DNA from: a virus
Virus record (IMG/VR): IMGVR_UViG_3300032431_000025
Location: 1-37,839 of that record
Direction: 5' to 3' (one strand)
DNA: 37,839 nt
Part shown: positions 1-37,839 of the stretch, in pieces
Layout of the letters: the number at the start of each line of letters is the position of its first letter
Position numbering within the stretch: position 1 is the first letter of the stretch
Notes under the pieces: generated by a model
What the model saw: the letters and a program-made list of their open reading frames with translations, nothing else
Told to the model about the DNA's origin: nothing
Database searches by the model: none
Position numbers and translations under genes: made by a program

Positions 1-315
1 GCGAAAATATTCTTTCATTTCACGCCAAGACTCGAACCCATCGAGCTTGGCAAGGTATTCTAGTGTTAGAGGGTAATCAACGATCGCATCCCTTATTTTT
101 ATTGAGTCTTCATTAATTACGATCGGAATAACCTTGACACAGACCGATTCCCCAATCTTTGTTTTTTCTTTTGGGCTTCTACACTTCCACCAGAGATAAA
201 GATGATCGCCCTCTTTGATGGGATATTTTCTTAGCGATCGAATAGTTTGAGTTTTAGCACCGGACTCAATTTTGTCCTGAAATACTGAGAAGCTGATTAG
301 TGGCATAATTTTCAT
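1..315 (-). CDS. ASCH/PUA-like domain protein, 3' end cut by window
   Basis: The leftward frame opens at ATG 315 (MKIMPLISFSVFQDKIESG) and stays open for 105 codons to the window edge, so the C terminus is missing. The N-terminal pattern, F-x4-KIESGAKTQTIR followed by KEGDHLYLWW and then a strand ending in VCVKVIPI, is the usual ASCH arrangement: a short lead-in strand, the substrate-facing helix, then a strand with the G-D turn. ASCH proteins are PUA-like folds thought to bind RNA or nucleotides; the exact substrate here is unknown. It lies downstream of a 94-aa gene in the same direction, behind a near-copy of that gene's 5' leader, so the two probably form one unit. A second in-frame Met at residue 4 could also be the start. 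Confidence 0.7.
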   Translation of the reverse strand, partial: MKIMPLISFSVFQDKIESGAKTQTIRSLRKYPIKEGDHLYLWWKCRSPKEKTKIGESVCVKVIPIVINEDSIKIRDAIVDYPLTLEYLAKLDGFESWREMKEYFR

Positions 316-348
316 TGTGTTATTTTGATTATTTAGATGGGCGATCGC
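309..348 (-). repeat. 40-bp leader repeat, copy B (before ASCH gene)
   Basis: Forty bases including the HIP1 site GCGATCGC and the tract CTAAATAATCAAAA lie immediately before the ASCH start and match 636..675 before the neighbouring 94-aa gene at all but a few positions. It carries no clear Shine-Dalgarno sequence, so it may be a duplicated untranslated leader. Confidence 0.65.
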
Positions 349-351
349 ACC

Positions 352-636
352 TCAAAGACTTTGGAAAATGATGGAGGTTGCCCATAATGGGTGTTCTTGC
401 TGACCTGTTTTAGGGTTGAAGAAAACAAAGTAAAGGAATTGCCAATCGGTTGCAGTCACATATTTAACTACCTTCCCATCCTCTAGAATGACGATCGCCA
501 AACCCGCCTCCCTGTATGCAAAATGTTCCCGGTGTTCTTGCCTACAATTAGGATGCACGTCTTTGACTTTTTTCAATAGGAGAGCTTCTTTGAATTTCTT
601 TAACAGGTCAGCTTCCTTAACTTTTTTGGTACTCAT
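352..636 (-). CDS. hypothetical 94-aa protein
   Basis: I do not recognise this family. The first 28 residues are very basic and heptad-like (KKVKEADLLKKFKEALLLKKVKD), with an internal duplication of the LLKKxK motif, suggesting an amphipathic helix. The remainder looks like a small beta domain (AGLAIVILEDGKVVKYV, WQFLYFVFF) with the peptide NPKTGQQEH in a turn. No signal peptide or catalytic motif is visible. ATG at 636 follows a 40-bp leader that is repeated before the ASCH gene, and a conserved promoter/operator-like block lies at 690-730. Probably co-transcribed with the ASCH gene. Real coding is supported by codon use like the neighbours and the tidy leader, but not by homology I can name. 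Confidence 0.6.
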   Translation of the reverse strand: MSTKKVKEADLLKKFKEALLLKKVKDVHPNCRQEHREHFAYREAGLAIVILEDGKVVKYVTATDWQFLYFVFFNPKTGQQEHPLWATSIIFQSL

Positions 637-675
637 TTTGATTGTGTTGTTTTGATTATTTAGATGAGCGATCGC
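636..675 (-). repeat. 40-bp leader repeat, copy A (before 94-aa gene)
   Basis: Near-identical partner of 309..348, ending in a HIP1 site that is nested in an imperfect palindrome (GATGAGCGATCGCCCATC). Just upstream, an ATG at about 688 could open a 10-codon leftward leader peptide running through this repeat; its reality is uncertain. Confidence 0.6.
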
Positions 676-709
676 CCATCTCTTTCATGCTTCTACTATA
701 ACACGCCAT

Positions 710-727
710 TGCCAAGTTTACACGGCA
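710..727. promoter_or_regulatory. operator-like site, copy A (TGCC-N10-GGCA)
   Basis: The 18-mer TGCCAAGTTTACACGGCA is an interrupted inverted repeat (TGCC/GGCA) and occurs identically at 13324..13341, with matching flanks (GTATGCCGTG on the minus strand and a TTATA-type box about 10 bp further on). It lies between the leftward 94-aa gene and the rightward terminase gene, so it could control either. The second copy stands directly before the RHH protein gene at 12583..13302, which makes that protein a candidate ligand by inference. Confidence 0.6.
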
Positions 728-753
728 TACAGCCTAATTAAGGAAATATCCCC

Positions 754-2049
754 ATGAGTGCGATCGAACTCTACTCCTACCAGAAAGCATGGATACAAGA
801 CAAGTCAAGATTTAAGATTGGGATGCAAGCCAGACAGACCGGAAAGACTTTTGAGACCACCTTAGAAATTGTGGATAATTGTTTTGAATTTGCAACTCAA
901 GCCCGGAAAACTAAATGGATTATCTTGAGCAAAGGAGAGCGCCAAGCTAAGGAAATCATCAAAGAGGGAATTACCCCCCACGCTCACGCCTTCAATATCG
1001 GAGCCAAAGAAACGTCCTATGAATGGGATTCAGGGCAGGGAGTTTATAACGTGCTAGAGGTTTCACTAGCAGGGGGCAGCCGGATCATTGCCCTGCCTGC
1101 AAACCCAGATACAGCTAGAGGATTTGCTGGTAATGTCTATTTAGATGAGTTTGCTTTGCATCGTGATAGTAGAGAAATCTGGGGCGCACTTTACCCAGTC
1201 ATATCTGCTGGGTACAAGATTAGGATCACCAGCACCCCCAAGGGCAAGAGCAACAAATTCTATGAGATATTTACCAGTGAGGGGGATTTGTGGAGTAAGC
1301 ACCGGACAGATATTTATGAGGCCGTAGCGGCGGGACTCCCTAGAGATGTTGAGGAGCTAAAAGCCGGGCTTAACGATGCGGATCTGTGGAGACAAGAATA
1401 TGAGTTGGAATGGCTAGATGAGGCAGAGGCGTGGCTACCCTATGAATTGATTAATTCAGTTGAGGACGATCGGGCCGGAATCCCCCAGAATTATCAGGGC
1501 GGTAAATGTTTCATCGGCAACGATATCGGGCGCAGGAATGACTTATGGGTTGCTTTCGTATGGGAGGCGATCGGGGACGTTCTCTGGTGTAGAGAAATTA
1601 AGACACTAAAAAGGGCTAGTTTTGCAGATCAAGATAAAGCCCTTGATAGTTTGATGGACAACTACGATGTGGTGCGGATTGCCTTAGACCAGACTGGCAT
1701 GGGTGAGAAACCTGTAGAAGATGCAGAGCGGCGGTATGGTCGGCATAAAGTTGAAGGGGTTCTGCTCACCCTCAACTCCAAGCAACACATGGCCAATTTG
1801 GGTAAGCAATATTTTGAGGAGCGCAAGATTAGGCTACCTCTAGGGGATACCGCCCTGAGAGAAGATTTACACAAGCTCCGCCGGATCATTACCCCGATCG
1901 GGAATATCCGGTTTGATGCCGATCGTGATAGCTCTGGACACGCAGACAGGACATGGGCAGCCTTCTTAGGGATTTATGCAGCCAGTACCACAGAAAGACA
2001 AGTCAAGCGATCGCCTGTTGGCTCCATGAGTAAGCCCAACTACGGGTAA
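754..2049 (+). CDS. terL: phage terminase large subunit
   Basis: ATPase-nuclease motor that packages DNA into the prohead. The N-terminal ATPase has a terminase-type Walker A (QARQTGKT, residues 25-32), Walker B VYLDEF (128-133, with D131/E132) and a coupling motif STPKG after KIRI. The C-terminal RNase H-like nuclease shows its three acidic positions: D257 in IGNDIG, D312 in ALDQTG and D398 in GHADRTWA. At 431 aa it is compact but complete. The start is the ATG at 754, with AAGGA 11 bases upstream. No small terminase is visible beside it. It stands alone between a bidirectional regulatory region and the first 99-bp repeat, away from the portal gene, from which accessory genes separate it by about 4.5 kb. 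Confidence 0.95.
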   Translation: MSAIELYSYQKAWIQDKSRFKIGMQARQTGKTFETTLEIVDNCFEFATQARKTKWIILSKGERQAKEIIKEGITPHAHAFNIGAKETSYEWDSGQGVYNVLEVSLAGGSRIIALPANPDTARGFAGNVYLDEFALHRDSREIWGALYPVISAGYKIRITSTPKGKSNKFYEIFTSEGDLWSKHRTDIYEAVAAGLPRDVEELKAGLNDADLWRQEYELEWLDEAEAWLPYELINSVEDDRAGIPQNYQGGKCFIGNDIGRRNDLWVAFVWEAIGDVLWCREIKTLKRASFADQDKALDSLMDNYDVVRIALDQTGMGEKPVEDAERRYGRHKVEGVLLTLNSKQHMANLGKQYFEERKIRLPLGDTALREDLHKLRRIITPIGNIRFDADRDSSGHADRTWAAFLGIYAASTTERQVKRSPVGSMSKPNYG

Positions 2050-2051
2050 TG

Positions 2052-2150
2052 GCCTCTATACCTTGAGGATGAGGGGGTAAGGTGGTTTTTTGCTGTTTTA
2101 GCTCCCATTTAAGACCCTGTGTTAGTAATGCAGTACTAGTAAGGCAAGCT
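2052..2150 (+). repeat. 99-bp element, copy 1 (hairpin + T-run + 24-bp core)
   Basis: Starts with a hairpin (ACCTT ... AAGGT) followed by a T-rich run, then, exactly 67 bp from the start, a 24-bp core (2119..2142) beginning GTGTTAGTAATGC and containing TAGTA-N6-TACTA. Matches 6097..6195 and 33814..33912 with the same length and spacing. Here it follows the terminase stop and can act as its terminator. Confidence 0.75.
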
Positions 2151-2254
2151 GTAAAGGCTGTAAATGGTTAAATAAAGAGGGTTTTGGATTATCTTAAGAT
2201 ATAGATGATTTACGGGTTGGGTGCGATCGCCCCGCTCTTTTTATGTCTTAAATA

Positions 2255-2353
2255 CTGATAAAATAGAATCACTAGTCCGGCTAAGGATGTTTGACGCACC
2301 CCTGCCGTTTCCAACTAGCAAACAATTTCACCCGAAGAAGGCGGGTTACTATC
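2255..2353 (+). promoter_or_regulatory. promoter plus structured leader, copy 1
   Basis: A -10 box TAAAAT at 2259-2264 is followed by a leader shared with 4087..4185. Conserved pairings include an outer stem CTAGT/ACTAG, an inner stem CGGC/GCCG, and a final hairpin ACCCG-loop-CGGGT whose loop AAGAAGG is the Shine-Dalgarno sequence for the ATG at 2354. Between copies the loops vary while the stems stay intact. No known riboswitch class recognised. Confidence 0.7.
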
Positions 2354-3064
2354 ATGACTACTATAATACGCTTTGATGGTGGCAACTTAAGCGATCGCTA
2401 CTGGACTAAAGAAGAGTCTGAACTTCTGGAATCATTAATTGGAGAGTATCCCATAGAACTCCTGATGGGTAAACTTCAGGAATACTGGCAAAAGAACGGA
2501 ATGAAGTACCGCAGCCGGGGTGCAATCAGAACTAGGATTTACAAAAAGGAAAGGCAAGGCACAAGGAGTGAAGTAGACAACTATTCACAGAGGCAACTAG
2601 GCGCGCTGCTAGGAATAGGACGCAAGCGATTGAATAGGATATTAGCAGAGGTAAAAGGACTGGTTAGGCTCTCTCGCTACTACGCTATCTCTCGGAGGCA
2701 ACTAAAGAATCTAATCATGAAACGTCCTAATTTATTTGCTGGGATAGATGCTGAAGTTCTCTATTTTGCGATCGGGGGGGATGAAGAAAGCCCCGCCTTT
2801 TTTGATTACTGTGAAGACATAGCAGAGCTTGTCTATACATGCCCTAACACCCGAATCCGGGTAAGGCGTGTGGATACGGGGGAGGTATTTGACAGCCTAA
2901 CCTTGGCCGCTGCTGCTGCGTTCTGCTCCAAGGATTCTGTCAGTAGGGTAGTAAAAGGGCAAGCCGAAAGTTCTTGTGGGCTGAGGTGGGAATATGTCGA
3001 TCGCATTCCCAAAACAAACCCGCCAGAAACAGGGGTATCGGCGGGTTTGCTTAAGTCGATTTAA
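2354..3064 (+). CDS. SANT/Myb-like plus NUMOD1-domain DNA-binding protein
   Basis: Likely a sequence-specific DNA-binding regulator. Residues about 15-65 (YWTKEESELLESLIGEYP ... RSRGAIRTRI) read as a SANT/Myb-type helix-turn-helix, followed by a basic linker and a second helical region. Residues about 175-222 (VRRVDTGEVFDSLTLAAAAA, then VSRVVKGQ and GLRWEYV) match NUMOD1, a small DNA-binding module often attached to homing endonucleases. No HNH or GIY-YIG catalytic core is present, so it is probably a binding protein, not a nuclease. I chose ATG 2354 over an upstream TTG (2291) because the upstream stretch is the conserved leader. It shares its first residues (MTxIxRF) and leader with the antirepressor at 4186, as if one start region had been duplicated onto two regulators. 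Confidence 0.75.
   Translation: MTTIIRFDGGNLSDRYWTKEESELLESLIGEYPIELLMGKLQEYWQKNGMKYRSRGAIRTRIYKKERQGTRSEVDNYSQRQLGALLGIGRKRLNRILAEVKGLVRLSRYYAISRRQLKNLIMKRPNLFAGIDAEVLYFAIGGDEESPAFFDYCEDIAELVYTCPNTRIRVRRVDTGEVFDSLTLAAAAAFCSKDSVSRVVKGQAESSCGLRWEYVDRIPKTNPPETGVSAGLLKSI
3015..3049 (-). terminator. terminator for the leftward gene at 3156-3575
   Basis: Perfect 10-bp stem CAAACCCGCC / GGCGGGTTTG with a 15-base loop. On the minus strand it is followed by TTTTGGG. It is embedded in the last codons of the rightward SANT/NUMOD1 gene, so it serves converging transcription. Confidence 0.65.
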
Positions 3065-3155
3065 CGACCTCAACAAAGCAACAATAGCACATGATGCGAT
3101 CGCCCCCATATTTCCAACCATTTTGCTAATGTCAGCAGAATGGTTTTTCTCTTTT

Positions 3156-3575
3156 TTAGTTAGGGTTTGGAGTATTGGAATCTGGAGAAGACTCTTGTAG
3201 AAATGTACTAGTTTCTGGGATACCACACTCTAAGGCAATATCAAAAATCAGCATATCATCTACATCTATCAAGTCTTGGAGTTGTTGACCAAACCACCAG
3301 ATAACATATCTTCGATCGAACTTGATAAGGCATGAATGAGATTGGGGTGTACCGGGTCCCTCCCCTCTGTTTCCGTAGTAGGGAGGATCATCATATACAT
3401 TCAATGTCACGAAACACCCGCCTTCGGTCAGCATCTCCAAGTTAGGTCTGACATGATCCAATGGACTTAAACACCAGTCCTCTTCTGCTGCCTTTTCCCA
3501 ATACATTTCACATATACCGACTGAACTCCATAGAGAAGGATACTCAATCGCAGGATCGGAAATTGCATTATTCAT
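3156..3575 (-). CDS. hypothetical 139-aa acidic protein
   Basis: Unrecognised. From ATG 3575 it begins MNNAISDPAIEYPSLW and is rich in W, D and E, with the Gly/Pro patch DDPPYYGNRGEGPGTPQ and the aromatic run YVIWWFGQQLQDL. No membrane segment or signal peptide. An in-frame TTG at 3626 would add 17 residues, but ATG is preferred. It opposes its neighbours and diverges from the 116-aa gene at 3674, so the 100-bp gap between them must hold two promoters. Its transcript meets a strong inverted repeat at 3015-3049. Confidence 0.6.
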   Translation of the reverse strand: MNNAISDPAIEYPSLWSSVGICEMYWEKAAEEDWCLSPLDHVRPNLEMLTEGGCFVTLNVYDDPPYYGNRGEGPGTPQSHSCLIKFDRRYVIWWFGQQLQDLIDVDDMLIFDIALECGIPETSTFLQESSPDSNTPNPN

Positions 3576-3673
3576 GGTTATGTTGAGGTCTTGGAATCTG
3601 ATAAAATATTGGGGTAGCGATCGCAATCTTTGAACAGTGCGATCGCTTAATCAAATTCTAAAAGAGATAGAAA

Positions 3674-4024
3674 ATGACTAACAATAATTCTACTTCAAAT
3701 CCAGACACTAAAGAAACCCCAGAAGACAGCATAAGCGATTTGCTAGGGCAAGTATTCAGGCGTGCTATCGAACTAACTTACCTGCCTGATTTGATGACTA
3801 CTCGGCGACAACCGACAGGGATGGAGGATGCGTTATGGGATACAGTATGGGCTTACTCAGACGGATTACCCCAACAACGGATAGACCGGATGCTAGGCGG
3901 GAGATGTTCTTTTTCCGCTCTTTTAGCATTTGATTTAGAAGAAGAAGAAAAACAACTTTTAAAAGATTTAGAAGATTTCAAGAAATACGAACCCGGAGCT
4001 ATGAATGTAGCAAGGGTGTACTAG
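3674..4024 (+). CDS. hypothetical 116-aa protein
   Basis: Unrecognised. It has a polar, disordered-looking N terminus (MTNNNSTSNPDTKETPEDS), a helical middle with IDRMLGGRCSFSALLAF, and an acidic helix near the end (DLEEEEKQLLKDLEDFKKYE). Soluble; no enzymatic motif. The ATG at 3674 has AAAGAGAT nearby as a weak ribosome site. It lies alone between a divergent gene and the second structured leader, in the accessory stretch between terminase and portal. Confidence 0.6.
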   Translation: MTNNNSTSNPDTKETPEDSISDLLGQVFRRAIELTYLPDLMTTRRQPTGMEDALWDTVWAYSDGLPQQRIDRMLGGRCSFSALLAFDLEEEEKQLLKDLEDFKKYEPGAMNVARVY

Positions 4025-4086
4025 GGGGTTGGTATCCTCACTGGGCTGCAAGACTCATCCCTTAGTTTTGCCCTGGGGATTAAATT

Positions 4087-4185
4087 CTGGTAAAATAGAA
4101 TCACTAGTCCGGCGCGGGATGTTTCAAGCACCCCTGCCGTTAATCAACTAGCAATATTTTCACCCGAAAAAGGCGGGTTACTCAT
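4087..4185 (+). promoter_or_regulatory. promoter plus structured leader, copy 2
   Basis: Second copy of the element at 2255..2353, the same 99 bp from CTG to the start codon. A fair promoter is visible: TTGCCC, 17 bp, TAAAAT (4091-4096). The CTAGT/ACTAG, CGGC/GCCG and ACCCG/CGGGT stems are kept, and the loop AAAAAGG carries the ribosome site before ATG 4186. Confidence 0.7.
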
Positions 4186-4890
4186 ATGACTAATATAGTA
4201 CGTTTTAATGACCTCTCAGATTCTGGTATCCGATTGACCGATGATGGGCGGTTTTCCGTTCTTGATGTAATTGAATTTTGTGGAAAGAAAAATCCTAGTG
4301 ATGCATGGAAAGCATTATCAGATCAGCATTCTGAGGTTCTCGGAAAAAGCGACAACTTCAAATTCCCCGGCAGAGGGCAAAGATTTACCCCAGTAGCAAA
4401 TAGAGAAAATATTCTCTACATCATTGGCTTGCTACCCGGAGCCATCGGTCGATCGTACCGAGAGGAATCTGCTAAGGTATTCCTGCAATATCTTGATGCA
4501 TCCCCTGAATTAGCTGAGTCGGTTATCGATCGAGCCACGCCCGAAGATTTAAAAAGGATTCAAGCCCGGCTTAAAGGCAAACAAATCAGGACTACTTTTA
4601 CCTCAGTATTGCTAGATCATGGGGTGACTGAGGGCTGGCAGTTTGCAAGATGCACTGATGCAATCTACAAGCCAATCTTGGGAGGCTCCACCCAAGTAGT
4701 TAAATCAGAAAGGGGATTAGCCAAGAAAGCTAACCTGAGAGATGAGATCGATGAGTTTGAACTAACTCAGGTGATGTTTGCAGAATCCTTGGCAGAGCGA
4801 AAGATTAAGAAAGAGCAGTTGAAGGGGTTCGATCAATGCGAATCCGCCGCCGCCGAATCAGCAAGAAAGGTTAAGGAAATCTCTGATTAA
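4186..4890 (+). CDS. Bro-type phage antirepressor
   Basis: Predicted DNA-binding regulator of the phage antirepressor class. The N-terminal part (RFSVLDVIEFCGKKNPSDAW, then YREESAKVFLQYL) fits a Bro-N domain. The C-terminal part (KGKQIRTTFTSVLLDHGV, DAIYKPILGGS, KANLRDEIDEFELTQVMFAE) follows the pattern of the C-terminal domain of Bro/antirepressor proteins of temperate phages, where an R-T-T-x-T stretch precedes YKPLFG and KKxNLRD. At 234 aa it is full length. Such proteins usually counteract a repressor to favour lytic growth. Its structured leader is shared with the 2354 gene, implying co-regulation, perhaps by the same protein or by translational control. Confidence 0.8.
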   Translation: MTNIVRFNDLSDSGIRLTDDGRFSVLDVIEFCGKKNPSDAWKALSDQHSEVLGKSDNFKFPGRGQRFTPVANRENILYIIGLLPGAIGRSYREESAKVFLQYLDASPELAESVIDRATPEDLKRIQARLKGKQIRTTFTSVLLDHGVTEGWQFARCTDAIYKPILGGSTQVVKSERGLAKKANLRDEIDEFELTQVMFAESLAERKIKKEQLKGFDQCESAAAESARKVKEISD

Positions 4891-4946
4891 CCGTCCCCAA
4901 GCAACGTAATCAAAGCAAAGGCTAAGAAAATACAAGGATCAAGATA

Positions 4947-5588
4947 ATGAAAGTAGTAACACATGAAGGCAGTTTTTGGACAGAGACTTGGACAATAGTA
5001 TCAATGAAAGAAGCTGAAGATGTTTTCCGCACTGGCAGAAAGGGTGCGTACAGGGTTAAGTGGACTGAACAATTAGAGCTAGAGAACACTATTCAAATCA
5101 AGCTTCCCGGAATCCCTGAACCCGTCTCTGTGATTTCACCAAAGATGATAAACGATCGATTCTCATCCCAAATCAAAATGCAGTTTCATCCCTCTTGGCA
5201 AAAACTCAGGGATTACCTGTACGATCGAACCAAGACCGATTACACTCACAGAGAACTTTTCCAGATTTCGCAGTACGACGCTCTTATCTGGAGAGCAACC
5301 GGACTCAACCTAGAAATACCTAACGGTGTTGACGACGGGATGTGGGAAGGCGATTTCAACGATCTCAAAGGAGTCTCTAATCATGAGGATTTTTGGAAAG
5401 AGGATGACGAAAGGTACGATGCTTGGGCTAGATGGGGTGAGTCACTGAGAGACGTGATAGCGATCGAACTCAGGGACTTGATCGATGATGCGAAATTTTC
5501 TAGGAGTTACGATGGCACGCCTCCCGACACGGAGACTTCATTGGAAAAGTTAATCGATCGGGTTATGGCTAGACATCCCCAAAAATAA
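4947..5588 (+). CDS. hypothetical 213-aa protein
   Basis: Unrecognised. Soluble and acidic, with many aromatic residues. The first half looks beta-rich (SFWTETWTIVSM, YRVKWTEQLELE, IQIKLPGIPEPVSVI) and the second half helical and charged (WKEDDERYDAWARWGESLRDV). No catalytic signature. ATG 4947 has AAGGATC about 9 bases upstream. It sits in a rightward run after the antirepressor, 56 bp away, and before the 149-aa gene, so these three may be one transcript. CGATCG repeats in the gene are typical of the host. Confidence 0.6.
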   Translation: MKVVTHEGSFWTETWTIVSMKEAEDVFRTGRKGAYRVKWTEQLELENTIQIKLPGIPEPVSVISPKMINDRFSSQIKMQFHPSWQKLRDYLYDRTKTDYTHRELFQISQYDALIWRATGLNLEIPNGVDDGMWEGDFNDLKGVSNHEDFWKEDDERYDAWARWGESLRDVIAIELRDLIDDAKFSRSYDGTPPDTETSLEKLIDRVMARHPQK

Positions 5589-5611
5589 ATTAACCCAAGG
5601 CAGGAAAGGCA

Positions 5612-6061
5612 ATGGATATCAAAGACGGGCTGGACTTCTACTTAAAAATAATCCCGGCTCTTTCTAGCCCCGGCTGGGAGTATACAGGTGATACTTCGCT
5701 TCATGATGTGATTGCGTGGCATAGATTAAAGCTCTCCGATCCAGACATAGAAATCAGGGGGAGAATAGGCATACAGAATACGGGAATCATCCCTCACTAC
5801 TTTGTCCAACTAGAGAGTGGAGAAGGCGACAACCCGGCATTCACGATAACAGCCCCGCTCCAACTAGCACTGTTTGAGTCTTACACTAAACCCATTATCC
5901 AACCTACCTTCGAGGAGCTAGACTGGGAGGCTCTCAAAGTTGCGTATGAACTGATTGGTCAGAATAGGGCGCGCTGGATTGAAAATCGTGAAGAGTACCC
6001 CGGTCAAAAAAGAAGTCCGTACAACCCAAATATCTTGTTTCTCTACACCGACATCGATTAG
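5612..6061 (+). CDS. hypothetical 149-aa protein
   Basis: Unrecognised. The sequence suggests a compact alpha/beta protein (DGLDFYLKIIPALSSPGWEY, then DIEIRGRIGIQNTG and PHYFVQLESGEGD). No membrane segments. ATG 5612 has a strong purine-rich site (GGAAAGG) four bases upstream. It is the last gene before a 99-bp repeat that can terminate the unit. Confidence 0.6.
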   Translation: MDIKDGLDFYLKIIPALSSPGWEYTGDTSLHDVIAWHRLKLSDPDIEIRGRIGIQNTGIIPHYFVQLESGEGDNPAFTITAPLQLALFESYTKPIIQPTFEELDWEALKVAYELIGQNRARWIENREEYPGQKRSPYNPNILFLYTDID

Positions 6062-6096
6062 CCCTGAGGCGGTTAGATAAGGCAAACACCCCAAAA

Positions 6097-6195
6097 GCTT
6101 CTATATCTTAAGAATGAGATAAGGAGCCTCTTTTTTGCCTATTTTACCCCCCTACAAGCTCCCGTGTTAGTAATGCAGTACTAGTAAAGCAAGCT
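6097..6195 (+). repeat. 99-bp element, copy 2
   Basis: Same design as 2052..2150: hairpin TATCT/AGATA followed by TTTTTT, then 67 bp from the start the 24-bp core at 6164..6187. The hairpin bases differ from copy 1 but pairing is kept, which argues for a functional RNA hairpin. Similarity to copy 1 continues weakly about 55 bp downstream (AGATATAGA). The stretch 6062-6339 otherwise holds only this element and a late promoter. Confidence 0.75.
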
Positions 6196-6278
6196 AAAAC
6201 CCACTAAAACAGTTAAAAAACAACACATTCAAAACATCGCAAGATATAGAGAATCTATCACCCCTGCATTTTTCTGAT

Positions 6279-6317
6279 CTTGATCAAGCGGAAACCACCC
6301 GCCCCGATCGATAGCCT
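6279..6317 (+). promoter_or_regulatory. late promoter 1 (before head operon)
   Basis: Palindrome CTTGATCAAG (6279-6288), then CGGAAA, 17 bp, then the -10-like TAGCCT (6312-6317). The palindrome centre would lie near -41, as for a class II activator site. A TTGAGGA ribosome site follows before ATG 6340. Confidence 0.8.
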
Positions 6318-6339
6318 AGAGGTTATTGAGGATTTTATT

Positions 6340-6441
6340 ATGATGATTGCGATCGCCGTCCTAGCTCTATTTCTCGCTCTATTTCTATTTCTGTCATTTT
6401 TAATTATCCGGTTCCTAGACAATCATCAGGGATTCCATTAA
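6340..6441 (+). CDS. 33-aa single-span membrane peptide
   Basis: A very short frame, MMIAIAVLALFLALF continuing hydrophobic to IIRFLD, then a short polar tail. It is essentially one transmembrane helix. It deserves a call because its ATG sits 51 bases after the palindrome of a late promoter with a GAGGA ribosome site 9 bases upstream, the same geometry as the other late-promoter-first genes. Its role is unknown; small phage membrane peptides of this kind may act in lysis or at the membrane during assembly, but nothing in the sequence decides this. Too short for homology to help. Confidence 0.55.
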   Translation: MMIAIAVLALFLALFLFLSFLIIRFLDNHQGFH

Positions 6442-6446
6442 AACCT

Positions 6447-6545
6447 ATGCACCAATTCTTTTTAATCGATCACCTTTGCAGCCTACTAGTTTTTGGCATT
6501 CTTGCCTTTTGCCTTTTTGATTCTGGAGAAACAGATGGTAGATAA
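6447..6545 (+). CDS. 32-aa membrane peptide overlapping portal start
   Basis: Short frame MHQFFLIDHLCSLLVFGILA, then CLFDSGETDGR and stop. It has one hydrophobic span and a polar tail. It begins five bases after the 33-aa gene and overlaps the portal start by 11 bases in another frame, so it could be translationally coupled to the portal. The GGAGA that serves the portal ATG lies inside it. No own strong ribosome site is visible, so it may be fortuitous. Confidence 0.35.
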   Translation: MHQFFLIDHLCSLLVFGILAFCLFDSGETDGR

Positions 6546-8001
6546 TCGTAAACCATTTTTAAGCGACTTCCAGAACCTGAGAGAAAACCGGGACTATTAT
6601 TCTGGTAACACTTGGCAATTTTGGATCGGTGCAAGGGTAGCGCACGGTTCCCCTCAATATCTGGAAATCATGAATGAAGTCTTTCGGGTCTTCCAGAGTG
6701 CCAACAAAATCCAAGAGTGCGTCGATCGACACCGCCGCGCCCTAATCAGCAAACCGCCGATCTGGTATTTCACCAACCCAGAAGGAGATCGCACCCCAGC
6801 CAGTACCGCCGATCTCAAATTGCAGAGATTGATCGATCGATGGTCACGCCGGAAAAATCCCCTAGTCGAAGCCCTCACTGCCACGCTCTTAGAGGGTAAA
6901 GGATATCTAAGATTATGGTCTCCCGTTCAATCAGCAAACAGCCCAAACCCCTATGATCGAATCTCTATACATTCCCCTGCGCCGGGTTCTGTGGAGATAA
7001 AAAGAGATGGGGATGACTTTATCCAAGAGATAAAATACAGATACTCAGACAGCCAAAACCAGCCGCTGATAGAAAGACAATACTTAAATCCCCAAGGGCT
7101 GACTGTTTTTGAAACCATCCGGGGCAAAGAAACCATTGAACAGATCGTCCTAAATCTGGGCGGGGGTTTCTCGATCGTTGAGATGCAGAGGGAACCATTA
7201 ATCACCGACACAATCAAGCGGGCCCAAAACGGGATCAATTATGCCCTAACAATGCTGATTAGAAATATTGGCTATTCTGGATTCTTGAGGGAATTGATCC
7301 TGAATGGACAACCCCCCGGCGAATGGGTAGAGGATCGATCGCAACCCAACGGGCAGAAGTTTGTCCCCAATGCTGAAGGATTCGAGACCAGCCCCGGCAT
7401 TACCAATTTTGTCATGGGCGCTCCAACCTATGACGCTGGGGGCAATATCACCGGATACACCAGCCCAAATGTGAATGTCAGGCAACCGATCGACCCCTCA
7501 ATGTTTCTGGAAACCGTGCAAGCTGAAATCAAAATAATCTATGAATCAATGGGCCAAGGGCATATCCTTGCCACGGACTCACAACTAAGCGGCGTGTCGA
7601 GAGTGCAACTTAGGCAGGATTTTGTAACAGCATTGGGGGAGGATGCTTTAGCCATTAGTGGAGCTTTAGCAGAGATTTATAAGTCTGCTCTCCTGATGCT
7701 TGATCCTGAATCAGTAAATCTTGATCTGGTGGTCAAGTGCCAACTGTCAGTCAGCCAGCCAACACCCGAAGAGATGAGAGAGATTAGGGCAAATTATCAG
7801 GCGGGGCTATTGAGCCGATCGACCGCCATGGCCTTAATGGGAATTGATAATCCTGATGCTGAAGCCGAATTAATCTCTGAAGAAAAAGAATCAACAAACA
7901 CGGATCAGAATAATGACATCCCCACAACCGATCGATCCCCTCCAGACCCAAGCACAACCGATCGAACCCCTCTTGAGCCAAGCCCCATTGAGCCAAGCTG
8001 A
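6535..8001 (+). CDS. phage portal protein
   Basis: Predicted dodecameric portal at the head vertex through which DNA enters and leaves and onto which the tail is built. Supporting features are the opening (YYSGNTWQFWIG ... VFRVFQSANKIQECVDRHRRAL), which is the usual start of SPP1 gp6-like portals, the long mixed alpha/beta core, the stem-like segment around TVQAEIKIIYESMGQG, and a C-terminal region (RANYQAGLLSRSTAMALMGIDNPDAEAELISEE) typical of portals. Length 488 aa fits. I start it at ATG 6535 with GGAG seven bases upstream; an in-frame TTG at 6493 lacks support. The last 25 residues are a Pro/Asp/Thr-rich tail (TDRSPPDPSTTDRTPLEPS) that overlaps the next gene. Confidence 0.88.
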   Translation: MVDNRKPFLSDFQNLRENRDYYSGNTWQFWIGARVAHGSPQYLEIMNEVFRVFQSANKIQECVDRHRRALISKPPIWYFTNPEGDRTPASTADLKLQRLIDRWSRRKNPLVEALTATLLEGKGYLRLWSPVQSANSPNPYDRISIHSPAPGSVEIKRDGDDFIQEIKYRYSDSQNQPLIERQYLNPQGLTVFETIRGKETIEQIVLNLGGGFSIVEMQREPLITDTIKRAQNGINYALTMLIRNIGYSGFLRELILNGQPPGEWVEDRSQPNGQKFVPNAEGFETSPGITNFVMGAPTYDAGGNITGYTSPNVNVRQPIDPSMFLETVQAEIKIIYESMGQGHILATDSQLSGVSRVQLRQDFVTALGEDALAISGALAEIYKSALLMLDPESVNLDLVVKCQLSVSQPTPEEMREIRANYQAGLLSRSTAMALMGIDNPDAEAELISEEKESTNTDQNNDIPTTDRSPPDPSTTDRTPLEPSPIEPS

Positions 8002-8317
8002 AGTAATCCAAGTCCCCCCGATCGACCCCCCGCCGATCGATGACCCGGATAATGATTTGACCATCTTTGAAAGATATCACCGTGAACTTTGGGGAAACGA
8101 TTCCCCATCGATCGCCAGAATAAACAGAGCATTAGAAATCTATGAGGATCATCTAAAACACAAAGTCCCCACTGAGTCACAAGCCAAATTAATTAGTGAA
8201 ATCCAAGACCTGCTAAGAATGGTAGTTCCCAAGCTAGAAGTAGGGAGCGGATTACTACCCCCGGAAACTTTAGTCAACTTTCTTCAAGAATGGGATGCCA
8301 TGATTTCAGAGCATTAA
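7913..8317 (+). CDS. hypothetical 134-aa head-module protein
   Basis: Unrecognised. It starts at ATG 7913 inside the portal gene, overlapping it by 89 bases in another frame, and has a Pro/Gln-rich N terminus (MTSPQPIDPLQTQAQPIEPL) encoded by the same CCGATCGA-type repeats that encode the portal tail. A folded-looking helical part follows (TIFERYHRELWG, IARINRALEIYEDHL, LISEIQDLLRMVVPKLE). An alternative TTG start at 7988 would nearly remove the overlap. Position between portal and scaffold suggests a head-assembly or minor head role; that is inference only. Confidence 0.6.
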   Translation: MTSPQPIDPLQTQAQPIEPLLSQAPLSQAEVIQVPPIDPPPIDDPDNDLTIFERYHRELWGNDSPSIARINRALEIYEDHLKHKVPTESQAKLISEIQDLLRMVVPKLEVGSGLLPPETLVNFLQEWDAMISEH

Positions 8318-8327
8318 ATTTTCTGAT

Positions 8328-8366
8328 CTTGATCAAGCGGAAAACTTCTGAATCGATCGCTAGGCT
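8328..8366 (+). promoter_or_regulatory. late promoter 2 (before scaffold gene)
   Basis: CTTGATCAAG at 8328-8337, CGGAAA, 17 bp, TAGGCT at 8361-8366. It overlaps an upstream in-frame start candidate for the scaffold gene, which supports the later ATG at 8392. Confidence 0.8.
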
Positions 8367-8391
8367 AGAAATTATTTGGATAATAATATTT

Positions 8392-8994
8392 ATGGATTTC
8401 TCTCAGGTTTTGGATTTTTTGAAGGATCAAGAAGACGGGGCTGCAATGGCTACGGCGATCGCAACCAAGATCACCGCCTTAAATAATGAGGCCGCACAAT
8501 GGCGGGTAAAACTTAGAGAATCAGAATCGGAGTTGGGACGTATTCAAGAATTGAGCGGGGGTGATAGTAAAGCCTTAGAAGGAAAACTAACCGCCCTAAC
8601 TCAACAGCTAGAGGCTGCACAAGTCGAAACCAAGTCCGCCAAAGATTCTCAATCTGATGCGATCGCAAAAGAAGCGGGGTTAAGAAAAACCCTAATTCTC
8701 CAAGACGTAGCTACCAGAGCCGGTGCCGACCGCACCGCACTCACGGAGATCCTTCAAAATATCGAACCTGACAAGATACTGATTTCTGAAAATGGCATAA
8801 CCGTAGACGGTAAACCACTGACAGAATTTGCACAAGCAAAAGGCGACTGGGCTGTTAGGGCATTATTCCCGACCGCTCCGAAGCCAACACTACCCACTGG
8901 CGGGACTTCAGGACAAGCCCCTAAGAATCCGGTAGATGATTATTTTAAGAGTACTTACACCTTACCCAAGGCTAAAACTAATGCCCCAAGTTAA
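8392..8994 (+). CDS. scaffold-like coiled-coil head protein
   Basis: Predicted scaffolding or minor capsid protein that guides capsid assembly. Residues about 20-110 form a long coiled coil (ALNNEAAQWRVKLRESESELG ... LTALTQQLEAAQVETKSAKD). It is followed by a small domain with the pattern RTALTEILQNIEPDKI, ENGITVDGKPLTEFAQAK, WAVRALFP, which is common in phage scaffold-like proteins next to capsid genes, and a Pro/Gly linker ending in DDYFKSTY. I start it at ATG 8392, 55 bases after the late-promoter palindrome; the longer frame from 8290 would be translated from promoter DNA. It lies immediately upstream of decoration and capsid genes. No protease motif is seen. Confidence 0.75.
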   Translation: MDFSQVLDFLKDQEDGAAMATAIATKITALNNEAAQWRVKLRESESELGRIQELSGGDSKALEGKLTALTQQLEAAQVETKSAKDSQSDAIAKEAGLRKTLILQDVATRAGADRTALTEILQNIEPDKILISENGITVDGKPLTEFAQAKGDWAVRALFPTAPKPTLPTGGTSGQAPKNPVDDYFKSTYTLPKAKTNAPS

Positions 8995-9622
8995 ATTTTC
9001 CACGGATACCATCGGGTATCAAAATTTCCTAGCAGAGGACTTATCTAGCTACAACCTAGTCCCGGCTGGGGCAAAGATTAACCCCGGCGAGTTTTCAGCC
9101 TACGGTTCGATCTTTGTTACGGTAGCGACTGGCGGGGCTGCAATTAATGCCGTCTCAATTCCCATCACTGCTTTAGCTCCTCTAGAAAAAGTAGGGACGG
9201 TCATTCTCCCGATCGGTGCGGTCTTAATTTTTGGAGCTAAAAAGTTTGCAATCCTCACAGCCCCCGCTCTTGCTGGTGACACCGCGATCGCTGTACAAGC
9301 CATACCAACCGCCTTAGTTATTACGGATGCAGCTAACTATTCCCCCGGTCATTCCAAGCCAATACAGGCTGGTTTACTTGTGGGCAGGACATTTGCAGAA
9401 AGGGATAACAGCACTCCTTACGGGCCAGCAGACGTGGCTGCTGATACAGACGTGTACTTAATCGGGGTTGGTTGCCAAGATGCAAACATTAACCCAGAAA
9501 TAGTGTTACTCAGACACCAAACTTTAATTTATGAAAACCGCCTCCCCAATTGGGCTGCCATGACCGCACCCCAAAAAGCCAAGGTGCGATCGCTTTACCA
9601 GTGCATCACTTCAGCTAATTAG
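8981..9622 (+). CDS. head decoration-type structural protein
   Basis: Probably a capsid-surface decoration or stabilising protein. From ATG 8981 the 213-aa product has a beta-rich, Ala/Val-rich core (VPAGAKINPGEFSAYG, VGTVILPIGAVLIFGAKKFA, ILTAPALAGDTAIAVQAIP) resembling the beta domain of head decoration proteins encoded just before major capsid genes. The C terminus is helical (NWAAMTAPQKAKVRSLYQCI). It overlaps the scaffold gene stop by 14 bases. The earlier ATG-like start at 8936 lies within the scaffold gene and is not needed. Order scaffold, decoration, capsid supports the role. Confidence 0.65.
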   Translation: MPQVKFSTDTIGYQNFLAEDLSSYNLVPAGAKINPGEFSAYGSIFVTVATGGAAINAVSIPITALAPLEKVGTVILPIGAVLIFGAKKFAILTAPALAGDTAIAVQAIPTALVITDAANYSPGHSKPIQAGLLVGRTFAERDNSTPYGPADVAADTDVYLIGVGCQDANINPEIVLLRHQTLIYENRLPNWAAMTAPQKAKVRSLYQCITSAN

Positions 9623-9675
9623 TCGGGTAGATATCGACTGAAATTTATCAACACCCCTAACTAGGAAAAAGAAAG

Positions 9676-10800
9676 ATGGACATTCTAAAATTTTACGCAG
9701 ACTTGCAGGCTGATGGTTATTTTGCCCGGATGATGATGAATCCCATTACTCAATTCGGGACTACGGCGGAGCCATTTCTGGGGGCTAGTTTACTGCCCGA
9801 AGTTCTGAAAGATGAGAACGCATACCAAGAAACCCAAGTCCGCTACAGAACCACCCCCGCTCTCGATGGTTCTAGATACAGCCCGACTCAACTAGATAAT
9901 TCTGGATATCTCGTTGGTTCTGTCAAAGTTGAATTTGGGGATACAGATATCGCCTCCCAGATCACCGCGCAAGAACATGACAGTTTGATGAAATTGTTGG
10001 CTAGGGGTGGAGACGTTCAAGCTCTGGCAAATGCTATCCAGTGGGCCGATCGCACCTTGCTACGACCCCATGCAATTAAAAATGAAATCCAAAGGTGGCA
10101 GGCGATCGTTGATTCCCAAGTAGTCCGCCGGGGTTCTAACGGATTAATCGAAACCGTCAACTATCAAAACCCAGCAGGGCATAGAGTCACCCCGGCGATC
10201 GGCAGTGGAACCCTTGCTGCTCCTACAGGATGGTACGGGCCCAACTACGATCCTTTTGCCCAAGACATTTTCCCTATGGCGCAAAAACTCGCTGCCAAAG
10301 GCTACACGATTGATCGAATCATTACTTCCAGAGGGATCGCCTATGTCCTTGCCCAAAACCCCAAAGTGGTGCAACGGACTTCTAGAGTCACGATCGCCGG
10401 GGGTGAAATATCAGCCGTGATGGGGCAGGTGACACTAGCTGAACTATCCCAGATAACCGTGCAAGATTCCCTGCCACCGATCGAACTTTACGATCGGGTC
10501 TATAGAACAGCCTCCGGGGCATTCCCGTTCCTCAACAAGAATGCTTTTGTTATGGTTTGCTCTACAGGTCGTGACGAGTCGATCGACCTTGGAGACGATG
10601 GGGTACTGCAACTGACAGACACCCTAGGCTATTACGGTATCGGCCGCCCCGCCGGAGCCTCTAGCCCCGGTCGTGTTGTCTATACAGAAATAAGCGATCG
10701 CAAACCGAAAGGACTTTTTGGGGAATCATACCAAACTGGGTTCCCAGTCATTACCGACCCCGAAGCGATCGCCGTGATCACAGTCGCACCACCAGTTTAA
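9676..10800 (+). CDS. major capsid protein, gpE/HK97-like
   Basis: Main shell protein. The 374-aa sequence has the features of lambda gpE-type capsids with an HK97 fold: an N-terminal arm (MDILKFYADLQADGYFARMM), the P-domain spine helix region (DVQALANAIQWADRTLLRPHAIKNEI), the A-domain strands after DRIITSRGIAYVLAQNPKV, and a C terminus reading YQTGFPVITDPEAIAVITV, a common ending of this family. ATG 9676 has an AGGAAAAAG site. Position after scaffold and decoration genes and before connector genes fits exactly. No sign of truncation or a fused protease domain. Confidence 0.88.
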   Translation: MDILKFYADLQADGYFARMMMNPITQFGTTAEPFLGASLLPEVLKDENAYQETQVRYRTTPALDGSRYSPTQLDNSGYLVGSVKVEFGDTDIASQITAQEHDSLMKLLARGGDVQALANAIQWADRTLLRPHAIKNEIQRWQAIVDSQVVRRGSNGLIETVNYQNPAGHRVTPAIGSGTLAAPTGWYGPNYDPFAQDIFPMAQKLAAKGYTIDRIITSRGIAYVLAQNPKVVQRTSRVTIAGGEISAVMGQVTLAELSQITVQDSLPPIELYDRVYRTASGAFPFLNKNAFVMVCSTGRDESIDLGDDGVLQLTDTLGYYGIGRPAGASSPGRVVYTEISDRKPKGLFGESYQTGFPVITDPEAIAVITVAPPV

Positions 10801-10803
10801 CCA

Positions 10804-11196
10804 ATGCAACTAACTCTCCCAGCCGCTCTCGCATCTGTCAAGAATCTGCCAACCGTTAGAGGCTTGCCAGTGCTTTTAGATGACGATTTCTTAAATAGAC
10901 TCTTAACTTTATCTGCCGGGGTTAATGCCCAAGCTGAAACGGTTTATCGAGTCTATTACGTGGCTGCAAAGTTTTTAGAGCAGATTCGATCGCAACATAC
11001 CCTAAGCTCTGCTGACGGTGCTGTTTTTACAGAACTTGCTATCCCGATCGCCTCCCTGTTAAATCTGCAATTTAGTGAAGATTTAGCGTTGGGGTTAATC
11101 ATCCCCCCCGGCTTTGAATCTGTGCCACTGCCGATCGCATCGCATAGGCTCAAAGTCTTTGGAACCAAATCTGTGAGGGTGCGACCAGTGTTATGA
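10804..11196 (+). CDS. putative head-tail connector protein
   Basis: 130-aa protein, unrecognised by motif but in the position of the first head-tail connector, three bases after the capsid stop. The helical segments (LDDDFLNRLLTLSAGVNAQAE, YYVAAKFLEQIRSQ, TELAIPIASLLNLQFSEDLAL) fit the small helical connector proteins of siphoviruses and myoviruses. The next gene overlaps its stop by four bases (ATGA), so production is coupled. An adaptor role at the portal is inference from order. Confidence 0.55.
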   Translation: MQLTLPAALASVKNLPTVRGLPVLLDDDFLNRLLTLSAGVNAQAETVYRVYYVAAKFLEQIRSQHTLSSADGAVFTELAIPIASLLNLQFSEDLALGLIIPPGFESVPLPIASHRLKVFGTKSVRVRPVL

Positions 11197-11585
11197 GTAG
11201 TAGTCCCTTTTTCGATTTCGTTAATGCAACCTTGACATTCAAAGTTCCCGGCGTAATCACCCTTGACGCTTCTGGGAATCCTTCGAGTGCATCTACAGAA
11301 TTGATAGTAAAGGCGATGCTTCAGGGCGATCGCAAACAGGCTGCCTACTTCCTAAGAATGGGGACTGGTGTTGATTTAATTCCAGTAACAGGCAGATGTA
11401 TAGAGCCTTTACAATTACCGCCGGGGCTGGTGGCTGATTCTGTAGCGATCGCCCTAATCGGTAATCAAGCTGGGGAGTTTATTTTATCCGGTGCTATCCA
11501 GTCCCCTTATTATCCAGTCACAATTCTGGGGCAGAAAATAGTCGGCAACTTTAGAATTACGAAAATCTGGGGGAATTTCATTTAA
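11193..11585 (+). CDS. putative head-closure/adaptor protein
   Basis: 130-aa protein, mostly beta (ATLTFKVPGVITLDASG, QAAYFLRMGTGVDLIPVTGRCI, GEFILSGAIQSPYYPVTILG). The beta-barrel-like composition and position between the connector and the tail completion protein suggest a head-closure (stopper) protein. It is coupled on both sides: ATGA overlap upstream and TAATG overlap downstream. No decisive motif, so the function is positional. Confidence 0.5.
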   Translation: MSSSPFFDFVNATLTFKVPGVITLDASGNPSSASTELIVKAMLQGDRKQAAYFLRMGTGVDLIPVTGRCIEPLQLPPGLVADSVAIALIGNQAGEFILSGAIQSPYYPVTILGQKIVGNFRITKIWGNFI

Positions 11586-12019
11586 TGGCTAAATCAATTT
11601 CTATCAGGGTTCGAGGGTCTGAAGTTCTGTTAAAACTGGATATGGTATCGGCGAAACTTGCCAACTTATCTATTCCTGTCAGTCAATCTGCTGAATATAT
11701 GCTGAAGGAAACCAAACTAAATTTTGCCAAAGAATCAACTCCAGACGGGGCAGGATGGGCTGTCTTAGCCGCTAGTACCTTAGCCCAAAAAAGCGGCGGT
11801 AAAATTCTGGTAGAATCCGGGGCGCTCTTAGGTTCGATCGCCATTAAAGGAGCCGGATCAAAGCAAGCAATCATCAGTAGCACTGGGGTAGCCTACGCTA
11901 TTTACCACGCAGCCGGGACTTCTAAAATGCCAGCCCGTGTATTTATCGGAGTTTCAGGACGGCACGTAACCCGGATCAATCAGATATTTAAGAAGTACAT
12001 CAAATCTATCACCATGTGA
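11585..12019 (+). CDS. phage virion morphogenesis / tail completion protein
   Basis: 144-aa protein of the Mu gpG/P2 gpS-like virion morphogenesis family. Diagnostic features are FAKESTPDGAGWAVLAAST, then LVESGALLGSI, then YAIYHAAGTSKMPARVFIG, which follow the family order W-x-L, S-G-x-L-x-x-S and H-x-x-G-x-x-MPARxFxG. These proteins help finish the head-tail junction or tail. It shares a base with the stop of the preceding gene (TAATG). Confidence 0.82.
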   Translation: MAKSISIRVRGSEVLLKLDMVSAKLANLSIPVSQSAEYMLKETKLNFAKESTPDGAGWAVLAASTLAQKSGGKILVESGALLGSIAIKGAGSKQAIISSTGVAYAIYHAAGTSKMPARVFIGVSGRHVTRINQIFKKYIKSITM

Positions 12020-12020
12020 A

Positions 12021-12536
12021 ATGGACATTCAAGCGATCGAACAGATTCTAATAGATCGGCTATCCCCTCTTAGATCCACTGGGATCAGGGTGCGGGGCTT
12101 ACCTAGTTTGCCAAGCGATTTAGGGCTAGACACTAATACAGGGATACTCACGATTTATCTAGACAAGACAAACTTTGAATCCCCCGGTTCCTTGGGTTTA
12201 GTAGTCCAATCCGTACTCCTCCAATTCGTTATCGAACTCCGATTAACTAATCTCAGGGAACCCAACGGAGCTTATCCAGCGATCCGGTATATCTGTAACC
12301 GACTAATAGGTTTTGCACCCCCGGACTGTGAAAATATCTATCTGCTCTCGCACGAATTTATGGGAGAGAAAGATAAATTATGGATTCACCAAATCCGGTT
12401 AATCGTCCCCACAAGGCTGTTTGAGATTCCCGACATAGATTCTTATGTCCTCCTCAAACAAATCACCCTAGAGGATGGATATGGCAACGTAGTAATCAAT
12501 GAAGACAGCCCATTCTACACCCCGCCAATAAATTAA
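12021..12536 (+). CDS. tail terminator-like protein, Mu gp37 type
   Basis: 171-aa protein. The opening (IEQILIDRLSPLRSTGIRVRGLPSLP) and central strands (VVQSVLLQFVIELRLTNLR, YPAIRYICNRLIGF) resemble the Gp37 family of Mu-like phages, whose members sit before the sheath gene and are thought to cap the growing tail. It begins one base after the previous stop and ends the first late operon, followed by a bidirectional hairpin. Confidence 0.65.
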   Translation: MDIQAIEQILIDRLSPLRSTGIRVRGLPSLPSDLGLDTNTGILTIYLDKTNFESPGSLGLVVQSVLLQFVIELRLTNLREPNGAYPAIRYICNRLIGFAPPDCENIYLLSHEFMGEKDKLWIHQIRLIVPTRLFEIPDIDSYVLLKQITLEDGYGNVVINEDSPFYTPPIN

Positions 12537-12537
12537 A

Positions 12538-12561
12538 AACCCCAACGATTAAGCCGGGGTT
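12538..12561 (-). terminator. hairpin between converging genes
   Basis: AACCCC / GGGGTT stem with a 12-base loop. Read leftward it is followed by TTTAAT, so it most likely ends the RHH gene transcript at 12583. It may also slow rightward transcription from the head operon. Confidence 0.6.
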
Positions 12562-12582
12562 GTTGAACAGCAGTGCGATCGA

Positions 12583-13302
12583 TCAGTTGCTTTTACAGGC
12601 ATTCCCACCAGTACTAAGCCCCCCAACATAGCCAGAACCATAAACAGGCCTAGAGGTCTCACTAGTCACTGGCTCCGACTCCTTTTGTTCAGCATCATAC
12701 TCATCTATTACGATCGAACCCCCGCCGCTAGAATTAGGGGCAGTGCCAACCGATCCGGGCGATCGCACAATCACTTCAGACGGGGGAATCCAGTCACGAG
12801 GAAAGAAGGAGACTTTATAGCCCCGCTCTATAGCTTGCTGCATTTCTTGCTGAAAGGGCAACAACTCGCTGCTCGAATCACCACCCGATTCAACATCAGA
12901 AGCAGGCGATCGCCCCTCCAACTCCAAGGCATTCGATCTGGATGGAACCCGCAGAGTAATGCCGCCCCTAAAAACAGTGCCAAACTCCGATGTCACCCCG
13001 CCCGCAGAACAAACCGACCCGGACGATCCGATCGAACCACCGCCCCCAGCATAAAAAACAGGCGGAGAGACAGAACCCCTGCCACCGCCACCAGCATCAC
13101 CAGAACCAGAAGCAGGATGGATAGGTCTAGGGGTCTCGCTAGTCACTGGCTCCGACTCCTTTTGTTCAGCATCACTGGGGACTTCGATCCGCCCGTCCTT
13201 GGTTAATTGATTGGCTACAACATTTTGAACGTATTCTCTTCGATCGACCTTAGAGAATCCTTTCAAAGCAGCCCGGACTTGTTTGGAAAATTTTATCTTC
13301 AT
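12583..13302 (-). CDS. RHH-like protein with Gly/Ser/Pro-rich tail
   Basis: 239 aa from ATG 13302. The first 36 residues (KIKFSKQVRAALKGFSKV, then RREYVQNVVANQL) look like a ribbon-helix-helix fold and align with the RHH of the 19858 gene. The remainder is low complexity: Gly-rich runs (SGDAGGGGRGSVSPP, AGGGGSIGSSGSV), a helical stretch (LLPFQQEMQQAIERGYKVSFFP), and a duplicated peptide DAEQKESEPVTSET once near residue 50 and once near the C terminus. It runs against the late operon, between tail terminator and sheath. Directly upstream is an operator-like 18-mer shared with 710..727, so autoregulation is plausible. A TTG start at 13329 would lie inside that operator and is rejected. Function unknown beyond probable DNA binding. 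Confidence 0.6.
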   Translation of the reverse strand: MKIKFSKQVRAALKGFSKVDRREYVQNVVANQLTKDGRIEVPSDAEQKESEPVTSETPRPIHPASGSGDAGGGGRGSVSPPVFYAGGGGSIGSSGSVCSAGGVTSEFGTVFRGGITLRVPSRSNALELEGRSPASDVESGGDSSSELLPFQQEMQQAIERGYKVSFFPRDWIPPSEVIVRSPGSVGTAPNSSGGGSIVIDEYDAEQKESEPVTSETSRPVYGSGYVGGLSTGGNACKSN

Positions 13303-13323
13303 GCCTTTATAATAACACCCCAA

Positions 13324-13341
13324 TGCCAAGTTTACACGGCA
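13324..13341. promoter_or_regulatory. operator-like site, copy B
   Basis: Identical 18-mer to 710..727 (TGCCAAGTTTACACGGCA), 21 bases upstream of the RHH gene start, with TATTATAA between site and start as a likely -10 region on the minus strand. Confidence 0.6.
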
Positions 13342-13398
13342 TACGGCTTATTTATCTAGGCTATTTTCTAGACATCCCCCTGCTCTCGATTTCCTGAT

Positions 13399-13437
13399 CT
13401 TGATCAAGCGGAAAAAGTTAAGCCCCGCCATTAGGCT
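13399..13437 (+). promoter_or_regulatory. late promoter 3 (before sheath operon)
   Basis: CTTGATCAAG at 13399-13408, CGGAAA, 17 bp, TAGGCT at 13432-13437. It restarts late transcription after the leftward RHH gene. Confidence 0.8.
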
Positions 13438-13460
13438 AGATATTATTTGGATTGAATCAG

Positions 13461-13667
13461 ATGCAGCAATTTATCTATACAGGACCAGTCAATAGCGGGG
13501 TAACGATCGACGGGATCGACTACCTCCTCTATCAACAAAACCCCATAACTTTGCCAGAAGATAATGATTATGTAAAGAGCTTGATTGCTCAAAAATATTT
13601 AGAAATCGTTGAAAAACCTGTCATTGCAGAAAATATTAATCCCGTAACTATAGCGAGTAAAAAATAA
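13461..13667 (+). CDS. small protein preceding sheath, Mu gp38-like position
   Basis: 68-aa protein (MQQFIYTGPVNSGVTIDG ... ITLPEDNDYVKSLIAQKYLEIVE). Mu-like phages carry a comparably small protein (gp38, DUF2635) just before the sheath gene with the same order: an N-terminal strand, a Gly turn, then LPEDxxYV followed by a helix. The similarity is one of plan, not clear identity. I prefer ATG 13461 with GGATTG upstream; an in-frame TTG at 13452 adds three residues. Its stop overlaps the sheath start (TAATG). Confidence 0.65.
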   Translation: MQQFIYTGPVNSGVTIDGIDYLLYQQNPITLPEDNDYVKSLIAQKYLEIVEKPVIAENINPVTIASKK

Positions 13668-15124
13668 TGGCTGCAAATTATCTACACGGGGTAGAAACAA
13701 TCGAAATCGAGATCGGGGCTAGAAGTATTCGGCAGGTCAAGACCGCCATAATTGGCATTGTTGGCACTGCTCCGATCCACACTGTACCCCTAGCCGATCG
13801 CACTATCAACTATCCAACGCTGGTACTCAATCCCAGAGATGCAGCTAAATATTTCGGACAAGCTACTCCCGGTTTCACAATCCCCGCCGCTATTGACGCA
13901 ATCTTTGACCAAGGGGCGGGGATTTGTATTGTTGTGAATGTCTTTGATCCGGCTGTGCATCGATCGATCGTAGCGCCCGGCGCATTCACTTTCACCACCG
14001 ATAAAATCACCCTCCCCAATCAAAATATTATTGTTGCAACCGTGACTAACACAGCAACAACTACTACCTATGTTCTGGGTGTTGATTATTCGATCGACAT
14101 GATTAAGGGGACGGTTTCTCGCATCAGCACGGGAGCCATACCTGCCCTAGCATCAGTTCAGATTGGCTATACTTACGCCGATCCAACCTTGGTGCTACCA
14201 GCAGCCGTGATTGGCACTGTAAACGCATCTGGCAACAGAACCGGGATGCAAGCATGGGAGGATTCTTATTCGCTCTTTGGATTTTTCCCGAAGATTTTGA
14301 TCGCTCCTCTATTCTCAACTTTAGCCTCTGTTAACGCAGAGATCGGCGTTCAAATTTCTCGACTTAGAGCTATTGGCATAAGCGATGCCCCGATCGGGAC
14401 TACTTTTGCTCAAGCCATAGCGGGTCGGGGCCCGGCGGGTTCGTTTGGATTTAATACATCTAGCGATCGAATGATTCTCTGTTATCCACATGTCAAAGTT
14501 TTTGATCTAGCCACTAACACCGAAGTTTTAGAACCTTACAGCCCCCGACTGGCTGGGGTTATTGCAGCTAAGGATATTGAAAAGGGTTACTGGTGGAGTC
14601 CTTCTAATACGGAAATCAAGGGGATTGTGGGAGTTGAACGCAGGTTAACTGCTGCGATCAATGACCCCAACTCAGAGGTAAACCTGCTAAATGAAGCGGG
14701 GATTTTCACAATATTCAACGCCTTTGGCACCGGACTTAGAACTTGGGGTAACAGGACGGCTGCTTGGCCCACAGTTACTCACCCTAGGAATTTTATAAAT
14801 ATTCGCCGGGTTGCAGATATCTTGCACGAGTCGATCGAATTCTCCCTGCTCCAGTTCCTAGATATGCCAATATCTAACGGTCTAATTGATTCGATCGTGC
14901 AAAGCGTGAAAGCTTTTATCCAAAAGCTGATTGGGGATGGAGCCTTGATCGGGGGTGACTGTAGCTATAATCCTGCCAAGAATACCCCGGAAGAAATTGC
15001 CTTAGGTCATCTGACATTTGATCTGAGTTTCATGCCACCCCCGCCCCTTGAGCGGATCACGATCGAAAGCCGGATCGATATCAATTATCTCAAAACCCTC
15101 ACCGGGACTTTAGGAGCTAGTTAA
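13667..15124 (+). CDS. contractile tail sheath protein
   Basis: 485-aa sheath subunit, the protein that contracts to drive the tube through the cell envelope. Family features: the N-terminal HGVETIEIEIGARSIRQVKTAIIGIVGTAP, where sheath proteins start with an H/P-G-V-x-x-x-E pattern followed by a beta strand ending in GTAP, the mid-protein FGFNTSSDRMILCYPHVKVF, the conserved AGVIAAKDIEKGYWWSPSN, and a C-terminal domain with RRVADILHESIEFSLLQFLD and FDLSFMPPPPLERITIE. Full length. It marks this as a myovirus-type tail and is followed at four bases by the tube gene, as in P2 and Mu. Confidence 0.95.
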   Translation: MAANYLHGVETIEIEIGARSIRQVKTAIIGIVGTAPIHTVPLADRTINYPTLVLNPRDAAKYFGQATPGFTIPAAIDAIFDQGAGICIVVNVFDPAVHRSIVAPGAFTFTTDKITLPNQNIIVATVTNTATTTTYVLGVDYSIDMIKGTVSRISTGAIPALASVQIGYTYADPTLVLPAAVIGTVNASGNRTGMQAWEDSYSLFGFFPKILIAPLFSTLASVNAEIGVQISRLRAIGISDAPIGTTFAQAIAGRGPAGSFGFNTSSDRMILCYPHVKVFDLATNTEVLEPYSPRLAGVIAAKDIEKGYWWSPSNTEIKGIVGVERRLTAAINDPNSEVNLLNEAGIFTIFNAFGTGLRTWGNRTAAWPTVTHPRNFINIRRVADILHESIEFSLLQFLDMPISNGLIDSIVQSVKAFIQKLIGDGALIGGDCSYNPAKNTPEEIALGHLTFDLSFMPPPPLERITIESRIDINYLKTLTGTLGAS

Positions 15125-15128
15125 GCCA

Positions 15129-15635
15129 ATGATTAAAACCGTATCTAACGCAAGTGTTTGGGTTAATGGGAATGTGCAAATTGGCACCTGCTCTGAGATC
15201 GAATTGCCAGAAATAAAACTACTTCTCGTTGAGCATGAAGGGCTAGGGGTCGTGGGGACGGTGGAAACTTTTGCAGGGATCGAAGCTATGGAGGCAACCT
15301 TCACATGGACTTCTTTTGATGCAACCACCTATAAGGCGATCGCTAACCCAACCCAGCCAGTGCAACTCCAAACAAGGGCAAGCCAGAAAACCACCACCCT
15401 GCTGGGGGATACAGAAACCCCGGTAGTAGTTTTCCTGTCTGGAATATTTAAGTCCATTCCCTTGGGGAAACTCAAAAAGGGGGAGACGATCGAACTCAGT
15501 TCAGAGATGTCCGTAAGCTATGTCCGACTTATTTTAGGGGGTGAGGAGCTACTAGAAATTGACGTTTTCTCCAACACTTACAGAGTCGCCGGGGCTGATA
15601 TCTTAAGCCAATTTAGGGCTAATTTAGGAATTTAA
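15129..15635 (+). CDS. tail tube protein, P2 FII-like
   Basis: 168-aa tube subunit forming the inner rigid cylinder. The sequence follows the P2 FII family: N-terminal N-x-x-V-W-V-N-G strand, CSEIELPEIKLLLVEHEGLGVVGTVE, then GIEAMEATFTW and a C-terminal beta barrel (VSYVRLILGGEELLEIDVFSN). Located directly after the sheath and before the assembly chaperone, the standard order. Confidence 0.92.
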   Translation: MIKTVSNASVWVNGNVQIGTCSEIELPEIKLLLVEHEGLGVVGTVETFAGIEAMEATFTWTSFDATTYKAIANPTQPVQLQTRASQKTTTLLGDTETPVVVFLSGIFKSIPLGKLKKGETIELSSEMSVSYVRLILGGEELLEIDVFSNTYRVAGADILSQFRANLGI

Positions 15636-15636
15636 T

Positions 15637-15930
15637 ATGCCAACAAAAAAGAAAGAATCAGTAGAAATCTTCACCCTTCCTAGTGGCAAAGTAGCCAGTC
15701 GTTTTGCATTAAGTAGCAAAGATTATTTTTCATTCAGGAAAAGGCTGCAAGCGGATCAGGATAGCGATATAGCCACTAAAGAGCTAGTCATGCGATCGTA
15801 CCTACTAGACGATCTACCCATCACGATCGACCAACTGGAAGATGAAGATGGGCTAAGTTTTGATGATGTTTTTATGCTCACCAATAAGATCGACACCCTT
15901 TTTTCTCATCTCCAACAGAAAGCGACCTAA
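15637..15930 (+). CDS. tail assembly chaperone (E-like), short form
   Basis: 97-aa protein, counterpart of P2 gpE. It opens with a beta strand (IFTLPSGKVASRFAL), then a helical region (SFRKRLQADQDSDIATKELVMRS), then acidic ELEDEDGLSFDDV-type residues. These chaperones bind the tape measure protein and recruit tube subunits. It ends at TAA 15928-15930, after a T6 run at 15899-15904 that can shift ribosomes into the -1 frame. Confidence 0.8.
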   Translation: MPTKKKESVEIFTLPSGKVASRFALSSKDYFSFRKRLQADQDSDIATKELVMRSYLLDDLPITIDQLEDEDGLSFDDVFMLTNKIDTLFSHLQQKAT

Positions 15931-16061
15931 TTGCTTTTTGCCAGATAACGGGCTGGGGGATTGTAGATATTTATAGTCTTGATTTAGCGGACTTAATTTA
16001 CTGGATTGGTCACGCAAGGGATTATCAAAAAGCTCTGGATAAAAGACTTAGGAAAAAATAG
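15637..16061 (+). CDS. tail assembly chaperone, -1 frameshift long form (E+E'-like)
   Basis: Shifting by -1 at the T6 run (15899-15904) reads on without stop to TAG 16059-16061, adding about 54 residues, including ESDLIAFCQITGWGIVDI, LADLIYWIGHARDYQKAL and a basic end RLRKK. The W/aromatic-rich helical extension is what P2-like E' products look like, and frameshifting here is the rule in long-tailed phages. The slip site is not a canonical X-XXY-YYZ heptamer, because the 0-frame codons are CTT TTT TCT, so slippage would occur on the TTT codon. The extension explains the 139-bp gap before the next gene, which otherwise would be empty. Confidence 0.7.
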
Positions 16062-16069
16062 GGGGGTTA

Positions 16070-16726
16070 ATGTCCAGCGATCCAAATTCTCCAGATTCTC
16101 CAAATCCCCCGATCGAAGTCAAAGCATTAACGGATCAGTCTGTGGGAGAAGATATCGAACGGTTAAAAGCCCTTCAGCTTATCCGTGAGGAGCTTGATCG
16201 ATCGAAGACCGTTCAACTCATGAAGGATGAGATTGATCGATCGACAACGGTCGCCAACTCTACAGATATCGAGAATCTGAAAACGCTGCAAGTTGACCTG
16301 ACAGAGAAGCAAATGGCCAGCATGGCCGCGATCGCCAAAGCCACCGCTAAACTGAATGAGCTAAAAAGGGATCAGGATGCTCAAGACATCATAAAAGTCC
16401 AGACTGAGCAGGCGATCAAAGAGATTCAACTTACTCAAGATGAACATCAAATTCTTTACCTCCAGAATCAAAATGATCTAGCTTTTTTACTGAGAGAGCA
16501 AAAGACACGAGCGGAGTATTCCTTTGCCTATCGATTTATCATCTCCACTCTATGTATGACTGTCATCATCTCCCTAGTGGCGGGGGTATGGTTGACATCC
16601 CAGCGGATCGAAATTCCCCAACTCATGATCGTTTTAAGTAGCTCTGGACTAGGGGCAATCTCTGGACTTTTAACCCCTAATCCCCAAGCACAAAAAAGAG
16701 AAAATTCCAATAATAGGAGAAATTAA
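16070..16726 (+). CDS. coiled-coil membrane protein upstream of tape measure
   Basis: 218 aa, unrecognised. Residues about 25-150 are polar, with repeated segments (LKALQLIREELDRSKTVQL, LMKDEIDRSTTV, ENLKTLQVDLTEKQMASM) and strong coiled-coil character. Two hydrophobic segments follow: FIISTLCMTVIISLVAGVWL (about 160-180) and LMIVLSSSGLGAISGLL (about 190-207), with a basic tail. GGGGGG three bases before ATG 16070 is the ribosome site. The gene sits between the chaperone and tape measure genes, where P2 and Mu have no such protein. A lysis (holin-like), superinfection-exclusion or tape-measure-partner role are all possible; none is shown by sequence. Confidence 0.7.
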   Translation: MSSDPNSPDSPNPPIEVKALTDQSVGEDIERLKALQLIREELDRSKTVQLMKDEIDRSTTVANSTDIENLKTLQVDLTEKQMASMAAIAKATAKLNELKRDQDAQDIIKVQTEQAIKEIQLTQDEHQILYLQNQNDLAFLLREQKTRAEYSFAYRFIISTLCMTVIISLVAGVWLTSQRIEIPQLMIVLSSSGLGAISGLLTPNPQAQKRENSNNRRN

Positions 16727-19357
16727 ATGGCTTCTAGTCTCCTCTCTATCACGATTGAAGCGATCGACAATGCCAGTGCGGTCATCTCTGGAGTCCAAAA
16801 CAGTGTCAAAGGACTCGCTCAAATCGGGGCGGTTGGCTCCTCTCTAGTGGGAATGGGAGCGGCGATCGCTTTACCTATTATTGGGATTGGTACGGCTGCG
16901 GTTGGAGCGGCGATGGAGTTTGAAAGCTCTATGGCTAATGTCGCAAAAGCTGCAAACGTTCCAGTCAATTCAGCACAGTATCGAGCGTTAAGTACTGAGA
17001 TATTAGGGCTGTCTAGAGTCATCCCTAGAGCGGCAACCGACCTTGCCGAAATTAGTGCTGAAGGTGCAAAGCTGGGGGTAAGCATCCCCAACCTTGGACA
17101 ATTTACTACTCTCATGTCCACTATGGCAGTCGCCTTTGACATGACCGCCCAGCAAGCGGCGGAGGGCGGAGCTAAGATTGCCAACTCATTCCAGATGGTT
17201 GACGCAGCCGGACAGATGGACTTCTCAAGGTTGACACGATTTGGGGATGTGGTAAATACCCTTGGCGATAACATGGCCACCACCGAAGCACAGATCATCA
17301 CCTTTGCTCAACAGACGGCGGGTGTTGCCAGTGTTTACAGGATGAGTGAAAGTGATGTAGCAGGATTAGGCGCTGCTTTCACCAGCTTAGGGTTAGCCCC
17401 TGAACGAGCAGCTAGGGCTTTTAATTCCACTGCGGTTAAATTAGCATCAGCGACCACATTAGGTAGTGAGGCTCAAGCGGGGTTTAAGGCTTTAGGTGTT
17501 AGTGCCACTGAGATGCAAACAGCTTTTGAGAGTGGAGAAGGAACGGATGCTTATTTAGGTTTTCTGCAAAAAGTAAAAACAGCCGGGCCACAAGCCGGGG
17601 CTGCTCTATCTAAAATCTTTGGGGTCGGTTTCTCAGATGAAATTATGACCGCCGCCGCTGGAATGGATCAATTTACTAAGGCGATCGATCTCTCTGGTAA
17701 AAAAGCGGGGGATGCTGGGTTCTCTACAATGCAGAGCAGTTTTGAAATCTTTGCAAGCACCACCGCCTCACAGATGCAACTACTCAAGAACAATTTTATG
17801 GAGTTAGGGATTGCGATCGGCAGTGCAATCCTCCCGGCTATTAATTCCGTGACCTCTGCGATCCGGCCTATGATTATGGCTTTCGCTAGTTTTGCTCAAG
17901 CTAACCCCGGAATCATTGCAGTCGGTGTTGCCATTTTGGGGATTGTGGCTGCGATCGGGGTTGCAGCGATCGCAGTCGGTGGTTTTCTCATGGCGATCGC
18001 TGCCGTAGGTACTGCGATCGCAACTATAAGCGGTGGTGCTGCTGCCATTGGTTTAGGGGCCATGTTTGCTCCGTTGGGGGCTGCGGCTCTACTTGCTGCG
18101 GGGCTGGTTGCTATAGCGGCGGGTGTTATAGCGGCGGGTGCGTTTCTAGTTACAGGTAGTTGGGAGGGTGTTGCCGGGGTTTTTGCTGCTATCCCTGCCG
18201 TACTCTCAGAACTACCCGCCAACCTTGCCCAAATTCCGGATGCTATTGGTTCTATGATTTTGGCTGCTCAAGCGATTATAAATAATTTTGTAGCGGGTGT
18301 GAGGTTAGCATTTGCAACTATGGGTAATGCCATGACTCAAGCATTCTCTGGAAATATGGCTCCGGCGATCGCTATCTTTCAGGGGTTGATCGCTGGGATT
18401 GGCGCCGCTTTTATGGGGTTAGGGACAATGATATCTGGGGTCATCAATGGAATAGTTGCCACCATTTCTATGATCGGAGCGATGATCGGGACGGTCTTAA
18501 TGGGCATAAACGCAATGATTCTAGGGTATCTAGTCACCGTGGCAACTGGAATTTCTGCTGCAATCATGGGAATTATTACGGGAATCGTGGCAGTAATTTC
18601 CACTATTGGGATGATGATCGGGACGGTGATCATGGGAATTGTGACCGGGGTAATGGTAGCGATCGCCGGAATCTCTGCATCGATCGCCGGGGTTATTGCC
18701 GGAATATCCGCATCGATCGCCGGGGCTATGGCGGGAATTATGGGAGTGATTGACAGCATGGTTTCAGCTATGGCAGCCGCTTTCAATTCGATCGGACCTG
18801 CAATTTCTGGGGCTATGAGTGCTGCGATCGGTGTAGTTCAGAGCATGGCGGGTGAGTTTGCAGCCGCTGGATCTGCGCTTATGGCTGCTCTAGCTCAAGG
18901 GATTATGGCGGGGGCTAGTGCGGCGGTGTCTGCCGTTTCTGGGGTCGCCGGGCAACTTAGAGCCATGTTGCCATTCTCTCCTGCAAAGACTGGGCCATTA
19001 TCAGACTTAGACAAATCTGGGCCTGCGTTAATGACCACGATCGCAGATGGGATAACCGCCACCCCAATTTTAGGAGCGTTAGGGCGATCGCTCTCACCTG
19101 TATCCAATCTCTCTAGTGGGATGGGGATGGGTATGTCACCACCAACTCAAGGCGGCGGATCTTCTGGCGGCATGGGGATGGCACCACCAACTCAAGGCGG
19201 CGGATCTTCTGGCGGATCTATTACCCTGAATTATGCCCCGGTAATAAATGGGGACGGCGGGGTTGATTTAATTGAAATGCTGCGATCGCATTCTAGAGAA
19301 TTAATGCAAATGTTATCGGAAGTTCAAGCTAAGAGCGATCGGAAATCATACACCTGA
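16727..19357 (+). CDS. tail tape measure protein, TP901 core
   Basis: 876-aa tail ruler. The TP901-family core spans about residues 60-280 (FESSMANVAKAANVPVNS, DLAEISAEGAKLGVSIP, TAEFAQQT-type segments, YRMSESDVAGLGAAFTSLGL). A very hydrophobic middle with many Ala/Ile/Gly repeats follows (for example IAGISASIAGVIAGISASIAG), which forms membrane-inserting helices in tape measures. The C terminus has a duplicated linker (PPTQGGGSSGG twice) and an acidic helix (DLIEMLRSHSRELMQM). At about 0.15 nm per residue it would set a tail near 130 nm, if the usual ruler relation holds. It ends the rightward tail operon and is followed by a terminator hairpin. Confidence 0.92.
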   Translation: MASSLLSITIEAIDNASAVISGVQNSVKGLAQIGAVGSSLVGMGAAIALPIIGIGTAAVGAAMEFESSMANVAKAANVPVNSAQYRALSTEILGLSRVIPRAATDLAEISAEGAKLGVSIPNLGQFTTLMSTMAVAFDMTAQQAAEGGAKIANSFQMVDAAGQMDFSRLTRFGDVVNTLGDNMATTEAQIITFAQQTAGVASVYRMSESDVAGLGAAFTSLGLAPERAARAFNSTAVKLASATTLGSEAQAGFKALGVSATEMQTAFESGEGTDAYLGFLQKVKTAGPQAGAALSKIFGVGFSDEIMTAAAGMDQFTKAIDLSGKKAGDAGFSTMQSSFEIFASTTASQMQLLKNNFMELGIAIGSAILPAINSVTSAIRPMIMAFASFAQANPGIIAVGVAILGIVAAIGVAAIAVGGFLMAIAAVGTAIATISGGAAAIGLGAMFAPLGAAALLAAGLVAIAAGVIAAGAFLVTGSWEGVAGVFAAIPAVLSELPANLAQIPDAIGSMILAAQAIINNFVAGVRLAFATMGNAMTQAFSGNMAPAIAIFQGLIAGIGAAFMGLGTMISGVINGIVATISMIGAMIGTVLMGINAMILGYLVTVATGISAAIMGIITGIVAVISTIGMMIGTVIMGIVTGVMVAIAGISASIAGVIAGISASIAGAMAGIMGVIDSMVSAMAAAFNSIGPAISGAMSAAIGVVQSMAGEFAAAGSALMAALAQGIMAGASAAVSAVSGVAGQLRAMLPFSPAKTGPLSDLDKSGPALMTTIADGITATPILGALGRSLSPVSNLSSGMGMGMSPPTQGGGSSGGMGMAPPTQGGGSSGGSITLNYAPVINGDGGVDLIEMLRSHSRELMQMLSEVQAKSDRKSYT

Positions 19358-19372
19358 TACGCACAAAAAAAG

Positions 19373-19394
19373 CCCTCTAGAATCGCTTAGAGGG
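19373..19394 (-). terminator. terminator between converging operons
   Basis: CCCTCTA / TAGAGGG stem with an 8-base loop. Read leftward it is followed by CTTTTTTTG, a clear intrinsic terminator for the leftward 19417-20196 operon. It may also end the tape measure transcript, though no T-run lies on that side. Confidence 0.8.
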
Positions 19395-19416
19395 GTGTAG
19401 GATCGTTCTCTATATT

Positions 19417-19644
19417 CTACGTTTCTTTTTGCTCACTATCCCAATCTTCAATTAATTTTGCTTTTACATCCATTAGGAGTTCTATCCTAGCCTTGATCTT
19501 GATTGTAGACAGATTAGCTACATTATGGGTGATGAGTTCTAGAATCATTTGATCGATCAGCATTAAGTCCTGATCCCGGCTTACTCCCCAATTTTCTTCT
19601 ATTTTCCAGTTCAGACAGTCGGCGGACGTGTTTGTGGTTTTCAT
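19417..19644 (-). CDS. 75-aa acidic protein, paralogue of the 25070 gene
   Basis: Unrecognised helical acidic protein. The stretch WGVSRDQDLMLIDQMILEL matches WGESLNQDLLLNAQMFNEV of the 73-aa protein encoded at 25070-25291, and both end in a D-W-x-S motif, so they are paralogues about 5.5 kb apart in the same plasmid-like block. Last gene of the small leftward RHH operon, with terminator at 19373-19394. ATG 19644 lacks a strong ribosome site. Confidence 0.65.
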   Translation of the reverse strand: MKTTNTSADCLNWKIEENWGVSRDQDLMLIDQMILELITHNVANLSTIKIKARIELLMDVKAKLIEDWDSEQKET

Positions 19645-19665
19645 GTTTTTTTGATTCGAGTTTAA

Positions 19666-19797
19666 TTATGGTGCATCTCGGCGATCGGAACCCCTAGAAG
19701 GGCTGGGTGGCTTATCAGGGGCTTTGTCTGCTCCGGATGGGAGTACTATCAATGGTTGGAAAATCAAGGCAAGCATGGCTACGATTAAATACTTCAT
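19666..19797 (-). CDS. 43-aa exported peptide
   Basis: Short frame with a clear export signal: MKYLIVAMLALIFQPLIVLP is a lysine followed by a hydrophobic run, then SGADKAPDKPPSPSRGSDRRDAP. AGGAG lies six bases before ATG 19797, a strong ribosome site that supports a real gene. No lipobox Cys. It sits between the RHH gene and the 75-aa gene in a leftward operon. The function is unknown; the Pro/charged tail would be periplasmic or surface facing. Confidence 0.6.
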   Translation of the reverse strand: MKYLIVAMLALIFQPLIVLPSGADKAPDKPPSPSRGSDRRDAP

Positions 19798-19857
19798 GAT
19801 TTGCTCCTGTTAGTCATTAATCTCTGTGGGTTCGGGTGGGTTCGGGTGCGATCGAAG

Positions 19858-20196
19858 TCAACGCAAAGGATCGTCTTTTATCGGTTCCCCAAGAGAAAAT
19901 CTATAAGCCTCCATTCTTTGCGCTGGGGATAAATCAGAATCGGCAAAGTTGCGATCGGCGTAATCTTGATCTTCGGTTTCGGGTTCGATCGCAACTTCTG
20001 GAATTGGCAGCAAACTATCTCGCTCTAATTTTTCCATCACCGCCGCTCTGACAAAATCCTGTTTTTCAGGTCCGCCCATACTTTCCAAGATTGCCTTGAT
20101 ATCAGCAGGGAACCGAACCGCTACAGGATTCTCTCCAAACTTCAAACCTATTCCCTTGCCTGTGAAAGCATGTACTGGAATTTGACCTTTTCCCAT
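19858..20196 (-). CDS. RHH transcriptional regulator, 112 aa
   Basis: Residues about 23-57 (NPVAVRFPADIKAILESM, then DFVRAAVMEKLERD) form a ribbon-helix-helix (CopG/Arc-type) DNA-binding domain: a basic strand followed by two helices. The C terminus is acidic (EPETEDQDYADRNFADSDL). AGGAGG five bases before ATG 20196 gives a strong start. It diverges from the 20357 gene, and the 160-bp gap holds TTTACAT-type repeats and a promoter with a CATGTNNACATG site in its spacer. An autorepressor controlling both directions is the natural reading. Not ParR of the ParM system, which is encoded at 25980. Confidence 0.75.
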   Translation of the reverse strand: MGKGQIPVHAFTGKGIGLKFGENPVAVRFPADIKAILESMGGPEKQDFVRAAVMEKLERDSLLPIPEVAIEPETEDQDYADRNFADSDLSPAQRMEAYRFSLGEPIKDDPLR

Positions 20197-20240
20197 GTTG
20201 CCTCCTGTTCTATTTCTAATATTCCCTTACTCTAGCACAC

Positions 20241-20258
20241 GTAAACATTAATGTAAAC
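20241..20258. promoter_or_regulatory. operator-like repeat upstream of RHH gene
   Basis: GTAAACATTAATGTAAAC: two direct GTAAAC units 12 bp apart flanking the palindrome ACATTAATGT. Leftward, TTTACG at this site and TATTAG 18 bp further form a weak promoter for the RHH gene, so a protein bound here would block it. Confidence 0.6.
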
Positions 20259-20285
20259 ACGAGTAAAAGATATGGCCTTAGATAG

Positions 20286-20314
20286 ATGTGATTCATGTTT
20301 ACATGCGAGATAAT
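20286..20314 (+). promoter_or_regulatory. promoter of 20357 gene with embedded operator
   Basis: ATGTGA, 17 bp, GATAAT (20309-20314). The spacer contains the inverted repeat CATGTTTACATG (20294-20305). The whole block is repeated at 20983-21011. Confidence 0.7.
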
Positions 20315-20356
20315 AAGTACATAAAGACAAACAGCCCAAGGGCAGGAAACGAACCG

Positions 20357-20875
20357 ATGAGATTAGTAGAACTTAGAGCCAAAGAAGTTAAGACAGTAAA
20401 CACCAAGTTTGGGGAACGGATTTTAATTGTTGCATCCGGTGATCTGAAATCTGAGATCAAGATATGGAGACCGCTAGATGATCCAGCAAGCCAAAATATT
20501 AAACCTAACCAATTTTTCACGGCTGCGGTAGATAGCCAAGGCAAGTACAGCCCGATCGCCCCTATGGAAAACGCACCCGTAACCAAACTAAGCACTGCTA
20601 ATGAAGACAACCAAACCTACACCCCTGCCAGTCCTTACAGCCCCTTGGCAACACTGGACAAGCCAGTAAAAGTTACCCCTGTAGTAATCGCCGCTCCTGT
20701 AGAAGTTACCCCTGAGAATTCCGGTGGTGCGTACGATCGACATATAGAAAACTTAGCTGCCAAGATTGCCGACTGCTACAGAGCAACCAAAGCCCAACTA
20801 CCTGAACTGAGTGAGGAGACGATTCAAAAACTGGCTACTTCGGTATTTATCCAACTAGCAAGAGACACCTTCTAA
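20357..20875 (+). CDS. hypothetical 172-aa protein, possible OB-fold N-terminus
   Basis: Starts at ATG 20357 (AGGA nine bases upstream); the earlier ATG at 20288 lies inside the promoter. Residues 1-65 (MRLVELRAKEVKTVNTKFGE, then ILIVASGDLKSEIKIWRPL and FFTAAVDSQGKY) are beta-rich and could be an OB fold binding single-stranded nucleic acid; this is a guess from pattern. A Pro/Thr/Val linker follows, then a helical C terminus (IENLAAKIADCYRATKAQL, EETIQKLATSVFIQLARD). It shares promoter architecture with the membrane protein gene at 21081 and so is probably co-regulated by the RHH protein. Confidence 0.65.
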   Translation: MRLVELRAKEVKTVNTKFGERILIVASGDLKSEIKIWRPLDDPASQNIKPNQFFTAAVDSQGKYSPIAPMENAPVTKLSTANEDNQTYTPASPYSPLATLDKPVKVTPVVIAAPVEVTPENSGGAYDRHIENLAAKIADCYRATKAQLPELSEETIQKLATSVFIQLARDTF

Positions 20876-20883
20876 ATAGGCAA

Positions 20884-20919
20884 GGGGTAGCCAACTCCCG
20901 CAAAAGACTAGGCTACCCC
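20884..20919 (+). terminator. perfect 9-bp hairpin after 20357 gene
   Basis: GGGGTAGCC / GGCTACCCC with an 18-base loop, eight bases after the stop. No T-run follows, so it may protect the 3' end or act as a weak terminator. The rest of 20920-21080 holds the next promoter. Confidence 0.5.
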
Positions 20920-20982
20920 CGCACCAACAGATTAGCACGATCGCCCCGATACCGCCCCTCAAAAAGATACCCCTTTAGATAG

Positions 20983-21011
20983 ATGACATTCATGTGTACA
21001 TGCGATATATT
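20983..21011 (+). promoter_or_regulatory. promoter of 21081 gene with embedded operator
   Basis: ATGACA, 17 bp, TATATT: five of six matches to both consensus boxes. The inverted repeat CATGTGTACATG (20991-21002) lies in the spacer, as in the promoter at 20286-20314, so occupancy would block RNA polymerase. Confidence 0.75.
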
Positions 21012-21080
21012 GGTATTTATAGGGCAAAGGAAAACACTTCACCCCCGCCTTAAATCACTTCACAGCAAAAGGAAAACACC

Positions 21081-21668
21081 ATGACTTACCAAGAACTCAA
21101 GACCGAACTCAGAACCCTTCAAGCCGCCGGACACCCAATCCCCGCACTCAACAGTAAAAAGGAAATCCTTGAAACCGCCCTTGCCCAAATCTTGGCAAGT
21201 ATCACCCCTGAAATAGTTGAAGCTGTCACACCCGAAGCGATCGCCACCACCGCCCCTGAAATCATCGAACCTACTACCCCTAGTACCGTAACCAATTACG
21301 ATACTACCCCTAGCGTAGAAAGTGCTACCCTCATCAGTAACGACACCACCAACAGGTCAGAAATCACCACCACCGAACCCAAGCGAATTACCATCACCCC
21401 AGAACACCCAGCACTAACTGAAGTTAAAGAAATTGCCAAGGGATTAGAGATTGCCTTAATCTGGGCGATCGCAGCCATCCGGTCAATCATCCGGTTTGCA
21501 ACTCCACACCTAAAAAGAGCGGCGGAGGCAGGGCTAAAAATAATTGTCTATGCAGCCGTTCTGTTTCAGGTTTGGATAATGCCTAAGATTGAATTACTGG
21601 CATACAGGATCGGACTGTGGGGATTGACTACCTTTATTAAGATAAATAAGAGGGTATCGATCGCCTAA
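21081..21668 (+). CDS. SAP-like domain plus membrane-anchored protein
   Basis: 195 aa. Residues 1-38 (MTYQELKTELRTLQAAG, then LNSKKEILETAL) resemble a SAP motif: two short helices with a Gly turn, a putative DNA-binding module. A Thr/Pro/Glu-rich linker (about 40-110) follows, then hydrophobic helices (IALIWAIAAIRSIIRFA, AGLKIIVYAAVLFQVWIM, LLAYRIGLWGLTTFI). The layout suggests tethering DNA to the membrane, an inference. The ribosome site AAGGA is seven bases from ATG 21081. Controlled by the promoter at 20983-21011 and ended by the hairpin at 21697-21721. Confidence 0.6.
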   Translation: MTYQELKTELRTLQAAGHPIPALNSKKEILETALAQILASITPEIVEAVTPEAIATTAPEIIEPTTPSTVTNYDTTPSVESATLISNDTTNRSEITTTEPKRITITPEHPALTEVKEIAKGLEIALIWAIAAIRSIIRFATPHLKRAAEAGLKIIVYAAVLFQVWIMPKIELLAYRIGLWGLTTFIKINKRVSIA

Positions 21669-21696
21669 TCCCCCAAATCCTCTAACCAAAAAAAAG

Positions 21697-21721
21697 CCCC
21701 TCTAGGATTGCCTAGGAGGGG
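21697..21721. terminator. bidirectional terminator
   Basis: CCCCTCTAGG / CCTAGGAGGGG stem with one bulged A and a four-base loop, flanked by an A8 run on the left (a U-run for leftward transcripts) and TTCATTTTG on the right. It separates the rightward 21081 gene from the iteron cluster. Confidence 0.8.
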
Positions 21722-21765
21722 TTCATTTTGTCTATTAGGTATTCCCAGCCGCTACGATTTTGCCC

Positions 21766-21934
21766 CTGTAGATAAAGCTGTAAATGGGCAGTAGATGATT
21801 CGAGCTATCTACAGGTCATCTACAGGGCTGTAGATAGCTCCTACAGTTGCTGCACAAGGGTTGTGCTGTTTGCTGTAGATAACTGTAGATAGCTGTAGAT
21901 GACCTAAATAGGGGTATTCCAGAATCATCTACAG
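21766..21934. repeat. iteron-like CTGTAGAT cluster, candidate origin
   Basis: Eight exact copies of CTGTAGAT or its complement: 21766, 21828, 21873, 21883 and 21893 direct; 21807, 21818 and 21927 inverted. One 7/8 match is at 21789. Two groups of three are spaced 10-11 bp apart (one helical turn) and flank a central GCACAA/TTGTGC inverted repeat. The gap 21669-21941 has no gene. A replication origin, partition site or operator array would all fit. Confidence 0.7.
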
Positions 21935-21941
21935 GTGGCGA

Positions 21942-23522
21942 TTAGTAGGCTGCAAACCCTAAAGTTATTCCCTCACCATCGCAGTAGCCAAGCTCTAAAT
22001 CTTCTAGTTGGCAGAAGATTTCCCTAATCTCATTAGGGTTAATTTTCTTAGTCCCGGCGATATTATTCTGGACATCTCTAGCCTTGACCATCCCCTTAGA
22101 TTTTGATAGCTCTACAATTTCTTGCAGAGGGAACTCTAGATTTTGGCTTGGGGTATGGCTACTTATTCTAGAAATCTTGGCAGCCGGTTCGGGCGATCGC
22201 TCCAAGCAGGATTGAAGGAAATCTACCGGATTTGTTGAACTGGTAGAAGCGATCGAACTTGCAACAGATTTAGATATTTCTGGAATAATGCCAAGCTGCC
22301 CATCTACCAGACAAGCCCTAGGATTCGACTTAAGGATTGCCAGTGATTCAGTATCCCCAGAAATCTTTGCAGCTTTTTGGGCAGCCTTACCTAGGAGAAT
22401 CTGACAAAAATTATCCCTTTGGCTGCCCTTACCTTCTAGCCCTAGAATCTTCACCTCCGCCCCTTGACTCAATAGGATAATCCTCATCCCCACTTTTCTA
22501 GCCTCTTGTCCTAGCAGAATTAAACTATCTTTTACCGTTTCGGTGTTGGCAACGATCGAGGGGAACTCATCGATCGCAATTGTCAGGGGCTGCCAGTCCG
22601 TTCGGCCTTGACCACGATCCTGATAGCGTTTATCCATTTCAGTAGTCAGGGAATCAAAAGCGGTTTCAATCTCTTCATACCGCCTGCCCTTGCCGATGAC
22701 CGGGCGATTCTCCCAAGTCCCCGGCTTGTAGTGCGGATCTATAATCTGGATATTTGAATCATTAAAATGTTCAGATAGTAGCCAATTAGCCAAGGTAGAT
22801 TTACCCTCCCCAGTTGAGCCAACAATCATTAAATGGGGATACTGTTTTATCGATCGCCAGTCAAAATAATCAGGTGCGATCGCTGCCCCGGTTGCACTAT
22901 TCCCCCTGACAGGTTCGGGGCTTAATCCCCTTGGTGATTGCTGTTCTGGGATTTGGGTAGTAGTGCTATGCTGTGTTTCAGGAGCGGCAGAGAGTGCGTA
23001 AACTTGGTGGATTTGTTCCATAGCTCTATGGTGGTAGCGATCGTGCTGGTCATCTGGAACCCTTGATAAATCGATTTCTCTGATAGCAACTAAAAGCTGT
23101 GGCAACCATCCCTTACCCTCAATTAGATGGACAAAATCTACTCCAAATCTTTCTAAGGCCAAGTAGTGCAACTGCTCAAGCCCCGTGAGTTGTGGGAGTA
23201 AATCATGATCACCGGTGAATAATCCAAATTTAGGCAGAGCCTTGTTTTCTGTTGCCTCTGCATAGGTGTAGGATACCCAAGCTGCGATCGCCCCTGAACT
23301 CCCGCATAAGAAGGCTAAACCGATTAAGGGATTTAACCCTAATCCACCGCCAAGAATTAAACCAGCAAAGCCGGGCGTGGCAAGTAACCCGCAGCCAATT
23401 TTCCAGTTGTTACCAGATTCATAATTTAGGATCATCCGATCAACCTTGTCTAGCAGTTTCTCAGTGCGGGTTAGGGGCAAAGCCGGGGCGTAATCTTGAT
23501 AGCCCTCATACTCAATTATCAT
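21942..23522 (-). CDS. FtsK/HerA-type membrane-anchored DNA translocase ATPase
   Basis: 526-aa P-loop ATPase of the FtsK/HerA superfamily. Two hydrophobic segments near residues 45-85 (IGCGLLATPGFAGLILGGGL, LIGLAFLCGSSGAIAAWVS) anchor it. Walker A GSTGEGKST has K241; Walker B TIAIDEF has D318/E319; a sensor-like ILLSQGAEVKIL follows. The C terminus (EIVELSKSKGMVKARDVQNN) looks like a winged helix. I start it at ATG 23522, overlapping the upstream gene by 11 bases; a longer frame to 23687 only reads the neighbour's Pro/Ala repeats out of frame. Similar proteins move or pump DNA at membranes in plasmid and conjugative systems. Last gene of the ParM operon, so a role in segregation or transfer is inferred. 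Confidence 0.8.
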   Translation of the reverse strand: MIIEYEGYQDYAPALPLTRTEKLLDKVDRMILNYESGNNWKIGCGLLATPGFAGLILGGGLGLNPLIGLAFLCGSSGAIAAWVSYTYAEATENKALPKFGLFTGDHDLLPQLTGLEQLHYLALERFGVDFVHLIEGKGWLPQLLVAIREIDLSRVPDDQHDRYHHRAMEQIHQVYALSAAPETQHSTTTQIPEQQSPRGLSPEPVRGNSATGAAIAPDYFDWRSIKQYPHLMIVGSTGEGKSTLANWLLSEHFNDSNIQIIDPHYKPGTWENRPVIGKGRRYEEIETAFDSLTTEMDKRYQDRGQGRTDWQPLTIAIDEFPSIVANTETVKDSLILLGQEARKVGMRIILLSQGAEVKILGLEGKGSQRDNFCQILLGKAAQKAAKISGDTESLAILKSNPRACLVDGQLGIIPEISKSVASSIASTSSTNPVDFLQSCLERSPEPAAKISRISSHTPSQNLEFPLQEIVELSKSKGMVKARDVQNNIAGTKKINPNEIREIFCQLEDLELGYCDGEGITLGFAAY

Positions 23523-24318
23523 TAGTTTGACCTCCTGTAGGGGCTTTTGCTGCTGGGGGATTAGCGGTAGGAGCCTTAGGGCTTGGGGGATTAGCTGCCG
23601 GGGCTTTTGCTTGTGGTGGATTAGCTGTAGCAGATTGAGGCTTAGGGATATCTGCTGCCGGGGCTTTTGGCTGGGGGATGTCGGCATAATCCACTGGGTT
23701 AGAATTTCTTAGTTTGTCTTCCTGAAAACTAACAAACCAATCAAAGCCAAATTTGAATCCCCACAAGGCGATCGCTAGTTGGATAATTTTAATTGGCGTA
23801 ATTCCCTCTAACCAAGCTAGGAAAACGAACCCTACAAACTCGCAAATGGTGGCAATAAACCCAGCAACAATTATTGAATTATTGGTGCTTCTCTCCCCAG
23901 AAATCTTTACTTTCTTTTGAGCCTTTCTAAATTCCCGGTGTCCTTCAGTCTGGATATATTCGATCGTGGCTCCTAGCAGAACCGCCGTCAAAACAGTCAC
24001 TGCTACCCAAAAGTTACCTAGACTTGCCTCTAATCCCCTTGTCAGGCTACTTCTACTTAGTAACTTAAAATAGTTTTCGGCAGATAAACAGAAGGCATAA
24101 AACATTAAGAAACCACCGCAAATCACCTTGCCGTTTGCAATGAAACCCCAACATAAATGACCCACAAGGCTAAATATTGCCACTGGGATAACAAAGAGAA
24201 AATCGGCAATTTTGCCAACGGTCAGATGTGTCTTTACCTTGGCTCTTGGGGTGCTTACCGTAGTGGCTCTTGGGGTGCTTACCGTAGTCCGGTCAGTGAC
24301 GTCTCTCATTTCTCTCAT
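23512..24318 (-). CDS. multi-spanning membrane protein with Pro/Ala repeat tail
   Basis: 268 aa, unrecognised. The N terminus has an exact tandem repeat (TTVSTPRA twice; the DNA unit GGCTCTTGGGGTGCTTACCG also doubled). About four hydrophobic segments follow: IADFLFVIPVAIFSLVGHL, ICGGFLMFYAFCLSA, FWVAVTVLTAVLLGATI, IIVAGFIATICEFVGFVFLA. The last 60 residues are repeats of the kind KAPAANPP. It overlaps the ATPase gene by 11 bases and follows the 134-aa gene by four, so it is likely a partner of the ATPase, perhaps its membrane platform. AGGAG nine bases before ATG 24318 is the ribosome site. Confidence 0.7.
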   Translation of the reverse strand: MREMRDVTDRTTVSTPRATTVSTPRAKVKTHLTVGKIADFLFVIPVAIFSLVGHLCWGFIANGKVICGGFLMFYAFCLSAENYFKLLSRSSLTRGLEASLGNFWVAVTVLTAVLLGATIEYIQTEGHREFRKAQKKVKISGERSTNNSIIVAGFIATICEFVGFVFLAWLEGITPIKIIQLAIALWGFKFGFDWFVSFQEDKLRNSNPVDYADIPQPKAPAADIPKPQSATANPPQAKAPAANPPSPKAPTANPPAAKAPTGGQTNDN

Positions 24319-24322
24319 TTAA

Positions 24323-24727
24323 TTATTCTCCTGTGGGGTTAAATATGTCTGGATATTTGTTAACTAGGTCATCGGTTACAGGCTGGGGGATTAAGCCCGT
24401 TCTACTGCTTAAGTAATAGCCCCAGACTGGTGGCTTATCTTCTGATTCCAGTAGTAAGAAATCTTGGGAATTTAGATTACTAAGGACTATTTTTAAGTCG
24501 GTATTAGGGGGGACTTGGGGGTTGTATTTGTATCCCCAAAGTTTGATGATTCCCCATCGCTTACCATCTTTAGAAATCAAGCTAGAAAACTCTTGGGGGG
24601 TTTTTGGTTGCTGTACTTGCTGTGGTTTGTTGGGTATCTTAGCGATCGCATCAACGCTCAAGAAAGAACCAATGCCCGTAGCAAATAGAGAGAATACGAG
24701 ACAAGTAAGAGGGATGGTATATTTCAT
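24323..24727 (-). CDS. exported hypothetical protein, 134 aa
   Basis: A signal peptide is clear: MKYTIPLTCLVFSLFATGIGS, with cleavage near SVDAIA. The mature part has a Gln/Pro stretch (NKPQQVQQPKTPQEF) and a small domain (WGIIKLWGYKYNPQ, VWGYYLSSRTGLIPQPVTDDLV). No lipobox; no enzyme motif. Between the small-protein group and the membrane protein in the ParM operon, so it may act in a membrane complex with them. Confidence 0.65.
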   Translation of the reverse strand: MKYTIPLTCLVFSLFATGIGSFLSVDAIAKIPNKPQQVQQPKTPQEFSSLISKDGKRWGIIKLWGYKYNPQVPPNTDLKIVLSNLNSQDFLLLESEDKPPVWGYYLSSRTGLIPQPVTDDLVNKYPDIFNPTGE

Positions 24728-24806
24728 AATTTGGGAAAAAGAATCCCCTCTAACCCCTGTGGGAATAGGATTAGAAGGGCTTTAATTGTTAGTTGAGTTG
24801 GGTTAG

Positions 24807-25043
24807 TTAGCCGTGAAGTAGATTAGATAAGTAGAGTAAAAACCCCCTTCTTTGCTCACCCTCAAGGGCGTAAATCCAATCGGTATCTTCCTGATCAAAG
24901 GCTGCGGGAATCCTGATATCTTTTGCCCCGGCGAGTAAGTCAAAGTACATTGGTTCGGTTTCTTTCTTGCTAATGAAGGCGATCGAATCTTGAACGTTTT
25001 CTGGGATTGCCCCGCTCACGTAGTAGCCGATAGGTTGAGACAT
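24807..25043 (-). CDS. hypothetical 78-aa protein
   Basis: Unrecognised soluble acidic protein (MSQPIGYYVSGAIPENVQDS ... DIRIPAAFDQEDTDWIYAL, ending GFLLYLSNLLHG). AAGGAAAAA nine bases before ATG 25043 is the ribosome site. It follows a copy of the intergenic motif TAACCCAACTC that overlaps the stop of the gene before. Member of the leftward ParM operon. Confidence 0.6.
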   Translation of the reverse strand: MSQPIGYYVSGAIPENVQDSIAFISKKETEPMYFDLLAGAKDIRIPAAFDQEDTDWIYALEGEQRRGFLLYLSNLLHG

Positions 25044-25069
25044 TTTGATTTTTCCTTTTTTGAGTTGGG

Positions 25070-25291
25070 TTAATTCTTGATTCGAGATTGCCAGTCGGCG
25101 GTTATTTCTTGAATCCGGCGCTCGTGAAATTCTTGCTTTTCCTGCAAAAGGCTAGGCGGTGAAATGCCCTTTGCAATCCTTTCTCTAGCCAGTGGATAAT
25201 GAACCTCATTGAACATCTGGGCATTTAGGAGTAAGTCTTGATTTAGACTTTCCCCCCATTGTTTGTCATCATTCCAGTCAAACTCTCGCAT
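25070..25291 (-). CDS. 73-aa acidic protein, paralogue of the 19417 gene
   Basis: Helical acidic protein. WGESLNQDLLLNAQMFNEV aligns with WGVSRDQDLMLIDQMILEL of the 75-aa protein at 19417-19644, and both end with a DWxS motif. Here it starts six bases after the intergenic motif TAACCCAACTC, without a classical Shine-Dalgarno. Function unknown; presence in both leftward operons suggests a shared job in the plasmid-like block. Confidence 0.65.
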   Translation of the reverse strand: MREFDWNDDKQWGESLNQDLLLNAQMFNEVHYPLARERIAKGISPPSLLQEKQEFHERRIQEITADWQSRIKN

Positions 25292-25313
25292 AGTTTTGAG
25301 TTGGGTTAATTTG

Positions 25314-25439
25314 TTAGTTAGTTGTCACATGACTTAAGTCAGTCTCTGCAATCTGCTGGTAATCGGAACCTAGGTTGTAGTACCAGCCGGGGTGAATAGA
25401 TAGTTCTGGCTGACCGCTTTTATACTTGGCTTTGGGCAT
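25314..25439 (-). CDS. 41-aa protein, shortened paralogue of the next gene
   Basis: Not flagged by size but convincing: HPGWYYNLGSDYQQIAETDL matches RPGWYYDLDHEDRKQIAEADL of the 70-aa protein encoded just upstream (25439-25651). It starts at ATG 25439 overlapping that gene's stop (TAATG), so it arose by tandem duplication and lost the N-terminal half. It begins MPKAKYKSGQPELSI. Function unknown. Confidence 0.6.
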   Translation of the reverse strand: MPKAKYKSGQPELSIHPGWYYNLGSDYQQIAETDLSHVTTN

Positions 25440-25651
25440 TATTTTAGCCCTCCGTTTTGTTGGTCAAATTTAGTTTCGTATGCTGGTCTTAGATCGGCTT
25501 CGGCAATCTGCTTGCGATCCTCGTGATCTAGGTCGTAGTACCAGCCGGGACGAGCAAATAGCCTTGGTCGTTTGTAGGAGGCATCCTCGATTGTGAACCG
25601 GACTCCATCATAAATAACCGTTTCCCCATCTTCAAATTTACGTTCTGGCAT
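25439..25651 (-). CDS. hypothetical 70-aa protein
   Basis: From ATG 25651: MPERKFEDGETVIYDGVRFT, then a small beta-rich body and RPGWYYDLDHEDRKQIAEADL. The opening (F-x-D-G-E-x-V-x-Y-D-G-V-x-F) looks like a short SH3-like or KOW-like strand pair, and the WYYDL motif is duplicated in the 41-aa product. Start overlaps the 105-aa gene by 14 bases. A longer frame upstream to 25795 only reads that neighbour out of frame. Member of the ParM operon; role unknown. Confidence 0.6.
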   Translation of the reverse strand: MPERKFEDGETVIYDGVRFTIEDASYKRPRLFARPGWYYDLDHEDRKQIAEADLRPAYETKFDQQNGGLK

Positions 25652-25955
25652 TTTCTTGAACCTCCGTAAAGCAATAAACATCTTTGTATTCAATCGAGTC
25701 GCCGAGCATTCTTCGGACTTCAAAGCCATGCTTTTTCTCAAAGGACTGGCTAATGGCTTCTGCAACTGTCTTCGGGTCGTAGGAGTCCTTGACATAAAAG
25801 AGATTGTCAGTCCACAGACCGATCGCCGGATGGCTTTTTAGTTCAAGTAAGTCTGCTAAAACATCGGGATCGATCTCTCTGGCAAACTCAATTGCCACTA
25901 ATTTGTTAGCCAGTTTGACTACTACTGAGAATTTCGGTGTTATATCTCCAATCAT
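25638..25955 (-). CDS. hypothetical 105-aa protein
   Basis: Unrecognised. Alpha/beta pattern (KFSVVVKLANKLVAIEFAREI, VLADLLELKSHPAIGLWTD, LFYVKDSYDPKTVAEAISQSF, HGFEVRRML). Third gene of the ParM operon, starting 24 bases after the ParR-like stop behind a copy of the intergenic repeat (AAGTTGGGTTA at 25967-25977). No membrane or catalytic motif. Confidence 0.6.
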   Translation of the reverse strand: MIGDITPKFSVVVKLANKLVAIEFAREIDPDVLADLLELKSHPAIGLWTDNLFYVKDSYDPKTVAEAISQSFEKKHGFEVRRMLGDSIEYKDVYCFTEVQENART

Positions 25956-25979
25956 GATTTAGTTGTAAGTTGGGTTAAT

Positions 25980-26219
25980 TTAGAAGTCGATTATGGTTTC
26001 GAGATTCCCGATCGCTGCGGAAACAGATGGGGATTCAATTTCTTGCTTTTTCTCTAGGGGTGCGTGGAGGTCGCTATTTACCCAGTCTATTAAGTTCTGG
26101 GCGCATTTCTTAATCAGGAATCTTGCAGCCTCAGATCGGTTGCTACTCCTTAAAGCCTGACAAAGACTATCCAAAAGAACACGATCCTCCGCATCGAGAT
26201 CAACTTTTGTTCTAGTCAT
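25980..26219 (-). CDS. ParR-like RHH centromere-binding protein
   Basis: 79 aa from ATG 26219, overlapping the parM stop by eight bases. The first 45 residues (MTRTKVDLDAEDRVLLDSL, then SNRSEAARFLIKKCAQNLI) are a typical ribbon-helix-helix: strand TKVDL, helix 1, the N-x-S-E-A-A turn into helix 2. Its short acidic C terminus could contact the filament, as in ParR. In ParMRC systems the small RHH protein downstream of parM binds the centromere and couples it to ParM, and this gene has exactly that position and size. The identification is by context plus fold, not by close sequence match. Confidence 0.75.
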   Translation of the reverse strand: MTRTKVDLDAEDRVLLDSLCQALRSSNRSEAARFLIKKCAQNLIDWVNSDLHAPLEKKQEIESPSVSAAIGNLETIIDF

Positions 26220-27201
26220 TCTCACCCCCTATAATCGCCATGCCATTAACACTGGCAAAAACATGATTGGCAATCACCTTGAATCGGCCCTTTGTCTGCT
26301 CCTCAAAAGATTTAACCAAAGGAGCCGATCCGCCCGTGATCAAAACTTCAGAGAGGCGATCGTAAAAGGGGAGCCATTTAGCCCTAATCATTTTCCTGAT
26401 ATCTTCAGACCACGGTTCGAGAGCCTTGAGAAATTCTGCTTTGAAGTTATTCCCGGTCTCCCCTAGTTCATAGGTTCGATCGCCTATACCATCCATAATC
26501 AAATCTAGGGCCGGCTCGTACCCAAGTCTGGGAACTAGTAAGAAGGCGATCGACTGGGCTAAACCATCCGTGCCGGGCAGCTTTACGCTTGCTGATGTGA
26601 TTATGTCCCCGTCTGGCATAAATAGCTTTGCCAAACTAGTACCGCCACCAATGTCAATAATCCCATTTATTCTCCCCGGCTTTTGATACAAGCTTTGGTC
26701 GATCGCAAACTTGTAAGCGCCGTAACACTCATCGATAATCACTACTTTATTAACAGTAAATGTAATCTCTACCCCTTCACGGATAATGGTTTTAGTTCCC
26801 TCTAGAGACTTTAGGAAAGCCATGTTTTCAGAGTTCCTACTATCTGGAAGGGTGAGGATTAATTTGTTAATAACTAAAGGTAACTCACTGCCCTGAAATG
26901 GTTCGATCGCTGGCAGAACTAACAGATTGGCGATTTTTGATTTGTTATTCAAGAAAGTTGGCGCACCGCCTAAAGTTTTTGCTTTTTCGCCGATCGCATA
27001 CCGCTTTCCATCTACCGTTACTAAAACGGAAAACCGATTAGTTCTTACAGTCCCGTGTGATGGTTCTAACTGTTTTACGTAGCTAGGGATTTTGTGAGGT
27101 CTGCCGTTACGACCAGTGAATTTAATGTCCCGGTTTCCTGCATCGATCGCCACGAAATCAATTAGATGTGAGCTAAGCCTTGAGGCTGTTTGTTGTGCCA
27201 T
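26212..27201 (-). CDS. parM: ParM/StbA-like actin-family ATPase
   Basis: 329-aa actin-fold protein, expected to form filaments that push plasmid copies apart. Actin motifs in order: phosphate-1 FVAIDAGNRDIKF (16-28, D20), a connecting region, phosphate-2 IIDIGGGTSLAKL (181-193, D183), and adenosine motif VLITGGSAPLV (286-296). Length fits plasmid ParM/Alp proteins. It heads a ten-gene leftward operon. Upstream, tandem 11-bp repeats at 27307-27502 resemble parC. Phage- or prophage-borne actins are known (for example AlpC), so a role in moving phage DNA is an alternative to plasmid partition. Confidence 0.88.
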   Translation of the reverse strand: MAQQTASRLSSHLIDFVAIDAGNRDIKFTGRNGRPHKIPSYVKQLEPSHGTVRTNRFSVLVTVDGKRYAIGEKAKTLGGAPTFLNNKSKIANLLVLPAIEPFQGSELPLVINKLILTLPDSRNSENMAFLKSLEGTKTIIREGVEITFTVNKVVIIDECYGAYKFAIDQSLYQKPGRINGIIDIGGGTSLAKLFMPDGDIITSASVKLPGTDGLAQSIAFLLVPRLGYEPALDLIMDGIGDRTYELGETGNNFKAEFLKALEPWSEDIRKMIRAKWLPFYDRLSEVLITGGSAPLVKSFEEQTKGRFKVIANHVFASVNGMAIIGGEND

Positions 27202-27229
27202 ATAATTAAGGTAGTCTTTGATTTGAATA

Positions 27230-27262
27230 AACCCGTAGTTCGTAGCTCCGGGTTATTTTTTT
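27230..27262 (+). terminator. rightward intrinsic terminator upstream of parM
   Basis: AACCCG / CGGGTT stem followed by ATTTTTTT on the plus strand. No rightward gene precedes it, so it would stop a transcript antisense to the ParM operon or a short RNA from the parM leader region. Confidence 0.6.
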
Positions 27263-27306
27263 GCCTGTATCCCTGTCCTAAGCCCGCAGGACTTACTAGT
27301 TTTTGG

Positions 27307-27502
27307 GGATACGTGGTGGCTGTGTTGTGGTTACACGGTGGTTACGCAGTGGGTTTTTAAGTATTCCTACTTGGGTTTGCTTGGGGTTGCTGGTTGCCTT
27401 AGCTTATAAGTGGTTAGGGCTTTTTGGCTGATATCGCTTAACCCGTTGCGTACCTGTCTTGGTTGCACTGTGTACCCGTTGTGTAACCTTTCTGTACCTA
27501 TA
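27307..27502. repeat. parC-like arrays of 11-bp repeats
   Basis: Left array at 27307-27350: four 11-mers in register, GGATACGTGGT, GGCTGTGTTGT, GGTTACACGGT, GGTTACGCAGT. Right array at about 27437-27502: units CTTAACCCGTT, GCGTACCTGTC, (one degenerate), GTGTACCCGTT, GTGTAACCTTT, CTGTACCTATA, also at 11-bp steps and in the opposite orientation (GTGTAACC is the complement of GGTTACAC). An 86-bp core lies between. Two arrays of 11-bp iterons flanking the promoter region are the plan of R1 parC. The 409-bp gap between genes holds this, a terminator and a promoter for the 27611 gene. Confidence 0.7.
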
Positions 27503-27610
27503 CTATGCTAGGACTATAAAATAGTCAAGCAATTAAATGAAATTGTCGCTTAATTGCATTTTCAGACAGGTAGAGAATAGGATTAAGACAGTACTTAAAA
27601 ACAGAGAATC

Positions 27611-27862
27611 ATGAAAAGCAACCCGGAAAAAGTTCAAATTACTGTCGGAGAATATTATGTCTTTTTACTGAAGTGGGACTGCTGGATTAATGGACGATCA
27701 AAAAGTGGGCAAGCCGGCTCCTTGCTCTGCTCAAAACTTCAAGAGAGAGAACAAAGAATAATTGAACGATTAGATTTTTTGGCAAGGATTAGAAATATGT
27801 CAGTCGAGGAGCTAAAAATGGCGATCGTTAATGGCGGGGGGATAGAGCAAGCAGAGGAATAA
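27611..27862 (+). CDS. hypothetical 83-aa protein
   Basis: Unrecognised. It begins MKSNPEKVQITVGEYYVFLL, with a basic middle (NGRSKSGQAGSLLCSKLQ) and a charged helix (REQRIIERLDFLARIRNMSVEEL). Rightward, opposite to its neighbours on both sides, with its promoter next to the right half of the parC-like arrays (GGACTATAAAAT at about 27511-27522) and a strong terminator after it. Binding at parC could therefore affect it too. Confidence 0.6.
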   Translation: MKSNPEKVQITVGEYYVFLLKWDCWINGRSKSGQAGSLLCSKLQEREQRIIERLDFLARIRNMSVEELKMAIVNGGGIEQAEE

Positions 27863-27864
27863 AA

Positions 27865-27891
27865 AAACCCCGGATGACAAGTCCGGGGTTT
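27865..27891. terminator. bidirectional terminator after 27611 gene
   Basis: AAACCCCGGA / TCCGGGGTTT stem with a seven-base loop, flanked by A-rich and CGTTTTGG sequence. It separates the rightward 83-aa gene from the leftward fibre operon end. Confidence 0.8.
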
Positions 27892-27952
27892 CGTTTTGGG
27901 CTTGCGATCGCTGTGATTCGATCGCAAGGTAATGAGTTCATCCTATCAACAA

Positions 27953-28462
27953 TTACGGGGGGTCGATCGGTTCCTTGAAGACATCAGCCGGGAACCCAGC
28001 GGAGAGGGCGATCGAATCGATATCATCTTGCTCACCCGCCGTGATCGGTGCGTTAGCTGCTGCTAGGGCTAATCTTAATCTTTGGAAAGCCCAATTAAGA
28101 TTTCCAGTATTTCTATTCAGGGCAAAGACATCACTAGAGATGCGACCCATGCAAGCGTTGATAGGCCCATTGGTTTCTCGCAGGATGTTAGCCCGTTGGT
28201 ATAAGGGATGAGTCCCGATCGCCCCTATCAGTTCATCCCAATAAGGCGGGGGGTCGTAGATTGCGATCGGCTCTCCATTGACAATCTTGAATTTCTGAAT
28301 TGACTGCCCTACTCGATCGGGGGGGATATTGACCTTTTTAATCCCCGCAGTAGCCAACTCTTCATCGGTTGGATTTTCTGGGGCATCTTCCCAGAGGGAT
28401 TTTAGAGCTAAGGAGCCAGCGTGTTCACCGTCTAACATTCGATAAAAAATAAAATCTGACAT
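27953..28462 (-). CDS. hypothetical 169-aa protein after tail fibre
   Basis: Last gene of the leftward baseplate/fibre operon, seven bases after the fibre gene. Sequence opens MSDFIFYRMLDGEHAGSLAL and has a Pro-rich middle (IYDPPPYWDELIGAIG) and helical end. Many phages carry a fibre chaperone or attachment protein here; no chaperone motif is recognisable, so that role is positional. No signal peptide. Confidence 0.55.
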   Translation of the reverse strand: MSDFIFYRMLDGEHAGSLALKSLWEDAPENPTDEELATAGIKKVNIPPDRVGQSIQKFKIVNGEPIAIYDPPPYWDELIGAIGTHPLYQRANILRETNGPINACMGRISSDVFALNRNTGNLNWAFQRLRLALAAANAPITAGEQDDIDSIALSAGFPADVFKEPIDPP

Positions 28463-28469
28463 TAATTAT

Positions 28470-30479
28470 TTAACCCCATACAATTACTATTCTGCCATTA
28501 CCGCCAGCCGTTGGGGCTGATCCGCCGTTGCCAATTCCAGCAGCATAACTAGGATGGGTGTTGTTTGCAGCTACGGCTCCAGACCCGGCGATGGTTGAGG
28601 CTGCCGTGGTTCCCGACCCAGTAAAGGATGATCCGCCACCACCGCCGTTAAGATCGGTGCCACCACCACCGTAATAGCCGGAGCCGCCGCCAGCGCCGCC
28701 ATGTTGTGCGCTGCCAGTCCCCGTAGTTGATGCGTTCCCCCCGGCAGAAAGAGACCCAGCAGTTGCGTTTCCCCCGTGTAGGTTTCCGGCTCCGCCGCCC
28801 ACGGACTGATTACCACCAATACCACCACCAACCCCGTCAATCCCTCCAATACCACCACCAGCCCCGCCAATCCCTCCATTACCCCCGCCCCCGCCAGCCC
28901 CAGCAGTCAATAATTCTGTAGCCGATCGCCGGACTGCCGACCGTCCGCCTCCCGCCCCAAACCGAAATAGGTTAGTCCCTCTTTGATTCGCTACACCTCC
29001 GCCGCCAAAAGCGATCGCACTATTGCCTGTCTGGACATTTCCCCAATGCTGTCCACCTTGCCCCACGAGCATAACTAAGGTTTCGCCGGGGGTAGTCGTG
29101 AAAGTGGCTTGGACAAATCCAGTACCACCACCACCACCAATAGCATCCCCACCACCACCACCACCAGCCCAGATTAAGGCAGTAGCGGTAGTAACGGCTG
29201 CCGGGACTACCCAGTTTTGATTAGCCCCTGTGTAGGCAAACACCGCACTACCAGCCGCAACAAACGATCCGCCTGAAAATCCTACGTTCCTCCAGTTTCC
29301 TGATGAGAAGATTAGATTGCCTCTGAGACCGCCTGCTAGGGTAGCGTTATGGGCGTTAGTTCCCGTAGCAGAAATCGTAATAGTTCCAGAACCTTGGGCA
29401 TTGAAGAATGCAACATAGGTTCCTTCTGGGGGTGCGATCGGCAGGGTGACTGTGCAGGCTGAAGAGAAGAAATGATAGCGATTTGGGAGTGCGTTAAAAG
29501 TACCCCCAACTACAACAATTAAACTGGCTGTATCTTCTAGGGTGTAAGAGAATGCTGTACCGCCGGGGTTGACTCTGGCAAATTGACCCCCGGCTGATGC
29601 GATCGAAGGCAATATCCCCGCTAGAGAGTTGGGTGTGATTGCTTTGTTTAGGACGGTTAATCCTCTTGTTTCTACTTGAGTTGCAATCTGGATAATTCCG
29701 GGAACCGTATCCGTAGCGGCGGGGCTGGTGACTGTATCGACTTTTGCTTGCAGAGCAGCCGGGGTAATTGATTTAGTGGAATTAGTCCCGGTTAGAGCCT
29801 CTGCATTAGTGGCTAGAATCACGGTTCCTGCCGTGCTGGTGGTTGCAGCGCCTAGCGATGGGATAGCGTTAATCTTGGCTTGCAGAGCAGATGACGTGAT
29901 TGCTTTAGCTGAATCAGTCCCGGTAATCGCCTCCCCATTTGTGGCAAGAATCACGGTTCCTGATGTGGTGGTTGTGGACGCACCAAGAGAGGGGATAGCA
30001 TTAATCTTGGCTTGGAGAGCAGATGACGTGATCGCTTTGTTTGAATCAGTACCTGTAATCGCCTCCCCGTTCGTGGCAAGAATGACGGTTCCCGAAGTGG
30101 TGGTTGTAGCTCCGGTAACAAGGGATGTAGCGGACGTGCTGACGGCTGCCCCCGTCCTAACATCTATCCAAATTGCCCCGTCCGAAATAACTAGAGAACC
30201 CGCCCCGGCATTTGCGTTAGTGGCATAAAAAACTTTACGGGCATTAGGGACGGCGGGGGGTAGGGAGGCGATCGCAAAACTTGGAACTCTAAGACTGGCA
30301 TTTGTCAGATCAAGCCCGACTGCATCTAGAACATCTTTTAAGTATCTAGTCCGGGCTGCCAGTTGGGTAGGTTGCAAATTAGAAATTCCTGATCCGCCGA
30401 CCCCTGCATCAACTGGATCGGTTCGTTCGAGTTGATAAATGCCTACCGGGAATGTGCTGGTTTCTGTGAGATTCGCCAT
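28470..30479 (-). CDS. tail fibre protein with repeats and Gly-rich adhesin tip
   Basis: 669 aa receptor-binding fibre. Residues about 1-120 are a virion-attachment part (MANLTETSTFPVGIYQLERT; LAARTRYLKDVLDAVG). Next come about four tandem repeats of 41-43 residues with the unit GTVILATNGEAITGTDSNKA, ITSSALQAKINAIPSLG, the phage fibre repeat type. After a shaft domain, residues about 420-669 form a glycine-rich tip with runs such as IWAGGGGGGDAIGGGGG and GGAGGGIGGIDGVGGGIGG, closing with NGRIVIVWG; polyglycine-rich tips are known receptor-binding parts in other phage adhesins. AGGA eight bases before ATG 30479. Confidence 0.85.
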   Translation of the reverse strand: MANLTETSTFPVGIYQLERTDPVDAGVGGSGISNLQPTQLAARTRYLKDVLDAVGLDLTNASLRVPSFAIASLPPAVPNARKVFYATNANAGAGSLVISDGAIWIDVRTGAAVSTSATSLVTGATTTTSGTVILATNGEAITGTDSNKAITSSALQAKINAIPSLGASTTTTSGTVILATNGEAITGTDSAKAITSSALQAKINAIPSLGAATTSTAGTVILATNAEALTGTNSTKSITPAALQAKVDTVTSPAATDTVPGIIQIATQVETRGLTVLNKAITPNSLAGILPSIASAGGQFARVNPGGTAFSYTLEDTASLIVVVGGTFNALPNRYHFFSSACTVTLPIAPPEGTYVAFFNAQGSGTITISATGTNAHNATLAGGLRGNLIFSSGNWRNVGFSGGSFVAAGSAVFAYTGANQNWVVPAAVTTATALIWAGGGGGGDAIGGGGGTGFVQATFTTTPGETLVMLVGQGGQHWGNVQTGNSAIAFGGGGVANQRGTNLFRFGAGGGRSAVRRSATELLTAGAGGGGGNGGIGGAGGGIGGIDGVGGGIGGNQSVGGGAGNLHGGNATAGSLSAGGNASTTGTGSAQHGGAGGGSGYYGGGGTDLNGGGGGSSFTGSGTTAASTIAGSGAVAANNTHPSYAAGIGNGGSAPTAGGNGRIVIVWG

Positions 30480-30510
30480 ATAAAATCCTAAAAGTTAGTT
30501 AAAACAATAA

Positions 30511-30960
30511 TCAAACCACCGCCGTTAGCTGAATGATCCAAGTCCCCCGGAGGGTGAGCGCGGCTGTTTTCTGCAATACGTCTCTAGTTTTTCTTGCAAA
30601 AAGTAATCCGTTTTCAGTCATCAGCCCAAATTCCCGGATGTCTTTCCCGATCGCCTCCCCCGACCCTAATTCCCATTTAATTTCTAATCGGCCGTTACCC
30701 TCTTGAGCGATCGACTCTGGCAACTTCAGAAAGGGATTAGTGAGGGCGGTGGTGTTTGGCAAAGTCGGATCGCCATTAGTGCCAAAGCCGATCGCACCGA
30801 TTGACCGATCAAAAGTTATCCCCCGCAGTAAGTCGGCGATCGCATTTAGTCCAGAATTAACTACCAGATTTTGGCTAGACTCGCTAAAGATTAAATAATC
30901 GCCTTGGTACACATCTAAATTGAAAACCCCTAAAATCCCGATCGACTGCGGCAGATACAT
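30511..30960 (-). CDS. 149-aa baseplate/fibre-associated protein
   Basis: Unrecognised but clearly structural by location and late promoter 4 directly before it (GAGG eight bases before ATG 30960). Sequence is beta-rich: GVFNLDVYQGDYLIFSESS, VVNSGLNAIADLLRGITFD, IGFGTNGDPTLPNTTAL, REFGLMTENGLLFARKTR. The N-S-G-L-N-x-I and FGTNG features are often seen in phage fibre-connector-like proteins. It sits between gpI and the fibre. Confidence 0.6.
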   Translation of the reverse strand: MYLPQSIGILGVFNLDVYQGDYLIFSESSQNLVVNSGLNAIADLLRGITFDRSIGAIGFGTNGDPTLPNTTALTNPFLKLPESIAQEGNGRLEIKWELGSGEAIGKDIREFGLMTENGLLFARKTRDVLQKTAALTLRGTWIIQLTAVV

Positions 30961-30981
30961 TAAAAAACCTCAATAATTTTA

Positions 30982-31020
30982 AGGCTACTTAGAGCGGCGG
31001 GGTTTTTCCGCTTGATCAAG
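30982..31020 (-). promoter_or_regulatory. late promoter 4 (before 149-aa/fibre genes)
   Basis: CTTGATCAAG (31011-31020), CGGAAA, 17 bp, TAGCCT (30982-30987, minus strand). It begins ten bases after the gpI stop, so the fibre genes get their own late promoter. Confidence 0.8.
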
Positions 31021-31030
31021 ATCAGAAAAT

Positions 31031-31918
31031 CTAGAGGGTTTCGATCGCATCTTCGATAAATCCATCGTGCAAAAATCTGCCGTTGTGCATCACGAACGGG
31101 CGGGAATTATAAATTTCTACTCCATTATGGAAAAACCGCCCATCGTGAAGATTTGCTGCCATAGGGTCGTACAGAAGATTAGTAGTTAGGGATAACTCCA
31201 AAGCATCGGAAATATTTATATTGGCTGTGGGGGTGGAACTGAAGAAAATGTCTAGCAGGTGCGATCGGGCATTTTTCCACTCCTCTATCAGCTTGGAAAT
31301 TAAATCTATGTTTGCAGCCGTTAATTCCTTGGCTCCAATATTTAGATCAACCTCAAAGGAATAAGGCAGGCGGCTGCCAGAACCTAAACCATCATAATTA
31401 AACCGTCCGTTGTACAGAAATCCGTATTCATTCTCCCCATAGGTTTGAGAACCATCATGATTAAACCGGCCATCATGATCAAAGACTGCCTCAACTAAAC
31501 CCTGCCCATCATGGAATAAATAATTATTTAACCCGATCGCTACGGTCGAACCATCATAATTAAATAGCCCATCATATCGGAAAACCCTGACTGGATTCTC
31601 TATGACCACCGCCGCTAGAAATCCTACAGCCCGAAGCGATCGCTCAATGGAGTATGGAGTCCCGGCGTGTTTGTGTAATTCGATCGCCAGCTTTAATAGT
31701 TCTCTTTTTTGGGATTCAGAATCAGCCAAGAGCCAACCCCTGTAACCCATCACATTTAACTCCTCTGCTAGATGGGGTAAGACAGAACTATGGACATTAT
31801 CAAAATCCCAGACCTCTAAAACTCCAAGGTCGATCGCCTCTAGCTCACCTAGAATCGATTGCAGAAAGGCTCTAAACCTCTGGTCATTAATAGCCGGGGG
31901 GAGTGGAAAATCAACCAT
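31031..31918 (-). CDS. baseplate/tail protein gpI-like with DG repeats
   Basis: 295 aa. The N-terminal half follows P2 gpI: LPPAINDQRFRAFLQSILGE, VLPHLAEELNVMGYRGWLL, KRELLKLAIELHKHAGTPYS, which connects wedge to fibre. Residues about 115-185 and 262-290 contain repeated (H/Y)DG motifs, for example FNYDG, FHDG, DHDGRFNHDG, YNGRFNYDG, LHDGRFFHNG, HNGRFLHDG, not part of the family core. The conserved C-terminal piece (AANIDLISKLIEEWKNARSHL) lies between them. GGAG six bases before ATG 31918, overlapping the gpJ stop. Confidence 0.82.
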   Translation of the reverse strand: MVDFPLPPAINDQRFRAFLQSILGELEAIDLGVLEVWDFDNVHSSVLPHLAEELNVMGYRGWLLADSESQKRELLKLAIELHKHAGTPYSIERSLRAVGFLAAVVIENPVRVFRYDGLFNYDGSTVAIGLNNYLFHDGQGLVEAVFDHDGRFNHDGSQTYGENEYGFLYNGRFNYDGLGSGSRLPYSFEVDLNIGAKELTAANIDLISKLIEEWKNARSHLLDIFFSSTPTANINISDALELSLTTNLLYDPMAANLHDGRFFHNGVEIYNSRPFVMHNGRFLHDGFIEDAIETL

Positions 31919-33023
31919 TCTGGACTCCGATCAGATTGATAGTTATGGCAGTGCAATTTGCCCATTGAGAATTATCTAGAAGCTGATAACCCGGATTATT
32001 CAATGTCACGGAATACACGCCGGGCAGGGATAGTACCGCTACGATCTGACTAGGCACAATATCTTGCCCTAGATTCGATCGCAAAACTTGAACGTATTTT
32101 TGGGCTGCCAGATTTATTAATGGTTCCAGACTGGCTGCGTCCGCACCAGCTAAAAATGTAATTTCGGCATTGATAATAAAATTTGCTGGGGTCGGGGCTA
32201 AAACAGATACATCATCTGTGAGGGGTCGGATGAGTTTGTTATTCAGAGCCTCAAAGACTTTTTGCAGCGTTTCGTTACTGGGGATGCCAGTGGCTGTGAG
32301 GACATAGACAAAAACTTTGCCATTGAAAGCTGGTGAAGTAACAGACACATCGATAATTGAAGGATCGGCGGTCATGGCATGGAATCTGTACGCACCGATC
32401 GGCCCGGCAACAGAGAAGGAATTAGGAGCCAATTTAATTCGTGTTCTTAGGCGATCGTCGTTTTCAATATCAGCACCGCCGCTCGAAATGCTTAAGTTTG
32501 TCACGGACTGGACAAAGGCGATCGTGGCAGGAATTTTATTGATTTGGTTAATCGCAAAGTTATTCCCGGCTAGACCAGCAACTTTAGATTCAGCGATCGC
32601 CGTCCCGAATAATAGCCCCGCTGGGATGACCATATCGGCGATCGTGGCAAACTCAATAGGGGAACCCTCAACCCCTGCCCTAGTGCCTGAAGGGATTAGT
32701 AAATCAAAACCAAGGACGTTAATTAGATTGAATCGTAAAGTGGTTCGAGCAAAAGCGGCGGGCAATCGAGAAACACCTAGTCTTATCCCTAGGTGATCTA
32801 ATCGTGTGTCTGTGGAATAGTTCACCAAGTTTTGCTCCCCCACTGATTGCACTTCAACTTTATGCAGCGTTAGCACATAGGCCAAGACATTTATAAATAG
32901 TTTTTCTGGCTGCCCCGGCAGTAATGGTTTTCCAGTAATTTGTTCCCACAGGCTTTCTAGTGTGGTCTCAATTACCTTGGGGTCGGTAGCGATGAAAAAC
33001 GGGCGGGGTAAGGTGGTGGTCAT
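31911..33023 (-). CDS. baseplate wedge protein gpJ / Mu gp47-like
   Basis: 370-aa J-type wedge protein. Family marks: an N-terminal helix then LLPGQPEKLFINVLAYVLTLH, TDTRLDHLGIRLGVSRLPA, a beta domain (IPSGTRAGVEGSPIEFATIAD), then DIENDDRLRTRIKLAPNSFSV with the AGPIGAYRFHAMTADPSI helix that is strongly kept in gpJ proteins. Full length. The gene order W, J, I agrees with P2. Confidence 0.92.
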   Translation of the reverse strand: MTTTLPRPFFIATDPKVIETTLESLWEQITGKPLLPGQPEKLFINVLAYVLTLHKVEVQSVGEQNLVNYSTDTRLDHLGIRLGVSRLPAAFARTTLRFNLINVLGFDLLIPSGTRAGVEGSPIEFATIADMVIPAGLLFGTAIAESKVAGLAGNNFAINQINKIPATIAFVQSVTNLSISSGGADIENDDRLRTRIKLAPNSFSVAGPIGAYRFHAMTADPSIIDVSVTSPAFNGKVFVYVLTATGIPSNETLQKVFEALNNKLIRPLTDDVSVLAPTPANFIINAEITFLAGADAASLEPLINLAAQKYVQVLRSNLGQDIVPSQIVAVLSLPGVYSVTLNNPGYQLLDNSQWANCTAITINLIGVQNG

Positions 33024-33030
33024 ATTTCAA

Positions 33031-33441
33031 TTAAAAATTTATATTTGTTCTGGCTGACAATTTAAGATTATTTTTTAAGCGCCACTCTGCGGACATTGTT
33101 AGCCGGGCTATTTCTGGATAGCTCACAAGGATATTATCTAAAACTACTCTTGGTTCCCATTTGTTGATCGCTTGGTAGCTTTCTCTAATTACATGGGGTC
33201 GGGCAGATGGGATGGGATAGTCTAGGTAGTCGGATAAATTAGAAGCAAAGTCGGGGCGGTGAATATCCTGCCGTCTGCGGGTGAGTAAAATTATTCTGAT
33301 TGCTTGGTGTATGTCATTTTCATCAATCACAATCTCGCCGATCGATCCCACTTTTTGCGACCACCATAAGGGCAAAATTCCCGACTGTTTTTGTAGTTTC
33401 TCACTCCACCAAGATTCCAAAACTTCTAAATCAGTTGGCAT
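33031..33441 (-). CDS. baseplate wedge protein, gp25/gpW-like
   Basis: 136-aa protein from ATG 33441 with GGAG six bases upstream. Family signature: DENDIHQAIRIILLTRRRQDIHRPDFASNL-type segment (E-x-x-I-x-x-A-I-x-x-I-L, then RPDF-x-S) and AINKWEPRVVLDNI. It overlaps the PAAR stop by 11 bases. An upstream Met at 33495 would extend it into the PAAR gene but has no matching ribosome site. Confidence 0.88.
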   Translation of the reverse strand: MPTDLEVLESWWSEKLQKQSGILPLWWSQKVGSIGEIVIDENDIHQAIRIILLTRRRQDIHRPDFASNLSDYLDYPIPSARPHVIRESYQAINKWEPRVVLDNILVSYPEIARLTMSAEWRLKNNLKLSARTNINF

Positions 33442-33721
33442 AAACATCTCCGCTGCCAGTCGCATTAGAACTTCCACAAGCGATCGAATCCCCAATTCTG
33501 GCTAATGCCATACCGTTTACAAAAACCGTAGGGCTGCCAGTCGCTTGGCTACTGCTATGAGTTTCTGGAATAGGGGGGCAAGTATGGGCTGCCCAACCGT
33601 CTCCAACTCTGTGAGCGCCTAGTCCATTTACAAACACATCTGTAGAAGCGGAGACGTTTCCTCTCGAAGGCCAGCAGCCGTGTCCACTGCAAATATCGTT
33701 AAGTCGGACTACTCCGGGCAT
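33431..33721 (-). CDS. PAAR-motif spike tip protein
   Basis: 96-aa PAAR protein that sharpens the tip of the gpV spike. Motifs: MPGVVRLNDICSGHGCWPSR at the start, then DVFVNGLGAHRVGDGW, then TVFVNGMALARIGDSIACGS, the repeated VxVNG-x-x-x-x-R-x-G-D pattern with His/Cys residues suited to metal binding. ATG 33721 lies 52 bases from the palindrome of late promoter 5 with GAGG as ribosome site. A longer frame to 33781 would start in the promoter. Confidence 0.9.
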   Translation of the reverse strand: MPGVVRLNDICSGHGCWPSRGNVSASTDVFVNGLGAHRVGDGWAAHTCPPIPETHSSSQATGSPTVFVNGMALARIGDSIACGSSNATGSGDVYAN

Positions 33722-33743
33722 AATAAAAACCTCAATAATTTTA

Positions 33744-33782
33744 AGGCTACTTAGAGCGGCGGTGGTTTTCCGCTTGATCAAG
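33744..33782 (-). promoter_or_regulatory. late promoter 5 (before PAAR-gp25-J-I)
   Basis: CTTGATCAAG (33773-33782), CGGAAA, 17 bp, TAGCCT (33744-33749, minus strand). Nearly identical to promoter 4 through to the TTGAGG ribosome site. Confidence 0.8.
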
Positions 33783-33813
33783 ATCAGAAAATGGGAGGCA
33801 ACTAGAGAATAGT

Positions 33814-33912
33814 GCCTCTATACCTTAAGGATGAGGGGGTAAGGCGGTTTTGCTTGTTTTTGGCTCTTCTTTAAGCTCCTGTGTTAGTAATGCAGTACTA
33901 GTAAGACAGGCT
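33814..33912 (+). repeat. 99-bp element, copy 3
   Basis: Hairpin ACCTT.../...AAGG, T-rich run, then the 24-bp core (33881..33904) 67 bp from the start, as in copies 1 and 2. It is in plus orientation although both flanking genes are leftward. In this copy CCTGT/ACAGG also pair around the core. The gap 33796-33972 holds nothing else clear. Confidence 0.75.
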
Positions 33913-33972
33913 AAAAAGCCCTAGAATCGTTAAAATCACCTTAATCTGCTCTCTATCCATAGATTGAGCCAA

Positions 33973-34407
33973 TTAAGGATTCAGGTCAATTCTAGGAGCC
34001 TTGAGCGTAATCGTCCCGGTTGCTTCGATCGTGATATCGCCTTCTACTTTTATCTCTAGTACATGGGTTCCCCGATCGTATTCGATCGAACTACCATCAT
34101 CAAAATCTACCCGCCGCTTATTCAGGTTGCTGATCGCCGGGGTGTCTTTTGTGGAATAAACCGCACCGATTGCGCAGCCCATTTCTGAATTTTCATCAAG
34201 CAAGATTACTAACTGCTCGCCGATATCTGGCAAATAATAATCTTTATTCTTTAGGGTATTAGGCACAATCAACAAAAGCCAAGGGGTGATGATGTTGCCC
34301 ATGCCCGGCAACTGGCAGCGCACCATCATTTTAGCCGGGTCGATTTCCGTAACAATTCCATACTTCCATTTACCGCCGCTAGGTTTAGAGTTCTGTTTCT
34401 GTTGCAT
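33973..34407 (-). CDS. baseplate spike protein gpV-like
   Basis: 144-aa spike protein from ATG 34407 with AGGA seven bases upstream. N-terminal OB-like domain (YGIVTEIDPAKMMVRCQLPG, ITPWLLLIVPNTLKNKDYYLPDIGEQLVILLDEN, AIGAVYSTKD) and a C-terminal beta helix (VDFDDGSSIEYDRGTHVLEI, ITIEATGTITLKAPRID), typical of gpV, which pierces the membrane. It overlaps the gpD gene end by 23 bases. It is followed by the third 99-bp repeat, after which the PAAR gene begins at its own late promoter. Confidence 0.9.
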   Translation of the reverse strand: MQQKQNSKPSGGKWKYGIVTEIDPAKMMVRCQLPGMGNIITPWLLLIVPNTLKNKDYYLPDIGEQLVILLDENSEMGCAIGAVYSTKDTPAISNLNKRRVDFDDGSSIEYDRGTHVLEIKVEGDITIEATGTITLKAPRIDLNP

Positions 34408-35434
34408 CTTGATTTCCTGTTGGAGTAGATTCCCGCCCGGCGATCGTGGCGGTTTCTGGATTAATTTTTCTAATCGTAGCCTTAGATTCCCATCCCCCAT
34501 TCTTGGTTAAAGTTTGAGCTATTTCGATCGCTACATATTTACCTGCAAACACCCCGAAGCCGTCGAGGTCAAAAGTAGTACCGGCCACGAAATTGTTAAT
34601 CCCCTCTGTGGTGAGTGATCCTTCAATTTGGGTAGAGTTGGCTTTTTTTAGAGCGGCGGTTGCTTTTTCGATCGCCTGCTCTTGGTTTTCTACTTTCTCT
34701 GTAATCTTCAGAACATCCCCATCCGTAATAAAAGGATCGTTAACTGTGAATTTTATCTCTTCTTTCTCAGTCCCTAGCTGGTAGGAAATTTCACAAGACT
34801 TATAAATCCCCTCCCGTTTATCTGTGAGGCGGAGCGTTTTAATTTCTTTGGAACTGAGGATAAAGGCCGGGGCTAGTTTTTCGATCGCCTCTTGAGTATT
34901 GAAGATTAACTGCCCGTTTTCAATCTTGACTAAATAATTATATTCCTTGGAAATTCTCACCAGAAATTCTAGATCTGTCTGATCGTCCTGCGTGGTTCGT
35001 TTGATCGTGATATCTTCAATTTCACCTGTGAGGGTTAGCCCATTTCTGGATGCAACGGTTTCAGCGATCGCCTTTAGAGATTGTTCTTCATACGCTTCCG
35101 ATCGATTCTCTCTCAGGGATAAGGTGATAAAGGTGGCCAATGCACCAAGGCTAACGGTTGACGGTGGAAAGGAAAACTCAAACTGGTCTAATTCAAATAG
35201 TCCACAATCTAGCGGCGGTTCCCCTACATAAAAAATACTTGCCTTCAGCACGGCGCCCTTTTTGGGATACCAATCTTTTAACCAGTTGCCTTTACTATCC
35301 TCTAGCTCTAAGGAAATGTCTGGCGATCGCCCCGTGAGGACATCGGTATAGGTGAAGTTAATTAAATGGGGACTAATATCTGCGGTGATATCCGTACCTT
35401 CATAGGAGACCGATATTTGGGGGATTCTAATCAT
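34385..35434 (-). CDS. baseplate hub protein gpD-like
   Basis: 349-aa late control D (hub) family protein. From ATG 35434: IRIPQISVSYEGTDITADIS; LTGRSPDISLELEDSKGNWL; then RTTQDDQTDLEFLVRISKEY, the characteristic hub helix, and a C-terminal barrel (NFVAGTTFDLDGFGVFAGKYVAIEI). This hub is the bridge between tube and spike. Start overlaps gpX stop (ATGA); a TTG at 35443 would add three residues. Confidence 0.9.
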   Translation of the reverse strand: MIRIPQISVSYEGTDITADISPHLINFTYTDVLTGRSPDISLELEDSKGNWLKDWYPKKGAVLKASIFYVGEPPLDCGLFELDQFEFSFPPSTVSLGALATFITLSLRENRSEAYEEQSLKAIAETVASRNGLTLTGEIEDITIKRTTQDDQTDLEFLVRISKEYNYLVKIENGQLIFNTQEAIEKLAPAFILSSKEIKTLRLTDKREGIYKSCEISYQLGTEKEEIKFTVNDPFITDGDVLKITEKVENQEQAIEKATAALKKANSTQIEGSLTTEGINNFVAGTTFDLDGFGVFAGKYVAIEIAQTLTKNGGWESKATIRKINPETATIAGRESTPTGNQDATETEL

Positions 35435-35643
35435 CTTCTCCAAGGTGGTAGGTTTGTTGGTTTCTGGGGGGTTGTGGGGATGATGGGGATTCTCAGAATC
35501 TGCCCACTGGGGATATTTAGCTGCCCCAGAAAAACCGGATTGGCTTCCACTATGGGGACGTACCCGTAGGGATTCCCATAATAGGTAAAGGCTAAACTAT
35601 CCCACCGATCGCCCTCTATAGTTAGATGCTCAATAAATTTCAT
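35431..35643 (-). CDS. tail protein gpX-like, LysM
   Basis: 70-aa protein with LysM-like sequence GDRWDSLAFTYYGNPYGYVPIVEANP followed by SGQILRIPIIP, typical of P2 gpX. Overlaps the gpU stop (ATGA) and the gpD start (ATGA), so U, X and D are translationally coupled. Confidence 0.9.
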   Translation of the reverse strand: MKFIEHLTIEGDRWDSLAFTYYGNPYGYVPIVEANPVFLGQLNIPSGQILRIPIIPTTPQKPTNLPPWRR

Positions 35644-36080
35644 GCCACGGTCGCTCCTGAATTTTGGATAAAGCCAGAGGCCGGGGCGCTCTCTGTAGTT
35701 TCAGTCCCGGCGTATTCTTTGAGATTGACCGATACTTTGATCGCCATTAAACTGGCATCTGGAAGGAATTTAGTCACGGTTTGATCGATCGATAGAATCA
35801 CCCAATTATCTAAAAACTTCTCCCCAATAACTAAGGGCAGCGGCTCGTCTGAATCTGCTGCGGTGGTGAGGGCTGCATACTGTTTTTGGGGGTCGCACCA
35901 AGAAACATGAAAGTTAAAATCTAGGGTGAGCGATCGTAATTTCTCTCCAACTTTTTGCAGTGTGGGCTTACCCAGAATCGTAGCGTGTTCTGCATAGTTG
36001 TACTCCGCACCCAAGGTCATTGAGATTGGGGAGGTGAGTAGCTGAAATTCGATCGTCCCTAAAGTAGCAAAGGTAGGCAT
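35640..36080 (-). CDS. tail protein gpU-like
   Basis: 146-aa gpU family protein: ATLGTIEFQLLTSPISM, then YNYAEHATILGKPTLQKVGEKLRSLTLDFNFH, then EPLPLVIGEKFLDNWVI. Its ATG (36080) is only seven bases after the -10 box of late promoter 6, so its mRNA is probably leaderless or nearly so. First gene of the leftward baseplate operon U-X-D-V. Confidence 0.88.
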   Translation of the reverse strand: MPTFATLGTIEFQLLTSPISMTLGAEYNYAEHATILGKPTLQKVGEKLRSLTLDFNFHVSWCDPQKQYAALTTAADSDEPLPLVIGEKFLDNWVILSIDQTVTKFLPDASLMAIKVSVNLKEYAGTETTESAPASGFIQNSGATVA

Positions 36081-36086
36081 GAAACA

Positions 36087-36125
36087 AGCCTACCTAGAGC
36101 GGCGGTGGTTTTCCGCTTGATCAAG
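36087..36125 (-). promoter_or_regulatory. late promoter 6 (before gpU)
   Basis: CTTGATCAAG (36116-36125), CGGAAA, 17 bp, TAGGCT (36087-36092, minus strand). It lacks the leader that follows the other five copies. Confidence 0.8.
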
Positions 36126-36221
36126 ATCAGAAAATCTAGACTTCAACTTGAAAATCCCCTGAGAAAAAGAGAAGATTAAAATAAAGCGATTAGGTGCTTT
36201 TAGCCCCCTAAAAATTCCCCT

Positions 36222-36554
36222 ATGAACTGGTCGCAATTATATCAAGAATTTATTGGCAATCCGATTACTGGCACACTGAGTGATTCCGATCAGCTTATCT
36301 GGTTAAAGATTTTGTGCCTTGCTAGTCAAGGGGAACCACAAGGGATAATCAGCCTCAAGCCTCCTGTTATCTGCAAAGAAATAGGCATATCCCCCGAAAC
36401 TTGGGAATATGCCTTGGATAAATTTAGGGCTAAGGGGATGATCGAATATTCGATCGAAGGCTTGAAAATTTGCAGATGGGGAATAAGTGACCAGTCATCG
36501 GAAAAAGTAGAGATACAAGTTTCCGGATCAATCCAGTTATCAACCCCGGATTGA
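36222..36554 (+). CDS. winged-helix protein, replisome-organiser-like
   Basis: 110-aa protein. LIWLKILCLASQGEPQGIISL, ICKEIGISPETWEYALDKFRAKGMIEYSIEGLKICRW follows the winged-helix pattern of the N-terminal domain of phage replisome organisers and DnaD-like proteins (W-x-K-I, then the recognition helix, then K-x-K-G-M-I-E wing). The C-terminal domain usually found with it is missing; the product ends in a short tail. A role as regulator or replication helper is therefore open. It diverges from gpU and converges on the 36540 gene, overlapping its 3' end by 15 bases. Confidence 0.65.
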   Translation: MNWSQLYQEFIGNPITGTLSDSDQLIWLKILCLASQGEPQGIISLKPPVICKEIGISPETWEYALDKFRAKGMIEYSIEGLKICRWGISDQSSEKVEIQVSGSIQLSTPD

Positions 36555-37148
36555 TCCAACCGCTTTTATCTTGGGGACTTGGTAGGGAGTCCTTAATGCT
36601 TTTTCCATACTCCAACCAGCCCCAACCCGATTCCTTAAGGTGGTTCGAGCAACTACACATAGTTTATTTCTTGCCCACTCTGACAAGGTGTGAGTCTCCC
36701 CGAATGCTTCATACGTAGGAATTGACCGCGGCGGGGCGATCGGGGGGTCGCATCTTCGATTGCGGTTAGTGATTGCATCTGTGAAATCCCAACCAGCCAC
36801 GAGCCGCCGCCGGATCGCTGATTCTGAAATTACACACCGGGGGTCTTGCAGCCAGTGCTGAATGCTTTTTAATTCCCCAAAAGCCTCGTACTTAATAGGG
36901 TCTCTGCTTTGCTGACTTTTAGGACGTAGTTCGATCGCCCTCTGAAAGGTAAGTCTTCCGGTCGGCCCGATCGACCATATCTGATGCACAATCCCTTTAT
37001 CTTCCAGCTTTTCAGTTACGAGCCTGACTTCGGTTGTGGGTAGTTCGATCGACATGGGCTTCTTTCTGGATAAAAACCCTAGCGTAGTAGCAGAAATTAA
37101 AGCGTTCAGATTTGCCTGACATAAAACGGATATTAATGAATTAACCAT
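36540..37148 (-). CDS. protein with two tandem HTH modules
   Basis: 202 aa. Two copies of a phage-type HTH module at the C-terminal half: KYEAFGELKSIQHWLQDP ... SESAIRRRLVAGWDFTDAI and TYEAFGETHTLSEWARNK ... ARTTLRNRVGAGWSMEKAL. In each, Y-E-A-F-G-E is followed by a helix with W, then R-R-x-x-x-GW. Such modules occur in phage accessory proteins and beside homing endonucleases and are taken to bind DNA. The first 30 residues are hydrophobic and hint at a later ATG (37055), but AGGA six bases before ATG 37148 and an eight-base overlap with the upstream gene support the longer form. Confidence 0.65.
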   Translation of the reverse strand: MVNSLISVLCQANLNALISATTLGFLSRKKPMSIELPTTEVRLVTEKLEDKGIVHQIWSIGPTGRLTFQRAIELRPKSQQSRDPIKYEAFGELKSIQHWLQDPRCVISESAIRRRLVAGWDFTDAITNRNRRCDPPIAPPRSIPTYEAFGETHTLSEWARNKLCVVARTTLRNRVGAGWSMEKALRTPYQVPKIKAVGSIRG

Positions 37149-37839
37149 GATATTCCTCGGCTACAGCATTAAGATAATCATTTATTTCCATTCCGTGCGC
37201 TTTAGCAAACAATTTAAGGGTATCAATTTTGGTGCTTACTTCTCCTTGCTCAATCCGGCTTACTTGCCTTTCGGATAGCCCTAAAATATCTGCTTGTCGC
37301 AATTTATGAAGTTTACGGATGCGGGCGATCGCCGTCCCTAGAATTTGATTTTGAATTAATTCAAGAGGCTTAAAGTTCTGGTTCCACTCTGTAGCCTTAA
37401 AGTTCTGTTTCCACTCTGTATCCTTGGCACATCTTAAAAAATCAAGATCAATATGGACATCCTCTGCTTCCCAATAAAGATAACTTCCATCATCAGCAAC
37501 TATGAACTTGCGCCGATCTTCTAGGGGAATTTGCCGTAAAGCTAGTACAGAGGGAAAAGGGATTTCAAACTTTTCCATTGCACAACTAAGCACGAATAAG
37601 CGATCGCCAATTACCGTTGCATCAGCAATCAGTTGATCTTGTGCTGACATAGCCCAAGCATTAATTACTCTTTTGGGTAGTTCAGAGTTGGTATAAACAA
37701 AAGTTTTGTTCATGACTCGAAGATTCGCCCGATCGAACATTTGGGGCAGCCACTTCGGATCAATGTCTTCTTTGATAAATAGTCCCCTTAACCGATGCTT
37801 TTGATTAGCATACCTAACAATATCAGCCACGTCTGGCAG
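37141..37839 (-). CDS. DUF2442-like plus XRE-family regulator, 5' end cut
   Basis: The frame runs to the window edge without a firm start (the nearest is GTG 37830), so the N terminus is probably missing. It has a DUF2442-like segment (FEIPFPSVLALRQIPLEDRRKF, then ADDGSYLYWEAEDVHIDLDFL) and a C-terminal XRE helix-turn-helix (ARIRKLHKLRQADILGLSERQVSRIEQGEVS). Between them is a duplicated peptide (TEWKQNFKATEWNQNFK). DUF2442 next to an XRE domain is known in toxin-antitoxin-type pairs and in regulators; here the neighbour is an HTH-module protein, so a phage regulator is as likely. Confidence 0.7.
   Translation of the reverse strand: MPDVADIVRYANQKHRLRGLFIKEDIDPKWLPQMFDRANLRVMNKTFVYTNSELPKRVINAWAMSAQDQLIADATVIGDRLFVLSCAMEKFEIPFPSVLALRQIPLEDRRKFIVADDGSYLYWEAEDVHIDLDFLRCAKDTEWKQNFKATEWNQNFKPLELIQNQILGTAIARIRKLHKLRQADILGLSERQVSRIEQGEVSTKIDTLKLFAKAHGMEINDYLNAVAEEYHG

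Follow-up and report, generated by a model that had tools for sequence, protein, structure and literature searches.

We found that two arrays of 11-bp repeats, lying in opposite orientations upstream of an actin-like parM gene, probably form the parC centromere of an actin-type (type II) partition system, by which a phage of cyanobacteria would persist as a low-copy plasmid. The stretch analyzed here, referred to as the window, comprises the 37,839 bases of an IMG/VR virus record; relatives extend past its right end, so the record is a fragment. The initial annotation had proposed a parC-like centromere on the plan of plasmid R1. The centromere reading stands as the best explanation, in view of the accompanying parM–parR pair and the 11-bp period kept in the sibling phage L099, but the R1 plan does not.

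Two opposed arrays of 11-bp repeats

27307..27350, plus strand: left, parM-proximal array of four 11-bp units
27351..27436: spacer between the arrays
27437..27502, minus strand (opposite orientation): right, promoter-proximal array, with five of six consecutive 11-bp slots occupied

The left array consists of GGATACGTGGT, GGCTGTGTTGT, GGTTACACGGT and GGTTACGCAGT, at positions 27307, 27318, 27329 and 27340, in exact register, the second unit being weak; read on the parM strand, the units are CGTAACCACCG, TGTAACCACAA, CACAGCCACCA and CGTATCCCCAA. Its lag-11 identity is 0.63, and its period-11 score is unmatched anywhere else in the 37.8-kb window. When compared with dinucleotide shuffles of the intergenic region, the score was reached in 0 of 2000 at period 11, and at a frequency of 0.0025 for any period from 8 to 15. 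The right array, taken in the phase of GTGTACCCGTT, runs from 27437 to 27502 as CTTAACCCGTT, GCGTACCTGTC, TTGGTTGCACT, GTGTACCCGTT, GTGTAACCTTT and CTGTACCTATA, of which TTGGTTGCACT is a slot with no match; the corresponding shuffle values are 0 of 2000 and 0.0015. Eleven is the best period of both arrays. Four degenerate in-register 11-mers on the left and five clear units at 11-bp steps on the right had been described initially, and our tests bear out both counts, the latter as five of six slots, with the register maintained through the degenerate units.

The opposite orientation of the arrays was likewise confirmed. The best match elsewhere of the reverse-complemented left array over 22 nt is 17 of 22, at 27467 within the right array (0 of 1000 shuffles), and a repeat search returned an inverted pair of 23 nt between the arrays that is 78% complementary. 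A weight matrix was built from the four left-array units, and its tandem score failed to distinguish the right array; the arrays are thus related, but loosely and in degenerate form. That they are a chance or decayed repeat is scarcely credible: the units are degenerate and one right-array slot has no match, but the shuffle tests, together with an 11-bp array that recurs independently in the leader of L099, rule this out.

ParM and its predicted ribbon-helix-helix partner

26212..27201, minus strand: ParM-like actin ATPase, 329 aa (Pfam ALP_N, E 6e-14)
25980..26225, minus strand: ParR-like adaptor, 81 aa, predicted ribbon-helix-helix (RHH) domain and disordered C-terminal tail, overlapping the end of parM
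27611..27862, plus strand: divergent 83-aa gene of a family found on cyanobacterial plasmids
23512..24318, minus strand: 268-aa membrane protein of a par-adjacent, plasmid-type operon, 83% identical in L099
21942..23687, minus strand: FtsK/HerA-like ATPase in the same operon

The window ParM shares 28–38% identity with proteins annotated as ParM/StbA on cyanobacterial plasmids. A profile of these proteins matches solved ParMs (pSK41 ParM, 3js6, E 1e-14), and the invariant DxGN, GGGT and GGS positions of the nucleotide-binding motifs are conserved. The morphogenetic actin FcmB was considered as an identity and rejected, the protein scoring 19.8 bits against a cut-off of 300 for NCBIfam NF052678.

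The AlphaFold model of the 81-aa protein has a mean pLDDT of 72, rising to about 90 at residues 11–40, and comprises a short N-terminal stretch, helices at residues 12–25 and 30–52, and a disordered C-terminal tail. Almost every fold match is an RHH protein (CopG, NikR, MazE, ParD, Arc and TacA), and the matches point to the RHH class in general; no ParR structure is among the matches listed. The protein belongs to no Pfam family, its sequence matches are weak, and a profile search of solved structures gave no match below E 0.5. It is 31% identical to the ParR of L099 (BLASTP E 6e-5), and a small gene downstream of parM is present in the plasmid relatives too. ParR is known to bind the direct repeats of parC as RHH dimers (PMC9426499), and the 81-aa protein, as modeled, has the build of ParR proteins. 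The window holds defining features of a type II (ParMRC) system, namely an actin-like ParM, a downstream RHH adaptor and repeats upstream of parM, where the adaptor is recognized by its gene overlap and its RHH-type model and fold matches, the sequence evidence being weak.

The predicted promoter lies outside both arrays

27500..27528, minus strand: predicted parM promoter, sigma-70-like, TTGACT-17-TAGTAT (promoter scan, 0.9 expected by chance)
27512..27526: perfect inverted repeat GACTATaaaATAGTC overlying the predicted promoter, a candidate operator of another regulator

The sigma-70-like promoter at 27528..27500 is the only one that the scan found; it lies beyond both arrays, and the spacer contains none. 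Taken alone, the prediction is at chance level. The sibling L099 has a stronger promoter (TTGACA-17-TATATT, 11/12 match) in the same layout, also outside its arrays. The arrays would thus lie in the parM leader instead of flanking the promoter, and they are inverted; the initial view of arrays placed around the parMR promoter as in R1 is not upheld in either phage. The right array starts at the predicted −10 element and extends into the leader, so that ParR bound there should repress parM–parR. The palindrome over the window promoter has the form GACTAT-3-ATAGTC, and L099 carries a different one, AATAGATT-8-AATCTATT, at the equivalent place.

A leader position raises the question of whether the arrays act as RNA, their mutual pairing controlling parM expression. 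Folding of the predicted leader is more favorable than that of shuffled sequence (z −2.4, 3 of 200), with the arrays paired to each other in the model. However, two related inverted arrays would pair anyway, pairing does not need an 11-bp register, the second set in L099 has two units only, and an Rfam search of the region gave no match, nor anything else of note. We consider control by RNA pairing very improbable. Separately, the plus strand carries at 27230–27265, just upstream of the parM start, a hairpin (AACCCG...CGGGTT) with a run of seven T after it; this element is terminator-like and directed against parM.

The 11-bp period is kept in a sibling phage

Over the tail genes, the DNA of L099 (IMGVR_UViG_3300032431_000029) matches that of the window at about 88% identity. 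Protein identity is 80.5% for a 169-aa gene, 57% for the divergent gene, 37% for ParM and 31% for ParR; beyond ParR it is, in order, 56%, 79%, 83%, 75% for the N-terminal part of the ATPase and 23% for its C-terminal part. Identity of the intergenic DNA is at shuffle level (0.534, against a shuffle mean of 0.516 and maximum of 0.542).

The parM leader of L099 nevertheless contains an array of four 11-bp units, AAAGAAACCAC AAAGCAACCAC AAAGCAACCAT AAACCAACCAA, at 15532–15575, which begins just past the promoter and has a score of 0.85 (0 of 1000 shuffles at any period). Its units are 62.5% identical to those of the window left array (p 0.002); CGTAACCACCG / TGTAACCACAA of the window align with AGAAACCACAA / AGCAACCACAA of L099, and an ACCAC core is common to both. 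The initial annotation had staked its reading on the 11-bp periodicity persisting in related elements, and it does so here, in intergenic DNA that is otherwise unalike. That the period and the ACCAC core endure amid turnover of everything else fits an array of protein-binding sites, not chance. A second, opposed set in L099, about 100 bp further on, has two GGTT units 11 bp apart (p about 0.02–0.04); the sibling hence backs the two-array plan less strongly than it does the period.

The par modules of the two phages (window 25400–27862, L099 15057–17226) are strongly diverged, as if the module had been replaced, and incompatibility could drive such replacement. The ATPase (window 21942–23687, L099 18552–20201) keeps its N-terminal part and differs in its C-terminal part, in the manner of a domain swap. 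A C5 cytosine DNA methylase (L099 3077–4150) is present in sibling phages just past the window end. A dispersed repeat of about 28–70 bp occurs in the window at 31030–31037, 33743–33803, 36086–36140, 6259–6342, 8315–8346 and 13383–13417, and recurs in the sibling phages too.

Which protein binds the arrays

Given the divergent gene beside the promoter, we considered that the arrays might be operators of the 83-aa protein, acting as a regulator of the par locus, with no centromere present. Nostoc plasmids provide a precedent. Among their loci (L005–L008, L032, L038, L039, L051 and L052), which have arrays of 8–10 bp, a short tandem array before the parM promoter varies in step with a divergent RHH gene, while parM and parR are unchanged and the leader between promoter and parM stays 90–96% identical. 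Identity of the promoter array is 0.95 in the 6 pairs with like divergent genes and 0.53 in the 49 unlike pairs. Arrays of this kind resemble operators for the divergent protein, although physical linkage alone could explain the pattern. An 11-bp array is also found at the parM promoter of locus L045, which encodes a 48% homologue of the 83-aa protein. The Nostoc leader of about 150 bp before parM may itself be a centromere or an RNA element.

The placement differs in the phages, where the arrays are downstream of the predicted promoter, in the leader, whereas those of the Nostoc plasmids and L045 are over or upstream of it. The separate palindromes over the window and L099 promoters would serve as operators. 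Moreover, a two-sequence model of the 83-aa protein gave no fold match, neither to RHH nor to any other DNA-binding fold, its plasmid relatives are located away from any parM, and the Nostoc linkage may reflect neighborhood only. We therefore regard operators of the 83-aa protein as an unlikely account of the arrays.

A comparison of two further loci, L013 and L037, bears on the same point. Their ParM and ParR are 88% and 78% identical and their divergent genes are unrelated (17%); a 10-bp array in the leader, GTNACCAC, is kept, and the DNA upstream of the array is not (46%). Leader arrays thus go with ParM and ParR. In the window and in L099 the arrays fall between the predicted promoter and parM, and both promoters have palindromes of their own; this favors ParR as the binder of the arrays, the weak point being the chance-level prediction of the window promoter.

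Searches for the window units in other relatives were negative. Their weight matrix found no significant site clusters outside the window, and for counts of the cores GTGGTTA and GGTTAC the p-values were small in L018, L013, L037 and L021 alone, which is unconvincing given about 43 loci. Single-protein scans of viral contigs (ParM, the 83-aa protein and the ATPase) and of genome contigs (ParM) returned no relatives; the relatives of these three proteins came from alignments and plasmid tblastn. One locus, L014, contains at 3524–4789 a ParM-like ORF with an N-terminal extension of ~110 aa that includes an RHH-like stretch, possibly a fused adaptor. The only other exact match of GGTTACRYRGTGGTTACRYRGT in viral contigs is at 8477–8498 of L103, a 46.7-kb contig with no blastn similarity to the window.

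The phage, its host and its replicon

The window encodes a terminase, major head protein, tail sheath, tape measure, baseplate and tail fibers, and is thus from a phage with a contractile tail. The octamer GCGATCGC, the cyanobacterial HIP1 motif, occurs 46 times, which makes a cyanobacterium the most likely host.

The window fragment has no replication gene and no XerC-like recombinase among its genes. The L099 record has both: its plasmid replication protein is of the CyRepA1 family (E 7e-107, above the cut-off), its tyrosine recombinase is XerC-like, and the two are combined with parMR and tail genes; the window combines phage genes with parMR. The operon beside par, of membrane proteins and the FtsK/HerA-like ATPase, is of plasmid type. 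Together with the CyRepA1 and Xer genes of the sibling and with parMR, it makes a phage-plasmid the natural reading, and from L099 we infer that the window phage carries the same replication gene. Relatives of the terminase, at 30–52% identity, have no parM; these relatives are distant or fragments.

Alternatively, the module may serve the lytic cycle by moving or positioning phage DNA during replication, in the manner of AlpC/AlpA of prophage CGP3, with no role in plasmid partition. CGP3 provides an example of a phage actin whose promoter region contains repeats (PMC5539076, PMC4446434), and the window has a set of tail and head genes. The relatives of the module, however, sit on cyanobacterial plasmids, the adjoining membrane-protein/ATPase operon is plasmid-like, and L099 has a plasmid replication gene. 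We judge a lytic role to be quite unlikely, and favor partition of a plasmid state.

Proposed mechanism and significance

In the partition mechanism that we propose, dimers of the 81-aa RHH protein would bind the 11-bp units, one per helical turn, and so align along a single face of the DNA. Covered by ParR, the arrays would cap and seed ParM filaments, whose growth would push sister genomes apart, and ParR at the right array would also repress parM–parR. More speculatively, the partition module may turn over as a unit between close phage-plasmids through incompatibility, with a centromere of two mirror-image 11-bp arrays whose mirrored polarity might let two antiparallel ParM filaments hold one genome; we think this extension doubtful.

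The device itself is known, and what is new is probably its carrier, a virus of cyanobacteria. Cyanobacterial phages living as plasmids are little known, and the literature searched reports no ParMRC centromere for a cyanobacterial phage-plasmid; glacial phage-plasmids described earlier have ParA/ParB, not ParM (PMC4490671). As phages with the same tail genes and different par modules, the siblings offer a natural experiment on what determines centromere specificity and incompatibility. The arrays are also a concrete site for building stable vectors in filamentous cyanobacteria.

Comparison with known systems

The closest named relatives of the window ParM are the ParM/StbA proteins of Calothrix, Allocoleopsis and Nostoc plasmids, which share the order of a small divergent gene, parM and a small downstream gene; their arrays have other periods (8–10 bp) and often lie over the promoter. 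FcmB/FcmC (and CorM) of filamentous cyanobacteria also pair a plasmid-partition-derived actin with a small downstream partner (PMC12645912), but are chromosomal and control cell shape, and the window ParM is not FcmB. The AlpC/AlpA/alpS system of the Corynebacterium prophage CGP3 has a phage actin, a DNA-binding adaptor and repeated sites in the promoter region (PMC5539076); it acts in replication of an integrated prophage, and its site is TTAAnnG, not 11-bp iterons. The Bacillus phage-plasmid vB_BtS_B83 has a ParM, an RHH adaptor unlike classical ParR, and iterons before parM (PMC6669507), but in another host phylum and another type of phage, that of the window having a contractile tail.

With R1 ParMRC the window shares an actin-type ParM, a small downstream RHH adaptor and, ahead of parM, 11-bp units in two sets of about five each. 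The parC of R1 has ten direct repeats flanking the promoter (Dam & Gerdes 1994, cited in PMC9426499; PMC4949242), whereas the window sets are inverted and both lie between the predicted promoter and parM. The two 11-bp iteron sets of an R1-type parC are thus present, while their common direction is absent and, by the promoter prediction, so is the flanking arrangement. Resemblance of the window units to the R1 iterons is not above that of shuffles. The window site would work in the manner of ParMRC, yet strictly speaking it is no R1-type parC.
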